Below, in pieces: positions 1-64,000 of a stretch of 64,000 nucleotides of DNA. Position 1 is the stretch's first letter, and every line of letters starts with the position of its first letter. The position numbers were made by a program, and so were the translations under genes. The stretch comes from Halodesulfovibrio sp. GTDB taxonomy: Bacteria > Desulfobacterota > Desulfovibrionia > Desulfovibrionales > Desulfovibrionaceae. The stretch covers positions 62,001-126,000 of the forward strand of contig NZ_JADMLB010000061.1 in assembly GCF_015482765.1 (NCBI RefSeq), in the 5' to 3' direction. Below the pieces are notes generated by a model. That model was not told the DNA's origin. It was given only the letters and a program-made list of their open reading frames with translations, and made no database searches.

Positions 1-282
<282 letters not shown>

Positions 283-363
283 CTAAAACGTGCCTGATAT
301 CCACGTCTGCCGAAAGGAAAGGGGTTAGAATTCGAAGGCAGGTATGGTGTGGATATCTACAAT

Positions 364-512
364 GTTTCAGGCAGGTCTTCCGGCTTGTTCCTCTTTCTCC
401 ACCTTCCCGGTAACCCAGTGGTATATTGAAGAAAGATTGAATAGAACTTACGGCGGCGGGACCGCTCCCGACTTTAACGGGATTCCCTATTAGGCTTTAT
501 GAGCACCTGAAG
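364..512 (-). ncRNA. Cobalamin riboswitch upstream of cbiK
   Basis: Read on the minus strand, this stretch has the conserved cobalamin aptamer blocks in order: GGTGC near the 5' end, AATAGGGAATCC, the GGGAGCGGTCCCGCC arm with GCCGTAA, CCACTGGG, GGGAAGGTGG, and finally the B12 box AAGCCGGAAGACCTGCC. It ends about 185 bases before the cbiK start, leaving room for an expression platform. I saw no clear intrinsic terminator there, so control may be at ribosome access. Family knowledge: adenosylcobalamin binding represses downstream synthesis or transport genes. Confidence 0.93.
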
Positions 513-518
513 TGAGGC

Positions 519-548
519 ACTGTACACGCAATAAAATTGAGCGGTCAA
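519..548 (-). promoter_or_regulatory. Possible sigma-70 promoter for the cobalamin riboswitch
   Basis: Minus strand TTGACC (548-543) and TACAGT (524-519) are separated by 18 bases. The predicted start lies around 512, exactly at the 5' end of the riboswitch, which supports the call. Spacing is one base long. Confidence 0.5.
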
Positions 549-560
549 GGAGTGATATTG

Positions 561-1640
561 CTAACCTGCAAACCAAAGATACAGGGCTGTTACCAGAATA
601 AGACTGCTGATGCGTAATGCTTGACTGGTAAGTAGCATTGGGAAGCCGATTTTAAAGGAGAAAACCCCAGTCTGTGATGGTAGTTGATGACGAAGTGCTC
701 GAATAGGGGTGGCAACAATAGTACCCAGAACGAGTGCAAGAACAAGTTGGGAGGTCGTGAGCGCACCGCCGTCCAGCAAGGCACCTGCGGCTGCTATACC
801 TGTTGTGAACTCTGCTGCTACGGCAAAGACAACAACGCTGACTGCTTCTACAGGAAGGTAGGCCGAGGTAACCCATCCGGCTGCAGCTGTGCGCAGGTAT
901 TCAAACATTCCAGCTTGATTGAGAGCATAAATTAAAAAGTAGACTGGAGCGGTGATGGTACAGATGCGTGTGAATCTTTTTTTGAAGGCACGCATAATTT
1001 TTGCCGCAGAGGTGGTTCGGTTGGCGCGGGCTTCTTCCGTTTGAGTTACTTTGGCTTGGGGGGCTAATGTTATTCGCGTCCAGATGAGTAACAGCAGAGT
1101 GCGCAGCAGCGCAGCAGCACCGTTTAATGACAGATAAATAATGCCCGCGGTACGTGTCATGGGGACGATAATAAAAAAAGTTGTGGGGAGATGCAGAAGA
1201 AATACCGGAAGCCCTGTATTAATGAGGTAGCTTAGCTTCATTTCCTGTAAGGAGATTTTTTCTTCTTTCCAGAACGTCATCAGCATAGTGTTGGCTGCAG
1301 TTCCAGAAAAAAAAGCAGTGGTGAATGCTGCGCCGGATTCGTCTTTTAAGTTACCGAACTTCATGACAGGGCGAACTAATGTCGCAAGAAGGGGAGCCCA
1401 GCCCATACCTTCAACTGCAATACCAACGATAAGACCTATTCCGAGAAATCCGAGCATCCGTAAGAGAGGACGGATGAGTCCGGGCCACGCTTTGTTCCAT
1501 GACAGTAATGTTGGGTCATTGGATAAAATGACAGCAAGCGCTGTTAAGCAGCAGAGTGCTGCGATGACAAGTGCTTTAACTGGGCTTTTCGGCTTTCGCT
1601 TGCGTGGGGCGCAAGTGGTGGTTGCAGGTTTTTGTGACAT
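561..1640 (-). CDS. Nucleoside-recognition (Gate) domain membrane protein
   Basis: A 359-residue polytopic membrane protein with about eight hydrophobic segments. The block LGFLGIGLIVGIAVEGMGW and the following GTAANTMLM segment resemble the Gate domain shared by nucleoside transporters and SpmA/SpmB proteins. The first 25 residues are basic and cytosolic. The start is supported by AAGGAG five bases upstream. It ends only about 50 bases before the cobalamin riboswitch of cbiK, and proteins of this family often neighbour metal or cofactor genes, so a role in cobalt or corrinoid handling is possible but unproven. A strong terminator lies 120 bases upstream, so it needs its own promoter or read-through. 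Confidence 0.75.
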   Translation of the reverse strand: MSQKPATTTCAPRKRKPKSPVKALVIAALCCLTALAVILSNDPTLLSWNKAWPGLIRPLLRMLGFLGIGLIVGIAVEGMGWAPLLATLVRPVMKFGNLKDESGAAFTTAFFSGTAANTMLMTFWKEEKISLQEMKLSYLINTGLPVFLLHLPTTFFIIVPMTRTAGIIYLSLNGAAALLRTLLLLIWTRITLAPQAKVTQTEEARANRTTSAAKIMRAFKKRFTRICTITAPVYFLIYALNQAGMFEYLRTAAAGWVTSAYLPVEAVSVVVFAVAAEFTTGIAAAGALLDGGALTTSQLVLALVLGTIVATPIRALRHQLPSQTGVFSFKIGFPMLLTSQALRISSLILVTALYLWFAG

Positions 1641-1751
1641 GGAATCTCCTTGAGGAGGTGGTACGCCACACGAATAGGAATTTCAAGTAAGCATGTTGAT
1701 AAGGCTGGATGTGTGTGGTTGGGAATAAAGTCTTTTCAGATGAAATGCTGT

Positions 1752-1785
1752 TAAAAAAAATCGCGCTACAGCATGCTGTAGCGCG
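1752..1785 (-). terminator. Strong intrinsic terminator
   Basis: A perfect 24-base palindrome (1762-1785), arm CGCGCTACAGCA, is followed on the minus strand by eight T residues. A shorter T5 tract follows on the plus strand, so it may act weakly both ways. Confidence 0.85.
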
Positions 1786-1915
1786 CATTTTTCAATCGAC
1801 AAAGCGATCAAGTAACCGGATAGCTTTCGCCGGTTCGAAAAAAGAAGTTCCCCCTAACTTTGTCCTACACACGGGGGAAAACCTTTTCAGGAGCAGACCA
1901 TTTCTCCTGCACTGC
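1752..1915 (-). ncRNA. Candidate sigma-54-dependent small RNA
   Basis: Predicted transcript of about 160 bases on the minus strand. It begins about 12 bases after the -12 element at 1926-1930 and ends in an intrinsic terminator. Before the terminator I see three stems: CAGGAG/CTCCTG, TTCCCCC/GGGGGAA, and AACCGG/CCGGTT closing the loop CGAAAGCTAT. No convincing reading frame with a ribosome site lies in it on this strand. It matches no RNA family I recognise. It could instead be a leader and attenuator for the gate-protein gene 110 bases downstream. Confidence 0.5.
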
Positions 1916-1925
1916 CCTTCTCTAT

Positions 1926-1941
1926 ACCAAGAAGCGTGCCA
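1926..1941 (-). promoter_or_regulatory. Sigma-54-like promoter for the candidate sRNA
   Basis: Minus strand reads TGGCACGCTTCTTGGT. The -24 element TGGCAC is perfect and the spacing is exact; the -12 element is TTGG in place of TTGC. Palindromic candidate activator sites lie about 95-150 and 360-425 bases upstream, next to and inside the gene for an NtrC-type activator. Confidence 0.5.
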
Positions 1942-2052
1942 TTGTGTATAGTGTGCTGATATTAAACAGTAAAATATGATTTTGTGCTAAGTGATAATTG
2001 ATGTCATCGTCTCGCAGGTAAAAAAACAAATTTCTGTCCGTAATAGAGGACT

Positions 2053-2078
2053 AATTTGTCCGCACTTGCGGACAAATT
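2053..2078. promoter_or_regulatory. Palindromic operator, primary copy
   Basis: Near-perfect 26-base dyad with arms AATTTGTCCGCA and TGCGGACAAATT around two central bases. A degenerate neighbour, TGTCCGTAATAGAGGAC, lies at 2035-2051. Arrangement upstream of a sigma-54-like promoter suggests an enhancer site, plausibly for the adjacent NtrC-like protein. Confidence 0.65.
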
Positions 2079-2124
2079 GTATTCTTTTATACGGAATACC
2101 GGAACGAGAGTAAAAAGTGATCTC

Positions 2125-3816
2125 TTATTTTAATGAATACTTCTTAAGAAGATCGTAGAGATAGGATCGTGATAGTCCGGATAATTTACACGCAGTCGCG
2201 ACTTTCCCGTCGGATAACCTCATAAGATTTTGAAGGTATTGAGTGAAAACTTCATCTCGGAATTCAAAAAAAGGTTGAACGGTGTCTTGTGCGGAATGCA
2301 TGTCCGCAATTGCGGACGAATTGTGTTTTTTGTCCGTAATTGCGGAAAGAGTACCTTTATGGTCAGTGCCAGAGTGCGAGTATATTTCAGTTGCCCCCGC
2401 CCCCTCATGGTTCGGGGGCATCGGAGTTTTTGAAATGTGATATTCACGATTTTCTGAAGAGACTTCAGCGGGTACGGCAGTCGGATTTATCTGCGTACGT
2501 TTTTGCACCGGCTGTGGTGGTGTTTGTACAACTGGTGAAGTCGCAAGACGGGCAGTATAGCTGTCTGAACTGTGTTCTGCCTCGGAGAGTGTGCAGAATG
2601 CTCCCTTGTGCAGTGGTATTTCTTCACGGTGGGTTCTGTCGACTGCTGCCCGTGCGATATTGATACGGATATGGTCAGGAAGGTGTCGGCTGAAAATTTT
2701 CGGTGTATCTTTAGCTGCAAGTACTGCTCGTTCCAAAGTATGAATGAGCTCTCGCACGTTGCCAGGCCATGAGTACTCTCGTGCAAGATCAAGAAGATCT
2801 GGTGAGATGCCTTTGGCTGGCATACCGTATTTACCACAAAGCTGTTTTACATAATGCTCGATAAGACGTGGCAGGTCATCGGTTCTGTCGCGAAGGGGAG
2901 GGAGTGCCATCACAACAGTTCGAATACGGAAGAGAAGATCACTTCTGAATGTTCCGCGTGCTACCATTTCATCAAGATTTCTGTTTGTCGCACATATCAG
3001 ACGGAAGTCTGATGTTTTTTCTGTTCTCGCACCAACAGGGCGAAAGCGATGTTCTTGAAGTACTCGCAAGAAAATTTTCTGCATGGCAAGCGGCAGTTCA
3101 CCCACTTCATCCAAGAAGAGCGTTCCGTTGTTCGCCTGTGCAACAAGTCCCTCTCTGTCCTTGTCCGCACCGGTGAATGCTCCCTTGCGGTGGCCGAAAA
3201 GGATTGAACTTGCGAGAGTTCGTGACATGGAGGCACAATCTACGGCGACAAAAGGCCCGTTTGCACGAAGGCTGTTTTCGTGAACTGCACGGGCAAAGAC
3301 TTCTTTACCGACTCCTGTTTCACCCAGAAGCAGTGCTGATGCATCTGATGAAGCAGCTTCTGCTACAAGAGACAGGCATTTTTTGATTCCCGCACTGTCG
3401 CCGATGATTCCGCTACGCTTTAGCTTTACTACCCCGTTCTTTGCTGGACGCTTTCCTCTATAATCGATGGCACGGATGAGCGGAAGCACCATACGATCTA
3501 CGGAACTTTGTTTTTCAACATAATCCCATGCACCGTTGCGGATAGCCTTTTCAGCTCCATCCGGAGTCGGTGTTCCTGTCATCACGATAATTTCAGGATG
3601 TCCGCGCATGGCGTTAAGTTGGGCAATGGCAAGCAATCCGTTTCCATCTGGCAGTTGGGTATTTAGATAAACAATATCCGTGTCATGCTTCCTGCCGGAT
3701 GCAAAAGCTTCAGCAAGAGATTTTGCCTGTTTGCTGCGATGCCCGAGACCTGTAACGATGGATGCGAGAGTTTCGGAAAAAACCGGATCATTATCGATGA
3801 TAAGAACGCGAGCCAT
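2125..3816 (-). CDS. NtrC-family sigma-54 activator with degenerate receiver
   Basis: 563 residues: receiver-like domain about 1-120, AAA+ sigma-54 interaction domain about 130-365 with Walker A GETGVGKE, the GAFTGA loop and the sensor motif WPGNVREL, a long Ser/Thr-rich linker about 370-515, and a C-terminal Fis-type helix-turn-helix ending LSRSYLYDLLKKYSLK. The receiver keeps the acidic pocket (D8, D10), but the phospho-acceptor position reads VYLNTQLPDG, Asn52 instead of Asp. It therefore probably cannot be phosphorylated normally. It starts four bases after the end of the kinase gene, so the two are co-transcribed. Two palindromes resembling its likely operator lie inside the linker coding region. 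Confidence 0.9.
   Translation of the reverse strand: MARVLIIDNDPVFSETLASIVTGLGHRSKQAKSLAEAFASGRKHDTDIVYLNTQLPDGNGLLAIAQLNAMRGHPEIIVMTGTPTPDGAEKAIRNGAWDYVEKQSSVDRMVLPLIRAIDYRGKRPAKNGVVKLKRSGIIGDSAGIKKCLSLVAEAASSDASALLLGETGVGKEVFARAVHENSLRANGPFVAVDCASMSRTLASSILFGHRKGAFTGADKDREGLVAQANNGTLFLDEVGELPLAMQKIFLRVLQEHRFRPVGARTEKTSDFRLICATNRNLDEMVARGTFRSDLLFRIRTVVMALPPLRDRTDDLPRLIEHYVKQLCGKYGMPAKGISPDLLDLAREYSWPGNVRELIHTLERAVLAAKDTPKIFSRHLPDHIRINIARAAVDRTHREEIPLHKGAFCTLSEAEHSSDSYTARLATSPVVQTPPQPVQKRTQINPTAVPAEVSSENREYHISKTPMPPNHEGAGATEIYSHSGTDHKGTLSAITDKKHNSSAIADMHSAQDTVQPFFEFRDEVFTQYLQNLMRLSDGKVATACKLSGLSRSYLYDLLKKYSLK
2300..2318. promoter_or_regulatory. Palindromic operator copy inside the activator gene
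   Basis: Perfect 16-base dyad GTCCGCAATTGCGGAC (2302-2317) in the linker-coding part of the sigma-54 activator. It has the same core as the intergenic palindrome at 2053-2078. Confidence 0.55.
2329..2349. promoter_or_regulatory. Palindromic operator copy with one weaker arm
   Basis: TTTGTCCGTAATTGCGGAAAG matches the operator core with one variant arm. It lies 12 bases from the preceding copy, so the two may form a tandem enhancer inside coding DNA. Confidence 0.5.
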
Positions 3817-3819
3817 TAT

Positions 3820-5445
3820 CTACTCCTGAGAATCTTCAAGTGCAGATTGCACGAGCTGGAAAATATGGTTTGTATCTAGAGGCTTGTGTGTCAGTGTTAA
3901 GACGCCTGCACCAAGAGCAATTTCATTGGTGATAGGGTCAGCCGGATCAGCACACAAAACAAGTCTTGCTGAAGGATGCACACCAAGCAGAATACGTGAA
4001 AACTCAAGACCATTCATTTGCGGCATAGCAAAGGTAGAAACGATAAGGTCGAAAGAATCCGGTGATTCTAAAAAGAGGCGTAATGCTTCAACACTGCCGG
4101 AGACAGCTTCGATTCTATACCCAAGAGGGACAAGTAGGCTGCGCCATTTTCGAATTTCCTGTTCTTCGGGAGATACAAGCAGGATACGCTCACTGCCAAG
4201 GCGTGGTGACGGTGCAATTGGTTGAGATTGATCGACTTCCTGATCATAAAAAGGAATGTATAGGCAGAAGGTCGAACCAAGTCCTTCTTCTGAAAGAACT
4301 GTAATACCTCCGTCATGAGCACGGGCAATGCCATGTGCAACGGCAAGGCCGAGCCCCTGAGCTTTGTGGGAGCCGCGTGTGGTAAAGAATGGGTCAAAAA
4401 TTCTTGGAAGTAATTGTTCAGGTATGCCTACGCCGGAATCCTGTACTGTGATGCGCAGATATTTTCCCGGGATCAGGTCTGCACGGAAGGCACCGGTACG
4501 TTCATCAAATTCCACTTCAGCCATGCGCACCATAATTTTACCGCTTTCTGGAATAGAAAGGCGTGCGTTTTCGAGCAGGTTGTCGATGATTTGGCGAATT
4601 TGTCCAGCATCAGCAAGTACCGTACGGTTATTGGCACTGATCTCTTCCAAAAGCTCTATATGTTCCGGAAGGGTAGAACGAAAATCGCTCAGCGCTTCAT
4701 CAAGTACAGGCTGTAGTGTTGTTGGGCGCATTTCGCCCTGTCCTTGCCTACTTATAGTCTGGAATTGTTTAATTAGTGCCATAGCACTGTTGGCTGCACC
4801 AAGAATGGTGTTCAGATTACTCTGTACTTGTTCGTTACCGGAACTTTGCTTCAAAGCAGATTCTGTGCTGCTTACAATTGGACGGATAAGTGTGCTGAAA
4901 TCCGAAGCAATGCCGCCAGCAAGGATGCCTATAGCTTCCATTCGTTGAGACTGGCGAATTTGTTCATCAATAATGGCTTGTTCGGTCTCAGCATCTTTAC
5001 GCTGTGTAATATCTACAAGGGTTCCTTCGTAATATTTGATGGAGCCTTTAACGGTGTAGACAGTGCGGGCGTTAATAAGCACCCACATAAGCAGGCCGTC
5101 ACGTCGCCTGAATTGCATTTCAAAATTTTTGACTTCCCCTTTATTTTTCAACTCAGTGAGAAGGTCTAGAAAACGACCGGCGTCGAGAGTCACCTTATCT
5201 TGATCGAGGGGAAAATTACGGATCATTTCTCCGGGGGAGGCATATCCAAAAATTTTTGCCAACGCAGGGTTCACTAAAATAAAGCGACCGTTGCGAGCCT
5301 TGCGAAACATTCCTTCAACTGCATTGTCAAAAAAACTGCGCAGTTCATTATCGTCCTTTGGGGAAGGACGTACATGAATATGACGGGAAGAATTATTTGA
5401 AGCGTTGCTTGACATAGGCGCACAATACGCACCCTGCCAGTACAT
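3820..5445 (-). CDS. Hybrid histidine-kinase-like protein lacking phospho-acceptor residues
   Basis: 541 residues, no membrane segment, hence cytosolic: PAS domain about 33-150, dimerisation helices about 160-235, HATPase domain about 245-402 and a C-terminal receiver-like domain about 419-538. The ATP-binding site looks intact (NLLENA, DSGVGIP, GLGLAVAHGI). In the H-box, usually GGIAHDF, the sequence is GGIASDF, with Ser181 replacing the phosphorylated His. The receiver has VSPEE in place of the acidic pair and T471 where the Asp should be, while K521 is kept. Phosphotransfer should therefore fail at both sites. Start uncertain: Met11 (5415) is an alternative. It follows the MEMO gene by 22 bases. 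Confidence 0.87.
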   Translation of the reverse strand: MYWQGAYCAPMSSNASNNSSRHIHVRPSPKDDNELRSFFDNAVEGMFRKARNGRFILVNPALAKIFGYASPGEMIRNFPLDQDKVTLDAGRFLDLLTELKNKGEVKNFEMQFRRRDGLLMWVLINARTVYTVKGSIKYYEGTLVDITQRKDAETEQAIIDEQIRQSQRMEAIGILAGGIASDFSTLIRPIVSSTESALKQSSGNEQVQSNLNTILGAANSAMALIKQFQTISRQGQGEMRPTTLQPVLDEALSDFRSTLPEHIELLEEISANNRTVLADAGQIRQIIDNLLENARLSIPESGKIMVRMAEVEFDERTGAFRADLIPGKYLRITVQDSGVGIPEQLLPRIFDPFFTTRGSHKAQGLGLAVAHGIARAHDGGITVLSEEGLGSTFCLYIPFYDQEVDQSQPIAPSPRLGSERILLVSPEEQEIRKWRSLLVPLGYRIEAVSGSVEALRLFLESPDSFDLIVSTFAMPQMNGLEFSRILLGVHPSARLVLCADPADPITNEIALGAGVLTLTHKPLDTNHIFQLVQSALEDSQE

Positions 5446-5467
5446 GGCAATGCCGTAGATTGGCGGG

Positions 5468-6301
5468 TTACGGCCTGTCTATAACCACACCGGCATACCC
5501 GACAACTTGTGACAAGTCGCCTGTGACCGCGCCGGAGGAGGTATACTCAAGAATGTCAGCCCGTTTTGCACCAAGGGCTTCGCAGGCAATAAGTGCGGCT
5601 GTCATCGGCAGTACACCGCACATGCTGATGTTGTTTTGGGCAACAGTGTTTAGCAGCCCTTGAGCATCTACGGACTGAACATAGGAGAGGGCGAGTGCAT
5701 CAAGTTTTTTTGCTGCATCTGCTGAAATATAGTGGCTCATATCTGAGCTTACGACGATGGAACTGTTGCTGTTTTGTTGTAAAGCCCCACCTAGCATGGC
5801 TCCGACAAACGCAAGCGTTTCCTGATTGCTGGTAGCAATCGCTATGGGAACAATGGTCGCTTCGGGGTTAGCAACTTGAATAAATGGAAGAAGAACTTCT
5901 AGAGAATGTTCGTTGATGTGCGCTAGTGTATCGGCTTCAAAAAACGCGCCTGAAGCGAGCAGGTTGTTTCTTGCAGAAATATTGATTGGTACAGTGCCGA
6001 GCGGAGTTTCCCAATCTCCGCCGCTCCAGACAGAAACAGGAGCTCCCCGACCCGTATGGTTCGGGCCGAAGAGATATATTGTATCGCGTAGATTACTTGT
6101 GCCCAGAGTGTATCCGGCTGTTTTGCCAGAATACATATAACCGGCATGGGGAGCCATCGCTAGAAGAGTGCTCGCTGTGCGTTTTGATCCGCGCTCAAGG
6201 TACGTTTCTACTTCAGCACGCAATTTTTGCGGATTAGCTGTGTAGAATTGTCCTGCAACAACAGGGGAACGTCTTGTTGCGGTTGCATCAGCACTATTCA
6301 T
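5468..6301 (-). CDS. MEMO1-family protein (AmmeMemoRadiSam system protein B)
   Basis: 277 residues spanning the MEMO fold. Family blocks visible are PVVAGQFYTANP at the N-terminus, APHAGYMYSGKTAGY, LFGPNHTGRGAPVSVW and VVSSDMSHYISAD, giving the conserved histidines that bind metal in this dioxygenase-like fold. Its partners AmmeMemoRadiSam A and the radical-SAM protein are not in the window, and the biochemical role of the bacterial family is unsettled. It lies between the TPR-protein gene and the degenerate kinase, all leftward and closely spaced, suggesting one operon. Confidence 0.88.
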   Translation of the reverse strand: MNSADATATRRSPVVAGQFYTANPQKLRAEVETYLERGSKRTASTLLAMAPHAGYMYSGKTAGYTLGTSNLRDTIYLFGPNHTGRGAPVSVWSGGDWETPLGTVPINISARNNLLASGAFFEADTLAHINEHSLEVLLPFIQVANPEATIVPIAIATSNQETLAFVGAMLGGALQQNSNSSIVVSSDMSHYISADAAKKLDALALSYVQSVDAQGLLNTVAQNNISMCGVLPMTAALIACEALGAKRADILEYTSSGAVTGDLSQVVGYAGVVIDRP

Positions 6302-6338
6302 GTGAGAACTCCTTATCTTTTTCGGTTAACTCCGCAGG

Positions 6339-9215
6339 CTACAAGTTTCCTGTAGGTGAGAATGAAGAAGCATCAATTGACAGGTTTTGTGTTGTCAAAT
6401 CTGATTGAGCCATTCTACCGTACAGAGATTTAGGGTTGGCTTCTACGAGTTGTGTAAGGATATTTTTCCATTTCTCGGAGTCGCCAGTTTTTTTGTAAAG
6501 CGAAGCAATTCTGTAACGCATTGCTGGGTATCCCGGATCATTTTCCGGAACAGCAAGGGACAGTTCACGAGCCCATTCAAGAGCTTCCTGTGAACGACCT
6601 GTACGTTCTGTAATATCCATAAGAGAGTTTAACAAATCCCTTATTTTTTCATTATCAGCTTTTTCAGGATTTTTTGCAGCAAGTTCTTTAAAGGTACGTA
6701 AAGCAGCCATACTTAATTTGTAAGCAGGCTCGAACTCCTCACGTCGCTCGGCATCACGGGCGAGGAAGTAGTTGATGTAACCTTCTTTTGCACGCGGCAT
6801 GTCCTCTACACCTTTGAGGCGGCTCCATAATTGAACAGCTTCTTCTGGCTGGTCGAGGTTCTCGTGTGCAAGAGCTACTGCATAATCAAGCTGATTCTTG
6901 CTTTCATCTTTCAGTTCCCACAGTTCAACACGGCGTGCCAGTTCGATGATGTCATTCCAACGCTCGTTATCCACGTACACAGAAAGAGCCAGACTTAAAC
7001 CCATCTCTGAAAATTCAGGGATTTTGAGTTGCTGGAAGAACGGATCAAGAACTTTCAGTGCCTGACTTGGTTTATCTTTTTTCCACATGGAAAGAGCCAG
7101 AGCTACACGGCTTTCAGGAGTGAGTTTTGGTTCCTGATTGTGCACTATAGGGAAGTCATCCCAGATCTGAAGGATCTTTTCGTAGTTCTCTTCTTTAATG
7201 TTGTTCGCTGTCAGTACGCTGAATGAGCGCATGGCAACTTCTTTCATTCGTGGTGCAAGCTCATGGGTTGGGTGCTTTTCCATAAAAGAAGAAGCAGTAG
7301 CCAGAGCTTCAGGATGCTGGTTGTTCCACAGGTACCAGATAGCCTTTTTCAGTCGGGCAAGTGGAGCAAGCCTGCTTTGTGGATATTCTTTAATGATCTT
7401 AGAATAGATTTCCAACGGTTTCAGACTGTACGGTTTGTCGAAAACAGAGAACATGTCAGAAATAGTCGGAGTATCGTATTTCCCTTCTTCTGCTAGGCGC
7501 ATAAGGGATACAAGACCACCATCTCGATCTGGGAATTTGCGTACGGCCTCTTCGTAAATCTCACGAGCCGCATCAAATTCTTCTGTTTCAAGATAGATGT
7601 CACCAAGACGGGCAAGCACCATATCGGCATCATCACCATCAGGATCAATGTTGTAGTATGTCCAGTAGTGCATACGAGCTTCATCTGCTTTGCCCAGACG
7701 GTACGCAACGTCACCCATTTGACTGAGGAACGGCGGGTAGTCGAGGTAGAAGCGAGGCCAGCGTTTTCCAACATAGTCAACAATCTGGTAAGCCTGATCG
7801 TAGTAAGCGAGTTGGTATAAGGATTTTGCAAGTCCTACACCTGCTTCACGAACAAACTTGGTATCCGGATATTTTTGAACAATGTATTGGAAATTATCCG
7901 CAGCTTTTTGCCATTCCTTTTCCTTGAAGTAGTGCTCGCCCCAGTAATAGTAAGTTGCTGGCACAAGGTCGTCTTTAGGATGGTTACGGCGCAGAATGTT
8001 AAAGTACGCTCCTGCTTCGCGGACGTTCCCGATTTTCAGATTTGTATAGCCGAGACGCAGCAGGTGGCTTGGAACTTTCGGGCTTTTTAAGTCGAAGTTC
8101 ATTGCTTCTGTAATCGCGGCAATGATGTTTTCGTAGTTGTTGTCGAGATTATTTTTACCCATTGCATATAAGGTATCTGCAATGCCGTTCAGAACCTCGT
8201 CACGCTGTTCTTTGGTTAAGGTTGGTACACGCTTCAGCTCTTTGTATGTATCAAGAGCCTCTGAGTATACTCCATTGTTCAGCGCAGTTTTTGCTAATTT
8301 CAAAAGTCGCTTTGGGCTTGGCGGCGGGGCCACCTCGTTTCCGTTTTTATCCACCCATACAACTTCTGTTTTTTCTTCTTCAGAACTGACAACTTTTTCT
8401 AATTTTTTTTCAGGAACTGCAACTTTGCCGACTGGCGGCATAGGTTCTTTTACAGCTGCCTTTGTATTACTAGCCTGAAGAGGTTGCACTGTGTTCTGCT
8501 GCTGGGGAGCAGGAGATGTTGACGCTGGATCAGCTATAGGCTGAGCCTTTGACGGCTGTGCAATCCAAGTTTCCGGCCCACCTTTATTGATGCGTGATCG
8601 GAATACATTTTTTGGAGTATAAAAGGGTTGTTTTTCACCTGTACGGTTACGTGCCGCTTTAATGCGGGATTGAGCAGGCTGTTTTTCGGCAGCTGGGGAA
8701 TTTGCACGTGCAGGCTGTGCTTTTGGCGAAGCAGGCTGAACGGCAGGTGCCGATTTTTTGGCAACAGCTTTTTTTGCAGAAGGCTTTTTACTGGTCGCAG
8801 GAGGAGTATATTTACCTTTGCGATCCGGATAAATATCAATTGCGATTTTGTTGTTATCTGCCCGGCTAGTTCTGAAGCGGAATCCATTGAGTTTTGTACG
8901 GATGCTCAATGTTTTTCCAGCATCTTTCGGGGCGGCAAGATAATCGGCTGTGTGGATACGACGCCCGTTCTTAATGGGCTTAAACGATTTGACAGCCTGT
9001 CTTTTTTGAGGCGTGACAAACGTAAGCTCATTTTTACCTGTACGGGTGAGCGTAAAATTTTTGACTGGGGAGTCGAACGCAATAACCAAGCGTTCAAACT
9101 TTGGATGTTTTCCCCAATACCACGATGCAGCCTGTGTTTCTGCGGGTAGAGCAACCGACAGAGATCCTACCGCTACTATGAGCCAGATAAGTCTGGGACG
9201 AATTTGTTTTATCAC
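6339..9215 (-). CDS. Large exported TPR-repeat protein
   Basis: About 958 residues from the GTG at 9215, chosen because it gives a clean signal peptide (VIKQIRPRLIWLIVAV... to an Ala-x-Ala site). A GTG at 9260 would add 15 residues; neither has a strong ribosome site. After the signal comes a beta-rich segment of about 100 residues, then a Lys/Ala/Pro-rich linker, then tetratricopeptide repeats to the end (for example GDVAYRLGKADEARMHYWTYY and LGDIYLETEEFDAAREIYEEA). It probably acts in the periplasm or at the outer membrane as a scaffold. It lies between a sigma-54 regulator and the MEMO gene in a leftward run. No enzymatic motif seen. Confidence 0.82.
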   Translation of the reverse strand: MIKQIRPRLIWLIVAVGSLSVALPAETQAASWYWGKHPKFERLVIAFDSPVKNFTLTRTGKNELTFVTPQKRQAVKSFKPIKNGRRIHTADYLAAPKDAGKTLSIRTKLNGFRFRTSRADNNKIAIDIYPDRKGKYTPPATSKKPSAKKAVAKKSAPAVQPASPKAQPARANSPAAEKQPAQSRIKAARNRTGEKQPFYTPKNVFRSRINKGGPETWIAQPSKAQPIADPASTSPAPQQQNTVQPLQASNTKAAVKEPMPPVGKVAVPEKKLEKVVSSEEEKTEVVWVDKNGNEVAPPPSPKRLLKLAKTALNNGVYSEALDTYKELKRVPTLTKEQRDEVLNGIADTLYAMGKNNLDNNYENIIAAITEAMNFDLKSPKVPSHLLRLGYTNLKIGNVREAGAYFNILRRNHPKDDLVPATYYYWGEHYFKEKEWQKAADNFQYIVQKYPDTKFVREAGVGLAKSLYQLAYYDQAYQIVDYVGKRWPRFYLDYPPFLSQMGDVAYRLGKADEARMHYWTYYNIDPDGDDADMVLARLGDIYLETEEFDAAREIYEEAVRKFPDRDGGLVSLMRLAEEGKYDTPTISDMFSVFDKPYSLKPLEIYSKIIKEYPQSRLAPLARLKKAIWYLWNNQHPEALATASSFMEKHPTHELAPRMKEVAMRSFSVLTANNIKEENYEKILQIWDDFPIVHNQEPKLTPESRVALALSMWKKDKPSQALKVLDPFFQQLKIPEFSEMGLSLALSVYVDNERWNDIIELARRVELWELKDESKNQLDYAVALAHENLDQPEEAVQLWSRLKGVEDMPRAKEGYINYFLARDAERREEFEPAYKLSMAALRTFKELAAKNPEKADNEKIRDLLNSLMDITERTGRSQEALEWARELSLAVPENDPGYPAMRYRIASLYKKTGDSEKWKNILTQLVEANPKSLYGRMAQSDLTTQNLSIDASSFSPTGNL

Positions 9216-9308
9216 AGCTATCTCATTGCAATTAATGTGCAAGAAATGGACGCATGGCACCCTGAAAAATTAGTACGGCATAAAGAGTACGGCAACTGAT
9301 TATAAAAA

Positions 9309-10334
9309 TTAATCAATTTTTTTCTTTTTTAGTTTTTCAATAAGGGTGGTGCGTTTTACACCGAGGATTTCTGCTGCTTGGTTTTTAACGCCATTAGCTC
9401 GCTGAAGAGCTTCGAGCAGTAATTTTTCTTCAACAGTGTCGAGAAAATCTTTAAGCGGGAGCTTTTGTTCATTCAGATCCTGAATGCAAGGCCAACGGAA
9501 TCCTTCCTGCTGAGTACGGATAGGTTCCGGTGATGCCGGTTCAGGTAATTCAGCAACCACACCGACCTGATCAAGGATCTTATGAGGCAGGTCTGCCGGA
9601 GTAATAGAGTTCGAATCGCATAGAATAGTCATGCGTTCCATAAAGTTCTCTAGTTCACGGACATTGCCCGGCCAGCTGTATGCGGCAAGAATTTTTCGAG
9701 TATCAGGAGATAACGAAAGACGGGGGCGTTGTTGCTTTTCACTGAATTTCTGTAAAAAGTGTTCGCACAAAAGCAAAATGTCGCCACCACGTTCACGTAA
9801 TGCAGGAAGCTGAAGGGGAATAACGTTGAGACGGTAGTAGAGGTCTTCTCTAAAACGACCGGCTGCAACTTCTGCTTCCAAGTCACGGTTGGTTGCTGCG
9901 ACAATGCGTACATCAACATTTTTAATAGATGAACCGCCGACTCGTTCGATTTCTTTTTCTTGAAGCACTCGCAAAATCTTAACCTGAAGGGTCAGGTCCA
10001 TTTCACCAATTTCATCAAGAAAGATTGTTCCGCCGTCTGCTAATTCAAAACGGCCGGGACGTGAACGAATAGCGTGAGTGAACGCGCCTTTTTCATGGCC
10101 GAAGAGCTCGGATTCCAGAAGATCGCGTGGGATTGCACCGCAGTTAATGGGAACAAAGGGTGCTTCTTTACGGGTGCTGTTTGCATGTAGGGATCGTACA
10201 AGTAATTCTTTACCTGTACCTGACTCACCCGTGACAAGTACTGTACTATCTGTTGGGGCAACTTTGGCAAGAACGCTGAAGACATCCTGCATGGCAGATG
10301 ACTGTCCGATCGTTCCAAGTTTGTTCAGACTCAT
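9309..10334 (-). CDS. Receiverless sigma-54 activator
   Basis: 341 residues starting directly with the AAA+ domain ([13 protein letters not shown]), Walker A GESGTGKE, Walker [13 protein letters not shown], an arginine-finger region [14 protein letters not shown] and a C-terminal Fis-type helix-turn-helix ([21 protein letters not shown]). The sigma-54-contacting loop reads GAFTHA rather than GAFTGA, an unusual change at a near-invariant glycine. With no receiver or sensory domain, activity must be set by expression, a partner protein or constitutive assembly. The layout resembles FleQ/FlrC-like flagellar regulators and phage-shock PspF, but no such target genes are nearby. Confidence 0.88.
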
Positions 10335-10976
10335 TTCCTCTCCGATTGATTACGTCCCCCCTGCTAACGCATCCCCCTCAAGACTAATGACTGTCAACTT
10401 AATGACAATTAGTCAATAAAAAACTTCCCAACGTATATAGAGGCTTACCTTATTTGAAAATTTGAGTAAGGCAAGTTTTTTGTTGCACTAGCAGGTGATT
10501 TGCTTACTACTTCCTGTAAAAAATTGTTTTACACTCAAAAGGAATAGAAAAAGAATGTAGTAAAAATAGTGTGAAACAGATTGTACAGATTTCAAAATGT
10601 AAAATGCAAAGGAACTGTAATTGTTGAATAGATAACTACGGAAAAAACTATATTTACGCTGTGTAGTAAAAAGGGGTGAGTGTAAACTATAGCCCTGACA
10701 GTATAAATAATTGTGCGACTCTTTTTTATCGTAGTCTATTGTTTTCGAAAATCAGTTGTATAACAATGTTAAATTTATGCTACTGTAGAGAATGCAGACT
10801 AGTATAATTCATTTATTTCAATACAACAGTTTTTGAATGGTATTTTTATGAACGCAAAAAACAGTTTTTCAATGCCGTTCGTGTTAGTGAACCATGTTTA
10901 CAAAAAAGGCAAGATATTCTCTGAGTTATTGTCTTTGGTCGAATTTTGTTCTTATGTTTCATCTAATGCAGTTTCG
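10335..10976. other. AT-rich intergenic region without recognised genes
   Basis: About 640 bases between divergent genes (the sigma-54 regulator leftward, iclR rightward). AT-rich, with many stop codons in all frames and no RNA-like element that I recognise. It presumably holds both promoters; only the rightward one is clear. Confidence 0.6.
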
Positions 10977-11004
10977 TTGACAGCAGTTTGAAGGAATGTA
11001 TACT
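10977..11004 (+). promoter_or_regulatory. Sigma-70 promoter for the iclR operon
   Basis: TTGACA at 10977-10982, a 16-base spacer, and TATACT at 10999-11004. Predicted start near 11011, which rules out translation from the ATG at 10988. Confidence 0.72.
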
Positions 11005-11041
11005 TTTTCGAAAACAATTCGATAATGTCGAGGAAGAGGCT

Positions 11042-11821
11042 ATGTCCCAACAATCTATTGAAAGAGCAACCCGCGTTTTGGGTTTGTTTACATTTGAACG
11101 TCCAAGCTGGCGTGTGAGTGATATTGCAAAGACACTTGATCTTGCTATCGGCACTACACATGGCATTGTAAAAGCCTTGGCTAATAATGATTATTTGTCG
11201 CAGGATGCTGCGACTAAAGAATATAAATTAGGTTTGAAGCTTATGGAACTCGGTTCATTGCAGTCTGCAACATATGAGCTGAATCGTAAGTCTGCCACCC
11301 CCGTTACCTACCTTGCTCAGCACTCTGATACTATTGGCAGGGTCGGTGTGATGTACCATAATGCTATTTTAACAACGTTAAGTACCGATCATCAGGAATG
11401 GCACCCGTCATCATATATTGGTCCAACCGTTCCCGCTTATTGTACGGGGATGGGCAGGGCTATTCTTTCTCAGCTTCCTATGCGAGAGCTTGTGGAGCAC
11501 CTTGCTACAGTCCAGTTGCTTCCATATACCCCGAAAACATTAACCGATCCTATCGAATTGCATGAAGAAATTAGTGCGACTCGTGAAAGGGGATATTCTT
11601 TGGTCTTCGGTGAAACTCTTATTCACCTTAATACCATCGGTGCACCGGTTTTCGGTGCAGAAGGAAACGTTATCGGTGCTATTAGCGTAAGCGGCACAAG
11701 TGATATTATTGGTCCGGAAACAGATATAGTTGGGTTTGCAAACCGGCTCTTAGACGTTGCATCAGAAATTTCTGTGCAGATGGGTTACAGAGCGCAGCCA
11801 AAATTTGTGGATGAAACATAA
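11042..11821 (+). CDS. IclR-family transcriptional regulator
   Basis: 259 residues from the ATG at 11042, preceded by GAGGAAGAGG. The N-terminal winged helix-turn-helix (SIERATRVLGLFTFERPSWRVSDIAKTLDLAIGTTHGIVKAL) is followed by the IclR effector domain, ending VIGAISVSGTSDIIGPE and a final helix. The stop codon overlaps the start of the acyl-CoA synthetase gene by one base, so it very likely controls that gene and itself. Effector unknown. Confidence 0.9.
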   Translation: MSQQSIERATRVLGLFTFERPSWRVSDIAKTLDLAIGTTHGIVKALANNDYLSQDAATKEYKLGLKLMELGSLQSATYELNRKSATPVTYLAQHSDTIGRVGVMYHNAILTTLSTDHQEWHPSSYIGPTVPAYCTGMGRAILSQLPMRELVEHLATVQLLPYTPKTLTDPIELHEEISATRERGYSLVFGETLIHLNTIGAPVFGAEGNVIGAISVSGTSDIIGPETDIVGFANRLLDVASEISVQMGYRAQPKFVDET

Positions 11822-14256
11822 TGCAGAATTACGACGCCTTTTCGCACGCGAAAACTACAGCTCAGATTAATTTTGACGCGATTACTGAAATCTTTTCACA
11901 GGCACATAGTGAAGGTCGAACCTCTTTGTATGAGCACGAAGTATATCGTGTGATGGAGAGTATCGGATCAGAAACACCGCCACAGGTTAAATTGATTCCA
12001 CGGGGAACCCGTCCGTCTGATGACGAGCTTATGAGTATTCCCGGCAAGAAAGTTGTATTAAAGATTGTATCTCCGACAATTGTTCATAAGACAGAAGTTG
12101 GCGGGGTGCGTATTGTAGAGCGCGAGCCAAGTAAAATTCGTTCTGCATGGCGTCGTATGATGTATGAAGTACCTGAAAAGTACGCCCGATGGATTGAGCG
12201 TCATCCTGAAGCGGCTCCTGCTGAGTATGCGGGGCTTTCCGACACGGCACTTGAAGAAGCTATTGCGTTGGATCTGAAAGGCGTATTGATGGTGCAGTTC
12301 ATGCCGCCGGATTCTGATGCATTCGGCAATGAACTGATTGTGGGTATCCGTCGCACCCGTGAGTTTGGTATGGTACTCAGTGCCGGCCTTGGCGGTACCG
12401 ATGCAGAGCTGTATGCAGAGCGATTCAAAAAGAATCAGGCAATTGTGGCGGCGTCAACAAAATTGACAGATGGCGAAACCTTCTTCAGCCATTTCCGCCA
12501 GACTATTTCTTTTGAAAAGCTTGCGGGGCGTACTCGCGGTCAGGAGCGTATAGTTTCTGACGACCAGCTTCTTGAATGCTTTGATGCTTGTATTTTGTTA
12601 GCGAACTATTATTCTCCGACAAATCCGGATGCACCGTTCATCATTGATGAGTTTGAGATTAACCCGTTTGCATTCACCGATTTTCTGATGGTTCCGCTGG
12701 ATGGGCTTTGCCGTTTTTCTCTACCGGAAAAAGGGGTGACGCCGCGTCCCGTAGCGAAAATTAAGAATCTTCTGCACCCAGAAACAATCGGTATTATAGG
12801 CGTCTCTGCTTCCCGCGAAAATTTCGGACGTATTATCCTGCGTAACGTACTTGCTGAAGGATTCCCGAAAGAGCAAGTGCGCATCATCCGTGACGGCTGT
12901 GACGAAATTGACGGGGTACGTTGCATTCCTTCTGTGAATACAGACGGCAAGCTTGATATGCTTGTTGTGGCTGTTCCTGCAAAGCATATTCCTGCTGTTG
13001 TGGACGATGTTATTCAAAAGGACGCAGCAAACAGTGTAATGCTCATTGCTGGTGGTCTTGGAGAGACTGAAGACAGTCAGGAACGAGCGCAGCAGGTAAT
13101 TGCTGAGATTAACAAGGCGCATGAGATCAGTGACGGTGGCCCAGTTTTCATTGGAGCAAACTGCATGGGCATTGTTTCTCGTCCGGGTGGCTACAATACG
13201 TGGTTTATCCCTGAGAACAAATTCCCGCGTAACGGTTTGGGAACACCTCGTCGTGCAGCGTTAGTGAGCCAGAGCGGTGCATTTATGCTCTTTGGGCTCA
13301 GCAGATATCCTCACCTTTCTCCGAACTATATGATTTCTATGGGGAACCAGACTGATTTGACTCTTGGCGATATGGTTACCTATCTGAAAGATGATGATAA
13401 TGTAGACGTGATTGCAGTATACGCGGAAGGGTTTAATGATCTTGACGGATTGGCATTCTGCCGTTCTGTTCGCGAAGCTGTAATGGCTGGAAAAGAGGTT
13501 GTCTTCTATAAAGCAGGCCGTACGCCTGAAGGAAAGTCTGCAACAAGCGGGCACACTGCCTCGTTGGCTGGCGATTATATGGTTGCTGAAAGTTGTGTGC
13601 GGCAGGCTGGTGCTGTGGTTGCGCAGACCGTTGAGCAATTCCAAGACCTCTTCATGCTTGCTGAAACATTGCATGGCAAAAAAGTGGAAGGCAATCGTAT
13701 TGGTGCTATCAGTGGTGCAGGCTTTGAAGCTGTGAGCATGGCAGACAGCATTGATGTTGGCACGTTCACAATGAAGCTGGCACCGTTCTCTGATAAAGCG
13801 TCGAATAAATTCCGTGCGTTGCTTAAAGAAAAGCGTCTAGAATCACTTGTTTCTATTTCTAACCCTATGGATGTAACTCCGGCAGGTGATGATGAATTGC
13901 ATGTAGAAGTTGCAGACATCATGCTTAATGAACCGACGGTTGATGCGGTCGTTCTTGCTCTGACACCGTTGAGTCCGATGATGCAGTCTTTGGATACAGA
14001 AAAAGGTGATCCGTTCAGCATGCATAATGAAAAAAGTATCTTATCTCGTGCGTTGGAGCTTGCGAAGCAATCAGATAAGCCGCTTGTATGTGCATCTGAT
14101 GGTGGTGCGTTGTTTGAGCCGATGCGTGAAGCGTTGAATGAAGCAGGAGTGCCGGTTTTCCAGACCGCAGATAGAGCCGTAGCAGCACTTGCACGGTATA
14201 TTCAGTCACGTTTGCACGCCAAATCTATTCGTTGCGGTGGATGCGGTATCAGGTAA
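11821..14256 (+). CDS. ADP-forming acyl-CoA synthetase, fused beta-alpha
   Basis: 811 residues of the NDP-forming acyl-CoA synthetase family, which interconverts acyl-CoA, ADP and phosphate with acid, CoA and ATP. An ATP-grasp (beta) part lies first (about 60-300; KVVLKIVSPTIVHKTEVGGV, ELIVGIRRTREFG), followed by the CoA-binding domain (about 320-445; ETIGIIGVSASRENFGR) and the ligase domains, with SGHTASLAGD carrying the histidine that is phosphorylated in this family. The more usual fusion is alpha then beta, so the order is reversed. Translationally coupled to the IclR regulator. Substrate unknown: acetate, propionate or an aryl acid are possible. Confidence 0.85.
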   Translation: MQNYDAFSHAKTTAQINFDAITEIFSQAHSEGRTSLYEHEVYRVMESIGSETPPQVKLIPRGTRPSDDELMSIPGKKVVLKIVSPTIVHKTEVGGVRIVEREPSKIRSAWRRMMYEVPEKYARWIERHPEAAPAEYAGLSDTALEEAIALDLKGVLMVQFMPPDSDAFGNELIVGIRRTREFGMVLSAGLGGTDAELYAERFKKNQAIVAASTKLTDGETFFSHFRQTISFEKLAGRTRGQERIVSDDQLLECFDACILLANYYSPTNPDAPFIIDEFEINPFAFTDFLMVPLDGLCRFSLPEKGVTPRPVAKIKNLLHPETIGIIGVSASRENFGRIILRNVLAEGFPKEQVRIIRDGCDEIDGVRCIPSVNTDGKLDMLVVAVPAKHIPAVVDDVIQKDAANSVMLIAGGLGETEDSQERAQQVIAEINKAHEISDGGPVFIGANCMGIVSRPGGYNTWFIPENKFPRNGLGTPRRAALVSQSGAFMLFGLSRYPHLSPNYMISMGNQTDLTLGDMVTYLKDDDNVDVIAVYAEGFNDLDGLAFCRSVREAVMAGKEVVFYKAGRTPEGKSATSGHTASLAGDYMVAESCVRQAGAVVAQTVEQFQDLFMLAETLHGKKVEGNRIGAISGAGFEAVSMADSIDVGTFTMKLAPFSDKASNKFRALLKEKRLESLVSISNPMDVTPAGDDELHVEVADIMLNEPTVDAVVLALTPLSPMMQSLDTEKGDPFSMHNEKSILSRALELAKQSDKPLVCASDGGALFEPMREALNEAGVPVFQTADRAVAALARYIQSRLHAKSIRCGGCGIR

Positions 14257-14629
14257 TTTGTGTCTGTCTTCGACGGACAGGCGCGTTTTTCACCTTTTCT
14301 CTCTGAAAGAACACAGGTTCCTTACGTTGTTTAGGAGTTGTCCTCTCGGAGTAAGTGTGTCTTTTGTAAAGTTGCGAATTTTACCGCTGGTGCATTGATG
14401 GTGTTTTCTTTACGAAGTGCGGTATCGTTGCAGCAAATGGCACTTAGTTATGTAGATAGTAAAAAGGCTGTCCTGAATATTCAGAACAGCCTTTTTTTAT
14501 TGAATTAGAAGAGCGTATTTGGGCGAATGGTGCTGTCTGGAAGTTTGAGAAAATTCAAGAATAAAAGCGGAATGCTTCCAGAGTAGGCACAGTTTTTTGT
14601 GAGGGGCTCTAGATAGGTAAGACGGCTGG
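14257..14629. other. Convergent intergenic region
   Basis: Lies between the rightward synthetase and the leftward dihydrouridine synthase. Apart from one terminator (14461-14498) I see no gene or RNA. Confidence 0.6.
14461..14498 (+). terminator. Intrinsic terminator, probably bidirectional
   Basis: GGCTGT/ACAGCC stem with the inner palindrome CTGAATATTCAG, flanked by AAAAA and TTTTTTT. Confidence 0.85.
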
Positions 14630-15652
14630 CTATCGGTTCATCATGAGAGCATTGAGGCTTTTAGAAACCTGCGGAATCCGGTCGCCGAAGCAGCGTTCTG
14701 CGTTTTCGCGCATCTTTTCCATAGAGTCACCTGCGATAAGTTGCCCAAACAGCTTGTTTCCGTAGAGGAAGTTTGCAGCAAAATACATGCAGTACTTTTT
14801 ATACAGCTTAATTGCCCGTGTCGGGTCGTACCATTTTTCAATTTGATCCAGAAACATAAAGAGTGTTTCCTTGTACGTTTCCGGTGTCGGGATAAAGCCT
14901 TCTGTCAGTTCTGCAAACATCCACGGTTTGGATATGGCTGCACGTCCAATGGCAAGTCCGTCGCAGCCTGTACGGTTGACCATTGCTTCGGCGGAAGCGG
15001 CATCCCATACGTCTCCGTTTCCAAAAACCGGAATGGATACAGCCTCTTTTACCAATGCAATATCGTTGATACGGGGACGTTTTGTACGTCTGTCCGGTGC
15101 AACACGCGGGTGGAATGTCAGTGCATCAGCTCCGGCTTGTTCCAGCATTTTTGCAAAGGCAACAGCTGGTTCCGGTTCGTTCTGCCAACCGGTTCTGAAT
15201 TTAACGAACAGTGGGATATCAAGAGTCTTACGTACTTTTTCAACCATTTCGCAAGCACGGTCTACATCACGCATAAGGTCTGCGCCGCATTGCCTATCAA
15301 CGATGGGAGAAACGGAGCATCCCATGTTGATGTCTACACCAAAAAAGTTTTCTTCTTGAATTCGCTCCGCAGCGGCAGCCATGTCGTCAGGGGCTGCTCC
15401 AAAAAGTTGGCAGACAAGGGTCGGCAGTTCTTCATCCTGCCAGTTGAACACTGGGGATTTATGGCGGTTTTCTGTAGGCACAGCACGTGCACTGCACATG
15501 CCGGTAAACAGTAATCCGTATCCCCCGTAGTGTGCCGCAATAGCTCGGTAGGCTATGTGTCCTAAGCCTGCCATGGGGGCAAGGCACAGGCGGTTCTGGA
15601 TGGTTCTACCGCGCAACGTTATCGGCGCGGAGAAAGATTCAGCAGCGTGCAT
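14630..15652 (-). CDS. tRNA-dihydrouridine synthase family protein
   Basis: 340 residues of the Dus flavoprotein fold: LCLAPMAGLGHIAYRA at the N-terminus, DINMGCSVSPIVDRQCGADLM, VKFRTGW, ALTFHPR and the FMN phosphate-binding GNGDVWDAASAEAMVNRTGCDGLAIGRAA. The family reduces uridines in tRNA D-loops with FMN and NAD(P)H. The usual catalytic-loop cysteine just before the Leu-Met is Asp here (GADLM), with a Cys two residues earlier, so activity and the DusA/B/C assignment are uncertain. Followed by a phosphodiesterase gene transcribed in the same direction. Confidence 0.83.
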   Translation of the reverse strand: MHAAESFSAPITLRGRTIQNRLCLAPMAGLGHIAYRAIAAHYGGYGLLFTGMCSARAVPTENRHKSPVFNWQDEELPTLVCQLFGAAPDDMAAAAERIQEENFFGVDINMGCSVSPIVDRQCGADLMRDVDRACEMVEKVRKTLDIPLFVKFRTGWQNEPEPAVAFAKMLEQAGADALTFHPRVAPDRRTKRPRINDIALVKEAVSIPVFGNGDVWDAASAEAMVNRTGCDGLAIGRAAISKPWMFAELTEGFIPTPETYKETLFMFLDQIEKWYDPTRAIKLYKKYCMYFAANFLYGNKLFGQLIAGDSMEKMRENAERCFGDRIPQVSKSLNALMMNR

Positions 15653-15660
15653 GTGCTCCC

Positions 15661-16206
15661 CTACAACGTTTGTTCAAGGATACAGGTGTCGTCTAATTCG
15701 AAAACGCGGAAGGTATTATCTTCGTACACAGCGTAGGTAGGGCGGTCACTCTGTTTTGGCAGAGAGCAGGAGCCCGGGTTCCAGATATGAATGCCGTCTT
15801 CATTGGTGTATGCTTTCGGACGGTGAACGTGTCCGTACACAAAGGTGTCACCGGCGCACAGTGGAGGCATGTTTTCCGGATTCCACAGGTGACCGTGGGT
15901 GAGGAAAATACGTCGCCCGTCGGCAATTAACCACGAGAAATCAGACATAATTGGGAAGTCCAGAACCATCTGATCTACTTCAGCATCGCAGTTACCGCGT
16001 ACTGCAATAATTTTTTCTTTGTAGCTATTGAGCAGAATAACAGTTGCTTTGGGATCGTGCCCAATTGGCAGCGGGTTGCGGGGGCCATGGTAGAGTAAGT
16101 CTCCAAGCAATACGATGCAGTCTGGGGTAATAGTTTCTGCCTTGTCCAAAACAGTTTTTGCACGGTCGTATGAACCGTGCAAATCTGAGATAAATAAAAT
16201 TTTCAT
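15661..16206 (-). CDS. YfcE-type metallophosphodiesterase
   Basis: 181 residues with the calcineurin-like metal motifs of the YfcE/MJ0936 family: ISDLHGSYDRAK, LLGDLLYHGPRN, VRGNCDAE, LTHGHLW and GHVHRPKAY. The fold binds two metal ions and hydrolyses phosphodiesters; the physiological substrate is not known. It ends just upstream of the dus-family gene, in the same direction. Confidence 0.88.
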   Translation of the reverse strand: MKILFISDLHGSYDRAKTVLDKAETITPDCIVLLGDLLYHGPRNPLPIGHDPKATVILLNSYKEKIIAVRGNCDAEVDQMVLDFPIMSDFSWLIADGRRIFLTHGHLWNPENMPPLCAGDTFVYGHVHRPKAYTNEDGIHIWNPGSCSLPKQSDRPTYAVYEDNTFRVFELDDTCILEQTL

Positions 16207-16228
16207 TAAGTAGTGTGTCTGTAAAAGG

Positions 16229-16591
16229 TTAGAGAACGTCTATTCGAATGCGCTTGGGCGGTACTTCTTTCCTCTTAGGGAGGTATATGGTGAGCACGCC
16301 GTTCTCAAATTTGGCGCTTACTTTTTCTTTATCAACCAGCTCGCTTACTTCAAAACGCGCGCAGTACTCCACTTCCCCGAATTCCATAGAGTGTACGCGT
16401 TCTCCGGCAACGAGGCCGAAGTTGGATTTTGCCTGTACTGAAAGTTTGTCATCTTCAATATCCAGTATAAGCTTTTCTTTTTCTACTCCCGGCATATCGA
16501 GGTAGAGGTAGAACCCGTCTTCACGTTCAACAAAATCTGCCGGAGGTTGTACCCGTGGTCTTTTTCCAATTCTGTTAGGCATCTGCTGCAT
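16229..16591 (-). CDS. Small heat-shock protein (Hsp20), second of a pair
   Basis: 120 residues covering an alpha-crystallin domain: EDGFYLYLDMPGVEKEKLILDIEDDKLSVQAK at the N-terminal edge and the signature FENGVLTIYLPK near the end, followed by the C-terminal IRIDVL tail. ATP-independent holdase chaperone of the cytosol. Only five bases separate it from the upstream Hsp20 gene, so the two are co-expressed and may form mixed oligomers. Confidence 0.9.
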   Translation of the reverse strand: MQQMPNRIGKRPRVQPPADFVEREDGFYLYLDMPGVEKEKLILDIEDDKLSVQAKSNFGLVAGERVHSMEFGEVEYCARFEVSELVDKEKVSAKFENGVLTIYLPKRKEVPPKRIRIDVL

Positions 16592-16596
16592 AGCTA

Positions 16597-17010
16597 CTAC
16601 CTTGGTTGAATATGGATTGTACGCGGCTTCATTGCCGTGGATTTAGGGAGCTGAACAAACAGCATGCCGGATTTCATGGTGGCGGTGATACCGTCTTTAT
16701 GGATTGGGACGTTGATTTTTACCAACCGTTGAAAAGAGCCTGTGGGTCTTTCCTGCTGGTAGTATTTTCCCTGAATTGGTTTCAGTTCACCTTTGATGAC
16801 AAGTGTGTTGTCTTCAATAATCAACTCAATGTCTTCCATTGCTGCACCTGGAACCAAAGCCCTAACAAATACATTTGTTTCGTCTTCGCTGATATAGAGC
16901 GGGGGAAACGTAGCGCGTCGGGATGCAGTTGGTTGCGGGTCGTGCAAGTCATTCATCAGTTTATCAAACAGATGAGGGAAGTCGTAAAACGATCCATAAT
17001 TGATAACCAT
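16597..17010 (-). CDS. Small heat-shock protein (Hsp20), first of a pair
   Basis: 137 residues. The alpha-crystallin domain (about 40-135) contains PPLYISEDETNVFVRALVPGAAMEDIELIIEDNTLVIKGE and the signature MKSGMLFVQLPKS. The short N-terminal arm (YGSFYDFPHLFDKLMND) is typical of the class. A GGAG element precedes the ATG. I saw no CIRCE-like repeat upstream, so sigma-32-type control is possible but not demonstrated. Confidence 0.9.
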   Translation of the reverse strand: MVINYGSFYDFPHLFDKLMNDLHDPQPTASRRATFPPLYISEDETNVFVRALVPGAAMEDIELIIEDNTLVIKGELKPIQGKYYQQERPTGSFQRLVKINVPIHKDGITATMKSGMLFVQLPKSTAMKPRTIHIQPR

Positions 17011-17107
17011 AATCCGGCTCTCCTTTCAGATGTATCATAAGCAGAGACAGCAATCCGTCAAGATTGGCAACTACGGCGTGTGTATTACACTGTAAGCGGG
17101 AATAACA

Positions 17108-17311
17108 TTATTTACGAGCGTCGCGTGTGCCGTTGTCCCATGCTTCCTGAGCAATAGCTTCTTCAACGAGCATAACGGGAATTTCTTCGCGAATTGGATA
17201 CACAACGTTGCATTTTGAGCAGGAAAGTCCGTCTTTATCATCAGTGAGTTTGAGGGAATTCTTACATTTTGGGCAGGCAAGAATTTTCAGTAAATCAGCT
17301 TGTACAGTCAC
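17108..17311 (-). CDS. Trm112/YcaR-like zinc-ribbon protein
   Basis: 67 residues from the GTG at 17311, chosen because AAGGAG lies seven bases upstream; an in-frame ATG at 17341 has no such site. Motif LACPKCKNSL followed by LSCSKCNVVYPIREEIPVML is diagnostic of the UPF0434/Trm112 family, with two CxxC pairs binding zinc. In other organisms relatives activate methyltransferases; the bacterial role is unclear. Confidence 0.86.
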   Translation of the reverse strand: MTVQADLLKILACPKCKNSLKLTDDKDGLSCSKCNVVYPIREEIPVMLVEEAIAQEAWDNGTRDARK

Positions 17312-17562
17312 AGTGCGACTCCTTGAAAAAAATATACACACCTAGTGTGCAGGTTGGGTAGTATACGCAGTTACTGTACGCACAGCAACAGGAAGCGGCG
17401 TAGTATAATTTTCTAAAAAAAGAAAATAAGTACAAACAAATTTACCATGATACGTACTGTAACCCATTCGCCATTTGACAACCCGCAAATCGCGGGCGTA
17501 TTTGTGATGATGAAAGAAACAACTACAGACACTATTACATAGTTCTCTATATGGAAGGAATT

Positions 17563-18429
17563 ATGGCGCGGACATTTATTGATTTACATACACATTCTAC
17601 AGCCTCCGACGGAAGCGATTCTCCTGAGGAACTGGTAAAGCTTGCTAAAAAAAGTAATGTGACCACACTTGCTTTAACGGATCACGATACTGTTGCAGGT
17701 GTTGAAGAGGCAATGGAGACGGGCAAAGAGCTCGGGGTTGAGGTTATTTCGGGATGTGAACTCGGTGTAAAAACAGATTTCGGAGAAATTCACTTACTTG
17801 GGTTGTGGCTTGATCCCAAGGCTCCAAGGCTTCAAAAGATTATGAGTGAGCTTCGCAGTTACCGTTCTGAGCGTAACAAGATAATTGTTGAAAAGCTCCA
17901 AGCTCTCGGTATGGACATCACATATGAAGAGGTTTTGCAGGCTGCCGGTGACGGCTCTGTTGGCCGTCCACACATTGCTCAGGTGCTGGTAAACAAAAAA
18001 TATTTTAAAAGCGTAAAAAAAGTTTTTGAAGACATGTTATGTGACGGCGGCAAAGCATATGCTCCTAAGAAAGTTCTTAGCCCAGTGGATGGAGTGAAGC
18101 TTTTGAAAGAGGAAGGAGCCACCGTTTCATGGGCGCATATGTGTATTCATGGTCAGTCAGAAGAATATCTGAATGATATGATTGCTACGTTGAAACCGCA
18201 CGGTCTGGATGCATTGGAAGCCTATCATAGTGAACATGGAGATGCTTCTACACGGCTAGTTGTGGAGCTGGCTTCCGTACACGGACTTGCACTCACCGGC
18301 GGTTCGGACTATCACGGCGCGGTGAAGCCTAATATTGCGCTCGGTCGCGGTAAGGGTGGATTGTACGTGCCGCACAGTGTGCTTGATAATTTAAAAGAAC
18401 TACGCCGTAAGCAGGGGCTTCCTGTTTAG
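17563..18429 (+). CDS. PHP-domain phosphoesterase (YciV/RNase AM-like)
   Basis: 288 residues from the ATG at 17563, which has GGAAGGA just upstream (an in-frame ATG at 17551 lacks one). The polymerase-and-histidinol-phosphatase metal motifs are present: DLHTHSTASDGSDSPEEL, ALTDHDTVAG, EVISGCELG, and near the end LTGGSDYHG. Relatives hydrolyse 3',5'-nucleoside bisphosphates and trim rRNA 5' ends. It is followed 11 bases later by a U32 peptidase-family gene, a likely operon partner in RNA metabolism. Confidence 0.87.
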   Translation: MARTFIDLHTHSTASDGSDSPEELVKLAKKSNVTTLALTDHDTVAGVEEAMETGKELGVEVISGCELGVKTDFGEIHLLGLWLDPKAPRLQKIMSELRSYRSERNKIIVEKLQALGMDITYEEVLQAAGDGSVGRPHIAQVLVNKKYFKSVKKVFEDMLCDGGKAYAPKKVLSPVDGVKLLKEEGATVSWAHMCIHGQSEEYLNDMIATLKPHGLDALEAYHSEHGDASTRLVVELASVHGLALTGGSDYHGAVKPNIALGRGKGGLYVPHSVLDNLKELRRKQGLPV

Positions 18430-18440
18430 TTGAAAATATT

Positions 18441-19679
18441 ATGACAAAAAAATTGCCAGAACTGCTTTGTCCGGCAGGTGATATGGACAGACTCGACTCC
18501 GCACTGCTGTATGGTGCGGATGCTTGTTATCTTGGTGGAAAAAAACATAGCCTTCGCGCAAGCTCAGGCGGTTTTGACTGGGAAGAGTTGGAAGTTGCCT
18601 GCGCAAAAGCGCATGCAAAAGATGCTTCTATTTACTATACGCTGAACATTTTGCCACATGAACCGCATCTTGCCGGTGTTCAGGAATCGTTGGAGCATCT
18701 TGCTGAATCCAGTGTTGACGGGTTGATTATTGCCGATCCGGGTGTGCTTCGTATGGCGCGCCGCATTGCGCCGAATAAATCTATCCATTTAAGCACGCAG
18801 GCAAACACCTCCAACAGCGAGGCTGTCGGGTTCTGGCATGATCTGGGTATTGAACGTGTAAATGTTGCCCGTGAACTTGGTGCTCATGCGATCAGCAAAT
18901 TGACCAAGGCATATCCGGATATGGAATTTGAAGTTTTTGTACATGGAGCAATGTGTCTTGCATTATCCGGTCGCTGTCTGCTCTCATCTTGGATGAGTCA
19001 GCGTCCTGCCAACCTTGGTGAATGTACACACCCTTGTCGCTTTGAGTACAAGGGGCTGACTGTTCAGGATATGCGTCTGACAGTGGAAGAAGGGATGCGT
19101 GAAGGTCCTACATGGGATGTAACCCATGAAGGTCCCCATAGTGCCTTCTGGGCACCTGAAGACTTGTGCCTCGTCAAATACATGCGTTGGTTCTACCAGA
19201 ACAATGTTGCTTCATTGAAAATTGAAGGACGCATGAAAACTCCAAGCTACGTGGCACACGTAGTGGATGTTTACAGAACTGCTATCAACGATGTGGCAAC
19301 CGGACAGTTCCGTTATGACGAGTACATTCGGGAATTGCAGAACACTGCTTCCAGAAATTTAAGCACGGGCTTCTTCCTGCCAAAGGGACACAGAAAGTCT
19401 GTACCTCCGTTACCGAAAAAAGACTGTACTCCGATTGTTGCTAAATTAGTTCAGAAAGAAAATGACAGTAAGTGGCAGATTGCCGTGCGCTCACCTTTCA
19501 GAGCTGACAGGCCGGTACAGATTATGGTTCCCGGTCTTAAACGTCCTGTTTTGCCGGTGGGAAGTTTCCAGCTTGAAAACCATCGCGGTGAAGATGTTGA
19601 CGTCGTTCATCCGGGTATGTTCGGATTCATTCGATGTGAAAGTGAACACTTTGCGGAAGGACTTTTCTTGCGAGGCTAA
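18441..19679 (+). CDS. Peptidase U32-family protein (TrhP/YegQ-like)
   Basis: 412 residues. Family blocks: PELLCPAGDMDRLDSALLYGADACYLGG, STQANTSNSEAV, VARELG, EFEVFVHGAMCLALSGRCLLSSW and GECTHPCRFEY with the conserved cysteines thought to hold an iron-sulfur cluster, then KIEGRMK. Although named peptidases, characterised members act in prephenate-dependent tRNA or rRNA hydroxylation or ubiquinone hydroxylation. Here the tRNA role (5-hydroxyuridine) is the best guess. Start lacks a strong ribosome site, consistent with coupling to the preceding gene. Confidence 0.86.
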   Translation: MTKKLPELLCPAGDMDRLDSALLYGADACYLGGKKHSLRASSGGFDWEELEVACAKAHAKDASIYYTLNILPHEPHLAGVQESLEHLAESSVDGLIIADPGVLRMARRIAPNKSIHLSTQANTSNSEAVGFWHDLGIERVNVARELGAHAISKLTKAYPDMEFEVFVHGAMCLALSGRCLLSSWMSQRPANLGECTHPCRFEYKGLTVQDMRLTVEEGMREGPTWDVTHEGPHSAFWAPEDLCLVKYMRWFYQNNVASLKIEGRMKTPSYVAHVVDVYRTAINDVATGQFRYDEYIRELQNTASRNLSTGFFLPKGHRKSVPPLPKKDCTPIVAKLVQKENDSKWQIAVRSPFRADRPVQIMVPGLKRPVLPVGSFQLENHRGEDVDVVHPGMFGFIRCESEHFAEGLFLRG

Positions 19680-19710
19680 CACTCGAAGCATCTTGCTAAT
19701 TATGATTGGA

Positions 19711-19749
19711 AAAAGGGTTGTCCTACTGATGTAGGACAACCCTTTTTTA
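19711..19749 (+). terminator. Intrinsic terminator after the U32 gene
   Basis: Perfect 12-bp stem GGGTTGTCCTAC (19715-19726) with loop TGAT, followed by TTTTTT and preceded by AAAA, so it can also serve the minus strand. Confidence 0.9.
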
Positions 19750-19910
19750 TTAGTTCGATTTATCGTGAAGGGAGGAAGCATTTTCTTAGAAGAAGCGCTC
19801 GTAACCCTCTGTATTGAAAAGCTCTATTAGTTTGACTTTTGAACGCAGCTGGAAATGGCTGTGATCTTGTTGGTAAAAGAGCTTTTTTGAAGATTTTGTC
19901 TTTAAAAGAC

Positions 19911-21305
19911 CTAACGCTTGCGACGAGGTTTTGCACCCCGAGAACCTGCATTCCCGCCAGATTTTTTGCCGTTCGGTTTTTTACCTTGAGGTTTGCGTTT
20001 AAAGGACGGCTTGCCTCTGGAATCATTGCGGCTATCGTTTTTGTTGTTACCGGAAGGCTCGTTGTAATTGAAGTTGCCGAGCTTTCGCATGGCAAACGAT
20101 TTACCGATTTCCTGTTCCATTTGAAGCATGCGCATGAGCTCTTTTTCACCGAGCAATGTGATTGCTGTCCCTTTCCGGTAAGCACGAGCGGTGCGTCCTA
20201 CACGGTGAATGTACTTATCCGGACTGTCCGGTGTGTCATACTGGATAATATGCGTGATGTGATCAAGATCAATACCTCGGGCAACAAGGTCTGTTGCAAC
20301 GAGAATTCTTGCTTCACCGGTTTGCATTTTTTCAAGCATTTTATTGCGTTTTGACTGTGAGAGGTCACTGTGCAGTGCGGCAACTTCTCCAAACTTGCTT
20401 GCTAATGTGCGCTCAAGAGCGCGGCATGTTTCTTTTGTGTTTGCAAAGATAATGATGCCGCCGTCAGCTTTTGAATGCGGGCTATGCTCTGCACGCTTCT
20501 GCTTGCTGACAAGGCTGTCTGAATCATTAAGAAGCAGCGGCATAAGAGATAGCAGCAGTTTCTTTTTGAGATGCGGTGGAACAGTAAACAGTTCATGAGA
20601 AATGTCCGGCTTTGCTTCTTCAGTACGCACATCGATTACTTTAGGATCTTTTGTATAGGTGCATGCCAACTGTTCAATCGGTTTAGGCATGGTTGCAGAG
20701 AAGAACGCTGTTGTTCTCTTGGATGGAACGCGATCTAAAATTTTCTGAATATCCGGCAAAAAGCCGAGGTCGAACATGCGGTCAGCCTCATCGATGATGA
20801 GAGTATCCACACCGCCTAAACGGATTTCTTTTTGATCCATAAAGTCAAGCAGTCGTCCCGGTGTTGCTACAATAATAGTAGATGCCTTGGCGGCTTTTTT
20901 TTGTGGAGCAGCACCGGCACCGCCGTAGATTGCCCCGCATCGGTACCCTGTTTGTTGTCCAAGTGCGATGCAGCTTTTTTGAATCTGTAACGCAAGCTCG
21001 CGGGTCGGGGCGAGGATAAGTGCACGAACTGGACCACGCTTTAATGCATCCTCTGAAGCAAGGTGTTGGAGAAGCGGAAGCAGGAACGCAGCAGTTTTTC
21101 CGGTACCTGTGTTAGCGAGTGCAATGGTGTCTCGCCGTTCCAGAAGAATTGGAATAACGGACTGTTGCACCGGAGTAGGCGTCGTGAATTTAGCTGCTGC
21201 TAACCCAGAGCGGATTCGCTGATCAAAAGAAAATTGATCAAATGAAGCCTGCTCGGTTTCTGCATTAGTGTTTTGTTCGTTTGTATCGTTATGGGGCGTG
21301 GTCAT
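19911..21305 (-). CDS. DEAD-box ATP-dependent RNA helicase, RhlE-like
   Basis: 464 residues with all helicase motifs in order: Q motif FTTPTPVQQSVIP, ANTGTGKT, PTRELALQ, TPGRLLDF, IDEADRMFD, FSATMP, then domain 2 with IIFANTKETC, ATDLVARGIDL and HRVGRTARAYRKG. The tail from about residue 400 is basic and Gly/Lys/Arg-rich (KPSFKRKPQGKKPNGKK), as expected for nonspecific RNA binding in RhlE/CsdA-type proteins. Likely role in ribosome assembly or mRNA decay, especially in the cold. Confidence 0.92.
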   Translation of the reverse strand: MTTPHNDTNEQNTNAETEQASFDQFSFDQRIRSGLAAAKFTTPTPVQQSVIPILLERRDTIALANTGTGKTAAFLLPLLQHLASEDALKRGPVRALILAPTRELALQIQKSCIALGQQTGYRCGAIYGGAGAAPQKKAAKASTIIVATPGRLLDFMDQKEIRLGGVDTLIIDEADRMFDLGFLPDIQKILDRVPSKRTTAFFSATMPKPIEQLACTYTKDPKVIDVRTEEAKPDISHELFTVPPHLKKKLLLSLMPLLLNDSDSLVSKQKRAEHSPHSKADGGIIIFANTKETCRALERTLASKFGEVAALHSDLSQSKRNKMLEKMQTGEARILVATDLVARGIDLDHITHIIQYDTPDSPDKYIHRVGRTARAYRKGTAITLLGEKELMRMLQMEQEIGKSFAMRKLGNFNYNEPSGNNKNDSRNDSRGKPSFKRKPQGKKPNGKKSGGNAGSRGAKPRRKR

Positions 21306-21512
21306 GGAAATCCTCTATAGTTCGACATTATGTTCTGATGGTCATGGTAGTATAAGAAAGGATGCGCTCCCGCAAATGAAAAGTTTGAACTACAAAAGCT
21401 GAGTTGCCGAATGACCTTTATCATGTCTGCACAGTAGGCATCCTCGTATCATACTACGTTAGCACAACAATGCAGCTTTTTACTGCTGCGGACAGATAAG
21501 GACGGGGATCTC

Positions 21513-24008
21513 ATGTCGAAAGATGTAAAAGATTATCTACACTTACTTGATAAGCCGCTTGATGAATCCAGTGCTCCGGAAGCGCGTAATTCTGCGCTGG
21601 GTGAAGATGCGCTGTGGCATATATTGTATTCATTAGGACGGGACAACACACATCCTTCAAAACATAAATGTTATTGGGGGTTGGTACTTGCTGTGCGTGA
21701 TCGCATGCTGGAAAAGTGGGCAACGCTTCAGCGCCAGTATTATACGAACGATGACAAGAGGCTTTATTATCTTTCACTGGAGTTTTTACCCGGTAAGTTT
21801 CTTCGCAGTAACTTGCTTGCTCTTGGACTTGAAAATGAAGCCCATGAATTTTTACGGGAACAGGGGTTCTCTCTTGACGAAATCATAGATCAAGAATGTG
21901 AACCGGGGCTTGGTAATGGCGGGCTGGGTCGGCTTGCTTCATGCTATATGGACTCAATGGCAACATTAGGTTTGCCAGCATACGGGTATGGGATTCGTTA
22001 TTCGTATGGTTTGTTCAGACAAGAAATCCGAAATGGACATCAGGTGGAACAGCCGGATAACTGGCTGCATGAAGGGAACCACTGGCTTATTCCTCGTCCG
22101 TATGGGCAATATCCGATCCGTTTTTACGGTAAGGTTCATGAGTGGCTGGATGATGACGGGATTCTGCGTCACGACTGGCGCGGCGGTGACCTTGTTATGG
22201 CAATGGCGAATGATGTTTTTGTTCCCGGATATCGGAATGGCCATGTAAACTGCATTCGTTTATGGGAAGCTCGTCCGCATAAAGAATTTGTTTTGAGCTC
22301 GTTCAATGCCGGTGATTATATCGGTTCAGTACAAGAGAAGATTTCAGACGAAAACATTTCGATGGTACTCTATCCGAGTGATGACGCTCCGGAAGGTAAA
22401 ACGTTGCGTCTGAAACAGCAGTACTTCTTTGTTGCAGCAACAATGCGGGATCTTATCCGTCGTTTTAAAAAGCTAAATAAACCTTGGGATCAGCTGTCAG
22501 AAAAGAATGTTGTGCAGTTGAATGAAACGCATCCGGCAATTGCAATTCCAGAGCTAATGCGTGTGCTTGTCGATGAAGAATTGCTGGGGTGGGAAGAAGC
22601 ATGGTGTATTTGCCAAAAGCTTTTTGCCTATACCAACCACACGATTTTGCCTGAAGCTTTAGAAACGTGGACAGTGAGTCTTATGGAGAAACTGCTTCCG
22701 CGACATATGCAGATTATTTATGAGATTAACCGGAGATTTCTTGAAGGGGTACGTCTTCATTTCCGTGATGAGCCGGAGTTGCCTTCAAGAGTTTCGCTTA
22801 TTTCAGATGATCCTGAACCGAAAGTTCGTATGAGTCATCTGGCAATTGTTGGTAGCTTTAGTATTAACGGCGTATCCGCATTGCATACACAGATTCTTCG
22901 GGATCGTGTGTTCCATGACTTTATTCGGATTTTCCCTGAACGGTTCAATAACAAAACAAATGGAGTGACTCCTCGCCGATGGCTACGACAGTGCAATGTT
23001 TCGTTGTCGTGGTTGTTGAGTGAACATCTTGGATGTGGCTGGGTTACAGATTTAAATCAAGTTGAACATCTTCGGGAGTTGGCGGACGTTGATGAATTTA
23101 GGCATGATTGGGAACAGTGCCGTTTGACAAATAAGAAACGTCTTGCTGATTACATAGAGAAAATGAATGGAATTACGGTGAACCCACATAGCATCTTTGA
23201 TGTTCAGGTGAAACGTTTCCATGAATACAAGCGGCAGTTGCTGAATATTCTGCATGTGATCACCCTGTACAACAGCATCAGAAAGAATCCGGAAGTTAAA
23301 ATGCAGCCGAGAACTTTTATCTTTGGCGGAAAGGCTGCGCCGAGTTACTGGATGGCAAAAGATATAATCTATTTGATTAATGCTGTTGCCCGCCGGATAA
23401 ATTCTGACCCGAATACCCGTAATTTCTTGAAGGTAGTTTTCCTCGCGAATTACAATGTTTCATTGGCGCAGTTACTTGTTCCAGCTACAGATGTTTCCGA
23501 GCAGATATCCACGGCAGGGTATGAAGCGTCCGGAACAGGAAATATGAAATTTGCTTTGAACGGTGCGCTGACTATTGGTACGAGAGACGGTGCGAACATT
23601 GAGATTGGCGAGCGGGTCGGTGATCCAAATATTTATCTGTTTGGTCTGTGTGAGCAGGAAGTTCTTGATATGAAGAAGCGCGGGTATGACCCGTGGGATA
23701 TTTATAAAAATGACAGTGAACTTCGAGAAGTGCTCGATATGATTAATTCAGACCAGTTTACTCCGGGGAACCCTACGGCATTTAGCGGGATATTCAACTC
23801 CCTATTAAGCGGTGGAGACCGGTTTATGGTACTGGCTGATTATCGGGCATATGTTGAAACGCATAAGCGAATTGCTCATGAATATGTGGATCGTGATCTA
23901 TGGATTAAAAAATCCATAATGAATACAGCGGGTATGGGCTTCTTCTCCAGTGATCGAGCCGTACAGGAATACATAGACGGAATCTGGCATGTGAAGCCGG
24001 ATGTTTAG
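21513..24008 (+). CDS. glgP: Glycogen/starch phosphorylase
   Basis: 831 residues, the usual length for the GT35 family. It releases glucose-1-phosphate from glycogen. Visible signatures are KRLYYLSLEFLPGKFLRSNL, EPGLGNGGLGRLASCYMDSMATL, the maltodextrin-site region NGVTPRRWL, and the pyridoxal-phosphate lysine segment EASGTGNMKFALNGALTIGTRDGANIEI. The gene stands alone between divergent and convergent neighbours and ends in a strong terminator. Confidence 0.95.
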   Translation: MSKDVKDYLHLLDKPLDESSAPEARNSALGEDALWHILYSLGRDNTHPSKHKCYWGLVLAVRDRMLEKWATLQRQYYTNDDKRLYYLSLEFLPGKFLRSNLLALGLENEAHEFLREQGFSLDEIIDQECEPGLGNGGLGRLASCYMDSMATLGLPAYGYGIRYSYGLFRQEIRNGHQVEQPDNWLHEGNHWLIPRPYGQYPIRFYGKVHEWLDDDGILRHDWRGGDLVMAMANDVFVPGYRNGHVNCIRLWEARPHKEFVLSSFNAGDYIGSVQEKISDENISMVLYPSDDAPEGKTLRLKQQYFFVAATMRDLIRRFKKLNKPWDQLSEKNVVQLNETHPAIAIPELMRVLVDEELLGWEEAWCICQKLFAYTNHTILPEALETWTVSLMEKLLPRHMQIIYEINRRFLEGVRLHFRDEPELPSRVSLISDDPEPKVRMSHLAIVGSFSINGVSALHTQILRDRVFHDFIRIFPERFNNKTNGVTPRRWLRQCNVSLSWLLSEHLGCGWVTDLNQVEHLRELADVDEFRHDWEQCRLTNKKRLADYIEKMNGITVNPHSIFDVQVKRFHEYKRQLLNILHVITLYNSIRKNPEVKMQPRTFIFGGKAAPSYWMAKDIIYLINAVARRINSDPNTRNFLKVVFLANYNVSLAQLLVPATDVSEQISTAGYEASGTGNMKFALNGALTIGTRDGANIEIGERVGDPNIYLFGLCEQEVLDMKKRGYDPWDIYKNDSELREVLDMINSDQFTPGNPTAFSGIFNSLLSGGDRFMVLADYRAYVETHKRIAHEYVDRDLWIKKSIMNTAGMGFFSSDRAVQEYIDGIWHVKPDV

Positions 24009-24016
24009 TGAATAAA

Positions 24017-24052
24017 TAAAAAAAGGCTTATCAAACGATAAGCCTTTTTTTG
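24017..24052 (+). terminator. Bidirectional terminator between glgP and the EamA transporter
   Basis: AAAAAAAGGCTTATC, loop AAAC, GATAAGCCTTTTTTT: perfect stem with A and T tracts on both sides. Confidence 0.92.
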
Positions 24053-24068
24053 TTGTGAAATTTTCCTG

Positions 24069-24956
24069 TTAGATGAAGAGAAGGGCAGAGCCACCGCAGG
24101 CTGTTAAAACACTGGCAATGACACGCCATGACGGGGTTTTCTTTTCATGCACTGCTGTGATCATAATAATAGCGAGTGGGGTAAGACTGATAAGTGATGC
24201 TGCAATGCCTGCTTTTGCATATTTCATGGAGAAGAGGGCAACCCAGTTACCCAATGTTGTTCCCACAAAACTTGCGACGAACACAATTTTCATGGCTTTG
24301 GCCATGTTTGCTTTTCGTTCCATTATCTTGTGGTGGTAGCCAAGAACGCCGGCAGCTATCCATGCACAACTTGCTGCTGCTGCGATTCGGAGAATACTGC
24401 CCATTAACGGATCAAGTCCGTATGAAAGTCCTTTTCGGATACATACGTGAGATAAGCCTAGTGCAAGAACGGATACGAGAACGAGTTTGAAGCCATATCG
24501 CCATTCTTTGGGGTCTACCTCGGTGTCGCTCTGTTCATCTTCCTTTAGGGTGATAGATATTACTGAACCGATGATGATTAGCATTCCGGCAATGTTAATA
24601 AGAGTGAGTGACTCTCCTAATGCAAAGAATGCAATGACTGCCGTGACACATGGTGTCATTTGCCACAGAATCGAACCTGTGCGAGCGCCGATACGAGTGC
24701 AGCCTTCATAGAACAAGGTGTCGGCTACCCCGAGTCCGAGAACGCCTGAAAGCAGAATCCAGCCGACTGACTGGCTCGGGAATACCCATTCCGTTCCGAT
24801 AATAAGCGCAATGCAAATGTTGTAGAACAGTACAAGGGGGGTGCGGCATAAAGTGAGTGGCCATGCCCCGATGAGTTTTGCAGCATTTGTATGCATGTAA
24901 GTAGAAAGCCCCCAAAGGCACGCTGTGCCGAGTGCTGCTATTTCCCCTACAAACAT
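24069..24956 (-). CDS. EamA/DMT-superfamily transporter
   Basis: 295 residues with about ten hydrophobic segments arranged as two EamA repeats (roughly 1-135 and 155-295). Drug/metabolite superfamily exporter or permease of the inner membrane; substrate cannot be told from sequence. A short acidic cytosolic loop (LKEDEQSDTEVDPKEW) separates the halves. Convergent with glgP. Confidence 0.85.
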   Translation of the reverse strand: MFVGEIAALGTACLWGLSTYMHTNAAKLIGAWPLTLCRTPLVLFYNICIALIIGTEWVFPSQSVGWILLSGVLGLGVADTLFYEGCTRIGARTGSILWQMTPCVTAVIAFFALGESLTLINIAGMLIIIGSVISITLKEDEQSDTEVDPKEWRYGFKLVLVSVLALGLSHVCIRKGLSYGLDPLMGSILRIAAAASCAWIAAGVLGYHHKIMERKANMAKAMKIVFVASFVGTTLGNWVALFSMKYAKAGIAASLISLTPLAIIMITAVHEKKTPSWRVIASVLTACGGSALLFI

Positions 24957-25084
24957 TGGTGTCTCCTTGTTGGAACCCCGTGTTGAATTTTTGCAACATA
25001 ATATGCTGTTTTATAAGAAAAAATATAGTTCACCCCTAGGCTCATTTTTTGTGTTTTACAATACATAATATGGCTGAAAACAAA

Positions 25085-25116
25085 AAAAGCCCCGCAGAAA
25101 ATTCTGCGAGGCTTTA
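25085..25116 (-). terminator. Terminator of tyrS
   Basis: Minus strand: AAGCCTCGCAGAAT/ATTCTGCGGGGCTT hairpin followed by a seven-T tract. Confidence 0.88.
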
Positions 25117-25137
25117 TATATCAATGGTAGCTGGTCG

Positions 25138-26328
25138 TTACTTCACAAATAATTTGAGGAAACGTTTTTTACCAAGCTTAATGACGTATTCACCGGCTGC
25201 GAGTGCGTCTTCAGCAGTGCATTTTTCTCCATCAATAGAGAGAGCCCCCTGCTTCATGAGACGACGTGCTTCGCCGCGGGATTTTGTGAGCTTTGCATCT
25301 GTAAGGAATACAGGAGGCATAGAAGCGTCACCGGATTCACAAGTGTGTTCCGGCATATCGTCCGGAAGCTGGCCTTTTGCGAAAACAGAGTTAAATCCAG
25401 TGCGAGCTTTAGCAGCTTCTTCTGCACCGTGGTACTGTTTTACGATATCTTCTGCCAACTCTTCTTTAGCGGTTTTCGGGTGAAGTTCACCGGATTCCAC
25501 TTTAGCTTTGAGGTCAGCAATTTCTTCAAGAGACTTGAGAGAAATAAGTTCGTAGTAGCGCCACATGAGTTCGTCGGAGATGGACATAAGTTTGCCGAAC
25601 ATATCGGCAGGAGCTTCGTCGATACCCACGTAGTTGCCGTAGGACTTGGACATTTTGCGTACGCCGTCAAGACCTTCGAGGATAGGCATGGTCATGATGC
25701 ATTGCGGGTCCTGACCTTCCTGTCCCTGAAGTGTACGACCCATCAGCAGGTTGAACTTCTGGTCAGTGCCGCCAAGTTCAATGTCTGCTTCAAGTGCTAC
25801 GGAGTCGTAACCCTGAACGAGTGGATACAAGAATTCATGGATAGCAATAGGGGTGTTCCCCTTATAGCGCTGCTCAAAATCGTTACGTTCAAGCATACGT
25901 GCTACTGTATAGCGGGATGCAAGACGGATGAAGTCTGCCGCACCGAATTTGTCGAACCACTCAGAGTTGAAGCGAACTTCGGTTTTTTCAGGATCGAGGA
26001 TCTTGAATACCTGTTCTTTATATGTTTCCGCGTTAGCGAGAACGTCTTCACGGGTAAGTGGAGGACGGGTGTCGGAACGACCGGAAGGGTCACCGATCAT
26101 ACCGGTGAAGTCACCGATAAGGAATATGACAGTGTGACCGAGTTCCTGAAAATGACGCAGCTTGTGGATTGCAACACTATGACCAAGGTGCAGATCCGGA
26201 GCAGTAGGGTCGAAACCCATTTTTACGCGCAGCGGTTTGCCTTTTTCGAGCTTTTTCTTAAGCTCATCGGCATCAATAAGCTCAGCACAGCCGCGCTGAA
26301 TGATTTCGAGCTGTTTTTGAATATCCAT
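25138..26328 (-). CDS. tyrS: Tyrosyl-tRNA synthetase
   Basis: 396 residues. Class I signatures: HIGH-like motif [14 protein letters not shown] near residue 43, the tyrosine pocket [13 protein letters not shown], and the KMSKS loop [13 protein letters not shown] near residue 230. The C-terminus is an S4 RNA-binding domain ([20 protein letters not shown]). Attaches tyrosine to tRNA-Tyr. The length and the LGH/KMSKS form match the TyrZ-like subgroup. No T-box upstream. Confidence 0.95.
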
Positions 26329-26423
26329 AATTCTCTCTTTTACAAAAAAATATGTTGTAACTTGGTGTCTGTTACAAAGAATTGGTGAATTGTCAAATTG
26401 TACGATTTTGTCAAAAAGTGAGG

Positions 26424-27197
26424 CTATTCCCGAATTAAGCGGATATCATCACACAGACCGGTTTCTTCATTCACGTCCATGAAGAGTCCGTTGATATGAG
26501 CAGTGCCTTTTGCAATTTTAAAGCGCTGAGGCAGGCCGGTCATAAATCGGTCAATAATGACTTTGGGATCCATACCGAGGCAGGATTCTTCGACACCGCA
26601 CATTCCGGCATCAGTAATATAGCCCGTACCTTTTTGCAGAATCATAGCATCTGCTGTTTGTACGTGGGTGTGCGTGCCTATAACTGCTGAAACTTTTCCG
26701 TCTACATAGAAGGATAATGCCTTCTTTTCGCTGGTTGCTTCAGCATGAAAATCAATGATTCGAACCGTAACATCTTTTGGGATAGTCGCCAGCAGTGTGT
26801 CTGCCTTAGAAAACGGGCAGTCGATGTCATCCATAAACGTGCGTCCAAGCAGGTTCATGACAGCAATTTTTCTGCCGTCTGGCAGTTCATGGATTACCAG
26901 TCCGTTTCCCGGAGCTCCATGCGGATAGTTCGCAGGTCGGATAATTCGCGGTTCGTTGTTCAGCAGGTTGTACATTTCTTTGTGCTTCCAGATATGATTG
27001 CCGGAAGTGAGAATGTCTATGCCCGCGCCAAAAAGTTCGCGCATTGTGTCTCCTGAAAGACCAATGCCGCCAGAGGCATTTTCCCCGTTTGCAATAACAA
27101 GGTCTGCCTGATGTTCTTCTCTTAGAGAAGGAAGGCGTTTTCGCAGTACAAGTCTGCCCGGTTTGCCCACAATGTCACCGAAGAATAAAATTCGCAT
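26424..27197 (-). CDS. YmdB-family metallophosphoesterase
   Basis: 257 residues of the TIGR00282 type. Metal motifs: [45 protein letters not shown] and [10 protein letters not shown]. In Bacillus the relative hydrolyses 2',3'-cAMP and influences motility and biofilm; this function cannot be assumed here. Lies between moeA and tyrS on the same strand with short gaps. Confidence 0.92.
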
Positions 27198-27212
27198 GAC
27201 GCTTCCTATAAT

Positions 27213-28451
27213 TTAAAAAAACAGTACGTCAACAGTTGTGCCTTCGTAGATGCCTTCACTGTCTGCGCCAATGCGGGCAACTCCGTCAGCCTGCAACATT
27301 GTTTTTAACAGACCGGATTTTCCGAGAACAGGTGTTGCCACTGTTTTTCCATTTATTTCAGATACTGAAACCCGCACATAATCTTCGCGTCCCGGTTTAG
27401 AGGCAACGTTGCGGCTGAGTACAGCAGGTTTTGACGCCCAGCGGGATTGGTCAAAAGCCTGAACGTCGCCGCCGAGGTATCGCAGGAACGGCATACCGAG
27501 GACAAACATAACGACCTGCGCAGAAGCAACCTGTCCCGGCAAACCCCAGATAGCTTTGTTTCCACATTTGGCAAGAATGAGAGGTTTCCCCGGACTGATA
27601 GCAACGCCGTGGTTGATAAGCTCTGCGCCTTCAATTTGTTCAATAGCTCCTACGGTAAGATCTCGCACGCCAACGGAACTTCCACCGGAGAGAAATACTA
27701 CGTCATTATCTTTGAGGGCGTTTTCTAAAGCATTCTTGAGCGACTCAAGATTATCTTCAACCAGTCCATAGGTCGTTGCGGCGGCACCTGCTTGTCTTGC
27801 ACATGCTGCCAATGTGTAGCTGTTAACATCGCGCACCTGACCCACGACCGGTTTTTCAGAAACTGGAATAAGTTCGTCACCTGTAGAAATAATTCCTACA
27901 CGCGGTGCATTGTTTACAGGAACTTCCAGAATGCCGAGGGCTGCAAGTATACCGATTTCCTGTGGACGGATTCTTGTTCCGGCTGTGAGTACAGGATTGC
28001 CTGTAGTGGCGTCTTCACCTTTCAGCATGACATTTTCGAACGGAGCAAGAGACTTACGGATTTCTACAGTGCCTGCACCCAAAGATTCTGTGTGCTCAAC
28101 CATCACAACAGCGTCTGAACCTTCAGGGAGGATTCCGCCAGTGACTATACCGGCACACTCTCCGCTCTGCAGAGTAAAGCTTGCTGGTTTTTCAATATCA
28201 ATATCGCCGACAGATTCAAGGTAGGCGGGGTTTGCCTCTGATGCTCCGAATACGCTGGAAGCATTAATGGCATATCCATCCATACATGAACGACTGGCAA
28301 GAGGGAGATCTTCAGGAGCAATAATATCTTCGGCAAGCATGCACCCAGCCGATGTTTCAAAAGGAACAGTATGAGAGGGAAGAGGAGAAAATGCGTGTAG
28401 CTGTTCGATGAACTCTTGTACGCTGAGTACATTGAAGAAATCTTTTTTCAT
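27213..28451 (-). CDS. moeA: Molybdopterin molybdenumtransferase MoeA
   Basis: 412 residues from the ATG at 28451, which has GAGG seven bases upstream; an in-frame start at 28469 is less likely. MoeA signatures: SRSCMDGYAINA, GIVTGGILPEGSDAVVMVEHTE, VGIISTGDELIP, VFLSGGSSVGVRD and GLPGQVASAQVVMFVLG. It inserts molybdenum (or tungsten) into adenylylated molybdopterin, needed for formate dehydrogenases and similar enzymes in sulfate reducers. Confidence 0.93.
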   Translation of the reverse strand: MKKDFFNVLSVQEFIEQLHAFSPLPSHTVPFETSAGCMLAEDIIAPEDLPLASRSCMDGYAINASSVFGASEANPAYLESVGDIDIEKPASFTLQSGECAGIVTGGILPEGSDAVVMVEHTESLGAGTVEIRKSLAPFENVMLKGEDATTGNPVLTAGTRIRPQEIGILAALGILEVPVNNAPRVGIISTGDELIPVSEKPVVGQVRDVNSYTLAACARQAGAAATTYGLVEDNLESLKNALENALKDNDVVFLSGGSSVGVRDLTVGAIEQIEGAELINHGVAISPGKPLILAKCGNKAIWGLPGQVASAQVVMFVLGMPFLRYLGGDVQAFDQSRWASKPAVLSRNVASKPGREDYVRVSVSEINGKTVATPVLGKSGLLKTMLQADGVARIGADSEGIYEGTTVDVLFF

Positions 28452-28883
28452 AGTGAAACCTCGAGTCAAACTATCTATAAGTAGGCGCCGGAATCTGATA
28501 AAGGTTGTCCGAGTGAGACATGATAACGGGTCGCAGGCGCACCGGAATTTGTCGTATATATTGTCACAAAAGTGTGACTGATAGAGTTAGCAGAGTAGCT
28601 TGTTACTCTATGTGGTGCAAGGCTGCTTCATAGTAAAGGGGGAATTGCATTTTCCAGAGTAGAAAAAAACATCCGTCTGGACCTGGAGAAAAAGGAAGGT
28701 ACGAAGTTCTTTTTCTCCGAGTTCAAACGGATGTGCGGTGCTTTATAAATGCCCCTTCGGGAAAAGGGGCATTTATTATGGGATAGGACGTGTATTAAAC
28801 AAATTTTTTTCTGGGAGCGCAGGGAATACGCGGTGTATTGTCTAATACCGGTACGGGAAAGCTACCAGCGTCCTTAGGGTGCA
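28452..28883. other. Intergenic region with a long imperfect hairpin
   Basis: 432 bases between moeA and a LysE-family gene, both leftward. Contains a roughly 66-base imperfect hairpin at 28669-28734 and a GC-rich hairpin at 28747-28774, described separately. No convincing reading frame. Confidence 0.6.
28669..28774. other. Structured element: two hairpins, possible small RNA
   Basis: Outer arms ACATCCGT (28669-28676) and ACGGATGT (28727-28734) enclose a long stem GGAGAAAAAGGAA / TTCTTTTTCTCC with one bulge. Thirteen bases on, AAATGCCCC / GGGGCATTT form a second stem. The tails after the second hairpin are poor in T on both strands, so the transcribed strand is unclear. Confidence 0.4.
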
Positions 28884-29501
28884 TTACAGAAGCGCTATAC
28901 CTTGTTTAATCAGCCCTGCGGCTATGAGCCACATGACTGCGCACACTGTGCCATCAAGGATTCGCCATGAAGAAGGTTTGCGGAATAAAGGTGCAAGAGC
29001 CTGACCTCCGAAAGCGAGTGCGCCGAACCAGATTGCGGAGGCGCAAACGCCACCGATCCAGAAATAAATTTTACCGTTACCTATGAATTGTCCGCCTAGT
29101 GACCCCATAAGAACGACTGTGTCCAAATAGGTATGCGGATTTAAAAAGGTAACTGCCAGTGTTGTAAGAACAACACTTCGCAAAGAACGAGTTGCATCAG
29201 ATGAAGTTGTCAGTACTCCCGGTTTACATGCAGATCTGAACGCACAGAAGCCGTACCAGAGTAAAAACGCTGCCCCGAAAAAGGTGGCAAAAACTTTTAT
29301 TTCAGGTGAAGAGGCGACAATTCGTCCTACACTGAAAACGCCGAGCCCGATGAGGAGCATGTCGGCCATGATGCACATGAGCGCGATAGTAAGGTGGTGG
29401 TTTTTCCGGACACTCTGCGAGAGCAGAAAAGCATTCTGCGCCCCGATTGCCATAATTAATCCACCGCAAGTACCAAATCCTTGAAAAAATGGAGCGAGCA
29501 T
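28884..29501 (-). CDS. LysE/ArgO-family amino-acid exporter
   Basis: 205 residues with six hydrophobic helices. The family block GLIMAIGAQNAFLLSQSVRKNH at residues 14-35 and the second-half FLNPHTYLDTVVLMGSLG are diagnostic for LysE/ArgO exporters of basic amino acids. Divergent from a LysR-type gene that resembles ArgP/LysG, the classic regulator of this exporter. Confidence 0.92.
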   Translation of the reverse strand: MLAPFFQGFGTCGGLIMAIGAQNAFLLSQSVRKNHHLTIALMCIMADMLLIGLGVFSVGRIVASSPEIKVFATFFGAAFLLWYGFCAFRSACKPGVLTTSSDATRSLRSVVLTTLAVTFLNPHTYLDTVVLMGSLGGQFIGNGKIYFWIGGVCASAIWFGALAFGGQALAPLFRKPSSWRILDGTVCAVMWLIAAGLIKQGIALL

Positions 29502-29738
29502 AGTTTTTTCCCAATCCTTGACTGCATTGTAAGCAATATAATCTGTTATTTTCGGTCAATGCAGAAGGCGTCCCTTCAGCAGACACATGGGAAGTTCAGT
29601 GAGCGCTGTAACGGCGGGATACGCTCAACACCCCGCCATCACATCTGGAACTTGTTTGCGAACACTTATGTAGAAGAAAATTTTCTAGAAGTGAAATTCA
29701 TTGTTTTGATGTTGCATAAGTTTTGCTAATATAGAGGC

Positions 29739-30626
29739 ATGATCGATTACAAACAGCTCGAAGCCTTTGCCGCCGTAGTAGAAAATGGTGGTTTTGAAAA
29801 AGCGGCGTCCGTTCTGCATATCACTCAGTCGGCAGTTTCTCAGCGTATCCGGTTGCTTGAGGACAGGATCGGCGCAATGCTTATTGTGCGTTCAACCCCA
29901 GTGCAGCCGACAGCCATGGGGCAGAAACTGCTCGGACATTATAAACAGGTGAACCTGATGGAGCAGGATCTGTTTGAGGACACGTTAGGCAAAACTGCTG
30001 AGGACTATATTACCGTTCCAGTGGGGATTAATGCTGACAGTTTGGCAACTTGGATTCCAGACACGTTGCAGGAGCTTTTGACCACTACAAATATTCTTGT
30101 AGATATTCGTTTGGGCGATCAGGACAAAACACATGATATGCTTAAAAACGGGGAAGTGGTAGGGTGTGTCAGCTCTCAACCCGGACCTATGCAGGGATGT
30201 AAAACTGTATACCTTGGGAAAATGATCTATGTGTGCTGTGCGACACCGGAGTTTGCTGCTAAATGGTTTCCTGAAGGATTTACTTCGGATGCTGTACGGG
30301 CAGCTCCTATCCTTACATATGATCGCACAGATGAAATGAACAACGAGATGTTGAGCCGATACGGCATTCGTGCTGGCGAATTTCCAACACACTATGTGCC
30401 GGACTCCCATATGTTTGTAGACATGTGCAAGAAAGGTCTTGGTTATGGAATGATCCCGAGTTTGCAGATTGAGGAAGAGCTTAATAGCGAACAGTTGATA
30501 CCTATTGTCGGTGACTACTCTGTGACAGTAAGACTTTACTGGCACTGCTGGAACTTGCAGACAAGGCACATTGCAATGTTAACGGATGCCTTTGAAAAAG
30601 TAGCAAAACTGCATCTTTCTCGGTAA
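29739..30626 (+). CDS. LysR-type regulator, ArgP/LysG-like
   Basis: 295 residues. The N-terminal winged helix DYKQLEAFAAVVENGGFEKAASVLHITQSAVSQRIRLLEDRIG is very close to ArgP, followed by the periplasmic-binding-protein-like effector domain. Family members sense lysine or arginine and activate the divergent lysE/argO. The 237-base gap between the two genes should carry the operator. Confidence 0.9.
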   Translation: MIDYKQLEAFAAVVENGGFEKAASVLHITQSAVSQRIRLLEDRIGAMLIVRSTPVQPTAMGQKLLGHYKQVNLMEQDLFEDTLGKTAEDYITVPVGINADSLATWIPDTLQELLTTTNILVDIRLGDQDKTHDMLKNGEVVGCVSSQPGPMQGCKTVYLGKMIYVCCATPEFAAKWFPEGFTSDAVRAAPILTYDRTDEMNNEMLSRYGIRAGEFPTHYVPDSHMFVDMCKKGLGYGMIPSLQIEEELNSEQLIPIVGDYSVTVRLYWHCWNLQTRHIAMLTDAFEKVAKLHLSR

Positions 30627-30903
30627 AATTTTGCTTTTTGCAAAGAGTGCAGCAAGGGAATTAGAAAAAAGACGAAAAGTGGCAACACTTCACTGTACAA
30701 ACAGGTCATTCGTAATTACCAGTATCGAAGACATATTGTCACTTAAAGAGTGCCAATGGTTATTTGCGTGTCTATTGAGCATGTGTTATATTTCACAATG
30801 CAAGTTGACTTATTAGAATATCAAAACGCTATGTTCTAACGATAGCATATCATATTGAGACTATGCGGTCCGGTTTATTACCGGTTCTGCAATTGGAGGA
30901 TGA

Positions 30904-32220
30904 ATGACTCAGCCTTTTAAAGATGCCGTTGGCATTTGTAAGACTATTATGCGTAACGGCTTTGATGCGTATGTTGTTAACGCTCAGCTTCAGCGCGAAC
31001 TTCTTGAAGGTGCAAACGAAACTGAGTTGGATATTGCATGTGAAGCCCCGTTCGATGAAATCCAGCGCATGTTCCCTAATGTTTCTGAAGGATCTGAACG
31101 CGGAGTTATTGCTCTACTGAAAGAAGCAGATGTTACCTACCGTTTTTATCCTACAGATGTAGAAGACGCGTCTCACCCAGAAGAAAGCATTGCCCGTATT
31201 ACTCCGCACCTGCTTAAACGCATGGAAGAGAAATTCGGTAGTATTCCTACCCAGTATGCTTGCCCATACGTTCCGGGTTCAGAAATGTACGAAGGTTTCG
31301 AAGACATTTCTTCCGGCGTTGTGAAGTTCACAGGTATTCCTGATGAAACACTCCGTCGTAACTACCTGTTGGGTATTCGTGCGTTACGTTTTGCTGCAAA
31401 CTACGATCTTCCAATCGAGCAGAATACTTGGATTGCTATTGTGAAAGGTACTTCCCGTATTCTTGATTACGTTCCTTCCCATAGCATTATGGAAGAATGG
31501 CGTAAGGTTGAAGCAGAAAACATGTGGCGCTTTGTTGAACTTATGTTCGACTCCATGATTCTGCATGGTCTTATTCCGGAAATTGCTGCACTTTCCCGCT
31601 GTACTCAGATTAAAAATGAAGAGACCGGTGAAGAGCAGGATGTATTCCAGCATACTCTTGATACCATGCGCCACTACCCAGAAGAACTTCCGTTTGACTG
31701 GTTCGGTACTTTTGCTGTTCTTTGCTGCAACGTAGGTAAGCTCTACACTGCTGAGTTCAGCGATGAAACATGGACATTCAACCAGTTCTGCCGAGTTGGT
31801 GCTAAAGTAACTAGAAAAATCATGGGACGCCTGTCATTCCTGCCACAGGATATTGACCTTGTGTGTCACCTTGTAAAGCATCATCAGTTCTTCCACAGCA
31901 TGCTTACAGATAAAGGTATCCGCCGTTTCCGTGCTCTTGATGAATACCCGCGCCTTATTGAAATGGCTCGTGCAGATGTTAAAGCCCGTGACATTGCGTT
32001 TACTGCATTCAACCACAACATGAAGTGGCTTGAGCGTGCTGATACTCCTGAACAGATGGTTGAGCCGTTCCTTAACGGTAACGAAATTATGGAAGCAACC
32101 AGTCTTAAGCCTGGTCCTCACGTAGGTATTCTGCGTGATGAGCTTCTGAAAGCACAGATCGAAGGTAAAGTTAATTCTGTAGAAGAAGCGATTGCCTTTG
32201 TACAAGATTACAAAATGTAA
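30904..32220 (+). CDS. Degenerate CCA-transferase/poly(A)-polymerase-like HD protein
   Basis: 438 residues. The layout follows class II tRNA nucleotidyltransferases: a nucleotidyltransferase-like part (about 1-130), the RNA-binding neck (DETLRRNYLLGIRALRFAANYDLPIE, about 145-180) and an HD-type part (about 235-335). Key residues look lost: the GGxxRD motif reads VVNAQLQRELL, the DxD pair reads ELD, and the HD pair reads CN (VLCCNVGK). HTL of the HD fold and HHQFFHS remain. It is therefore probably not a CCA-adding enzyme; an RNA-binding or regulatory role is a guess. GGAGG precedes the ATG and a strong terminator follows, so it is monocistronic. Confidence 0.75.
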   Translation: MTQPFKDAVGICKTIMRNGFDAYVVNAQLQRELLEGANETELDIACEAPFDEIQRMFPNVSEGSERGVIALLKEADVTYRFYPTDVEDASHPEESIARITPHLLKRMEEKFGSIPTQYACPYVPGSEMYEGFEDISSGVVKFTGIPDETLRRNYLLGIRALRFAANYDLPIEQNTWIAIVKGTSRILDYVPSHSIMEEWRKVEAENMWRFVELMFDSMILHGLIPEIAALSRCTQIKNEETGEEQDVFQHTLDTMRHYPEELPFDWFGTFAVLCCNVGKLYTAEFSDETWTFNQFCRVGAKVTRKIMGRLSFLPQDIDLVCHLVKHHQFFHSMLTDKGIRRFRALDEYPRLIEMARADVKARDIAFTAFNHNMKWLERADTPEQMVEPFLNGNEIMEATSLKPGPHVGILRDELLKAQIEGKVNSVEEAIAFVQDYKM

Positions 32221-32266
32221 TTTATGTTAATGCAGCACACTGCTGTGTTACCTTTTTGCTATTCAG

Positions 32267-32297
32267 GCCGGACAACATTTGTTGTCCGGCTTTTTTT
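32267..32297 (+). terminator. Intrinsic terminator
   Basis: GCCGGACAAC, loop ATTT, GTTGTCCGGC, then TTTTTTT. Confidence 0.92.
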
Positions 32298-32413
32298 GGG
32301 CATTAAGATATCATTTAACTTGTTGGCGAGTTGTTTGATTTTATATCAGGACTGTCCTTTTTTAACCTGATGCCAAGATTCTCTTGGCGGCAAATATGAC
32401 AGGAAGGTATAGA

Positions 32414-32812
32414 ATGAGTACTCGTAGACAATTTTTGGCTGGTGCGGCTGTGCTTGCCGGTGCTTCAGTTGTAAAGGCTGTTCCGGCATTTGCTTGGGAT
32501 TTCACAATGGATAAAGGCATTATCTACACCGATTCTCAGTTAGGAATGTGGGAAGGCAAACAAGCAACACATGTGCCGTTGGTAGAAACAAATGATATGG
32601 AAGTTGTTGTGACTACCCCGCACCCAATGAGTGAGGAGCACTACATTGTTCGCCATACAATTGTTGCTGAAGATGGTGAAGTGGTTCATTCAAAAACGCT
32701 GACTTGGAAAGATGATCCGATCTCCAAAGCAGTATTGAAAAAGAAAGGTAAATACCTTGCTACAAGCTTCTGTAATCTCCACGATATGTGGGTAAAAGAG
32801 TTCATGTTGTAA
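32414..32812 (+). CDS. Tat-exported superoxide reductase (neelaredoxin-type)
   Basis: 132 residues from the ATG at 32414, preceded by AGGAAGG. The N-terminus is a twin-arginine signal (STRRQFLAGAAVLAG, cleavage after about PAFA). The mature part has the superoxide-reductase iron site: ATHVPLVE, TPHPMSEEHYIVRH and SFCNLHDMW, giving four histidines and one cysteine. The rubredoxin-like N-terminal domain of desulfoferrodoxin is absent, so this is the one-iron class. It should reduce superoxide to peroxide in the periplasm without making oxygen. The electron donor is not encoded nearby. A cytoplasmic form is the norm; the Tat export is notable. Confidence 0.92.
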   Translation: MSTRRQFLAGAAVLAGASVVKAVPAFAWDFTMDKGIIYTDSQLGMWEGKQATHVPLVETNDMEVVVTTPHPMSEEHYIVRHTIVAEDGEVVHSKTLTWKDDPISKAVLKKKGKYLATSFCNLHDMWVKEFML

Positions 32813-32890
32813 GCAGATCAAAGACGCAAATGTTACTTTCTCATTAGCGCATAAGCGGGAGGTGGGAAAAGCATTTGTTTTTAAGAACGC

Positions 32891-32937
32891 AAAAAGGGAA
32901 TTGAAGACGTGGTAAGACGTTTTCAATTCCCTTTTTT
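32891..32937 (+). terminator. Bidirectional terminator
   Basis: AAAAAGGGAATTGAA ... TTCAATTCCCTTTTTT with an inner GACGT/ACGTT extension; can serve the reductase gene and the leftward pyr genes. Confidence 0.88.
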
Positions 32938-33069
32938 ATGGATCAGTATTTCATGAGAGTGGCAGAATAGTTATTCAGATCGACTCTCATAGGTAACAGT
33001 TTTTAGAAAGACAGTGCTTCCTTGGTATGCAGAAAGATAGTTCGTGCATACCAAGATAACAGCTAGTTT

Positions 33070-34335
33070 CTAGACAACACGTGTACCGCCAAGCCAGTGG
33101 GCTTTGACACGACCTTTTAATGTGTTGTTCAGGAAAGGAGTGTTTTTGCCTTTTGAATGCATGGCTTCTTCAGTCAACGCCCACTCTTCCTTAGGATCAA
33201 AGAGGAAGAAGTCTGCAATGTCACCTTCAGCAAAGGTATTCAGCGGCAGCTTGAAAATCTCAGCAGGCTTTTCTGCCCACAGTTTGATGAACTCATCTTC
33301 GGAAATTGTGCCGTCTTCAACCTGTGTCCAAGTTAACGCCACAGCGCTGTCCAGTCCGGAGATTCCATTTGGGGCACCTTCAATCGGGTGCTCTTTTTCG
33401 TGGTCAGCATGTGGTGCGTGGTCGGTAACAAAGATATCAATAGTGCCGTCTTTTACTGCTTCTTTCATGGCAAGGCGGTCTTCTTCGCTGCGCAATGGCG
33501 GGTTAACCTTTGCTGCTGTGGAGTAGTTGTTCAGAATTTCATCTGTAAGTAACAGGTAGTGCGGGCATGTTTCTGCAGTAACTTTGACGCCTCTGGCTTT
33601 TGCCCATCGGATAAGGTCAACAGATTGTTTGCAGCTTACGTGTGCCAGATGTACTGGCAGGTTAAGGAATTCTGCGAGCAGAATATCACGTGCAACCTGC
33701 ATAGATTCTGCAACGACTGGCTGGCCTTTTACACCGATTGCCTCGCTGACAGTGCCTTCATTCATATGGCAGTCTTTAGCAAGTGTAGGATCTTCGCAGT
33801 GGTCGATAACTGTAAGACCATATGTTGCAGCATATTCCATGCAATGGCGGAACATTTCAGCACCGCCTACAGGAACACCATCGTTGGAGATAGCTACACA
33901 ACCTGCTTCAGCAAGTTCACCCATCGGGGCAAGCTCTTTCCCCTTCAGACCGATGGTGGCGGCGCCGATTGGGTAAAGGTATGGACCGTTCGGCCATGTT
34001 TGCTGCGCACGTTGAAGCATTGCTTCTGTTACGGAGGCAGAGTCGTTTGTGGGGTTGGTGTTAGCCATAGCCATAACACCGCCGAATCCGCCGTGTGCTG
34101 CTGCAGCAAGGCCGGATTCAATATCTTCTTTGTATTCAAAACCCGGTTCACGAAGGTGAACGTGGCAGTCATAGAAGCTTGGGAAGACGATGAGACCTGT
34201 TGCATCAACAACTTCTGCATCTTCCGGTGCTGTGACTTCGCCATGAGGGGTAACGGACGTAATGGTGGAGCCGGAAACAAGAATATCTACTGGGGTTCCA
34301 CGAAGCAGACCATTGGAGATAAACAAATTCATCAT
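33070..34335 (-). CDS. pyrC: Dihydroorotase
   Basis: 421 residues of class I dihydroorotase. Motifs: FPSFYDCHVHLREPGFEYKEDI (metal HxH), GGFGGVMAMANTNP, the second metal/substrate block LTVIDHCED, NLPVHLAHVSCKQSVDLI, and VTDHAPHADHEKEHP. Third step of pyrimidine synthesis, closing carbamoyl-aspartate to dihydroorotate. Starts two bases after pyrB stops, so the genes are co-translated. Confidence 0.94.
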   Translation of the reverse strand: MMNLFISNGLLRGTPVDILVSGSTITSVTPHGEVTAPEDAEVVDATGLIVFPSFYDCHVHLREPGFEYKEDIESGLAAAAHGGFGGVMAMANTNPTNDSASVTEAMLQRAQQTWPNGPYLYPIGAATIGLKGKELAPMGELAEAGCVAISNDGVPVGGAEMFRHCMEYAATYGLTVIDHCEDPTLAKDCHMNEGTVSEAIGVKGQPVVAESMQVARDILLAEFLNLPVHLAHVSCKQSVDLIRWAKARGVKVTAETCPHYLLLTDEILNNYSTAAKVNPPLRSEEDRLAMKEAVKDGTIDIFVTDHAPHADHEKEHPIEGAPNGISGLDSAVALTWTQVEDGTISEDEFIKLWAEKPAEIFKLPLNTFAEGDIADFFLFDPKEEWALTEEAMHSKGKNTPFLNNTLKGRVKAHWLGGTRVV

Positions 34336-34337
34336 GG

Positions 34338-35291
34338 CTATGCTCCTTTGTCTTTACGGGTTGCGTGGAGGTACAGGATGGCCATGCGTGTGGCTACACC
34401 TGCTGAAACCTGATTAAGGACGCGGCTGTCTTTGCAGTCCGCAAGGTCAGATGCAATTTCCAACCCTCGGTTCATTGGACCCGGATGAAGGATTTTTGCG
34501 CCTTCAACTGCCATTTCCATGTGTTTTGCGGTGAGGCAGTAGGTGCGGGCGTATTCGCTGAGATCCGGAAGCAGACCTGACTGTTGGCGTTCCAGTTGTA
34601 AGCGCAGGCACATTACAGCATCAACACCTTCAACAGCTTTGTTCAAGTCATGAAATACTTCAACAGGCCATGAATTTACGGTGTGCGGTAATAATGTACG
34701 CGGTGCACATAAACGAACCTTAACTCCCTGACGGGTCAAAAGGTTGATATTTGAACGTGCTACACGGCTGTGTTTTACATCGCCGAGAATCAGAATAGTT
34801 TTTCCTGCATACTCGTTATTCCATGCTCTGCGAAGAGTGAAGTTATCCAAAAGCGCCTGTGTCGGGTGGGCGTGACATCCGTCACCCGCGTTGACAACAG
34901 CGCAGTCCAGACGTTCTGCGATAAACTGTGATGCGCCGTTTGCTTTATGACGCAGTACAATTACATCCGGATTCATCGCTTCCAGAGTCAGAGCTGTATC
35001 TTTTAGGCTTTCACCTTTTGTCAGACTAGAACTACTGCTGGAAAGCGAGAATGTATCGGCAGACAAACGCTTGCCTGCAACGTCAAATGAGGTTTTTGTC
35101 CGCGTACTAGGCTCAGCAAAAAATAGCACAACGCTTTTACCCTTAAGGGTTGGAACCTTCTTTACAGGGCGCTGGTTGATTTCGTGAAATTGCTCGGCTG
35201 TATCGAGAAGATGAGAGACTTCTTCGAGTGACAGCTGACTAACGTCCAAAAGGTCTTTGTGCGGCCAGATGAAGTGTTTTTCTTGTGGCAT
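34338..35291 (-). CDS. pyrB: Aspartate carbamoyltransferase catalytic subunit
   Basis: 317 residues. The carbamoyl-phosphate motif [19 protein letters not shown] and the block [19 protein letters not shown], then [18 protein letters not shown] and [12 protein letters not shown] are all present. Catalyses the committed step of pyrimidine synthesis. No pyrI regulatory subunit is adjacent; with pyrC immediately downstream the pair may form a PyrB-PyrC complex as in other bacteria. Confidence 0.95.
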
Positions 35292-35336
35292 TTCATTTTC
35301 TCTGGTTTGCGGGCAACGCCCATTATATTTGGATGA

Positions 35337-36530
35337 CTAAAAGTCTTCCGGCAAAATAGCATACTGGAACCGCTTGCCTTTTGACAGGGTTCCCAGCTCA
35401 TTCTCAATTCCCAGTGCTTTTGCACCTGCTATTGTAAGCATACGCAATAAAGCACCGGTTGGTATATCGAAATTGTCGCGCAAGAAGCGCGCTTCATTCC
35501 AAAGGTTAAGGTCATGGTTGGAAGCAAGACTGTCTGTACCGATGGTCAGTTGGAGTCCGGCTTCTAGAAAATTGCGAACTGGAGCAGTACCAACCCCTAT
35601 CAGTTCGTTTGAGCGTGGACAAAGACATACGGTTGTCCCGCTTTCTTTTAATATCGCAATATCTTCTCGTGTACAGTGCACGCAGTGTACTGCCAGTGTA
35701 GAAGCATCAAGCAGCCCCAGATGTTTTGCATAGGGGACAGCACGCATTTTAGGCGGTGTAAAATCTTTCGGTAGAACTCTTCGGGAAAGTTGTTCTTTAA
35801 AACGGCCTGTTCCTTTGGTTAACAGCTCTTCTTCTCCGGGGTGTTCTGCCAGATGGACAGAAAAATACCGCTCATGAGAGCGGCACCATTGTTTTGCAAT
35901 AACCAACGCATCAGGGCTGGTAGAATAAAGAGCGTGACCGGAAAGGGTCATCCATCGTTTTTTAGCTTCAGCTGGCAAATTGTCAGCAGTAGAAGGAAAC
36001 AGGTCTTTCGCACAGAGGGTGTCACCATTGCGTTTTGGGAAAGAATAACCAAACACTTCAAGCTGGATGTGGCAACTGAGGTGTCGGGCTGTAACGGCTT
36101 CATAGACTTCCAGAGGAGCACGTCCGTTTACATCGGCAATGTGAGCAGTTCCACTGAGCACCATTTCATCAACTGCTTTTGCAAGACTGTCTGAGTCTAC
36201 CGGTGTTGCCATAAAAGGCAGGGCGGATTCAATCCAACTTTCAAAACCCTGACCAAATGTTGCTTTGCCCTTCAAGTGAGCAAGCTCTAAATGGTTGTGG
36301 CAGTTGATGAGTGCAGGGGTGAGGGTAACGTCGCCGAGATCTGTTACTTCGATGGTGTATTTTTGTGAAAAGTCGCTGAACGAAAGAACGTCCACAATAG
36401 TTGAACTATTGTGGACGATAACGCCGTCTTCAATGACATCTGGAAAAGAGTAATACCCCGAATCGGTTCGGGGGGAAGTGTTATGGCCTTCCATAGTGAG
36501 AATGCGACGAGCGCGGATGGCATTGAGCAT
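35337..36530 (-). CDS. Amidohydrolase of the deaminase type, possibly aminofutalosine deaminase
   Basis: 397 residues from the ATG at 36530; an in-frame ATG at 36581 would add 17 residues, and neither has a good ribosome site. Metal motif TPALINCHNHLELAHLKG, then FSVHLAEHPGEEELL, LAVHCVHCTREDIA, CPRSN and TIGTDSLASNHDLNLWNEA match the TRZ/ATZ-type deaminase branch of the superfamily. Desulfovibrio-type bacteria make menaquinone by the futalosine route, and a deaminase of this branch works there, so that is the leading guess. Located upstream of pyrB on the same strand. A perfect 11-bp inverted repeat lies near its 5' end. Confidence 0.78.
   Translation of the reverse strand: MLNAIRARRILTMEGHNTSPRTDSGYYSFPDVIEDGVIVHNSSTIVDVLSFSDFSQKYTIEVTDLGDVTLTPALINCHNHLELAHLKGKATFGQGFESWIESALPFMATPVDSDSLAKAVDEMVLSGTAHIADVNGRAPLEVYEAVTARHLSCHIQLEVFGYSFPKRNGDTLCAKDLFPSTADNLPAEAKKRWMTLSGHALYSTSPDALVIAKQWCRSHERYFSVHLAEHPGEEELLTKGTGRFKEQLSRRVLPKDFTPPKMRAVPYAKHLGLLDASTLAVHCVHCTREDIAILKESGTTVCLCPRSNELIGVGTAPVRNFLEAGLQLTIGTDSLASNHDLNLWNEARFLRDNFDIPTGALLRMLTIAGAKALGIENELGTLSKGKRFQYAILPEDF
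36390..36416. repeat. Perfect 11-bp inverted repeat in coding sequence
   Basis: GTCCACAATAG, spacer TTGAA, CTATTGTGGAC. It lies about 120-140 bases inside the 5' end of the amidohydrolase gene. Could be an operator or an mRNA hairpin. Confidence 0.55.
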
Positions 36531-36971
36531 TGAAAAAATCTGTTGGTTAGATGTGGTGAACTTTTTGGCGTACCGCCACACATTCGAATCACATATGTTC
36601 TCTTCTTTGTAAAGAAGAGAATGAAATTGGTTTATAGAAAAAAGATAATTCTCTTGTGTGCCTTTGGTATGATGGGAGTGGTGTCGTGACTATACATATA
36701 ATTATGTAGTGAAATATGTTGATAGGTTGAGACTTATATTTGTGCGGGTAAACACTGTAACTCTACATGTGTGAACTTATGTTTTGAGAAAAAATTAATC
36801 TGATTAATTCTAATGCCGAAATATAGAGAAGGCAGATCACATATAAAAGATCAAAATTCGGTGGAATCAGGGGTGCTTTTTTAAGTAAATTAGAAAGAAA
36901 TGCAGTCTTATTGTTTTGTTTTTTATCAAAATATGAAGAAAATTTAATGGAAACTGCATATTGGGGGTAAA
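36531..36971. other. AT-rich divergent intergenic region
   Basis: Between the leftward amidohydrolase and the rightward chemoreceptor. Apart from a sigma-28-like element (36796-36822) nothing recognisable. Confidence 0.5.
36796..36822 (+). promoter_or_regulatory. Possible sigma-28 (FliA) promoter of the chemoreceptor
   Basis: TAATCTGA, 11-base spacer, GCCGAAAT; compare the FliA consensus TAAAGTTT-N11-GCCGATAA. Only TAA and GCCGA-like positions match, so this is tentative, but the downstream gene is of the right type. Confidence 0.38.
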
Positions 36972-39065
36972 ATGTTTAAAAGTATTAAAGCAAAAGTAAC
37001 TGCTTTAGTCATGTTTGCAACGTTGTCGTCTGTGCTTTTAGTTTTGGTTATTTCAAATGCGATTGTTCGTGAGGATGCTGTAGAGGCTTTTACAGCGTCA
37101 TCGAAGACTGATGCTGCTCTTGTTGAGAATATCGTAAGCCATTTTTTTGCTGGTGCCATTAATACCACGAAGGAAGTAGCGTTGCTTGAAGATATCCAGC
37201 AGGCAACGGGAACGTATGTCTTTAACAGCACAGTACAAGTGGATATGAATTTTGATGTAAAAGAATTGCCTCCTATAGAAGCACGAATTTCCCGTGTAAT
37301 GCATAACGCTCGTGCCACGCATAAAGGATATGAGCTTGTATATTATGGAAGTAATACAGGTGGTTTTATTATGTCAGACCCAACATTGCTTCCAGCTGGG
37401 TATGATCCTCGACAGCGTCCGTGGTATCAGGCTGCTGTGAAAGCGCCCTCGGGGTCAGCCATCTCAAAAGCCTATCAAAGCACAACCGGAGTGCCTGTAG
37501 CGAGTGCTATGACTGTTGCCAGAGATAAACAGGGTGGTATTCTTGGAGTAGTCGGTATTGATGTTGAATTGTCGATGCTGGTCACTCTGATGCAGGAAAT
37601 CAAGATAGGAGAGACTGGGCGGGTTCTGCTTTTTGAAGAAGACGGAACTATCCTTGCTGCTCCCGGGTTCACTGATGTAGCGATGAAGCGACTCGGTTCT
37701 ACAGGGAATAAAGTTTTAGATTCCATTGCAGGAAAACAAGATGGGATGTTTGAGCTTGAAGTAGATGGAAATTCAATACTTGGGCGCATGCATACCGTTA
37801 AAGAGACTGGTCATCGCCTTCTTATTATTAAGGATAGATCTGAAGTTGTTGCGTCTGCAGATGAGAGCCTTGTTGCTACAGTTCTTTCTGGTGGTGGCGT
37901 AACACTTCTCATTGGTTTGCTTGCGTACTTTTTGATTCTTCGGATGCTTAAGCCGTTATACAACGTCGTTGATTCAGCAAAGGCTGTGAGTCAGGGAGAT
38001 TACTCCAAGGTAGATTCTAATATCCGTATGACAGGCGAGTTGTTTGATTTACAGTGTGCTTTAAAGGAAATGGTCGACAGTCTCGTTAATTCAATCCAAA
38101 TGGCAGACCGTAAGACTGAAGAGGCGGAAGAGCAGACAATGAAAGCCAACGAGGCATTGCAGGCAGCGGCTGAAGCACAGGCACAGGCTGAAGTAGCTCG
38201 AAAGGAAGGTTTGAATCAAGCTGCGGGACAATTGGAAGCAATTGTAGCTGAAATCGGCTCTGTTTCTGAGGAGCTCTCTTCACTGGTTGAGGAAACTAGA
38301 CGTGGTACAGAGCGTCAGGCTGCTCGAAGTGGTGAAACAGCAACGGCTATGGAACAAATGAATGTGGCTGTTATGGATGTGGCTCAGAATGCATCCGATG
38401 CCGCACAGCATTCTGAAGTGATGCGTGAAAGCGTAGCCCATGAAGCAGAAGCTGTAAAAGAAGTTGTAACTTCAATTAATGATGTTGCTGTTCGCTCTGG
38501 TCAGATGACCGAAAGTCTTGGAGAACTTGGGGAGAAGGCTCAGGGGATCGGGCAGATCATGGATGTGATTTCAGACATTGCTGATCAGACCAACTTGCTT
38601 GCGTTAAACGCTGCGATTGAAGCGGCTCGTGCCGGTGAAGCCGGGCGTGGCTTTGCTGTGGTTGCGGATGAAGTGCGTAAGCTTGCAGAAAAGACTATGC
38701 AGGCAACTTCTGAAGTTGAAAAAGCAGTTTCCGCTATTCAGACTGGAACTTCAGCAAACATTGATGCAATGAAACAGGTTAGTGATGTTGTCACTAACTG
38801 TACAGGGCTTGCCAGAGAGGCTGGAGATGCTTTGGTGAGTATGACTTCAATGATTGAGCGTTCCACCGATATGGTACGTGTTATTGCAACAGCAGCAGAA
38901 GAACAGTCAGCGACAAGTGAAGAGATCAATAGTAGTGTGGAAGAAGTAACTCGTTTAGCGGATGATATGGCATCTTCTGCTGGCGATTCTGCACGTACGA
39001 TGGGAACACTTGCAAATCTGTCTGACGAATTACATCTGGTAATTAAAACGCTTAAGCAAGAATAG
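36972..39065 (+). CDS. Methyl-accepting chemotaxis protein with dCache-type sensor
   Basis: 697 residues. Transmembrane segment about 10-30, periplasmic Cache domain about 35-290 ([17 protein letters not shown] and [16 protein letters not shown] are typical), second transmembrane helix about 300-325, HAMP about 325-380, then the cytoplasmic signalling rod. The hairpin tip ([37 protein letters not shown]) is fully conserved. Such Cache domains often bind amino acids or carboxylates. The C-terminus lacks a CheR/CheB-docking pentapeptide. Stands alone; ends in a terminator. Confidence 0.94.
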
Positions 39066-39090
39066 TTATTGTACAGAATTAACAATAAGT

Positions 39091-39125
39091 AAGGGCTCTT
39101 TCCTTTGGGATGAGCCCTTTTTTTA
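39091..39125 (+). terminator. Terminator of the chemoreceptor gene
   Basis: AAGGGCTC ... GAGCCCTT followed by TTTTTT. Confidence 0.85.
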
Positions 39126-39296
39126 ATATTACTACTTTTTAATGATGTATATTCAACAGGTGTGGTAAATACTATTGGACAATTAGTTTTGCATATAACA
39201 GTAGGTAGAGTTGGGATCATTGGGGTTTAGAAGTACTCTTTAGATAATAACCAGTTGTAAAATATATTGTTTTGGCGTGAGCAAGCCGGAGGAAAG

Positions 39297-40463
39297 ATGA
39301 AAGATCAGATGACGATATTTTCGATCGTAATGACATCGGCCTTACTGATTTTGTGGGGCGTTGTGTGTTGGCGCATGATTGCGCCGCTGCGAACTCGCCT
39401 GTGGGTTAAGCTGCTACTTGCTTGCGGTCTTCTAGCTGCACTTATTTTGTATTATATTTCGAGAATGTTTGTCCGGGAAGGGCTTCCTGTAGAAGTAAAT
39501 ACATCGTTGCGGTGGGTTGGTTATCTTTCTTTGGGGTTTATTTCTCTGACTATTCCGTTTCTTTTTGTGAAAGAATTTATTCAGGCTGGTTGCCGTTTCG
39601 GAGCTGCCAAGAATAAACCTGTTGATGGCGCACGCAGAGCTTTTCTACATAATGCTGGAAATGCTGCGGTGATGGCTGCAGTTTTGCCTACAATGGCTTT
39701 TTCTGTGCGCGAAGCATTTCAAAAGCCAGAAGTGAAGAAGAACTTACTCCGTATAGCAGGGCTGCCTCATGATCTTGAAGGGGTGACCATTGCGCAAGTC
39801 TCTGATTTACATATCGGGTCCATATTGGATCGCGCATGGCTTCAAAAGATGATGGCACAGGTAAAGGAGCTACAGCCGGATATTTTTGTTGTTACTGGGG
39901 ATGCAATTGACGGTAAGGTCTCTCGTGTGGGTAAGGAGCTTGATTCTTTGCAAAGCTTTACCCCGCCGTTAGGCAAATTCTTTGTTACAGGGAACCACGA
40001 ATTTTATTCCGGTGTGGACGGATGGGTAGAACAGATGCGGTCGTTGGGATTTTCGGTGTTGAATAATCAACATCAGTTGATTCAAAAAGGAGAAGGACGG
40101 CTCTTAGTTGCCGGAGTTTGGGACTATCATGGAGACCGCTTTGGGGAAAAATATGTTTCCAACCCTTTTGAAGCAAAAGAAGGTGCGCCAGAGCATGATG
40201 TTTCCATCCTGTTAGCGCACCAGCCAAAAAGTATATATGAAGCCAACAAGGCTCATTTTGATATCCAACTTTCAGGACATACCCATGGTGGGCAGTATTT
40301 CCCATGGACGTATGCAATTCACTTGTTTCAACCATATGTGAAAGGCTTGCATAACGTTGGCAAAAGCCAGCTGTATGTGAACACCGGAACCGGTTTTTGG
40401 GGACCTCCTATGCGTTTGACTGTTCCCCCTGAAATTACGCTTCATACACTAACCGCGAGCTAG
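39297..40463 (+). CDS. Membrane-anchored metallophosphoesterase (YkuE/YaeI-like)
   Basis: 388 residues from the ATG at 39297, with GGAGG upstream. Three or more hydrophobic segments occupy about 1-110, then a calcineurin-like domain with VSDLHIGSILDR, VVTGDAIDGKVSR, FVTGNHEFYSG, LLAHQPKS and LSGHTHGGQYFPW. YkuE/YaeI relatives act on lipid-linked phosphates such as UDP-diacylglucosamine. Substrate here unknown. Confidence 0.87.
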   Translation: MKDQMTIFSIVMTSALLILWGVVCWRMIAPLRTRLWVKLLLACGLLAALILYYISRMFVREGLPVEVNTSLRWVGYLSLGFISLTIPFLFVKEFIQAGCRFGAAKNKPVDGARRAFLHNAGNAAVMAAVLPTMAFSVREAFQKPEVKKNLLRIAGLPHDLEGVTIAQVSDLHIGSILDRAWLQKMMAQVKELQPDIFVVTGDAIDGKVSRVGKELDSLQSFTPPLGKFFVTGNHEFYSGVDGWVEQMRSLGFSVLNNQHQLIQKGEGRLLVAGVWDYHGDRFGEKYVSNPFEAKEGAPEHDVSILLAHQPKSIYEANKAHFDIQLSGHTHGGQYFPWTYAIHLFQPYVKGLHNVGKSQLYVNTGTGFWGPPMRLTVPPEITLHTLTAS

Positions 40464-40464
40464 G

Positions 40465-41421
40465 TTAGCGTTCGCCGTCCCAGATGTTTTCTTTCGTGTA
40501 TGGTGAATTATATAAGGTGAAAACATTACCGTCGATTATGCGTGCTCCCATATCAAGTTCGCGTATGGCAGTCATATCATTTAAATCTAGACAGATATCC
40601 AGAGCACCGGCGTTTTCGTGAATTCGTTTGGGAGAGATTGATTTTGGTATAGCAACAACGCCTTGCTTCATTATCCAAGCAAGCAGTACTTGTGCTGGTG
40701 TGCAGCTATGCTTATTGGCAATGGTTCTGATCAAAGGATGTTTCAGCAAGGGCGGAGGAGTGCAGCCATCGGGCGTTGTCATATGTGTTCCCATTGAGCC
40801 TAAGGGGCAATACGCGGTCAGTGTGATCCCATGCCTGTGAGCAAATGTTCTTTGCATTCGCTGTTGTTGATAAGGATGCATTTCAATTTGGTTTATTGCT
40901 GGTGGAATTGCCGCTGTTGAAAGGAGTGCCTGTAACTTTTTGGTGCTGAAGTTGCTTACTCCGATGTTTCTTACAAGCTCTTTGTCGGCGCAGTCCTCCA
41001 TTGCCTTCCATGTGCTTCGAAGAGGGACTTCTTCAAGAGCGATGTAGTCGTCATGGCACTGAGGAAGTTTGACTCCGGATTTTAGCGCTACAGGCCAATG
41101 CATAAGATATAAATCCAGATAGTCTACTCCTAGATCGTTCATTGTTTTTGTTAGAGCAGGGAGTACTGCTTCAGGCGCATGTGAATCACACCAGAGCTTG
41201 GAAGTTATCCATAATTCTTCTCTAGGATATTTTTTAAATGCCTTTTGGAGTGCTGCGCCAATTTCCTTCTCATTTCCATAAATTGCTGCGCAGTCTATGT
41301 GGCGGTAACCTGCTTCAAGAGCAGATAGGATTGCTGTTTCTATTTTCTCTGGTGGGCTGAGGTACGTTCCAAGCCCTAGCATCGGGATATTGTCACCAGA
41401 AGGTAATTGAACATGTCTCAT
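40465..41421 (-). CDS. Aldo/keto reductase
   Basis: 318 residues from the ATG at 41421, which has GGAGG seven bases upstream; the longer frame to 41493 is unlikely. Family motifs: MLGLGTYLSPPEK, GYRHIDCAAIYGNEKEIGAAL with the catalytic Asp and Tyr, WITSKLW (catalytic Lys), DLYLMHWPVAL, NIGVSNFSTKKLQ and NQIEMHPYQQQ. NADPH-dependent reduction of aldehydes or ketones; substrate unknown. Confidence 0.92.
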   Translation of the reverse strand: MRHVQLPSGDNIPMLGLGTYLSPPEKIETAILSALEAGYRHIDCAAIYGNEKEIGAALQKAFKKYPREELWITSKLWCDSHAPEAVLPALTKTMNDLGVDYLDLYLMHWPVALKSGVKLPQCHDDYIALEEVPLRSTWKAMEDCADKELVRNIGVSNFSTKKLQALLSTAAIPPAINQIEMHPYQQQRMQRTFAHRHGITLTAYCPLGSMGTHMTTPDGCTPPPLLKHPLIRTIANKHSCTPAQVLLAWIMKQGVVAIPKSISPKRIHENAGALDICLDLNDMTAIRELDMGARIIDGNVFTLYNSPYTKENIWDGER

Positions 41422-41658
41422 GAAATGCCTCCATCCTGCATCTTGACTGAAAAAGTAAGAGTGTTGATTTAGCATAGCAGAGATAACGTACATGTAAATG
41501 TGATGTTATCTGTCAGTGTGATTTTGCGGAACAGATTAGGGTTGTATCTTTCCTTTCGCAGGTGTGGACAAGGCGTAACTCCTTGACGTATCAGTGATAT
41601 ACGGCAACCCAAAGAAGTAATAGAATTTTCAATAAATAGTCATAGTAGGAGACAACAC

Positions 41659-42588
41659 ATGTCACGATTAGGGCTTGGTTCTTTGAAGCAGCTTTTTACC
41701 AGTAAAAGCGGCTCAAGGTCTCTCATAGTTGTTTTAGTTATCTTTGTTTTGATTGTGGGTATCAGCTTATTAGGCACACGGGCTCAGGTGGCAGATCAGC
41801 CTGTCATGCCAGTTCCTGAAAAAGTGGCTGAGGGAGATATTCCATCATTAGTATTTCAGGCTGGTTACTACTCTTTAGATCGAGAGTTGAACAACTCTAC
41901 TGTGGGTTGGTTGCCAAACGATTTGCTTATTTCTCCTACGTCATGGTTGGACAATAAGAAGAATCTTCAGCGCGGGATTATTTTTGCTACTCGTGGTGTT
42001 ATAAATGTGTACACCACGAATTTTGCTCGAAGTGGTTCTGGCGAAGAGATAAATAAATACCTCCTCAAAGCTCAGACCTCTTCTTTTCCATATTCTGAAG
42101 ATGTTTGGATGTTTGCTTCTTCTGAGAGCAGATACAATGAAGGTATCAAGTCCATTAATAAGTATCTGGAAGACGTCAAAAATGGCAAAGCGATTTACAA
42201 TGTAAAAACAGACGATTTGTACACACTGATTGACACTCTTGAATCTTTGATTGAGATGCCGCAGTCACGTTTGAAAACTGGTATTTCTTCTCATTTTGAA
42301 GCAGATGATGCCATTTACTTTGCTAAGGGTGTCTGCTTGGTCGTTCGTGATGTATTAAACACCGTAAACAGTGCTTATCCTGAGCTTATGAATAGAGGTG
42401 GAGAGCAAAACGTTACCGTAGCTCTCGAAACTTTGGATGTTATCGCAACATTTAATCCGCTGTATGTTTTTGCTGGTGGTAACGAAGTTGGTGACTCTAT
42501 GTTGCCTAACCAGGTTCAGGCATTAGCATCTAAGCTTGATATTACTGCGAATAGATTGCGAGATGTAAAACAGGCATTAGATAAATAA
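41659..42588 (+). CDS. DUF2333-family single-pass membrane protein
   Basis: 309 residues. Transmembrane helix about 22-42 (SLIVVLVIFVLIVGISLLG), then a periplasmic domain of about 260 residues. I recognise it as the DUF2333 type from GYYSLDRELNNSTVGWLPNDLLISPTSWLDNKKNLQRG. Function unknown. Monocistronic with a clear terminator downstream. Confidence 0.78.
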   Translation: MSRLGLGSLKQLFTSKSGSRSLIVVLVIFVLIVGISLLGTRAQVADQPVMPVPEKVAEGDIPSLVFQAGYYSLDRELNNSTVGWLPNDLLISPTSWLDNKKNLQRGIIFATRGVINVYTTNFARSGSGEEINKYLLKAQTSSFPYSEDVWMFASSESRYNEGIKSINKYLEDVKNGKAIYNVKTDDLYTLIDTLESLIEMPQSRLKTGISSHFEADDAIYFAKGVCLVVRDVLNTVNSAYPELMNRGGEQNVTVALETLDVIATFNPLYVFAGGNEVGDSMLPNQVQALASKLDITANRLRDVKQALDK

Positions 42589-42657
42589 AACAACCTCTTG
42601 CCAGTAAGCATTTTCTAGAAGAGCACCCGTTGTGTGTTCTTCTACATATAGAAAAAG

Positions 42658-42687
42658 AAAAGCCCGTCTCAAATGAGACGGGCTTTA
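42658..42687 (+). terminator. Bidirectional terminator
   Basis: AAAAGCCCGTCTC, loop AAAT, GAGACGGGCTTTATT; shared by convergent genes. Confidence 0.88.
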
Positions 42688-42706
42688 TTATTAACGGGAG
42701 TAGCTG

Positions 42707-43801
42707 TTATAAGCCTTGGCGCTGGTATTCAGCTCGGCGAAGGAAGTTCACAGCACGGTCTGGGAAGTCTGTAAACACACCATCAACATCTACTGTGTAG
42801 TAGAAGATATCAAGCATGTCTTCAAAACTTGCTGCGTATGGCGGGATGCGGCCATTGTCTAAGCGAAATGTATATGGATGTACTTCCATTCCGTTAGTAT
42901 GGGCATCTTTAACCATATTAGTAATGATGAGTTTACTACGGGTAGATTCATTTTTTACGAGCATTGGTTTCCAAGGGCCAATACCGTCTGCGTATTCAGC
43001 GATACGCGCCATGCCGCCTTTTTCAAACATCCAATCATAATTATAAGGAACAAATTTACCGTTTTTCTTTTCCATGGTTTCGTTCCAACTAGTTTCTGCG
43101 ATGAGTTGAACCAGTTTTAACTGCATACCTAGTTTTGGGAAAAGTTCCTTGCTGATACGGCGGGTTTCATTGGGGTCAAAGCACTGGAGATATACTTTGT
43201 CCTGCTTTGTTGTGTAGCCGTATTTTTTAAGCATGTTCAGAGCAGCCATGCTGATATCTTTACCCTCGGCACGATGGAACCAAGGTGCTTTAATTTCAGG
43301 GTAGATACCGACATTTTTTCCGGTGGATTTATTGAGTCCCTGAATTAACTGCAACTCTTCTTCAAAAGTTGGTACTTCAAATGAAGAAGAGAACATTGGA
43401 AAACGTCCAGAAAATCCCTGAATTTTTTTCCCGTCTTTAATGTTAAACCCTTCGGTAACTTTAAGCGATTTAATTTCAGCAAGAGTAAAGTCGATGGCAA
43501 ACCAGCGCTTTTCACCATTTACTTTGCGGAAACGTTTAGGGAATTTTTCCATAACGTCTGTGATACGATCAAGATAATGGTCATGTAACACCACTAGCTT
43601 GTCGTCTTTTGTCATAACTAAATCTTGTTCGATGTAGTCCACACCCATGAAATAGGCGGCAGCTTTTGCTTCAAGGGTATGTTCTGGAAGATAGCCAGAT
43701 GCTCCACGGTGAGCGATGACAATTTTATTGCTGCCGGCAACGGCAGCACTTGCGTCCAACACCATGATGGCAAGAAGGCAAAGTGACAGCAACTTTTTCA
43801 T
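42707..43801 (-). CDS. glpQ: Periplasmic glycerophosphodiester phosphodiesterase
   Basis: 364 residues with a cleavable signal peptide (about 1-22). GDPD signatures: IAHRGASGYLPEHTLEAKAAAYFMGVDYIEQDLVMTKDDKLVVLHDHYLDRITDV near the N-terminus and IYPEIKAPWFH, with the catalytic histidines and acidic metal ligands. Hydrolyses glycerophosphodiesters from phospholipid turnover. Matches the GlpQ (periplasmic, about 350 residue) class rather than cytosolic UgpQ. Confidence 0.93.
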   Translation of the reverse strand: MKKLLSLCLLAIMVLDASAAVAGSNKIVIAHRGASGYLPEHTLEAKAAAYFMGVDYIEQDLVMTKDDKLVVLHDHYLDRITDVMEKFPKRFRKVNGEKRWFAIDFTLAEIKSLKVTEGFNIKDGKKIQGFSGRFPMFSSSFEVPTFEEELQLIQGLNKSTGKNVGIYPEIKAPWFHRAEGKDISMAALNMLKKYGYTTKQDKVYLQCFDPNETRRISKELFPKLGMQLKLVQLIAETSWNETMEKKNGKFVPYNYDWMFEKGGMARIAEYADGIGPWKPMLVKNESTRSKLIITNMVKDAHTNGMEVHPYTFRLDNGRIPPYAASFEDMLDIFYYTVDVDGVFTDFPDRAVNFLRRAEYQRQGL

Positions 43802-43955
43802 AATAACTCCTTAAAATATTATACGCTTACATATCATAAAGTTACGGAAAGGCAAGTTGAGATACCGCTTACAAAGAGAAGGAGTAAAGAACTTTTGTGT
43901 CTTTTGTGTTAAGATAATAGGCCATTTTACAGCAGATTGTTGATATAGAGGCTTT

Positions 43956-45029
43956 CTAGTTGCCAGTTGATTGTACGACCTTTTCTAATTCATCTACAAG
44001 CTTTTTTGCCTGCTGGTTAATGTTGAAATGAGTGTCAATGTGTTGTTTTACCAGACTCTTGTTTTTAATTACTATATCGTCTGGAGTCGTCATTAAGTGA
44101 TATAGCTTCTCAGCCCAAATAGTAGCATCCGCATCTTGATCAATAAGCAACTGGTTGAGCTCATTCGGCCATGCTTCGTGAATCCCGCCCACATTTCTTG
44201 CTACCGGAATAAGTCCGCAACTCATTGCTTCGAGTAACGTGTTTGGAAGTCCTTCAAAGTAGGAAGGTAACAGGAAGCTGTCCGCTTTTTCTAAAAGAGA
44301 AAAGACGTCTTGTGTCCAGCCATGCCAAGTAATGCTTTCTGATAGGTTTAGTTCAATAGCGCGTTTTTTAAGCACTGCTTCTTCAGTGCCCGTACCTACA
44401 ATATGCCAATGAAATTGGACGCTTTTTGTTGAGAGGATATGCATAGCATCCATGAGTTCGCTATGCCCTTTTCGTTCATTTAATTGGCTTGTGCTTATAA
44501 ATTGAAACGGCTTTGAGGGCGATGAAATGGAAACTTCACGACAGGGCTTACCCGTATGGACAACGGTAGTCTTATTTTTTTTGACGAAAGGTAGGTGAGC
44601 AAGCATTCCATCTCGGTTATAATAGCATGGAAATAAGTAGTGCGGGGTTAATACCGTATCAAGAAGCTGAACTTTTTTGCAGCATTTCATATCCTTTGGG
44701 AGGCCTATACGTTGCACTAGTGGTATTTGTAATAATTTAGCCGCAAAGCCAACGGTTCGTAATTCTTTGCTGACGTTTACGATTACCACGTCTGGTCTTT
44801 CTTTTTTTAAAAAAGATAAGAATTTTACGATGCTGATGGGGCTAAAGTCAGACCCGAATTTGGTTGTAATGGCCCGTATATTTTTTTGTTTTGCACGAAT
44901 TGCGAAACGAGTATCTTTGCCTACGAGTATAGTTTCATGGCCTTGGAGTTGAAGCTGGGCTGCTACATCTATGGTCCACGACTTTACTCCACCCCAATTC
45001 GTTGTGGCATTAAAAAAAGCTATCTTCAT
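43956..45029 (-). CDS. Family-4 glycosyltransferase
   Basis: 357 residues with a GT-B fold. N-terminal domain starts MKIAFFNATTNWGGVKSWTIDVA; the C-terminal domain has FQFISTSQLNERKGHSELMDAM and the donor-binding ADSFLLPSYFEGLPNTLLEAMSCGLIPVARNVGG with the EX7E acidic pair. Probably adds a sugar to lipopolysaccharide. Begins nine bases after the O-antigen ligase-like gene ends, so they form an operon. Confidence 0.9.
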   Translation of the reverse strand: MKIAFFNATTNWGGVKSWTIDVAAQLQLQGHETILVGKDTRFAIRAKQKNIRAITTKFGSDFSPISIVKFLSFLKKERPDVVIVNVSKELRTVGFAAKLLQIPLVQRIGLPKDMKCCKKVQLLDTVLTPHYLFPCYYNRDGMLAHLPFVKKNKTTVVHTGKPCREVSISSPSKPFQFISTSQLNERKGHSELMDAMHILSTKSVQFHWHIVGTGTEEAVLKKRAIELNLSESITWHGWTQDVFSLLEKADSFLLPSYFEGLPNTLLEAMSCGLIPVARNVGGIHEAWPNELNQLLIDQDADATIWAEKLYHLMTTPDDIVIKNKSLVKQHIDTHFNINQQAKKLVDELEKVVQSTGN

Positions 45030-45038
45030 AGTAAACTG

Positions 45039-46316
45039 TTATTTGTTTGAGTCACAGATTTTAGTTTTTAGAGAAAAAGGTGAGCAAGTTGCACCGATAA
45101 TTATACCAAGCATTGTCATTCCGATTGTAAGCCACCATGGCCTGAAGAAATCGTGAGCTGAAATCCCAGTTCCTAGATAGGCAATGTATCCCCCTAAAAA
45201 AAATGTAGTATAGCGCCAGTAATAGCTAGTGGATTTTTCTTGTATTTCTACCTTTAAATTAGGCTTTATTTTTTTGATTACAAAAAAGAGCAGACCAAAA
45301 AGAAAGAATATACAGGCACTGAAACCAACGATTCCACCATCAACTAAGAATTGAAGGTAAATATTGTGAGGATGTGGAATTCCGCTATGAGCAATAACGT
45401 GTTTTAACCCTAAGAGATCGCGTGCTGGAGCAAATGTTTTGAGACCAGTTCCGAATATTGGAAAGTTCTCGAAAATTTTTAGAGAGAACGACCAAATTTC
45501 CCATCTTGGGTTTTTCAAAAGAACATCAAATGAAACTCTTGAAGGTCCAAATAAGAGAACTAGAGAGGCGAAGCATGTAGGAATAATAACCTTGTATAAC
45601 TTAAAGGGGGGCCAGATGAATAACCATATGGAAAAAAAAGCTATGGTTAGGCCGAGATAACCACTTCTTGTATGGCTAAATAGTAAAAGAAAAAGGGCTG
45701 GAGAGAGAAGCAAGGTGCTTAAAATGGACCCCCATTTTATTTTTTTTTGTTTTGCAAAAAAGATAAGTCCAAAAGCAGCTGGAATAATGATTGCCATGTA
45801 GTTTCCGACTCGAGGAGTTTTCATTGATCCAGTAAGCCTATTTCCATAAATATTGGTCTGGTGAATAATATCGTACCCAGTGTGATATTGCCATATACCA
45901 TCTAAGCCTTGAAGGAAAGCTGCACCTGCAAAAGCCAACATTAACTTACGAAGATCTCGTTCTGATCTAACTAATTCTATGGCAATAAAAGGAATAAGGA
46001 AGCTTTTCCATATGTTTCCGGTGATGGCACGGTAGGATTTGTCTGGCCATTCAGAAAGTAGCACATTCAGGGCTAAGTAGAGAAAAAAAACGATAAAGAA
46101 TTTTTTCCCCTTAAATCTGCTTAAGTTGGTATTGTGCATTCCTTTGGCATAATATGCCAATAGAAGTAGGAGAGAGCCAATTTGTCCGATTTGGATGAAG
46201 ATGCGACCAAAAGCAAAAAGAAGCATATAACAACAAAATACGGCAACTAGCGCTTCGTGAATTCTTTCTTGTGGAAGCTGAACCCATTTCTCGTAAATTT
46301 TTTTTTGAAAGCCCAT
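45039..46316 (-). CDS. O-antigen ligase (WaaL-like) membrane protein
   Basis: 425 residues with about ten to twelve hydrophobic helices and a large periplasmic loop at about 285-340 containing LKHVIAHSGIPHPHNIYLQFLVDGGI, the histidine-bearing Wzy_C signature. Transfers O-polysaccharide to the lipid A core in the periplasm, though the same fold includes polymerases. First gene of a two-gene polysaccharide operon. Confidence 0.88.
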   Translation of the reverse strand: MGFQKKIYEKWVQLPQERIHEALVAVFCCYMLLFAFGRIFIQIGQIGSLLLLLAYYAKGMHNTNLSRFKGKKFFIVFFLYLALNVLLSEWPDKSYRAITGNIWKSFLIPFIAIELVRSERDLRKLMLAFAGAAFLQGLDGIWQYHTGYDIIHQTNIYGNRLTGSMKTPRVGNYMAIIIPAAFGLIFFAKQKKIKWGSILSTLLLSPALFLLLFSHTRSGYLGLTIAFFSIWLFIWPPFKLYKVIIPTCFASLVLLFGPSRVSFDVLLKNPRWEIWSFSLKIFENFPIFGTGLKTFAPARDLLGLKHVIAHSGIPHPHNIYLQFLVDGGIVGFSACIFFLFGLLFFVIKKIKPNLKVEIQEKSTSYYWRYTTFFLGGYIAYLGTGISAHDFFRPWWLTIGMTMLGIIIGATCSPFSLKTKICDSNK

Positions 46317-47134
46317 ATTTAAACCCCAGTAAAGTTCGTTAGATAGATACCTAAGCCATTATTTGTACGAGGAAGTAGTTCCAGTGTTTAGCCGGAATAT
46401 ACATACAACTTGCTATTTTCGTTCTCTTTTCTAAAAAGAGATATCGACCAATATAGGTATAGCGCTAAACGCGTCAATCATTTTGTAACAGACCCCCATC
46501 TCGTAAAAACATTTGCATGTGATAGGTGTGAATGTTGTTTTTTTGCATCATGACTCGGCTGAAAGCGATTCGAAAAAATGCATTGTTACAGCTAGCTTGT
46601 GAAAAATAGAATAAGTTGCCAGTGCTGCTAGATAGCTAAAGTGCAGTGCTAGGTTAGACTGATGTTGCATTAATGCATCTTTTTTGAGGCATGTTGCATA
46701 ACAGATTCAACGGTAACGGTTTCATTCTTTTGATAAAGGAAGTGAAACAGTAGAAAACAAAAGTGTTGTGTGTGCATATAGTGCAAAATTACAAATAAGA
46801 AAAAAAATGAAAAAAATAAATTTTTTATAATAGTCTGAATTTTAATGAAAAAAAATCATTAATAGTAATTCTTCCATTACTGCCTAATTAGAACTTGGTT
46901 GTTTGCACATTTATTGCTAAATGAAATTGCTTGTTAATTTTCGTACAAAGCACTTTTTGCTTTGCGTTAATTACTATCACAGTAAAGCGCTGTGAATAGT
47001 TTGCCGGAACAAACGAAGTGAAGAGCGTTTAAGTCGCAGGGGTAGTGACATGTTCTGGCGAAATTAAAAGGTTTTTTGGGTTACTGAATTTTATTTGGTG
47101 CAAACAGCAACTTTCATCACCGGAAGGAATTGAG
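46317..47134. other. Intergenic regulatory region upstream of the BMC alcohol dehydrogenase
   Basis: About 820 AT-rich bases without a gene. Contains two copies of TGTTGCAT (46663-46670, 46692-46699) and a sigma-54-like element at 46903-46918. The rest shows nothing I recognise. Confidence 0.6.
46903..46918 (+). promoter_or_regulatory. Sigma-54-like promoter of the alcohol dehydrogenase
   Basis: TTGCACATTTATTGCT: matches TGGCAC-N5-TTGCW except T for G in the second position. It lies 217 bases before the start codon. Confidence 0.5.
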
Positions 47135-48322
47135 ATGAGCTTTCAGCAGACAGTAGCACCTGTCGAATTTTACATGCCGCCAGTCACAGTTATCGGATCT
47201 GGCGCAATTAAAGAGATTCCAGCAAGACTTGCGTCTCTGGGAGGTACCAAGCCTTTACTCGTAACCGATAAAGGTATGACGCAGCTTGGGGTTACCGCTT
47301 CTATCGTGCAGCTTTTACAGGGCGCTGGCATGCAGTGTGCTGTGTACGACGAAACTGTACCTAACCCTACTGATAAAAACGTAAGTGATGGCCTTACACA
47401 GTACTCCTCCAATGGTTGTGACTGCATCATTACCCTTGGTGGCGGTAGCGCACACGACTGCGGTAAAGGTATCGGCATTGTAGCAACAAACGGTGGCACA
47501 ATTCATCAGTACGAAGGTGTAAACAAGGCTCGTGTGGCTATGCCTCCTTTCCTTGCTGTTAACACTACCGCAGGTACCGCGTCTGAGATGACACGTTTCT
47601 GCATTATCACTGATACCGCGCGTAAAGTTAAAATGGCGCTTGTTGATTGGCGTGTTACTCCAAGTATTGCTCTTGACGATCCTGAGTTAATGGTTGGTAT
47701 GCCTCCAAGTCTGACTGCAGCAACTGGTCTTGATGCTTTGACTCACGCCGTTGAAGCTTATGTTTCAACCGGTGCGACACACATGACAGACGCAAACGCT
47801 GAAAAAGCTATTAAACTTATTTCTAAATATCTGCGTCGTGCTGTTGGTAACGGTCGTAACCTCGAAGCACGTGAAGCTATGTGTTACGCACAGTATCAGG
47901 CTGGTATGGCGTTTAACAACGCTGGTCTTGGTTATGTTCATGCAATGGCTCACCAGCTTGGTGGCTACTTGAACTTGCCGCATGGTGAGTGTAATGCAAT
48001 CCTCCTGCCGCATGTTTGTGAGTTTAACATGCTCGCAGCAATGGATCGCTTTGCGGAAATGGCTGAGTTCTTCGGTGTTCAGGGTACAGCGCGTACCCAG
48101 CGTGAAGCTGCTAGCAACGTAATTCAGGCAATTCGTGATCTCATGCAGGACGTTGGCATTCCAGCAAGTCTTACTCTTCTCGCTAAGAAATACGGTAAGA
48201 CTGTTAATCCTGAAGACTTTGAAGTTATGGCAGAGAGTGCAATGAAAGACGCTTGTGCAGCTACAAACCCTCGTGGCATGCGTAAAGAAGACATCATCGC
48301 AATCTACCGTAAGATTTTATAG
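47135..48322 (+). CDS. Iron-containing alcohol dehydrogenase of the BMC locus
   Basis: 395 residues from the ATG at 47135 (GGAAGGA upstream); 30 in-frame codons before it are discounted. Group III dehydrogenase: NAD-binding ITLGGGSAHDCGKGIG, NTTAGTASEMTRFCI, and the metal site ATGLDALTHAVEAYVS with GYVHAMAHQLGGYLNLPHGECNAILLPH. Close in type to PduQ/EutG/DhaT enzymes, which reduce the compartment's aldehyde and regenerate NAD+, or run in reverse from alcohol. No obvious encapsulation peptide. It lies 2.3 kb before the shell operon, flanked by a sigma-54-like promoter and a terminator. Confidence 0.92.
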   Translation: MSFQQTVAPVEFYMPPVTVIGSGAIKEIPARLASLGGTKPLLVTDKGMTQLGVTASIVQLLQGAGMQCAVYDETVPNPTDKNVSDGLTQYSSNGCDCIITLGGGSAHDCGKGIGIVATNGGTIHQYEGVNKARVAMPPFLAVNTTAGTASEMTRFCIITDTARKVKMALVDWRVTPSIALDDPELMVGMPPSLTAATGLDALTHAVEAYVSTGATHMTDANAEKAIKLISKYLRRAVGNGRNLEAREAMCYAQYQAGMAFNNAGLGYVHAMAHQLGGYLNLPHGECNAILLPHVCEFNMLAAMDRFAEMAEFFGVQGTARTQREAASNVIQAIRDLMQDVGIPASLTLLAKKYGKTVNPEDFEVMAESAMKDACAATNPRGMRKEDIIAIYRKIL

Positions 48323-48344
48323 TCTTTCTCTTTACTGAGTACGT

Positions 48345-48384
48345 TAAAAAAGCATCTGGCATTATATGCCAGATGCTTTTTTTT
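48345..48384 (+). terminator. Terminator of the alcohol dehydrogenase gene
   Basis: GCATCTGGCAT/ATGCCAGATGC hairpin flanked by A6 and T8. Confidence 0.92.
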
Positions 48385-48483
48385 GTTCATAGAGAGTAGG
48401 GTAATTGCCCCCTTAGGGCTGTAGAACGAATAGCGAGGTTTAGTGAAAGTAACTGGGGGCGCGAACCTATTGAGCATAAAACA

Positions 48484-48522
48484 AAATGCCCTGATTTCCT
48501 GGCAAGGGAAATCAGGGCATTT
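48484..48522. terminator. Perfect 16-bp stem-loop
   Basis: AAATGCCCTGATTTCC and GGAAATCAGGGCATTT around a 7-base loop. Tails are poor in T, so termination strength is doubtful. Confidence 0.55.
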
Positions 48523-48568
48523 GTGGGGAGTGTGCTCCCGTGCCCAGACAAGGCTTGAAAGATGAGGG

Positions 48569-48735
48569 ACAAAAACTGGCTTAAGAAGCGGGGAGAATCT
48601 TAAAGCCGCGCGTGGTACCTGCGCTATGTCACCTCAAGCAGGGTTCGGAATGGAGTGTTCCGTATAGTAACCGGAGCAGATGAACAGCTTAGAGGCATGA
48701 TCAAAGGAGGAGCTGATCAACTATCCGGTTCAAAA
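48569..48735 (-). ncRNA. Candidate structured RNA with 5S-rRNA-like stretch
   Basis: Minus strand. It ends in an intrinsic terminator: GGCTTTAAGA/TTCTTAAGCC (48607-48578) followed by CAGTTTTTG. Upstream lie CGGAA/TTCCG and CCTGC/GCAGG stems. The run CCATTCCGAACC ... CATAGCGC is reminiscent of 5S rRNA loops, but the arms are too short for a full 5S molecule and no helix I is evident. It may be a 3' UTR-derived RNA of the amidohydrolase transcript. Not assigned to a family. Confidence 0.4.
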
Positions 48736-48829
48736 AAATATGTGGCGCTGTGTGCGCTGTAATTTCCAGATTGCGCATACGTGGAGTATGCGCAATCTGG
48801 AAAAATAGAAACAACGTAAGTTGTAAAGA

Positions 48830-49753
48830 CTAGTTACCGAGGCGTGCGAGAACTTCAGTAACGATGTCTTTTACGAGGTCAGCAGAAGCTGCACCACCAG
48901 CTACGGAACCAGCAGGAGCGGTTTCGAGGCCGAGGAGTTTTGCTGCGTTGTCGTGCATAACTTTCTGGCGAACTTCAGGAGTGAAAGGAAGTTCACTGTA
49001 AGTCTGAAGTGCCTGACGGAAATCAATGAATGGGTGAGCAGATGCGTAAAGCAGCTTGTCAGAAATCATTGTGTTAGCAGCCTGAATGTAAGCTTCAGAC
49101 ATTGGGGAACGTTCGTATTCAGAAATTTCAATAAATACGTTTTTGTTACGTTCAGCAACAATGATAGCTTCGTTAACCCATGGGTAGCCGCCGTGGCTGA
49201 TAACGATTTTGAGCTCAGGGAAGTCGCGAGCAACAAAGTCAATGTAGCGAGGTGCAACGTGGTCAACTACTGCTGCAGGAACGAGAGTAGCAGGACCGGT
49301 TGTGAATACGAGAGGGATCTCGAGTTCGCAACATTTTGCGTAAATTGGGTAGTACTTAGCATCGTTCGGGTAGAGCTGTGCAAGGTATGGGTCAACAGCA
49401 GCACCACGGAGACCGAAAGTCTGAACAGCGTGGTTCAGGTCGCGGATGCCCTGCATGCCTTTGTGTGGATCCATACCGAAGAAGCCGATGAACTTCTCTG
49501 GGTGTGCCTGAACAAAGTCAATAACACTCTGGTTGTTAGCTTTGGAACCGTAAGTGGTTTCACAGTCACGACCAGTGATAACAGCGCGTACAACGTTGTT
49601 AGCAGTGAGGTCCTGAACACACTCAGCTACGGTCTGAGCTTTCATTTTAGAAAAGTCAATGTGCTGGCAGAGACCTTTGAACATAGAGCTGTTCTGGATT
49701 CCGCTCAGAGTTTCCGCAGTGTTAGGACGGAAACGGAAGTCAATCACGTTCAT
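48830..49753 (-). CDS. BMC-targeted amidohydrolase-fold protein with lost metal ligands
   Basis: 307 residues from the ATG at 49753. The fold matches the Amidohydro_2/ACMSD-like TIM barrel (GFFGMDPHKGMQGIRDL, LKIVISHGGYPWVNEAI, VFIEISEY). However, the metal-binding HxH near the start reads FRFRP (R7, R9), the HTG motif is TTG (151-153), and the late GSDYP motif is ASAHP (A239). Only H187 of the usual ligands remains. After an Ala/Gly linker (280-290) the tail SADLVKDIVTEVLARLGN forms an amphipathic helix resembling the aldehyde dehydrogenase's encapsulation peptide. Likely cargo of the compartment; catalytic or structural role unknown. Own sigma-54-like promoter. Confidence 0.82.
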   Translation of the reverse strand: MNVIDFRFRPNTAETLSGIQNSSMFKGLCQHIDFSKMKAQTVAECVQDLTANNVVRAVITGRDCETTYGSKANNQSVIDFVQAHPEKFIGFFGMDPHKGMQGIRDLNHAVQTFGLRGAAVDPYLAQLYPNDAKYYPIYAKCCELEIPLVFTTGPATLVPAAVVDHVAPRYIDFVARDFPELKIVISHGGYPWVNEAIIVAERNKNVFIEISEYERSPMSEAYIQAANTMISDKLLYASAHPFIDFRQALQTYSELPFTPEVRQKVMHDNAAKLLGLETAPAGSVAGGAASADLVKDIVTEVLARLGN

Positions 49754-49859
49754 TGCAAATCCCCTATGGGTTTTCATCCATCGCCAGAAACATAACAATA
49801 TGCTTCATGGCGTTATTAAAATAATTTGGTAGAATATAAAATACTGCCAGCAGTGTAAC

Positions 49860-49875
49860 AGCAAGTAGAATGCCA
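49860..49875 (-). promoter_or_regulatory. Sigma-54-like promoter of the amidohydrolase-like gene
   Basis: Minus strand TGGCATTCTACTTGCT: GG and GC at exact spacing, -12 box TTGCT perfect, one mismatch in the -24 box. About 107 bases before the start codon. Confidence 0.62.
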
Positions 49876-50471
49876 GAACGTACTAAAACAGCCTTGTGAA
49901 AAGAAGATTTTGCTTTTTTAGGGCAGGGGAAAGTGCTTGAATGCGAGGGATTAACCAAATGAATCTATAGCAAAACTAGAAAAATTAGGCGAAACGAATT
50001 GATTAGTTAATCAAAGTTTTTCATGAAAAAACACCTAGCTAGAGGTCTTAGAACTGGAAAAAAAGGGGTGAAATTTGATGCGTACTTGCAGCATTGAGAC
50101 GAAAAGTAACCTAATTGTACGGAATGCAATGCTTTGCGAGAAAAATGACGATGTTGCATGTTGGCATCTTAAGTAAAATTGTTACTTACTGTTAGTAAAA
50201 CTGAAGAATATAACTTGTTGAAATGATATAACTAGACTAAATTATTAGTAATCAATATCGATTAAATCTTTATGTTGTAGAAATGCATCCTGTTTATAAT
50301 TCCACTGAGTAAAGTGGTTTTGCTTCTCTCTTGTGTTATAAATCACAAAGCTTTTCTTCTTTTCTTTTTTTTCTTCCTTTCTCTCTCAACATGCAGAAAA
50401 CAACAGTTTATTTGTAAACGTCTCCATTCGTGACAAGTCTTTTAACATTATGTATAGAGACACGTCTTTTT

Positions 50472-50487
50472 GTGCACAGTTGTTGCA
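50472..50487 (+). promoter_or_regulatory. Sigma-54-like promoter of the BMC shell operon
   Basis: GTGCACAGTTGTTGCA: TTGCA and GCAC match, but the first two bases of the -24 box deviate. 132 bases before the first start codon. Confidence 0.45.
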
Positions 50488-50618
50488 TGAAAGCGTAGTG
50501 CCTGCTCTCATTTTGCAGGTCTATATAAATGTTACGCACAGGTTTTTTCTTAGCCTGGAAAAACTTGAGCAAATGACTGAAAGCCCCATACTAGAACAGC
50601 CAACACTGGAGGTACTGC

Positions 50619-51449
50619 ATGGGAAAACGGATAGTCACCGAGGCTGACGTTCACAAAAGTATTGAAAGTGGGTCTAAAACTCTTAGACTTAACCTTTGTG
50701 AATGCATTATTACTCCACAGGCTCAGGATCAAGCTGAACTGCTTGGAGTAACTTTCATCGATTCTTCTCTTGAAGATGCTGCGCCTGCACAGGCTTGTAG
50801 CGCATCTGCTCCTGAAGCATGTGCCGCTCCAGCTCCTGCACCAGTAGAAGCTCCAGTAGCAGCCCCGGCTGCACCGGTCGCTCCGGCAGCACCAGCTGCG
50901 CCGGCACCGGCTCCAGAGTGCTCTGAAGCTGATATTGTTGTGCTGCAGGTTTGCGCGCTCCTGCAAGATAAGCTTCCGGCAGGAACAAGCCTTGATGTTC
51001 TCGAGGCCATTGTACGCCGTGTTGTTACCGCTAAACTTGGCGAAACACCATGTGCTACTGATACTCCTGCTGCACCAGCTTCTGCCGCTCCGGTTGCTGA
51101 ACCGGCTACTGGCAATAACGGTGTTTGCTTTATCGACGGACAGCGCTTGCAGAAACAAGGTTCCAGTCCTGTAGCAGTTGACGAGCAGGTATTTATTGCA
51201 GACGCAATTGGCGCATGTGATAATGCTAAGCTTGCTGGCGGTTACATGGAATGGGAACGCGCTTCCTTTACTCGTACTGTAGAATCCCCTGAGATTGGTA
51301 TTGTCCTTGAGGGCGAATTACATCTTACCATCGGTTCCGAGACTAAAATCGGTAAAGCCGGTGACATGATGTACTTCCCTGAAGGTGTTGAAGTTACCTA
51401 CAGTACTCCTTCTTCTGTACGCATTGCTTGCGTAAACAACATCCAGTAA
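50619..51449 (+). CDS. eutQ: EutQ-like cupin protein with Ala/Pro linkers
   Basis: 276 residues. First an N-terminal domain common in BMC proteins (about 1-50, [13 protein letters not shown] ... [14 protein letters not shown]). Then an Ala/Pro-rich linker (about 54-100), a pair of amphipathic helices (103-119 and 124-141, resembling encapsulation peptides), a second linker (145-165) and a C-terminal cupin (about 190-276, [33 protein letters not shown]). EutQ proteins have been linked to acetate kinase activity in Salmonella. The long helix-bearing insertion is unlike short EutQ. GGAGG six bases before the ATG; first gene of the operon. Confidence 0.83.
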
Positions 51450-51463
51450 TCACGGAGATTGAT

Positions 51464-52444
51464 GTGAGCATTCTGGAACGTTGTAAAGAAGCATGTAGAC
51501 AGAATCCTAAGACTGTTGTGTTCCCGGATTGTCTTGACGAGCGTGTGTTTGAAGCCGCAACCCGCCTTAAGGCGGACGGCCTTTGTGAACCAGTGCTTGT
51601 TCAGTCCCCTTTTGCTGTTCGCAGCAAAATGCGTGAGGCTAAAATCCGCACTTCCGGTTTTACCGTAGTTGACCACACCAGTCCTACACTGCTTGAAAAA
51701 AATGCAACCGAGTTTTTCGCAATGCGCGAAAAGAAAGGCAAGCCGATCACAATGGATGCTGCTGTAAAAGCCATGCGTTGTCCGCTTGCTGGTGCTGCCA
51801 TGATGGTTCGCCGTAATGAAGCACAGCTTGGTGTTGCTGGTAACCTCTCCTCTACTGGTGATGTTATCCGCGCCGGGTTGCATATGTTGCCAAAACAGAA
51901 AGGTCTTAAAACCGTTTCTAGTTTCTTTTTCATGATTGCCCCTGAAGGTGGTAAGGACTACATTTTTGCAGACTGTGGCGTTGTACCTGCTCCTAACGCA
52001 GCTACACTTGCAGATATCGCCATTGCATCTGCGGATAAAGCCCGAAAGCTTCTTGGTGAAGAACCAAAAGTTGCCATGCTCTCTTTCTCTACTAAAGGTA
52101 GTGCAAAGCATGATCGTGTAACTCTTGTTCAGGAAGCTTTGGTAAATGTCCGTGAACGTGAATCTGATCTTCTCATTGATGGTGAATTGCAGCTTGATGC
52201 TGCGATTGTACCAAGCGTTGCTGCTTCCAAGGCTCCTGAGAGCCCAATTAAAGGTGAAGCTAACGTACTGGTATTTCCATCCTTGGAAGCAGGAAACATT
52301 GCATACAAGCTTGCACAGCGTCTTGGCGGTTACACCGCATTAGGACCGCTTTTGCAGGGCTTCGCTGCTGGTTGGCATGACCTTTCCCGTGGCTGTAGTG
52401 CAGATGATATTTATAAAGTTGCCGTAGTAGGCCAGTGCCTCTAG
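51464..52444 (+). CDS. eutD: EutD-type phosphate acetyltransferase
   Basis: 326 residues from the GTG at 51464, with GGAG six bases upstream; a TTG at 51428 inside eutQ is less likely. PTA_PTB family: [69 protein letters not shown]-like [11 protein letters not shown] and the C-terminal [23 protein letters not shown] ... [13 protein letters not shown] closely match EutD. Converts acyl-CoA to acyl-phosphate, recycling CoA inside the compartment. PduL, the more common BMC enzyme, is absent here. Confidence 0.93.
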
Positions 52445-52500
52445 TCCGGCAAACAAAGTAAAACATACGTCAGTTACTGACTAATTAATTGGAGGATACA

Positions 52501-52773
52501 ATGGACGCATTAGGAATGATCGAAACTAAAGGTCTTACCGCACTTATCGAAGCTTCTGACGCAATGGTAAAAGCTGCTCGTGTACAGCTCGTTGGTTACA
52601 AGCAGATCGGTGCTGGTCTTGTTACTGCAATCGTTCGTGGTGACGTAGCTGCTTGTAAAGCTGCTACCGACGCAGGTGCAGCAGCTGCACAGCGCATCGG
52701 TGAAGTTGTAGCGGTTCACGTAATTCCTCGTCCTCACGGCGACCTGGAAGACGTTTTTCCTTTTAAACGCTAA
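52501..52773 (+). CDS. BMC-H shell protein 1
   Basis: 90 residues of the single-domain BMC fold ([28 protein letters not shown], then [16 protein letters not shown]-type block). Forms hexameric shell tiles; pore loop region QIGAGLV resembles PduA/EutM. Nearly the same as BMC-H 3 (55152-55430). GGAGG sits just before the ATG. Confidence 0.94.
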
Positions 52774-52813
52774 TAGCGCTCTTTGTAGCCCTTAACGCAC
52801 AAAGAAGAATGTC

Positions 52814-54151
52814 ATGGACAAAGTAACACTTATCCGTTCGATCCAGAATGCTGGTGTTGTCGGAGAAGGCGGGGCCGGTTTTCCGGCCCACGTCAAATAC
52901 GACGCACAAGTAGATACGGTCATTGCCAATGGTTGTGAATGTGAACCATTGCTCCATACTGATCAGTACATCATGAAGTCCCACGCTTCTGACATCATTC
53001 GTGCCATGCAGGCTGTTGTAGCAGCTACAGGGGCTACACGTGGTGTTATTGGCATTAAACGCAAATATACTGAACTCGCAGAAATTTTTGCTAAGGGTAT
53101 TGAAGGTACTGGCCTTGAGCTTGCACAGCTCGATAACTTTTACCCGGCAGGTGATGAGCAGATTCTGGTTCATGAAGTAACCGGAAAGACAATTCCTCCT
53201 TTGGGATTGCCTAAAGATGTAGGCGCTGTGGTTGCTAACGTCGGTACTCTGCAGACTGTTGCAGATGCTATGGACGGCAAGCCGCTTACTCATAAGGTGC
53301 TCACAGTTACCGGTGATGTAGCCAAACCTTCTGTTATCCGTGTACCTCTGGGTACCAGCCTCAAAGAATGTCTCGAGTTCTGTGGTGGTGCAACCAACGC
53401 AGATCCTGTATACATTCTTGGCGGCCCGATGATGGGACGTATGTGTGATTCTCAGGCTGCCTTTGAGAATGAAGTAATCACAAAAACCAGCGGTGGTCTT
53501 ATTGTGCTCCCTCGCGGACACTACCTGCATAAGCAGGCGACCCTCGACCTTCACACCATGCAGCGTCGCGCTGCAACAGCCTGTATCCAGTGTCGCATGT
53601 GTACAGAGCTGTGCCCACGTTACCTCGTAGGTCACAGCTTTGAGACTCATAAAGTTATGCGTGCATTTGGTGGTGGACAGGATGTTGCAATGGGTGCCAC
53701 TCAGGCAGCCATGTGTTGTGAATGTGGTGTTTGTGAACTCTTCAGCTGTCCTATGGGACTTTCCCCGCGTCGTATCAACAGCGCGTTGAAAGGTCAGTTC
53801 CGTGAAAAAGGTGTTCAGTACACTGGACCGCGTGAAGTTCGTTCCGAGCAGTCTGCAATGCGTCCGTACCGTAAAATTCCGGTACCGCGTCTTGCATCAA
53901 AAATCGGCATTGCTGATTACATGAATATTCATCCTGAATTTGAAGGCGATTACAAACCAGCTCAGGTAAGTCTCCCACTTCGCATGCACATTGGAGCACC
54001 TTGTGTTCCTCAGGTGAAAGTTGGAGATACCGTAACGGTTGGTCAGCTTATCGGTGCAGTGCCTGAAGGCGCTCTCGGTGCAACCGTTCATGCTTCTATT
54101 GCAGGTACTGTAGTAGAAGTTGGCAACAATATCGTCATTAAAGGAGCATAG
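52814..54151 (+). CDS. pduS: PduS-like Fe-S flavoprotein
   Basis: 445 residues related to RnfC/PduS. N-terminal glycine-rich NVVGEGGAGFPAHVK-type block (GVVGEGGAGFPAHV) for NADH/FMN, SLBB region in the middle, two 4Fe-4S motifs (CIQCRMCTELCPRY near 258 and CCECGVCELFSCPMGL near 302) and a C-terminal barrel-sandwich hybrid domain (VPQVKVGDTVTVGQLIG). In the Pdu compartment it is a cobalamin reductase; without a B12 enzyme here it more likely passes electrons from NADH across the shell through the iron-sulfur BMC-T encoded next, recycling NAD+. Confidence 0.92.
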   Translation: MDKVTLIRSIQNAGVVGEGGAGFPAHVKYDAQVDTVIANGCECEPLLHTDQYIMKSHASDIIRAMQAVVAATGATRGVIGIKRKYTELAEIFAKGIEGTGLELAQLDNFYPAGDEQILVHEVTGKTIPPLGLPKDVGAVVANVGTLQTVADAMDGKPLTHKVLTVTGDVAKPSVIRVPLGTSLKECLEFCGGATNADPVYILGGPMMGRMCDSQAAFENEVITKTSGGLIVLPRGHYLHKQATLDLHTMQRRAATACIQCRMCTELCPRYLVGHSFETHKVMRAFGGGQDVAMGATQAAMCCECGVCELFSCPMGLSPRRINSALKGQFREKGVQYTGPREVRSEQSAMRPYRKIPVPRLASKIGIADYMNIHPEFEGDYKPAQVSLPLRMHIGAPCVPQVKVGDTVTVGQLIGAVPEGALGATVHASIAGTVVEVGNNIVIKGA

Positions 54152-54153
54152 TT

Positions 54154-54711
54154 GTGGTAACTCAACTCCAGTCTGTTGGTATGATCGAATTTACTTCTAT
54201 CGCAGCAGGCATTGAAGCAGCAGACCGCATGATGAAAGCTTCTCTTGTAGAACCTCTCATGCTTAAAACCATCTGTCCCGGCAAATTTGTCGTTGCAGTA
54301 CATGGTGATGTTGCAGCTGTTCAGTCTGCGGTAGACGCAGGTATGAGCCGCGCTGACGGTACTGTTGCGGATCATTTTGTAATCCCTAACATCAACGAAG
54401 CTGTTGTTTCTGCAATGGCATGTGCAACTCCGGAACCTTCCGGTTCTGCTGTTGGTGTTATCGAAACTTTCTCCGCAGCGTCTTCTATTCTCGCAGCAGA
54501 TACAGCAGCTAAAACAGCTGATGTAGATATCGCAGAAGTACGCATTGCAATGGGTCTCGGTGGTAAAGCTTTCTGTATTCTCACCGGCGACGTAGCAGCA
54601 GTAAACATGGCAGTTGAAGCAGCATCTAATGTTGTTTCTCAGAGTGCTATGCTTGTTCGCAAAGTCGTTATCCCTAGCGCAGCTCCGGAAGTTTTGCGTA
54701 ATATTTTGTAG
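54154..54711 (+). CDS. pduT: PduT-like trimeric BMC-T shell protein with Fe-S pore cysteine
   Basis: 185 residues made of two BMC domains (about 1-90 and 95-185). LKTICPGKFVVAVHGD carries the cysteine that in PduT binds a 4Fe-4S cluster at the trimer pore. Starts at a GTG with AAGGAG upstream, two bases after pduS stops. The pairing with pduS supports electron transfer through the shell. Confidence 0.93.
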   Translation: MVTQLQSVGMIEFTSIAAGIEAADRMMKASLVEPLMLKTICPGKFVVAVHGDVAAVQSAVDAGMSRADGTVADHFVIPNINEAVVSAMACATPEPSGSAVGVIETFSAASSILAADTAAKTADVDIAEVRIAMGLGGKAFCILTGDVAAVNMAVEAASNVVSQSAMLVRKVVIPSAAPEVLRNIL

Positions 54712-54759
54712 ACGCAGCTTTATAGTTGCGTCGTTGAAGAACGAAAGGAACGTATCGTT

Positions 54760-55113
54760 ATGAACGACTCTTTAGGTTTAGTTGAAGTTGTAGGTCTCGT
54801 AGCTGCTGTTGAAGCTGCAGATGCTATGTCCAAAGCTGCTCGCGTAAATGTACGTAGCGTAGCAAACGCTGATGCAGGTCTCTTGACTGTTATTTGTGAG
54901 GGTGACCTTGCTGCAGTTGGTGCTGCTGTAGACGCTGGTAAAGCTGCTGCATCTCGCCTTGGCGAATGCGTAGGTACCAACGTTATTGCTCGTCCTGGTG
55001 ACGGCCTTGGTGACATGATTGCAAATAAAATTGGTTCTATCTTTGATGAGCCAAAAGGTAAGCCTGCAAAAGCTGCTGAAAAGCCTGCTAAGCCGGTTCA
55101 GAAGAAAAAATAG
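54760..55113 (+). CDS. BMC-H shell protein 2 with basic C-terminal tail
   Basis: 117 residues: a BMC domain (about 1-90) then a Lys/Pro/Ala-rich tail (KGKPAKAAEKPAKPVQKKK). The domain differs from the other two (VNVRSVANADAGLLTVICEGDLAAVGAAVDAG). Tail may face cargo or DNA-like polyanions; unknown. Confidence 0.92.
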   Translation: MNDSLGLVEVVGLVAAVEAADAMSKAARVNVRSVANADAGLLTVICEGDLAAVGAAVDAGKAAASRLGECVGTNVIARPGDGLGDMIANKIGSIFDEPKGKPAKAAEKPAKPVQKKK

Positions 55114-55151
55114 ATCGGACTATTCCGATTTTATATAAATAGGAGATACAC

Positions 55152-55430
55152 ATGGGCGATGCTCTTGGTATTATTGAAGTAAAAGGCATGACTGCTCTCG
55201 TTGAAGCGTCTGACGCCATGACTAAAGCTGCACGCGTTGAACTCGTAGGTTACGAGCGCATCGGTGCTGCACTTGTTGTTGCTCTTATCCGTGGCGACGT
55301 TGCTGCTTGCAAAGCTGCTATCGATGCTGGTGCTGCTGCAGCACAGCGCGTTGGTGAAGTTGTAGCAACTCACGTTATCCCACGTCCTCATGCTGATCTT
55401 GAGGAAGTTTTCCCTATTAAAACTAAGTAA
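55152..55430 (+). CDS. BMC-H shell protein 3
   Basis: 92 residues, full BMC fold, highly similar to BMC-H 1 ([37 protein letters not shown]). At the pore-proximal loop it has RIGAAL where protein 1 has QIGAGL, which may change pore size. An AGGAGA ribosome site precedes it. Confidence 0.94.
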
Positions 55431-55477
55431 ACTGCCAACGGAAGACTGCTTGGTGGCAATTGAAAAGGAGAGACAAC

Positions 55478-55762
55478 ATGGAATTAGGAAGAGTACGAGG
55501 ACAGGTAGTTTCTACTGTTCGTGATCCGGGCGTGCCTCCTGTAACGTTGCTGCTGGTAGATCTTGTTACCGCTGACGGTCAAGTTGTTCGTTCTGGGCAG
55601 GTAGCAGCTGACACCCTTGGTGCCGGTGAAGGTGAAATTGTTTTGTTAGTTCGTGGTAGCTCCGCGCGTTTTACTATGAATGACAGACCTCCTCTTGACC
55701 TGAGTGTAATCGCGATTATCGACCAGATTACCGCACAGGGCGAAACGGTTTACAATAAATAA
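55478..55762 (+). CDS. eutN: BMC-V (EutN/CcmL-type) vertex protein
   Basis: 94 residues from the ATG at 55478 with AAAGGAG upstream. The beginning MELGRVRGQVVSTVRDPGVP and the block GQVVRSGQVAADTLGAGEGEIVLLVRGSSAR are typical of the pentamers that close the shell corners. Lies directly before the aldehyde dehydrogenase. Confidence 0.93.
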   Translation: MELGRVRGQVVSTVRDPGVPPVTLLLVDLVTADGQVVRSGQVAADTLGAGEGEIVLLVRGSSARFTMNDRPPLDLSVIAIIDQITAQGETVYNK

Positions 55763-55779
55763 TATAGTTTGGAGATAAC

Positions 55780-57207
55780 ATGGCTATCGCACGTGAACAG
55801 ATAGAGTCTATTGTTTCTGAAGTTCTTACTCAGCTTAATGGTGCAGCTCAGGCTCCTGCTGCTGCTCCAGCACCTACCGCAGGCGACTGGGGTATTTTCG
55901 ACGAACTGGATGACGCTGTAGCTGCTGCAAAAGTAGCTCAGACTAAAATCGGTACTATTGCTATCCGCAATAAAATTATCGACATCATCCGTCGCGCTGC
56001 ACGTAACAATGCACGTCGTCTTTCTGAAATGGCTGTTGAAGAAACCGGCATGGGTAACGTTGAAGACAAGATTGCGAAAACTCTTCTTGTTGCAGACCGC
56101 ACTCCAGGTACTGAAGTAGTATCTGCTGAAGCAATTACTGGTGACAACGGTTTTACAATGATCGAAAAAGCTCCTTGGGGCGTAATCGCATCTGTAACTC
56201 CTTCCACCAACCCAGGCTCTACTGTTATCAACAACGGTATTAGCATGATCGCTGCTGGTAACTCTGTAGTATTCGCTCCGCACCCAGCTGCTAAGCGTAT
56301 TACTCAGGAAGCAATCAAAATCATCAACAAAGCTGTTGTTGCTGAAACCGGCATTGCGAACCTCCTCGTTGCTGTTAAAGAACCTTCCATTGATGCAGCT
56401 AAGCGCCTCTTTACATACGAAGGTATCAACCTTCTCGTAGTAACCGGCGGTGAAGCTGTAGTTGAAGCTGCACGTAAAACTACCAACAAGCGCCTCATGG
56501 CTGCTGGTGCTGGTAACCCTCCTGTAGTTGTTGATGAAACTGCTGACATCGCTCGTGCAGCTGAATCCATCTACATTGGTGCATCTTTCGATAACAACCT
56601 CATCTGCGCTGACGAAAAAGAAATCATCGCAGTTGATTCTATTGCAGATCAGCTCAAAGCTGAGATGAAAAAAGTTGGTGCTTACGAGTTGACTCTCGAG
56701 CAGGCTAACACCATCGCTCAGACAGTAATTCTCGATTACGGCACTGACAAAGCACGTGCTAATCCAAAATGGGTTGGTCGCGACGCTAAAAAACTCGCTG
56801 CAATCGCAGGCGTAACTGTACCAGATACATGTAAGCTTCTCATCGTAGACGCTGGTCGTGATTCTGACTACGTTTTCGCTAAAGTAGAGCAGATGATGCC
56901 TCTCGTACCAGTTCTTCGTGCACATAACTTCGAAGAAGCTCTCGAATGGGCTCTCAAACTCGAGCGCGGTCTCAGCCACACTGCTGGTCTGCACTCCACT
57001 AACGTAAACAACATGGAAGCTATGGCTCGTGCTACTAACACAAGCCTCTTCGTTAAAAACGGTCCTCACGTTGCTGGCCTTGGTGCTGGCGGTGAAGGTT
57101 GGACTTCCATGACTATCTCCACCCCTACAGGTGAAGGCGTTACCAACGCGGCTACATTTACCCGTATCCGTCGTTGTGCTCTCGTTGATTGCTTTAGGAT
57201 CGTTTAG
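55780..57207 (+). CDS. CoA-acylating aldehyde dehydrogenase (PduP/EutE type)
   Basis: 475 residues. An amphipathic N-terminal helix (residues 1-20, AREQIESIVSEVLTQLNG) and an Ala/Pro linker form a typical encapsulation peptide. The catalytic part has GVIASVTPSTNPGS, VTGGEAVVEAAR, and ASFDNNLICADEKE with the catalytic cysteine near residue 270, then HTAGLHSTN. Converts acetaldehyde or propionaldehyde with CoA and NAD+ to acyl-CoA. Core enzyme of the compartment. Confidence 0.94.
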   Translation: MAIAREQIESIVSEVLTQLNGAAQAPAAAPAPTAGDWGIFDELDDAVAAAKVAQTKIGTIAIRNKIIDIIRRAARNNARRLSEMAVEETGMGNVEDKIAKTLLVADRTPGTEVVSAEAITGDNGFTMIEKAPWGVIASVTPSTNPGSTVINNGISMIAAGNSVVFAPHPAAKRITQEAIKIINKAVVAETGIANLLVAVKEPSIDAAKRLFTYEGINLLVVTGGEAVVEAARKTTNKRLMAAGAGNPPVVVDETADIARAAESIYIGASFDNNLICADEKEIIAVDSIADQLKAEMKKVGAYELTLEQANTIAQTVILDYGTDKARANPKWVGRDAKKLAAIAGVTVPDTCKLLIVDAGRDSDYVFAKVEQMMPLVPVLRAHNFEEALEWALKLERGLSHTAGLHSTNVNNMEAMARATNTSLFVKNGPHVAGLGAGGEGWTSMTISTPTGEGVTNAATFTRIRRCALVDCFRIV

Positions 57208-57209
57208 TT

Positions 57210-58025
57210 ATGGCCATTTCTTGGGAGTTAGCATGCGAGCGACTTGATCGCGCCGCAGCCATGATGAATGACACCGAGCCTGTTTCGGTTGAAGGCCCAA
57301 TTCACATCGGCATTGACTTAGGTACAGCAGACGTTGTGCTTATGGCAGTTGATGGTGAAGGTGAGCCGGTTGCTGTCTTCCTGGAATGGACAGAAGTTGT
57401 GCGTGATGGTGTTGTAGTGGACTTTGTCGGTGCTTGCGACGTTGTGCGCAAATTCGTAGCCATGGCTGAAGAACGCCTCGGCATCGAAATCACCGAAGCC
57501 TCTACCTCTTTCCCTCCAGGTACTGATGCGCGTCTTTCCACTAATATTTTGGAAACCGCAGGTCTGGACGTAACCTATGTTGAAGACGAACCAAGCTGTG
57601 TAGCATCTCTTCTTGAGTTGGATAAAGCAGCAGTTGTCGATATCGGTGGTGGTACAACTGGTACCGCAATCGTTAAAGATGGCGAGATCGTTTTCAGTGA
57701 TGATGAGCCGACTGGTGGTAAACATATTACGCTTACCATTGCCGGCCACTATGATGTTGATCTGGAAAAAGCTGAAGAGTACAAGCGTAAGGCAGAGGAA
57801 TACAGAATTCTTCCGATCGCTAAGCCCACTCTTGAGCGTGTCAGCGATATTGTAGCTTCTCACATGAAAGGCTATGAAGTTGAATCAATCCTTCTTTCCG
57901 GTGGTACTTGCTGCTTACCGGGGATTGAAACAATCTTCGAGAAAGAGCTTAAGCTTCCCGTACATCTTCCAAGCCAGCCGCTGATGCTAACACCGCTTTC
58001 TATTGCGTCGTTAGCTTTGCGTTAG
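57210..58025 (+). CDS. eutJ: EutJ-like actin-fold protein
   Basis: 271 residues with the ASKHA fold: IHIGIDLGTADVVLMAVD (phosphate 1), VVDIGGGTTGTAIVKDGEIV (phosphate 2) and ILLSGGTCCLPGIETIFEKEL (adenosine). EutJ is a putative chaperone of the Eut compartment. ATG two bases after the dehydrogenase stop; last gene of the operon, followed by a strong terminator. Confidence 0.92.
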   Translation: MAISWELACERLDRAAAMMNDTEPVSVEGPIHIGIDLGTADVVLMAVDGEGEPVAVFLEWTEVVRDGVVVDFVGACDVVRKFVAMAEERLGIEITEASTSFPPGTDARLSTNILETAGLDVTYVEDEPSCVASLLELDKAAVVDIGGGTTGTAIVKDGEIVFSDDEPTGGKHITLTIAGHYDVDLEKAEEYKRKAEEYRILPIAKPTLERVSDIVASHMKGYEVESILLSGGTCCLPGIETIFEKELKLPVHLPSQPLMLTPLSIASLALR

Positions 58026-58047
58026 GCTGAAGCGATACGAAATAATT

Positions 58048-58080
58048 AACCGGCTGTCCGAAAGGGCAGCCGGTTTTTTT
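58048..58080 (+). terminator. Terminator of the BMC operon
   Basis: AACCGGCTGTCC, loop GAAA, GGGCAGCCGGTT, then T5. Confidence 0.92.
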
Positions 58081-58517
58081 ATTGTTTAGTAAAAGTGTTG
58101 TGTTGCCTCCGGCGGGCAAGGCGGGCTCTGTCCACTTGCATCCCCCGCAAGGAGACGCTGTCTCCTTGACCTCTAGTAAGTGTTTAGTGGTGTCCGGTAG
58201 ATAGGGAACGAGTACACATGTGGAAGTCTTTCAACCTTTGCGGTTCTGGTAAGGATTTTTATCAAGATAGAGTTTTATTGTTGTATAGCACGGAGTAATG
58301 TTCTTTTTCTCTTATTGGTAATAAGGGAAGAATGTTAGAGAGGTAGTGAGTATGAATATTTGAGTTGGCGGATAAGACGCTGGATCTTAGTGAGTGTTAA
58401 GTAGGGCAGACAAACTTTTTGTAACAAAAGGGAGAAGGGTAATGTTCTCTTTCCGGAGATGCATGGGAGAGAGTCTGCCTTGCCAGCTGGAAGCAGGACG
58501 AGTTTTTAAAAGGGGAA

Positions 58518-58549
58518 TAAAAAAACGGAGAATCCTTTCGGATTCTCCG
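58518..58549 (-). terminator. Terminator of the TRAP transporter operon
   Basis: Minus strand CGGAGAATCC/GGATTCTCCG (58549-58526) followed by seven T residues. Confidence 0.9.
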
Positions 58550-58589
58550 CAATTTTTCGAGTAAGGCTTCAAGCAAGAGCTTGATGGTA

Positions 58590-59870
58590 TTACATGAGCA
58601 TTGACGGGAGGAAGAGAACGAGCTGCGGGAACATCACGAGCAAGAAGATAACGCCGATTGTGATGCAGCAGAACGGAATCGCTTTGGCAGAGATCTCTTC
58701 AAGAGATACGTCTGCGATACCCGAGGCAATGAACATGTTTTCTCCAAGTGGTGGAGTAGAGAAGCCTACACCACAGCAACATACAAGCACGATACCGAAG
58801 TGGATTGGATCCACGCCGAACGCTTTCATAACTGGAAGCAGTACCGGTGTAACGAGAAGAATGATTGCTAATGTTTCCATGAACATGCCAAGGAACAGGA
58901 GAATAACTACAACAAAGATCCAGATAACCATTGGGTTGGAAGTAAATGCGAGAAGCATTTCTACAATCTGGTCAGGAATTCGGTACTGTACGAGTAAGCG
59001 ACCGAATGCGTATGCTGTAAACATAATAATCAGTACGCGACCAGTGAGCCATGAGGTTGTCTCAAGAGACTTCATCAACGCTTTGATGGTAAGTTCTTTG
59101 TAAATGAAGAAACCAACGAACAGTGTGTAGAAGATAGCTACGATAGCTGCTTCTGTTGGTGTAAAGAAGCCTGAGTAGATACCACCCAAGATAACGATAG
59201 GTGCCATCATTGCCCAGAAACCGTCTTTCATGGATTTGAAGAGGGTCGCTGCAGACCATTCAGCCATATCCGGTGAAACTTCCATTTTACGACACTTGAA
59301 CAAGTGCATCGCGATAAGACCAACAGCGATTAAGAGACCTGGAATAACACCACCGAGGAACATTTTGGTGATAGATTCCTGTGCCGCTACGCCGTAGATA
59401 ACCATAGGAATAGACGGTGGAATAATAATACCTACACCACCTGCAGTAGCTGTAGCTGCCGCAGCGTAGCCAGGCTCGTAGTCACGTTTGATCATGGCGG
59501 GAATCATCAGCATACCAACCGCAGCAGTAGTAGCCGGGCCGGAACCAGAAATAGCGCCGAAGAATACACAAGCAAGAGCGGTAGAAATTGCAAGGCCGCC
59601 ACGAACTGGACCTACGAGGTTCTCAGCAATGAGAACTAATCGTTTAGAAACACCAGCACATTCCATCAAGGCACCGGCGAGAACAAACGCTGGCAACGCC
59701 ATGATCGGGAAGCTGTTAACTGAGGTGAATGCGATCTGGATGAGCGTACTCAAATCCTGACCTACTACCATGAATGAGAACATGGCAGACACACCAAGTG
59801 CTACTGTAATCGGTGCCCCTAAGAGCATGAGCACCAAAAATGTTAGAAATAAAACTTCTGCAACACCCAT
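58590..59870 (-). CDS. dctM: TRAP transporter large permease DctM
   Basis: 426 residues, about twelve transmembrane segments. Family landmarks: FVLAGALMECAGVSKRL, FGAISGSGPATTAAVG, GGVGIIIPPSIPMVIYGV, and near the end ETLAIILLVTPVLLPV and GFSTPPLGENMFI. Sodium- or proton-driven uptake with DctQ and DctP. Three bases separate it from dctQ. The substrate cannot be read from this subunit; the operon faces the BMC genes, suggesting it imports the compartment's substrate. Confidence 0.95.
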   Translation of the reverse strand: MGVAEVLFLTFLVLMLLGAPITVALGVSAMFSFMVVGQDLSTLIQIAFTSVNSFPIMALPAFVLAGALMECAGVSKRLVLIAENLVGPVRGGLAISTALACVFFGAISGSGPATTAAVGMLMIPAMIKRDYEPGYAAAATATAGGVGIIIPPSIPMVIYGVAAQESITKMFLGGVIPGLLIAVGLIAMHLFKCRKMEVSPDMAEWSAATLFKSMKDGFWAMMAPIVILGGIYSGFFTPTEAAIVAIFYTLFVGFFIYKELTIKALMKSLETTSWLTGRVLIIMFTAYAFGRLLVQYRIPDQIVEMLLAFTSNPMVIWIFVVVILLFLGMFMETLAIILLVTPVLLPVMKAFGVDPIHFGIVLVCCCGVGFSTPPLGENMFIASGIADVSLEEISAKAIPFCCITIGVIFLLVMFPQLVLFLPSMLM

Positions 59871-59872
59871 GA

Positions 59873-60415
59873 CTAGTCCTCCTCACCCTTGAGAGCATTT
59901 TTACTCTTTTCAATATCAGCTTTGTCAGGGTCTTCAATTTCTTGCTTCAGAATCCATTTGATGTAGTTGACCTGCAGAATTCGCAGAGTCATGAGTGAGA
60001 AGCTTAATGGGAAGATCATGTACACCCAGCTGAGCTGCCAATCGAGCGCAGGGGTTGAGTACGGAAATTCGATCAGGTCCTGAATGGTCTGAATGCCTTT
60101 CCAAGTCATCACGCTGTTAAATACGATCCAGACAACATCCATGAGAAGCATGGAAACATCAGCTACAATCGGTGGAAAGAGCTTAAACTGGAGCGTTACA
60201 CGGTTGTGAGCAGCGAGTCGTGCCGCGTAGGAAGCACCGAAGAATACGAACCAAACAAAGGAGAAGCGGGCTACTTCCTCACTCCAGTACAATGGTGTCC
60301 CAATTTCGCGCAGAATAATCTGCAAGAAAAGAATAACAACAAAGAATGCAAGGAGTGCTTGGCAGATATAACTCTCAACATGGTCGAGAATATTAAAAAG
60401 GATTTTTTTGAACAT
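59873..60415 (-). CDS. dctQ: TRAP transporter small permease DctQ
   Basis: 180 residues with four hydrophobic helices and the DctQ block IILREIGTPLYWSEEVARFSFVWFVFFGASYAARLAAHNRV. Cytoplasmic tail of about 25 charged residues. Between dctP and dctM on the same strand. Confidence 0.93.
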   Translation of the reverse strand: MFKKILFNILDHVESYICQALLAFFVVILFLQIILREIGTPLYWSEEVARFSFVWFVFFGASYAARLAAHNRVTLQFKLFPPIVADVSMLLMDVVWIVFNSVMTWKGIQTIQDLIEFPYSTPALDWQLSWVYMIFPLSFSLMTLRILQVNYIKWILKQEIEDPDKADIEKSKNALKGEED

Positions 60416-60441
60416 CAGGTGTCCCCTAGTTTAAATGAAAT

Positions 60442-60465
60442 GAGCCGGTGGTGATCCACCGGCTC
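60442..60465 (-). promoter_or_regulatory. Hairpin between dctP and dctQ
   Basis: GAGCCGGTGG, loop of 4, CCACCGGCTC. No T tract follows; likely an mRNA-stabilising or partial-termination element giving excess binding protein over permease. Confidence 0.65.
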
Positions 60466-60481
60466 TCTAGTATCTGCTAGA

Positions 60482-61480
60482 CTATTTTTTACCGATGTAA
60501 CCGAGGTAACGATCGAGCACTTCCTGACCGCCAACAAAGTCAGTCATTTTTGGCCATACGTTGTCGATTGCGAGTTTTTTCCACTCAGCTTCGTCTTCGA
60601 GAGTATCGATCTGGATACCGGAAGCGATGAGCTCTGCTTTAGCGCGGCCAGCGTCTACGAGCTGGAATGCAAGGCAGTATTCCTGAGCTTCACGGCCAGC
60701 TTCAACAACGAGTTCCTGCATTTCAGGAGAGAGCTTTTTGTAAAGACGCTCAGAGATCATCATTGGCTGGAGCTGGTAAGTGTAATGAACTTCGGTGATG
60801 TACTTCTGTACTTCGTTGAATTTAGCAGCCTGGAAAGTGATGTAACCGTAGCACTGACCATCTACTACGCCCTGCTGAAGAGCGGTGAAGGTTTCTGCCC
60901 AAGAGATAGGCACTGGGTTTGCACCCCAAGAACGGTAAGTTTCAAGAATAACTGCAGACTGAGGAACACGGAATTTCATGTCTTTTACGTCAGCAAGTTT
61001 TTTGATTGGGCGCTTGGAGTTAGAAAGGTAACGGTAGTCAGTGTAGGTCCAACCAAGAACACGGAAGCCGCCTTCTTTTACTGCAAACTCGTTAAGCATA
61101 TGGTGAGCAGGGCCGGTTGCGCCACGTACTACGTCGTACATGTTCTCAAAAAGGTAAGGGAGAGTAAGGATACCAAGCTTTTTAACAAAAGGAACGGTGT
61201 TTGCGATACCTACTACTGCCATGTCGAGGTTACCGCGGCGAACGTTCTGAATCATTTCGGTTTCATCACCGAGCTGACCACTTGGGAAGATCTGTACTTC
61301 AACTTTACCGTCTGTACGACCTTCTACAATTTCCTTAAAGCGGGTAGCGATAGCACCCATTTCGGAATCAATAGGGTCACCCATACCGATGCGAAGAACA
61401 GTTGGGTCCTGTGCAAATGATGCAGATGAAACTGCCATCATCGCTACCAGTGCAACCAGCACTAATGCTTTCCTAAACAT
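60482..61480 (-). CDS. dctP: TRAP transporter substrate-binding protein DctP
   Basis: 332 residues with a cleavable signal peptide (about 1-23, ending SSASFA). DctP fold: LRIGMGDPIDSEMGAIATRFKEIVEGRTDGKVEVQIFPSGQLGDETEMIQNVRRG, then MKFRVPQSAVILETYRSWGANPVPISWAETFTALQQGVVDGQ, where the Arg of RVPQS normally grips a substrate carboxylate or other anion. Ligand is thus expected to be an anionic small molecule. Preceded by AGGAGG. Likely controlled by a sigma-54-type promoter 225 bases upstream. Confidence 0.94.
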   Translation of the reverse strand: MFRKALVLVALVAMMAVSSASFAQDPTVLRIGMGDPIDSEMGAIATRFKEIVEGRTDGKVEVQIFPSGQLGDETEMIQNVRRGNLDMAVVGIANTVPFVKKLGILTLPYLFENMYDVVRGATGPAHHMLNEFAVKEGGFRVLGWTYTDYRYLSNSKRPIKKLADVKDMKFRVPQSAVILETYRSWGANPVPISWAETFTALQQGVVDGQCYGYITFQAAKFNEVQKYITEVHYTYQLQPMMISERLYKKLSPEMQELVVEAGREAQEYCLAFQLVDAGRAKAELIASGIQIDTLEDEAEWKKLAIDNVWPKMTDFVGGQEVLDRYLGYIGKK

Positions 61481-61629
61481 ACTTCCTCCTGAATGTATTC
61501 CATAATAGATACGCCTCTAACTAGAGCGTGTAACTGCCGTCATGGAATAAGGTTGTTATTCACCCCCCTTCAACTGGCCGAAAGTTGTTAGGGGTAGTAT
61601 TTCTTATGCTGAAGAAATTTTTGTCCGGA

Positions 61630-61676
61630 GGGAAACGACATGTCTTTAACTGGTGGGACAGGTCATGTCGTTTCCC
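61630..61676. repeat. Perfect 13-bp inverted repeat in the dctP leader
   Basis: GGGAAACGACATG (61630-61642) and CATGTCGTTTCCC (61664-61676) with a 21-base spacer. Downstream of the predicted dctP start of transcription, so it would form an mRNA hairpin; it could also be an operator. Confidence 0.65.
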
Positions 61677-61704
61677 GAGGGCATAAACCATATGGCTAGT
61701 ATAG

Positions 61705-61720
61705 AGCAAAGAAGAGACCA
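61705..61720 (-). promoter_or_regulatory. Sigma-54-like promoter of the TRAP operon
   Basis: Minus strand TGGTCTCTTCTTTGCT. The -12 box TTGCT and the invariant GG and GC at correct spacing match; the rest of the -24 box is weak. Three dyads lie upstream. Confidence 0.45.
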
Positions 61721-61812
61721 AAAATTGCACTTGTAAGAATATTTGCAGGTATCGTTCAGTAATAGTTAACAAAATAGGATTTCCCATGTGAAAAGTGGGG
61801 CGCTAACGGGAC

Positions 61813-61844
61813 AAAAAAAAGGGACATCAATGTCCCTTTTTTTT
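61813..61844. terminator. Terminator-like hairpin overlapping an operator dyad
   Basis: A8-GGGACAT-CA-ATGTCCC-T8. Symmetric and flanked by A and T tracts, yet it lies between divergent genes where no transcript should end. Its core is also the first of three GGGRC-N6-GTCCC dyads. Confidence 0.6.
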
Positions 61845-61885
61845 ACTCCTAAATGTAATTGCTTGTAATTATAGTATTTTTAGTT

Positions 61886-61901
61886 GGGGCGAAAAAGTCC
61901 C
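61886..61901. promoter_or_regulatory. Operator dyad 2
   Basis: GGGGC-GAAAAA-GTCCC, same geometry as dyads at 61821-61836 and 61948-61963. Confidence 0.55.
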
Positions 61902-61947
61902 AATAGGGTAGATTGTGAAAAAATGCGCGAAAGAGGGCTTGGAGAGA

Positions 61948-61963
61948 GGGACAAAAAAGTCCC
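61948..61963. promoter_or_regulatory. Operator dyad 3
   Basis: GGGAC-AAAAAA-GTCCC, perfect dyad, 62 bases from dyad 2. Confidence 0.6.
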
Positions 61964-62083
61964 AAATCTCAGACGGCTATTTGGTGGTTTGTGAAATAAT
62001 GCAAAAATGCAACATTTTTTCCGGATTTTGACACCCGCATTCTCTGTGTTAGGGTGAATTTCCGTTTCTCTCGAGACAGGGAT

Positions 62084-62106
62084 GTCCCACTTTTATTGTG
62101 TGGGAC
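62084..62106. promoter_or_regulatory. Inverted-orientation half-sites
   Basis: GTCCCAC-N9-GTGGGAC, a perfect 7-bp inverted repeat using the same half-site in the opposite orientation, nearer the sensor kinase. Confidence 0.5.
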
Positions 62107-62520
62107 CTGTAAGGTAAAGTTGAGCTGAAATAGCAGGACAATGGTGTCTCGTTCTTAGACACAAAATTGCATGGTTAGGCTGCTTATTTCGTTCGATTTG
62201 ATCGAAAGTATGCAAATTTGGTGTGATAAACACATTGGCACGTTATAATTTGTATGCATATGTCCGCTTGTGCTGTTGATAACAAGCTCTTGAGAACGGA
62301 TGTTGCATAAGTAATAGCATGTAATTCACCCCTTCGAGGTGTGTTTAGACCGTTACGATGACGATGGAGCGCGTTAGCATCGGTTATCGTTCTTCCCTTA
62401 TATAATGATAGAAGGGGAGAGAGTAGGAAAGTGTACGCAATTTGTTGGCTACAGGTGCGTATGTTTTGTAATTATTAGGTTAGCTATGCCTGTTTAGTCA
62501 TAGTTGCAGGAGTAGGTTGA

Positions 62521-64000
62521 ATGCGCCTGAAAATGTTAACTCTTCTTGTGTGCGGTATGTTGCTCATTGGTATGGGCGCTATCTATAAGACCGTGCTTTC
62601 CTCATTAGATTCTCGCGAAAATACTGTTGAACGACTGATTGAAAACAAAGAGTTTGTGTGGGCGAATTTTTCACCTGAAGAACGAGAGTGGCTGTCTAAG
62701 CATAGTACTGTACGTGTCGGAATTGATAATAACTTCTTTCCGATTGAGGCCAGAACTGAAGATGGTCAACATGTTGGTATGACAAGTGATTACCTGCGTA
62801 TTTTGGAAAAGCTTACCGGCTTGAAATTTGAAATTTCTGAAGTGGGGCAGTGGACACAGGTCATGCAGAATATGCGTGACGGAAAACTCGATATGATAGC
62901 CGCTTTGATGCGAACACCTAGTCGAGATGATTTTCTCAATTTTAGTGCTCCGTTTATTAAAATGCCAGGGATTATCGTTGTTCGTAAGGGTGATTGGAAG
63001 GATCTTACTCTTGATGATTTAAGTGGCAAGCGGGTAGCAGTTGTACGCCGTTACGCGTGGCATGATTACCTTGAGGACTATTATAAGGATATTAATATTG
63101 ATGTGGTGAGCAATAGTGAAGAGGGCTTGCAACGCGTTGCATTTGGGCTTTCAGATGCCCTAGTGGACTACCAGTTCAGTATTACCCATCAGATTAAAAA
63201 AAGTGGCGTTCTAGATTTGCAGGTAGGTGGGGTTGTGGGACTTACCGCAAGCCTCTCTATTGGTATCAGTAAAGATCTTCCAATCCTTCAAAGTATACTG
63301 AACAAGGCGTTGCACAGTATTACCTCAGAAGAGCACAGTGCTATTGTGGGCAAATGGGTACGCATGGAAGAAGTTGATCCAGTATCAACGCGTGCTATTG
63401 TCCTTATTCTTATGTGCTTTACATTCCTTATCGGTGCCACATGCATTATTGTTTTGTGGAACCTTTCTTTGAAAAAACTTGTGGATAAAAAAACGAGCGA
63501 ACTGAATGCAGAATTGATTAAACGGGATTCAGTAGAAGCTGCGCTGAGGAATAGTGAAGTACGATATCGCAGGATTTTTGAAAACATTCAGGACGTGTAT
63601 TTTCAGGCATTGCCAGATGGACGTATCAGGGAGGTAAGTCCTTCTATTCAGCAGGTTTTCGGATGGACTCCTGAAGAGGCGCAACGAGCTTCCATTTATG
63701 ATTTTATGGAACCTGATGTTGTTCTAAGCTTGAAAAAAGAGCTACGCAAACGCGGTAAGTTGGAAGACTTTGCTTTTGTGTTCGGAACTGGTGAATATGC
63801 AATGCATTGCTCTGTAACAGGGAAAATGCTGTTTGATACAGAGGGTAATCCGGCAGAATTTGTAGGTTCTGTGCGTAACGTAACGACTCGCGTTGAGTAT
63901 GAAAAGATGCTTAGTAAAGCGAACCTTGAACTTGAATCTCGAGTTGAAGAACGCACGCGTGATTTACGAGAAATGAACAAGGAATTACAACGCTCTAAAG
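62521..64000 (+). CDS. Sensor histidine kinase with periplasmic SBP domain, truncated by window end
   Basis: 493 codons visible, running off the right edge. Transmembrane anchor about 4-22, periplasmic solute-binding (SBP_bac_3) domain about 58-286 (TVRVGIDNNFFPIEARTEDGQHVGMTSDYLRILEKLTGL, MRDGKLDMIAALMRTPSRDDFLNFSAPF), second transmembrane helix about 291-315, PAS domain about 350-455 (YRRIFENIQDVYFQALPDGRIREVSPSIQQVFGW) and the start of a coiled coil (LELESRVEERTRDLREMNKE). BvgS-like layout. The kinase core is expected downstream. Divergent from dctP and close to the BMC genes, so it may sense the TRAP or BMC substrate. AGGAG precedes the ATG. Confidence 0.88.
   Translation, partial: MRLKMLTLLVCGMLLIGMGAIYKTVLSSLDSRENTVERLIENKEFVWANFSPEEREWLSKHSTVRVGIDNNFFPIEARTEDGQHVGMTSDYLRILEKLTGLKFEISEVGQWTQVMQNMRDGKLDMIAALMRTPSRDDFLNFSAPFIKMPGIIVVRKGDWKDLTLDDLSGKRVAVVRRYAWHDYLEDYYKDINIDVVSNSEEGLQRVAFGLSDALVDYQFSITHQIKKSGVLDLQVGGVVGLTASLSIGISKDLPILQSILNKALHSITSEEHSAIVGKWVRMEEVDPVSTRAIVLILMCFTFLIGATCIIVLWNLSLKKLVDKKTSELNAELIKRDSVEAALRNSEVRYRRIFENIQDVYFQALPDGRIREVSPSIQQVFGWTPEEAQRASIYDFMEPDVVLSLKKELRKRGKLEDFAFVFGTGEYAMHCSVTGKMLFDTEGNPAEFVGSVRNVTTRVEYEKMLSKANLELESRVEERTRDLREMNKELQRSK

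Follow-up and report, generated by a model that had tools for sequence, protein, structure and literature searches.

A family of amidohydrolase-fold proteins, here called AMH, travels almost one-to-one with sulfite-releasing glycyl-radical enzymes (GREs) in many sulfite-respiring bacteria, which belong to two distant groups. One member is encoded next to a compartment (BMC) locus in the window, by which we mean the whole 64-kb stretch of DNA analysed here. The best explanation, which we put forward tentatively, is that AMH is a metal-free amidohydrolase-fold protein with an arginine pocket that serves GRE sulfite-lyases and is targeted by its C-terminal tail into an isethionate BMC. It is very likely that AMH functions in organosulfonate respiration and that the window BMC uses an isethionate sulfite-lyase (IslA) encoded elsewhere in the genome.

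Bacteria that respire isethionate and DHPS release H2S in the human gut and in sediments. Much is known about the lyases IslA and HpsG, but their companion gene in two distant bacterial groups bears only the annotation "amidohydrolase". The compartment type is already known, and the gene has already been listed under that name; in the open-licence literature, we found no paper that ties the AMH subfamily to sulfite-lyases or remarks on the missing metal site or the tag. AMH is probably not a dead scaffold but an overlooked enzyme of the H2S-producing sulfonate pathway. Recognising it as a co-regulated, conserved partner that has an active site of its own makes the further needs of this pathway directly testable, and the family provides a clean natural experiment in how enzymes acquire compartment tags.

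Fold, lost metal site and conserved pocket

AMH is encoded on the minus strand (ATG start at 49753, stop codon at 48832–48830; Table 1) and matches Pfam Amidohydro_2 (PF04909) over residues 34–276 with 131.5 bits against a curated cut-off of 26.4, while a search of NCBIfam families returned no match. The AlphaFold model is a TIM barrel with a mean pLDDT of 92. The protein carries the motifs D5-F-R7-F-R9-P, T151-T-G, S186-H187-G-G-Y-P and A237-S-A239-H-P; in the alignment, intact-site homologues display H/H (or Q), HTG, H and GSD at these columns, and the columns changed in the AMH clade are occupied in them by His, His/Gln, Ile/Trp and Asp. The preliminary description had read HxH as RxR, HTG as TTG and GSDYP as ASAHP, with only H187 left, and translation together with the homologue alignment verified each of these residues. 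Compared with the ACMSD-type ligand set (HxH, His, His, Asp), AMH has R7, R9, T151 and A239 and retains H187 only. The lack of a canonical metal site, as judged from the aligned residues, is confirmed, and the ligand loss is common to the GRE-partner AMH clade.

Structure prediction and superposition identified BB4693 from Bordetella bronchiseptica (PDB 3irs, 3k4w), also a TIM barrel, as the closest solved relative of AMH. It is both the best PDB sequence match (E 2.5e-31) and the best fold match of the model (Z 30.3, rmsd 2.8 over 265 residues, 27% identity). Both proteins contain DFRxRP, the third Arg, HG..PW and Ala in place of Asp, features that place AMH in the BB4693-type RxR subfamily; unlike AMH, BB4693 has no cargo tail and no known function, and a literature search on it found nothing. 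Since BB4693 bears the same replacements, the loss of the metal site marks a broader subfamily of uncharacterised function, and we know of no RxR homologue with a known activity. The ACMSD/Amidohydro_2 decarboxylases (e.g., 2,6-dihydroxybenzoate decarboxylase), on which the preliminary description had proposed superposing AMH, share its fold (Z 20–23) and its Pfam family. These enzymes bind metal through HxH, His and Asp, whereas AMH has substitutions at both HxH positions, at the following His and at the Asp.

The altered site is strongly conserved. Across the AMH clade (41 proteins, 43–100% identical to the window protein), R7, R9, R62, D63, D95, D121, Y138, C141, S186, H187, G188, Y190 and A239 are invariant, and E212 and E214 are nearly so. 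Among all 53 homologues, R7, D63, D95, Y138, S186, H187 and P241 are kept in 53/53, and R9, R62, D121 and C141 in 52/53, the exception being a distant homologue; R7, R9 and H187 had been singled out beforehand as the residues whose conservation should be checked. In the model, the invariant residues sit after strands 1 to 8, at the active-site end of the barrel. A dN/dS of 0.03–0.06 between close AMH pairs indicates strong purifying selection, and homologues outside BMC loci, which lack the tail, keep the same residue set. The suggestion that AMH is a pseudoenzyme scaffold of the BMC, which would predict no conserved active-site set, did not hold up against the invariant Arg/Asp/His/Cys residues at the barrel mouth, and many tail-less homologues outside BMC loci, of the kind named in advance as speaking against that description, carry the residues of AMH. 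Given this retention of the pocket in non-BMC homologues and the purifying selection, a BMC-specific dead scaffold appears unlikely.

Pairing with sulfite-lyases and shared promoters

AMH homologues were collected from public genomes, and the AMH clade was delimited at 300 bits or more. The window's phylum was sampled with 297 genomes: the clade was present in 11, all with a close IslA or HpsG, and AMH was found in 11 of the 12 genomes with a close GRE (5/5 and 5/6, respectively, when this first sample was counted by genus). The co-occurrence gave Fisher values of 4e-19 by genome, where genomes are not independent lineages, and 2e-9 by genus. In the class around Desulforamulus, the second one sampled, AMH was present in every one of the seven genomes whose IslA scored at least 1380 bits and in none of the six whose GRE scored 1081–1154 bits; one genome of this class (G384) holds an AMH of 343 bits without a close GRE. 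A close GRE was present in 12/12 re-searched genomes holding an AMH-clade locus.

The pairing extends to gene order and sequence divergence. Genes for the GRE and its activase (islAB) usually adjoin AMH, both inside and outside BMC loci. The BMC-linked GREs are of the IslA type, with 5ymr and 7kq3 as their best matches among solved enzymes, and a Bilophila GRE (L021) is of the DHPS type, matching 6lon, which we take to be HpsG, with 1767 bits versus 1232. Genomes with both IslA and HpsG contain two AMHs, one adjoining each GRE; the HpsG partners form a clade with C189 (beside H187), where the IslA partners have G or A. Pairwise distances of AMHs mirrored those of the neighbouring GREs (r 0.88, 28 pairs).

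The promoters also point to joint expression with the lyases. The window contains a single exact sigma54-type site, the one upstream of AMH (Table 1), and the genome contains 24; exact sites also precede the islA gene and the TRAP/islB operon of the same genome. In other genomes, AMHs that head a transcript mostly have sigma54-type sites with at most one mismatch, and the same is true of most islA/hpsG genes and of many EutQ operons; upstream of outgroup AMHs, no site that good was found. A second motif, TTGCA-N5-GCATC, is shared by the AMH/EutQ intergenic region, the region upstream of the iron-containing alcohol dehydrogenase (Fe-ADH) gene and, in two copies, the islA intergenic region (L032, 6785 and 7299); it has 16 copies in the 3.7-Mb genome and is only suggestive. 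A search for a wider regulon of this motif led to universal-stress-protein genes on contig C16 and was dropped.

Several other GREs and AMH-type genes were encountered. The GREs of L002, L009 and L018 match NCBIfam NF048011, "(2S)-3-sulfopropanediol dehydratase", which takes in IslA-type enzymes well above its cut-off; as it covers isethionate sulfite-lyase types, the family name may mislead. Bilophila has a third AMH paralogue (L121:7776-8606, minus strand) with no GRE within the stretch read. A Mailhella genome with five close GREs contains further sulfite-lyase-like GREs (L123, L124) with AMH-type neighbours of their own, one of them BB4693-like (DFRLRPP). In the window genome, a second GRE lies beside an aldehyde dehydrogenase (L029, G000:C28), probably in a choline-type BMC.

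The C-terminal tail and the compartment locus

The AMH tail consists of ETAPAGSVAGGAAS as linker followed by ADLVKDIVTEVLARLGN. Its last 17 residues are the segment likened to the peptide of the acylating aldehyde dehydrogenase (AldDH); local alignment of the tail with the AldDH N-terminus MAIAREQIESIVSEVLTQLNG scored 34, a value reached by 0/1000 tail shuffles, and the AlphaFold model shows a low-confidence linker (282–288) and a helix (288–306). The resemblance of IVTEVLARL to the AldDH N-terminus and the Ala/Gly linker noted in the preliminary description are therefore well founded. A C-terminal extension of at least 20 residues occurs in 22/22 homologues in BMC contexts versus 0/31 outside; the 31 take in two cut-off duplicates and one distant homologue, and for four of the 22 (L008, L009, L012 and L014) the BMC context is assigned from EutJ/EutQ at the edge of the stretch. 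Judged by eye, the extension is peptide-like in 21 of the 22, the exception being the Pro/Phe-rich one of Bilophila L120. AMH combines a terminal amphipathic helix and a flexible linker with occurrence of the tail in BMC contexts only, as expected of BMC cargo, and the earlier proposal that it is compartment cargo gains support from these predicted features. The AMH tree requires BMC association to have changed at least three times, suggesting that encapsulation tags were gained more than once in the family, and the separate gains apparently include Mailhella L122, with a Cys-rich linker and peptide, and L156 from a Desulforamulus-class genome. The cysteine-rich linker of the Mailhella protein (L122:8774-9775, in a BMC locus), CSNCTCCNKGKDCYCSKGGC, lies before the peptide and possibly binds metal or an Fe-S cluster.

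The window locus contains the gene set of an isethionate BMC (shell proteins, AldDH, phosphotransacetylase (PTA), PduS and EutQ) but lacks islAB, and no GRE was found within the window. The genome encodes one close IslA (G000:C24:12818-15295), on another contig than the BMC locus, where islA is accompanied by an activase gene, isethionate-type TRAP genes and a regulator. In L002, L003, L006, L008–L012, L014–L017, L120, L122 and L156, islAB is located within the BMC locus, and isethionate-induced BMCs with IslA as signature enzyme have been shown experimentally in Bilophila (PMC8667426). Taken together, these three lines suggest that the window BMC is most likely an isethionate compartment whose signature enzyme is encoded in trans, and its aldehyde source is almost certainly, to judge from gene content, the IslA on the other contig. 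The preliminary statement that no other candidate signature enzyme exists is correct for the window, Fe-ADH aside, and incorrect for the genome, which has IslA on C24. The EutQ-like protein carries an extended Ala/Pro-rich insert, and a segment in its interior looks like an encapsulation peptide.

The closest described system is the isethionate-BMC cluster of Bilophila wadsworthia (HMPREF0179_00636-00649), which lists an "amidohydrolase" (00649) with no role given (PMC8667426). Like the window, this IslAB BMC comprises shell genes, acylating AldDH, PTA, EutQ, PduS and the "amidohydrolase". Bilophila L120 reproduces the published gene order, and the AMH it encodes shares 54% identity with the window protein, so the "amidohydrolase" of that cluster belongs to the AMH clade. 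Unlike Bilophila, the window genome has islA and islB on another contig and contains Fe-ADH and EutJ, and its AMH ends in a canonical encapsulation peptide in place of the Pro/Phe-rich extension.

Table 1. Positions of AMH, its sequence features, neighbouring genes and promoter motifs in the window
Feature	Position	Strand	Basis
TTGCA-N5-GCATC upstream of Fe-ADH	46665..46679	+	second exact copy
Iron-containing alcohol dehydrogenase (Fe-ADH); likely NAD recycling or ethanol entry	47129..48322	+	
AMH, metal-free amidohydrolase-fold protein, 307 aa	48830..49753 (stop included)	-	
Encapsulation-peptide helix, residues 289-307, ASADLVKDIVTEVLARLGN	48833..48889	-	sequence and model
Ala/Gly/Ser linker, residues 277-288; model confidence lowest at 282-288	48890..48925	-	
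A237-S-A239-H-P replacing GSDYP	49031..49045	-	alignment
H187, sole canonical ligand position kept	49193..49195	-	alignment
T151-T-G replacing HTG	49295..49303	-	alignment
D121, invariant acid after strand 4	49391..49393	-	alignment and model
R62, invariant third pocket arginine, after strand 2	49568..49570	-	alignment and model
R7-F8-R9 where HxH metal ligands stand in relatives	49727..49735	-	alignment
Sigma54-type -24/-12 promoter TGGCATTCTACTTGCT, 106 nt upstream of AMH start	49860..49875	-	
TTGCA-N5-GCATC in AMH/EutQ intergenic region; possible activator site	50154..50168	+	exact copy
EutQ-like cupin protein with Ala/Pro-rich insert	50619..51449	+	
Phosphotransacetylase (PTA)	51428..52444	+	
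BMC-H shell protein (EutM-like)	52489..52773	+	
PduS/RnfC-like electron-transfer protein	52814..54151	+	
BMC-T shell protein (PduT-like)	54154..54711	+	
BMC-H shell protein (EutK-like)	54760..55113	+	
BMC-H shell protein	55152..55430	+	
BMC-P vertex protein (EutN)	55475..55762	+	
Acylating aldehyde dehydrogenase (AldDH), N-terminal encapsulation peptide IESIVSEVLTQL	55780..57207	+	
EutJ-like protein	57210..58025	+	
TRAP transporter genes adjoining the BMC locus; not the isethionate-type TRAP beside islA	58590..61480	-	named from sequence

Possible roles of AMH

IslA forms acetaldehyde and sulfite from isethionate, and HpsG forms hydroxyacetone and sulfite (PMC8397734); recombination of acetaldehyde and sulfite has been reported in IslA assays (PMC8473560). 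Pocket and gene context suggest that AMH most likely handles this sulfite/carbonyl product pair. In the proposed scheme, the sulfite and carbonyl compound (acetaldehyde, hydroxyacetone) released by IslA or HpsG would re-add to form an alpha-hydroxysulfonate, a reaction expected to be worst in the closed lumen. AMH would split this adduct, with R7, R9 and R62 gripping the sulfonate and either H187 or an acid (D95, D121, E212) deprotonating the hydroxyl; the freed acetaldehyde would pass to the acylating AldDH and the sulfite to sulfite reductase. Metal-free chemistry would suit a sulfite- and sulfide-rich cell. An adduct lyase fits a protein that is common to both GREs, would be lumenal when they are, and possesses three invariant Arg and one His. 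Cleavage of carbonyl-bisulfite adducts by the arginine pocket is an inference that we regard as somewhat doubtful, and as doubtful the wider proposal of a new activity, in which metal-free amidohydrolase-fold alpha-hydroxysulfonate lyases accompany IslA/HpsG and, whether cytosolic or BMC-recruited, keep sulfite and aldehyde apart. A literature search for adduct-cleaving enzymes returned no relevant paper.

Two published observations count against this explanation. IslA and AdhE convert isethionate to acetyl-CoA in vitro with AMH absent (PMC6386719), so AMH would aid flux or tolerance rather than act as an essential catalyst, and the descriptions of published Desulfovibrio isethionate clusters include no AMH-type gene. 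The RxR pocket is moreover older than the sulfonate link, occurring in BB4693 and in the relatives L154 and L155, which have no GRE, and is therefore not specific to sulfonates. A conversion of hydroxyacetone into the BMC aldehyde by AMH was considered and dropped, as the BMC-linked GREs are of the IslA type.

AMH may instead catalyse another step of sulfonate respiration, for example with the carbonyl product or an off-pathway sulfonate as its substrate, or in the repair of damage by acetaldehyde or sulfite. This is possible, if short of probable: the genomic and structural arguments that AMH is a conserved partner enzyme apply equally, and the fold, judging by its neighbours, supports decarboxylases, hydratases and hydrolases, but the carbonyl products of IslA and HpsG differ, so an acetaldehyde-specific step fits less well than one involving sulfite plus carbonyl. 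The main structural rival is an adaptor or chaperone that binds IslA or HpsG and whose tail carries untagged IslA into the shell, the pocket being a leftover or a ligand sensor. The repeated gain of AMH tails in BMC loci (L001–L017 and the window, L026, L122, L156), the by-eye resemblance of IslA N-termini in BMC loci (L002, L008, L009) to those of non-BMC IslA, and the paralogue-by-paralogue pairing with its mirrored distance matrix all fit a binding partner, and Bilophila IslA co-fractionates with BMCs (PMC8667426). However, a docking protein should keep surface patches, whereas AMH keeps the barrel mouth (three Arg, Asp, His), and IslA enters the BMCs of Bilophila even though the AMH extension there is not peptide-like; we consider an adaptor unlikely.

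Three further readings concern the metal site and the identity of the compartment. An ethanol metabolosome, entered through Fe-ADH and with AMH as a bystander, is a quite unlikely identity for the window BMC. Within the genus (window, L001), Fe-ADH lies immediately upstream, and its region shares TTGCA-N5-GCATC with the AMH/EutQ region; yet a close ADH is absent from almost all orthologous loci, most of which have IslAB, and the motif is found beside islA as well. A rebuilt metal site, with ligands from D95, D121, C141, H187 or E212, would draw on residues that are (nearly) invariant and located at the barrel mouth, but three of the four canonical ligand positions are lost clade-wide and one invariant His is all that is left, making continued metal dependence improbable. 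The preliminary suggestion that AMH itself supplies the aldehyde as signature enzyme of the window BMC had in its favour the cargo tag and the lack of a GRE in the window. It is now very improbable: IslA is encoded in the same genome and inside many orthologous loci, it is the signature enzyme of the Bilophila isethionate BMC (PMC8667426), and AMH also occurs beside IslA and HpsG where there is no BMC at all.

In the Desulforamulus class, the RxR homologues L154 and L155 are located beside MFS transporters, and L155 also beside OYE-like flavin reductases, suggesting other substrates for these relatives.
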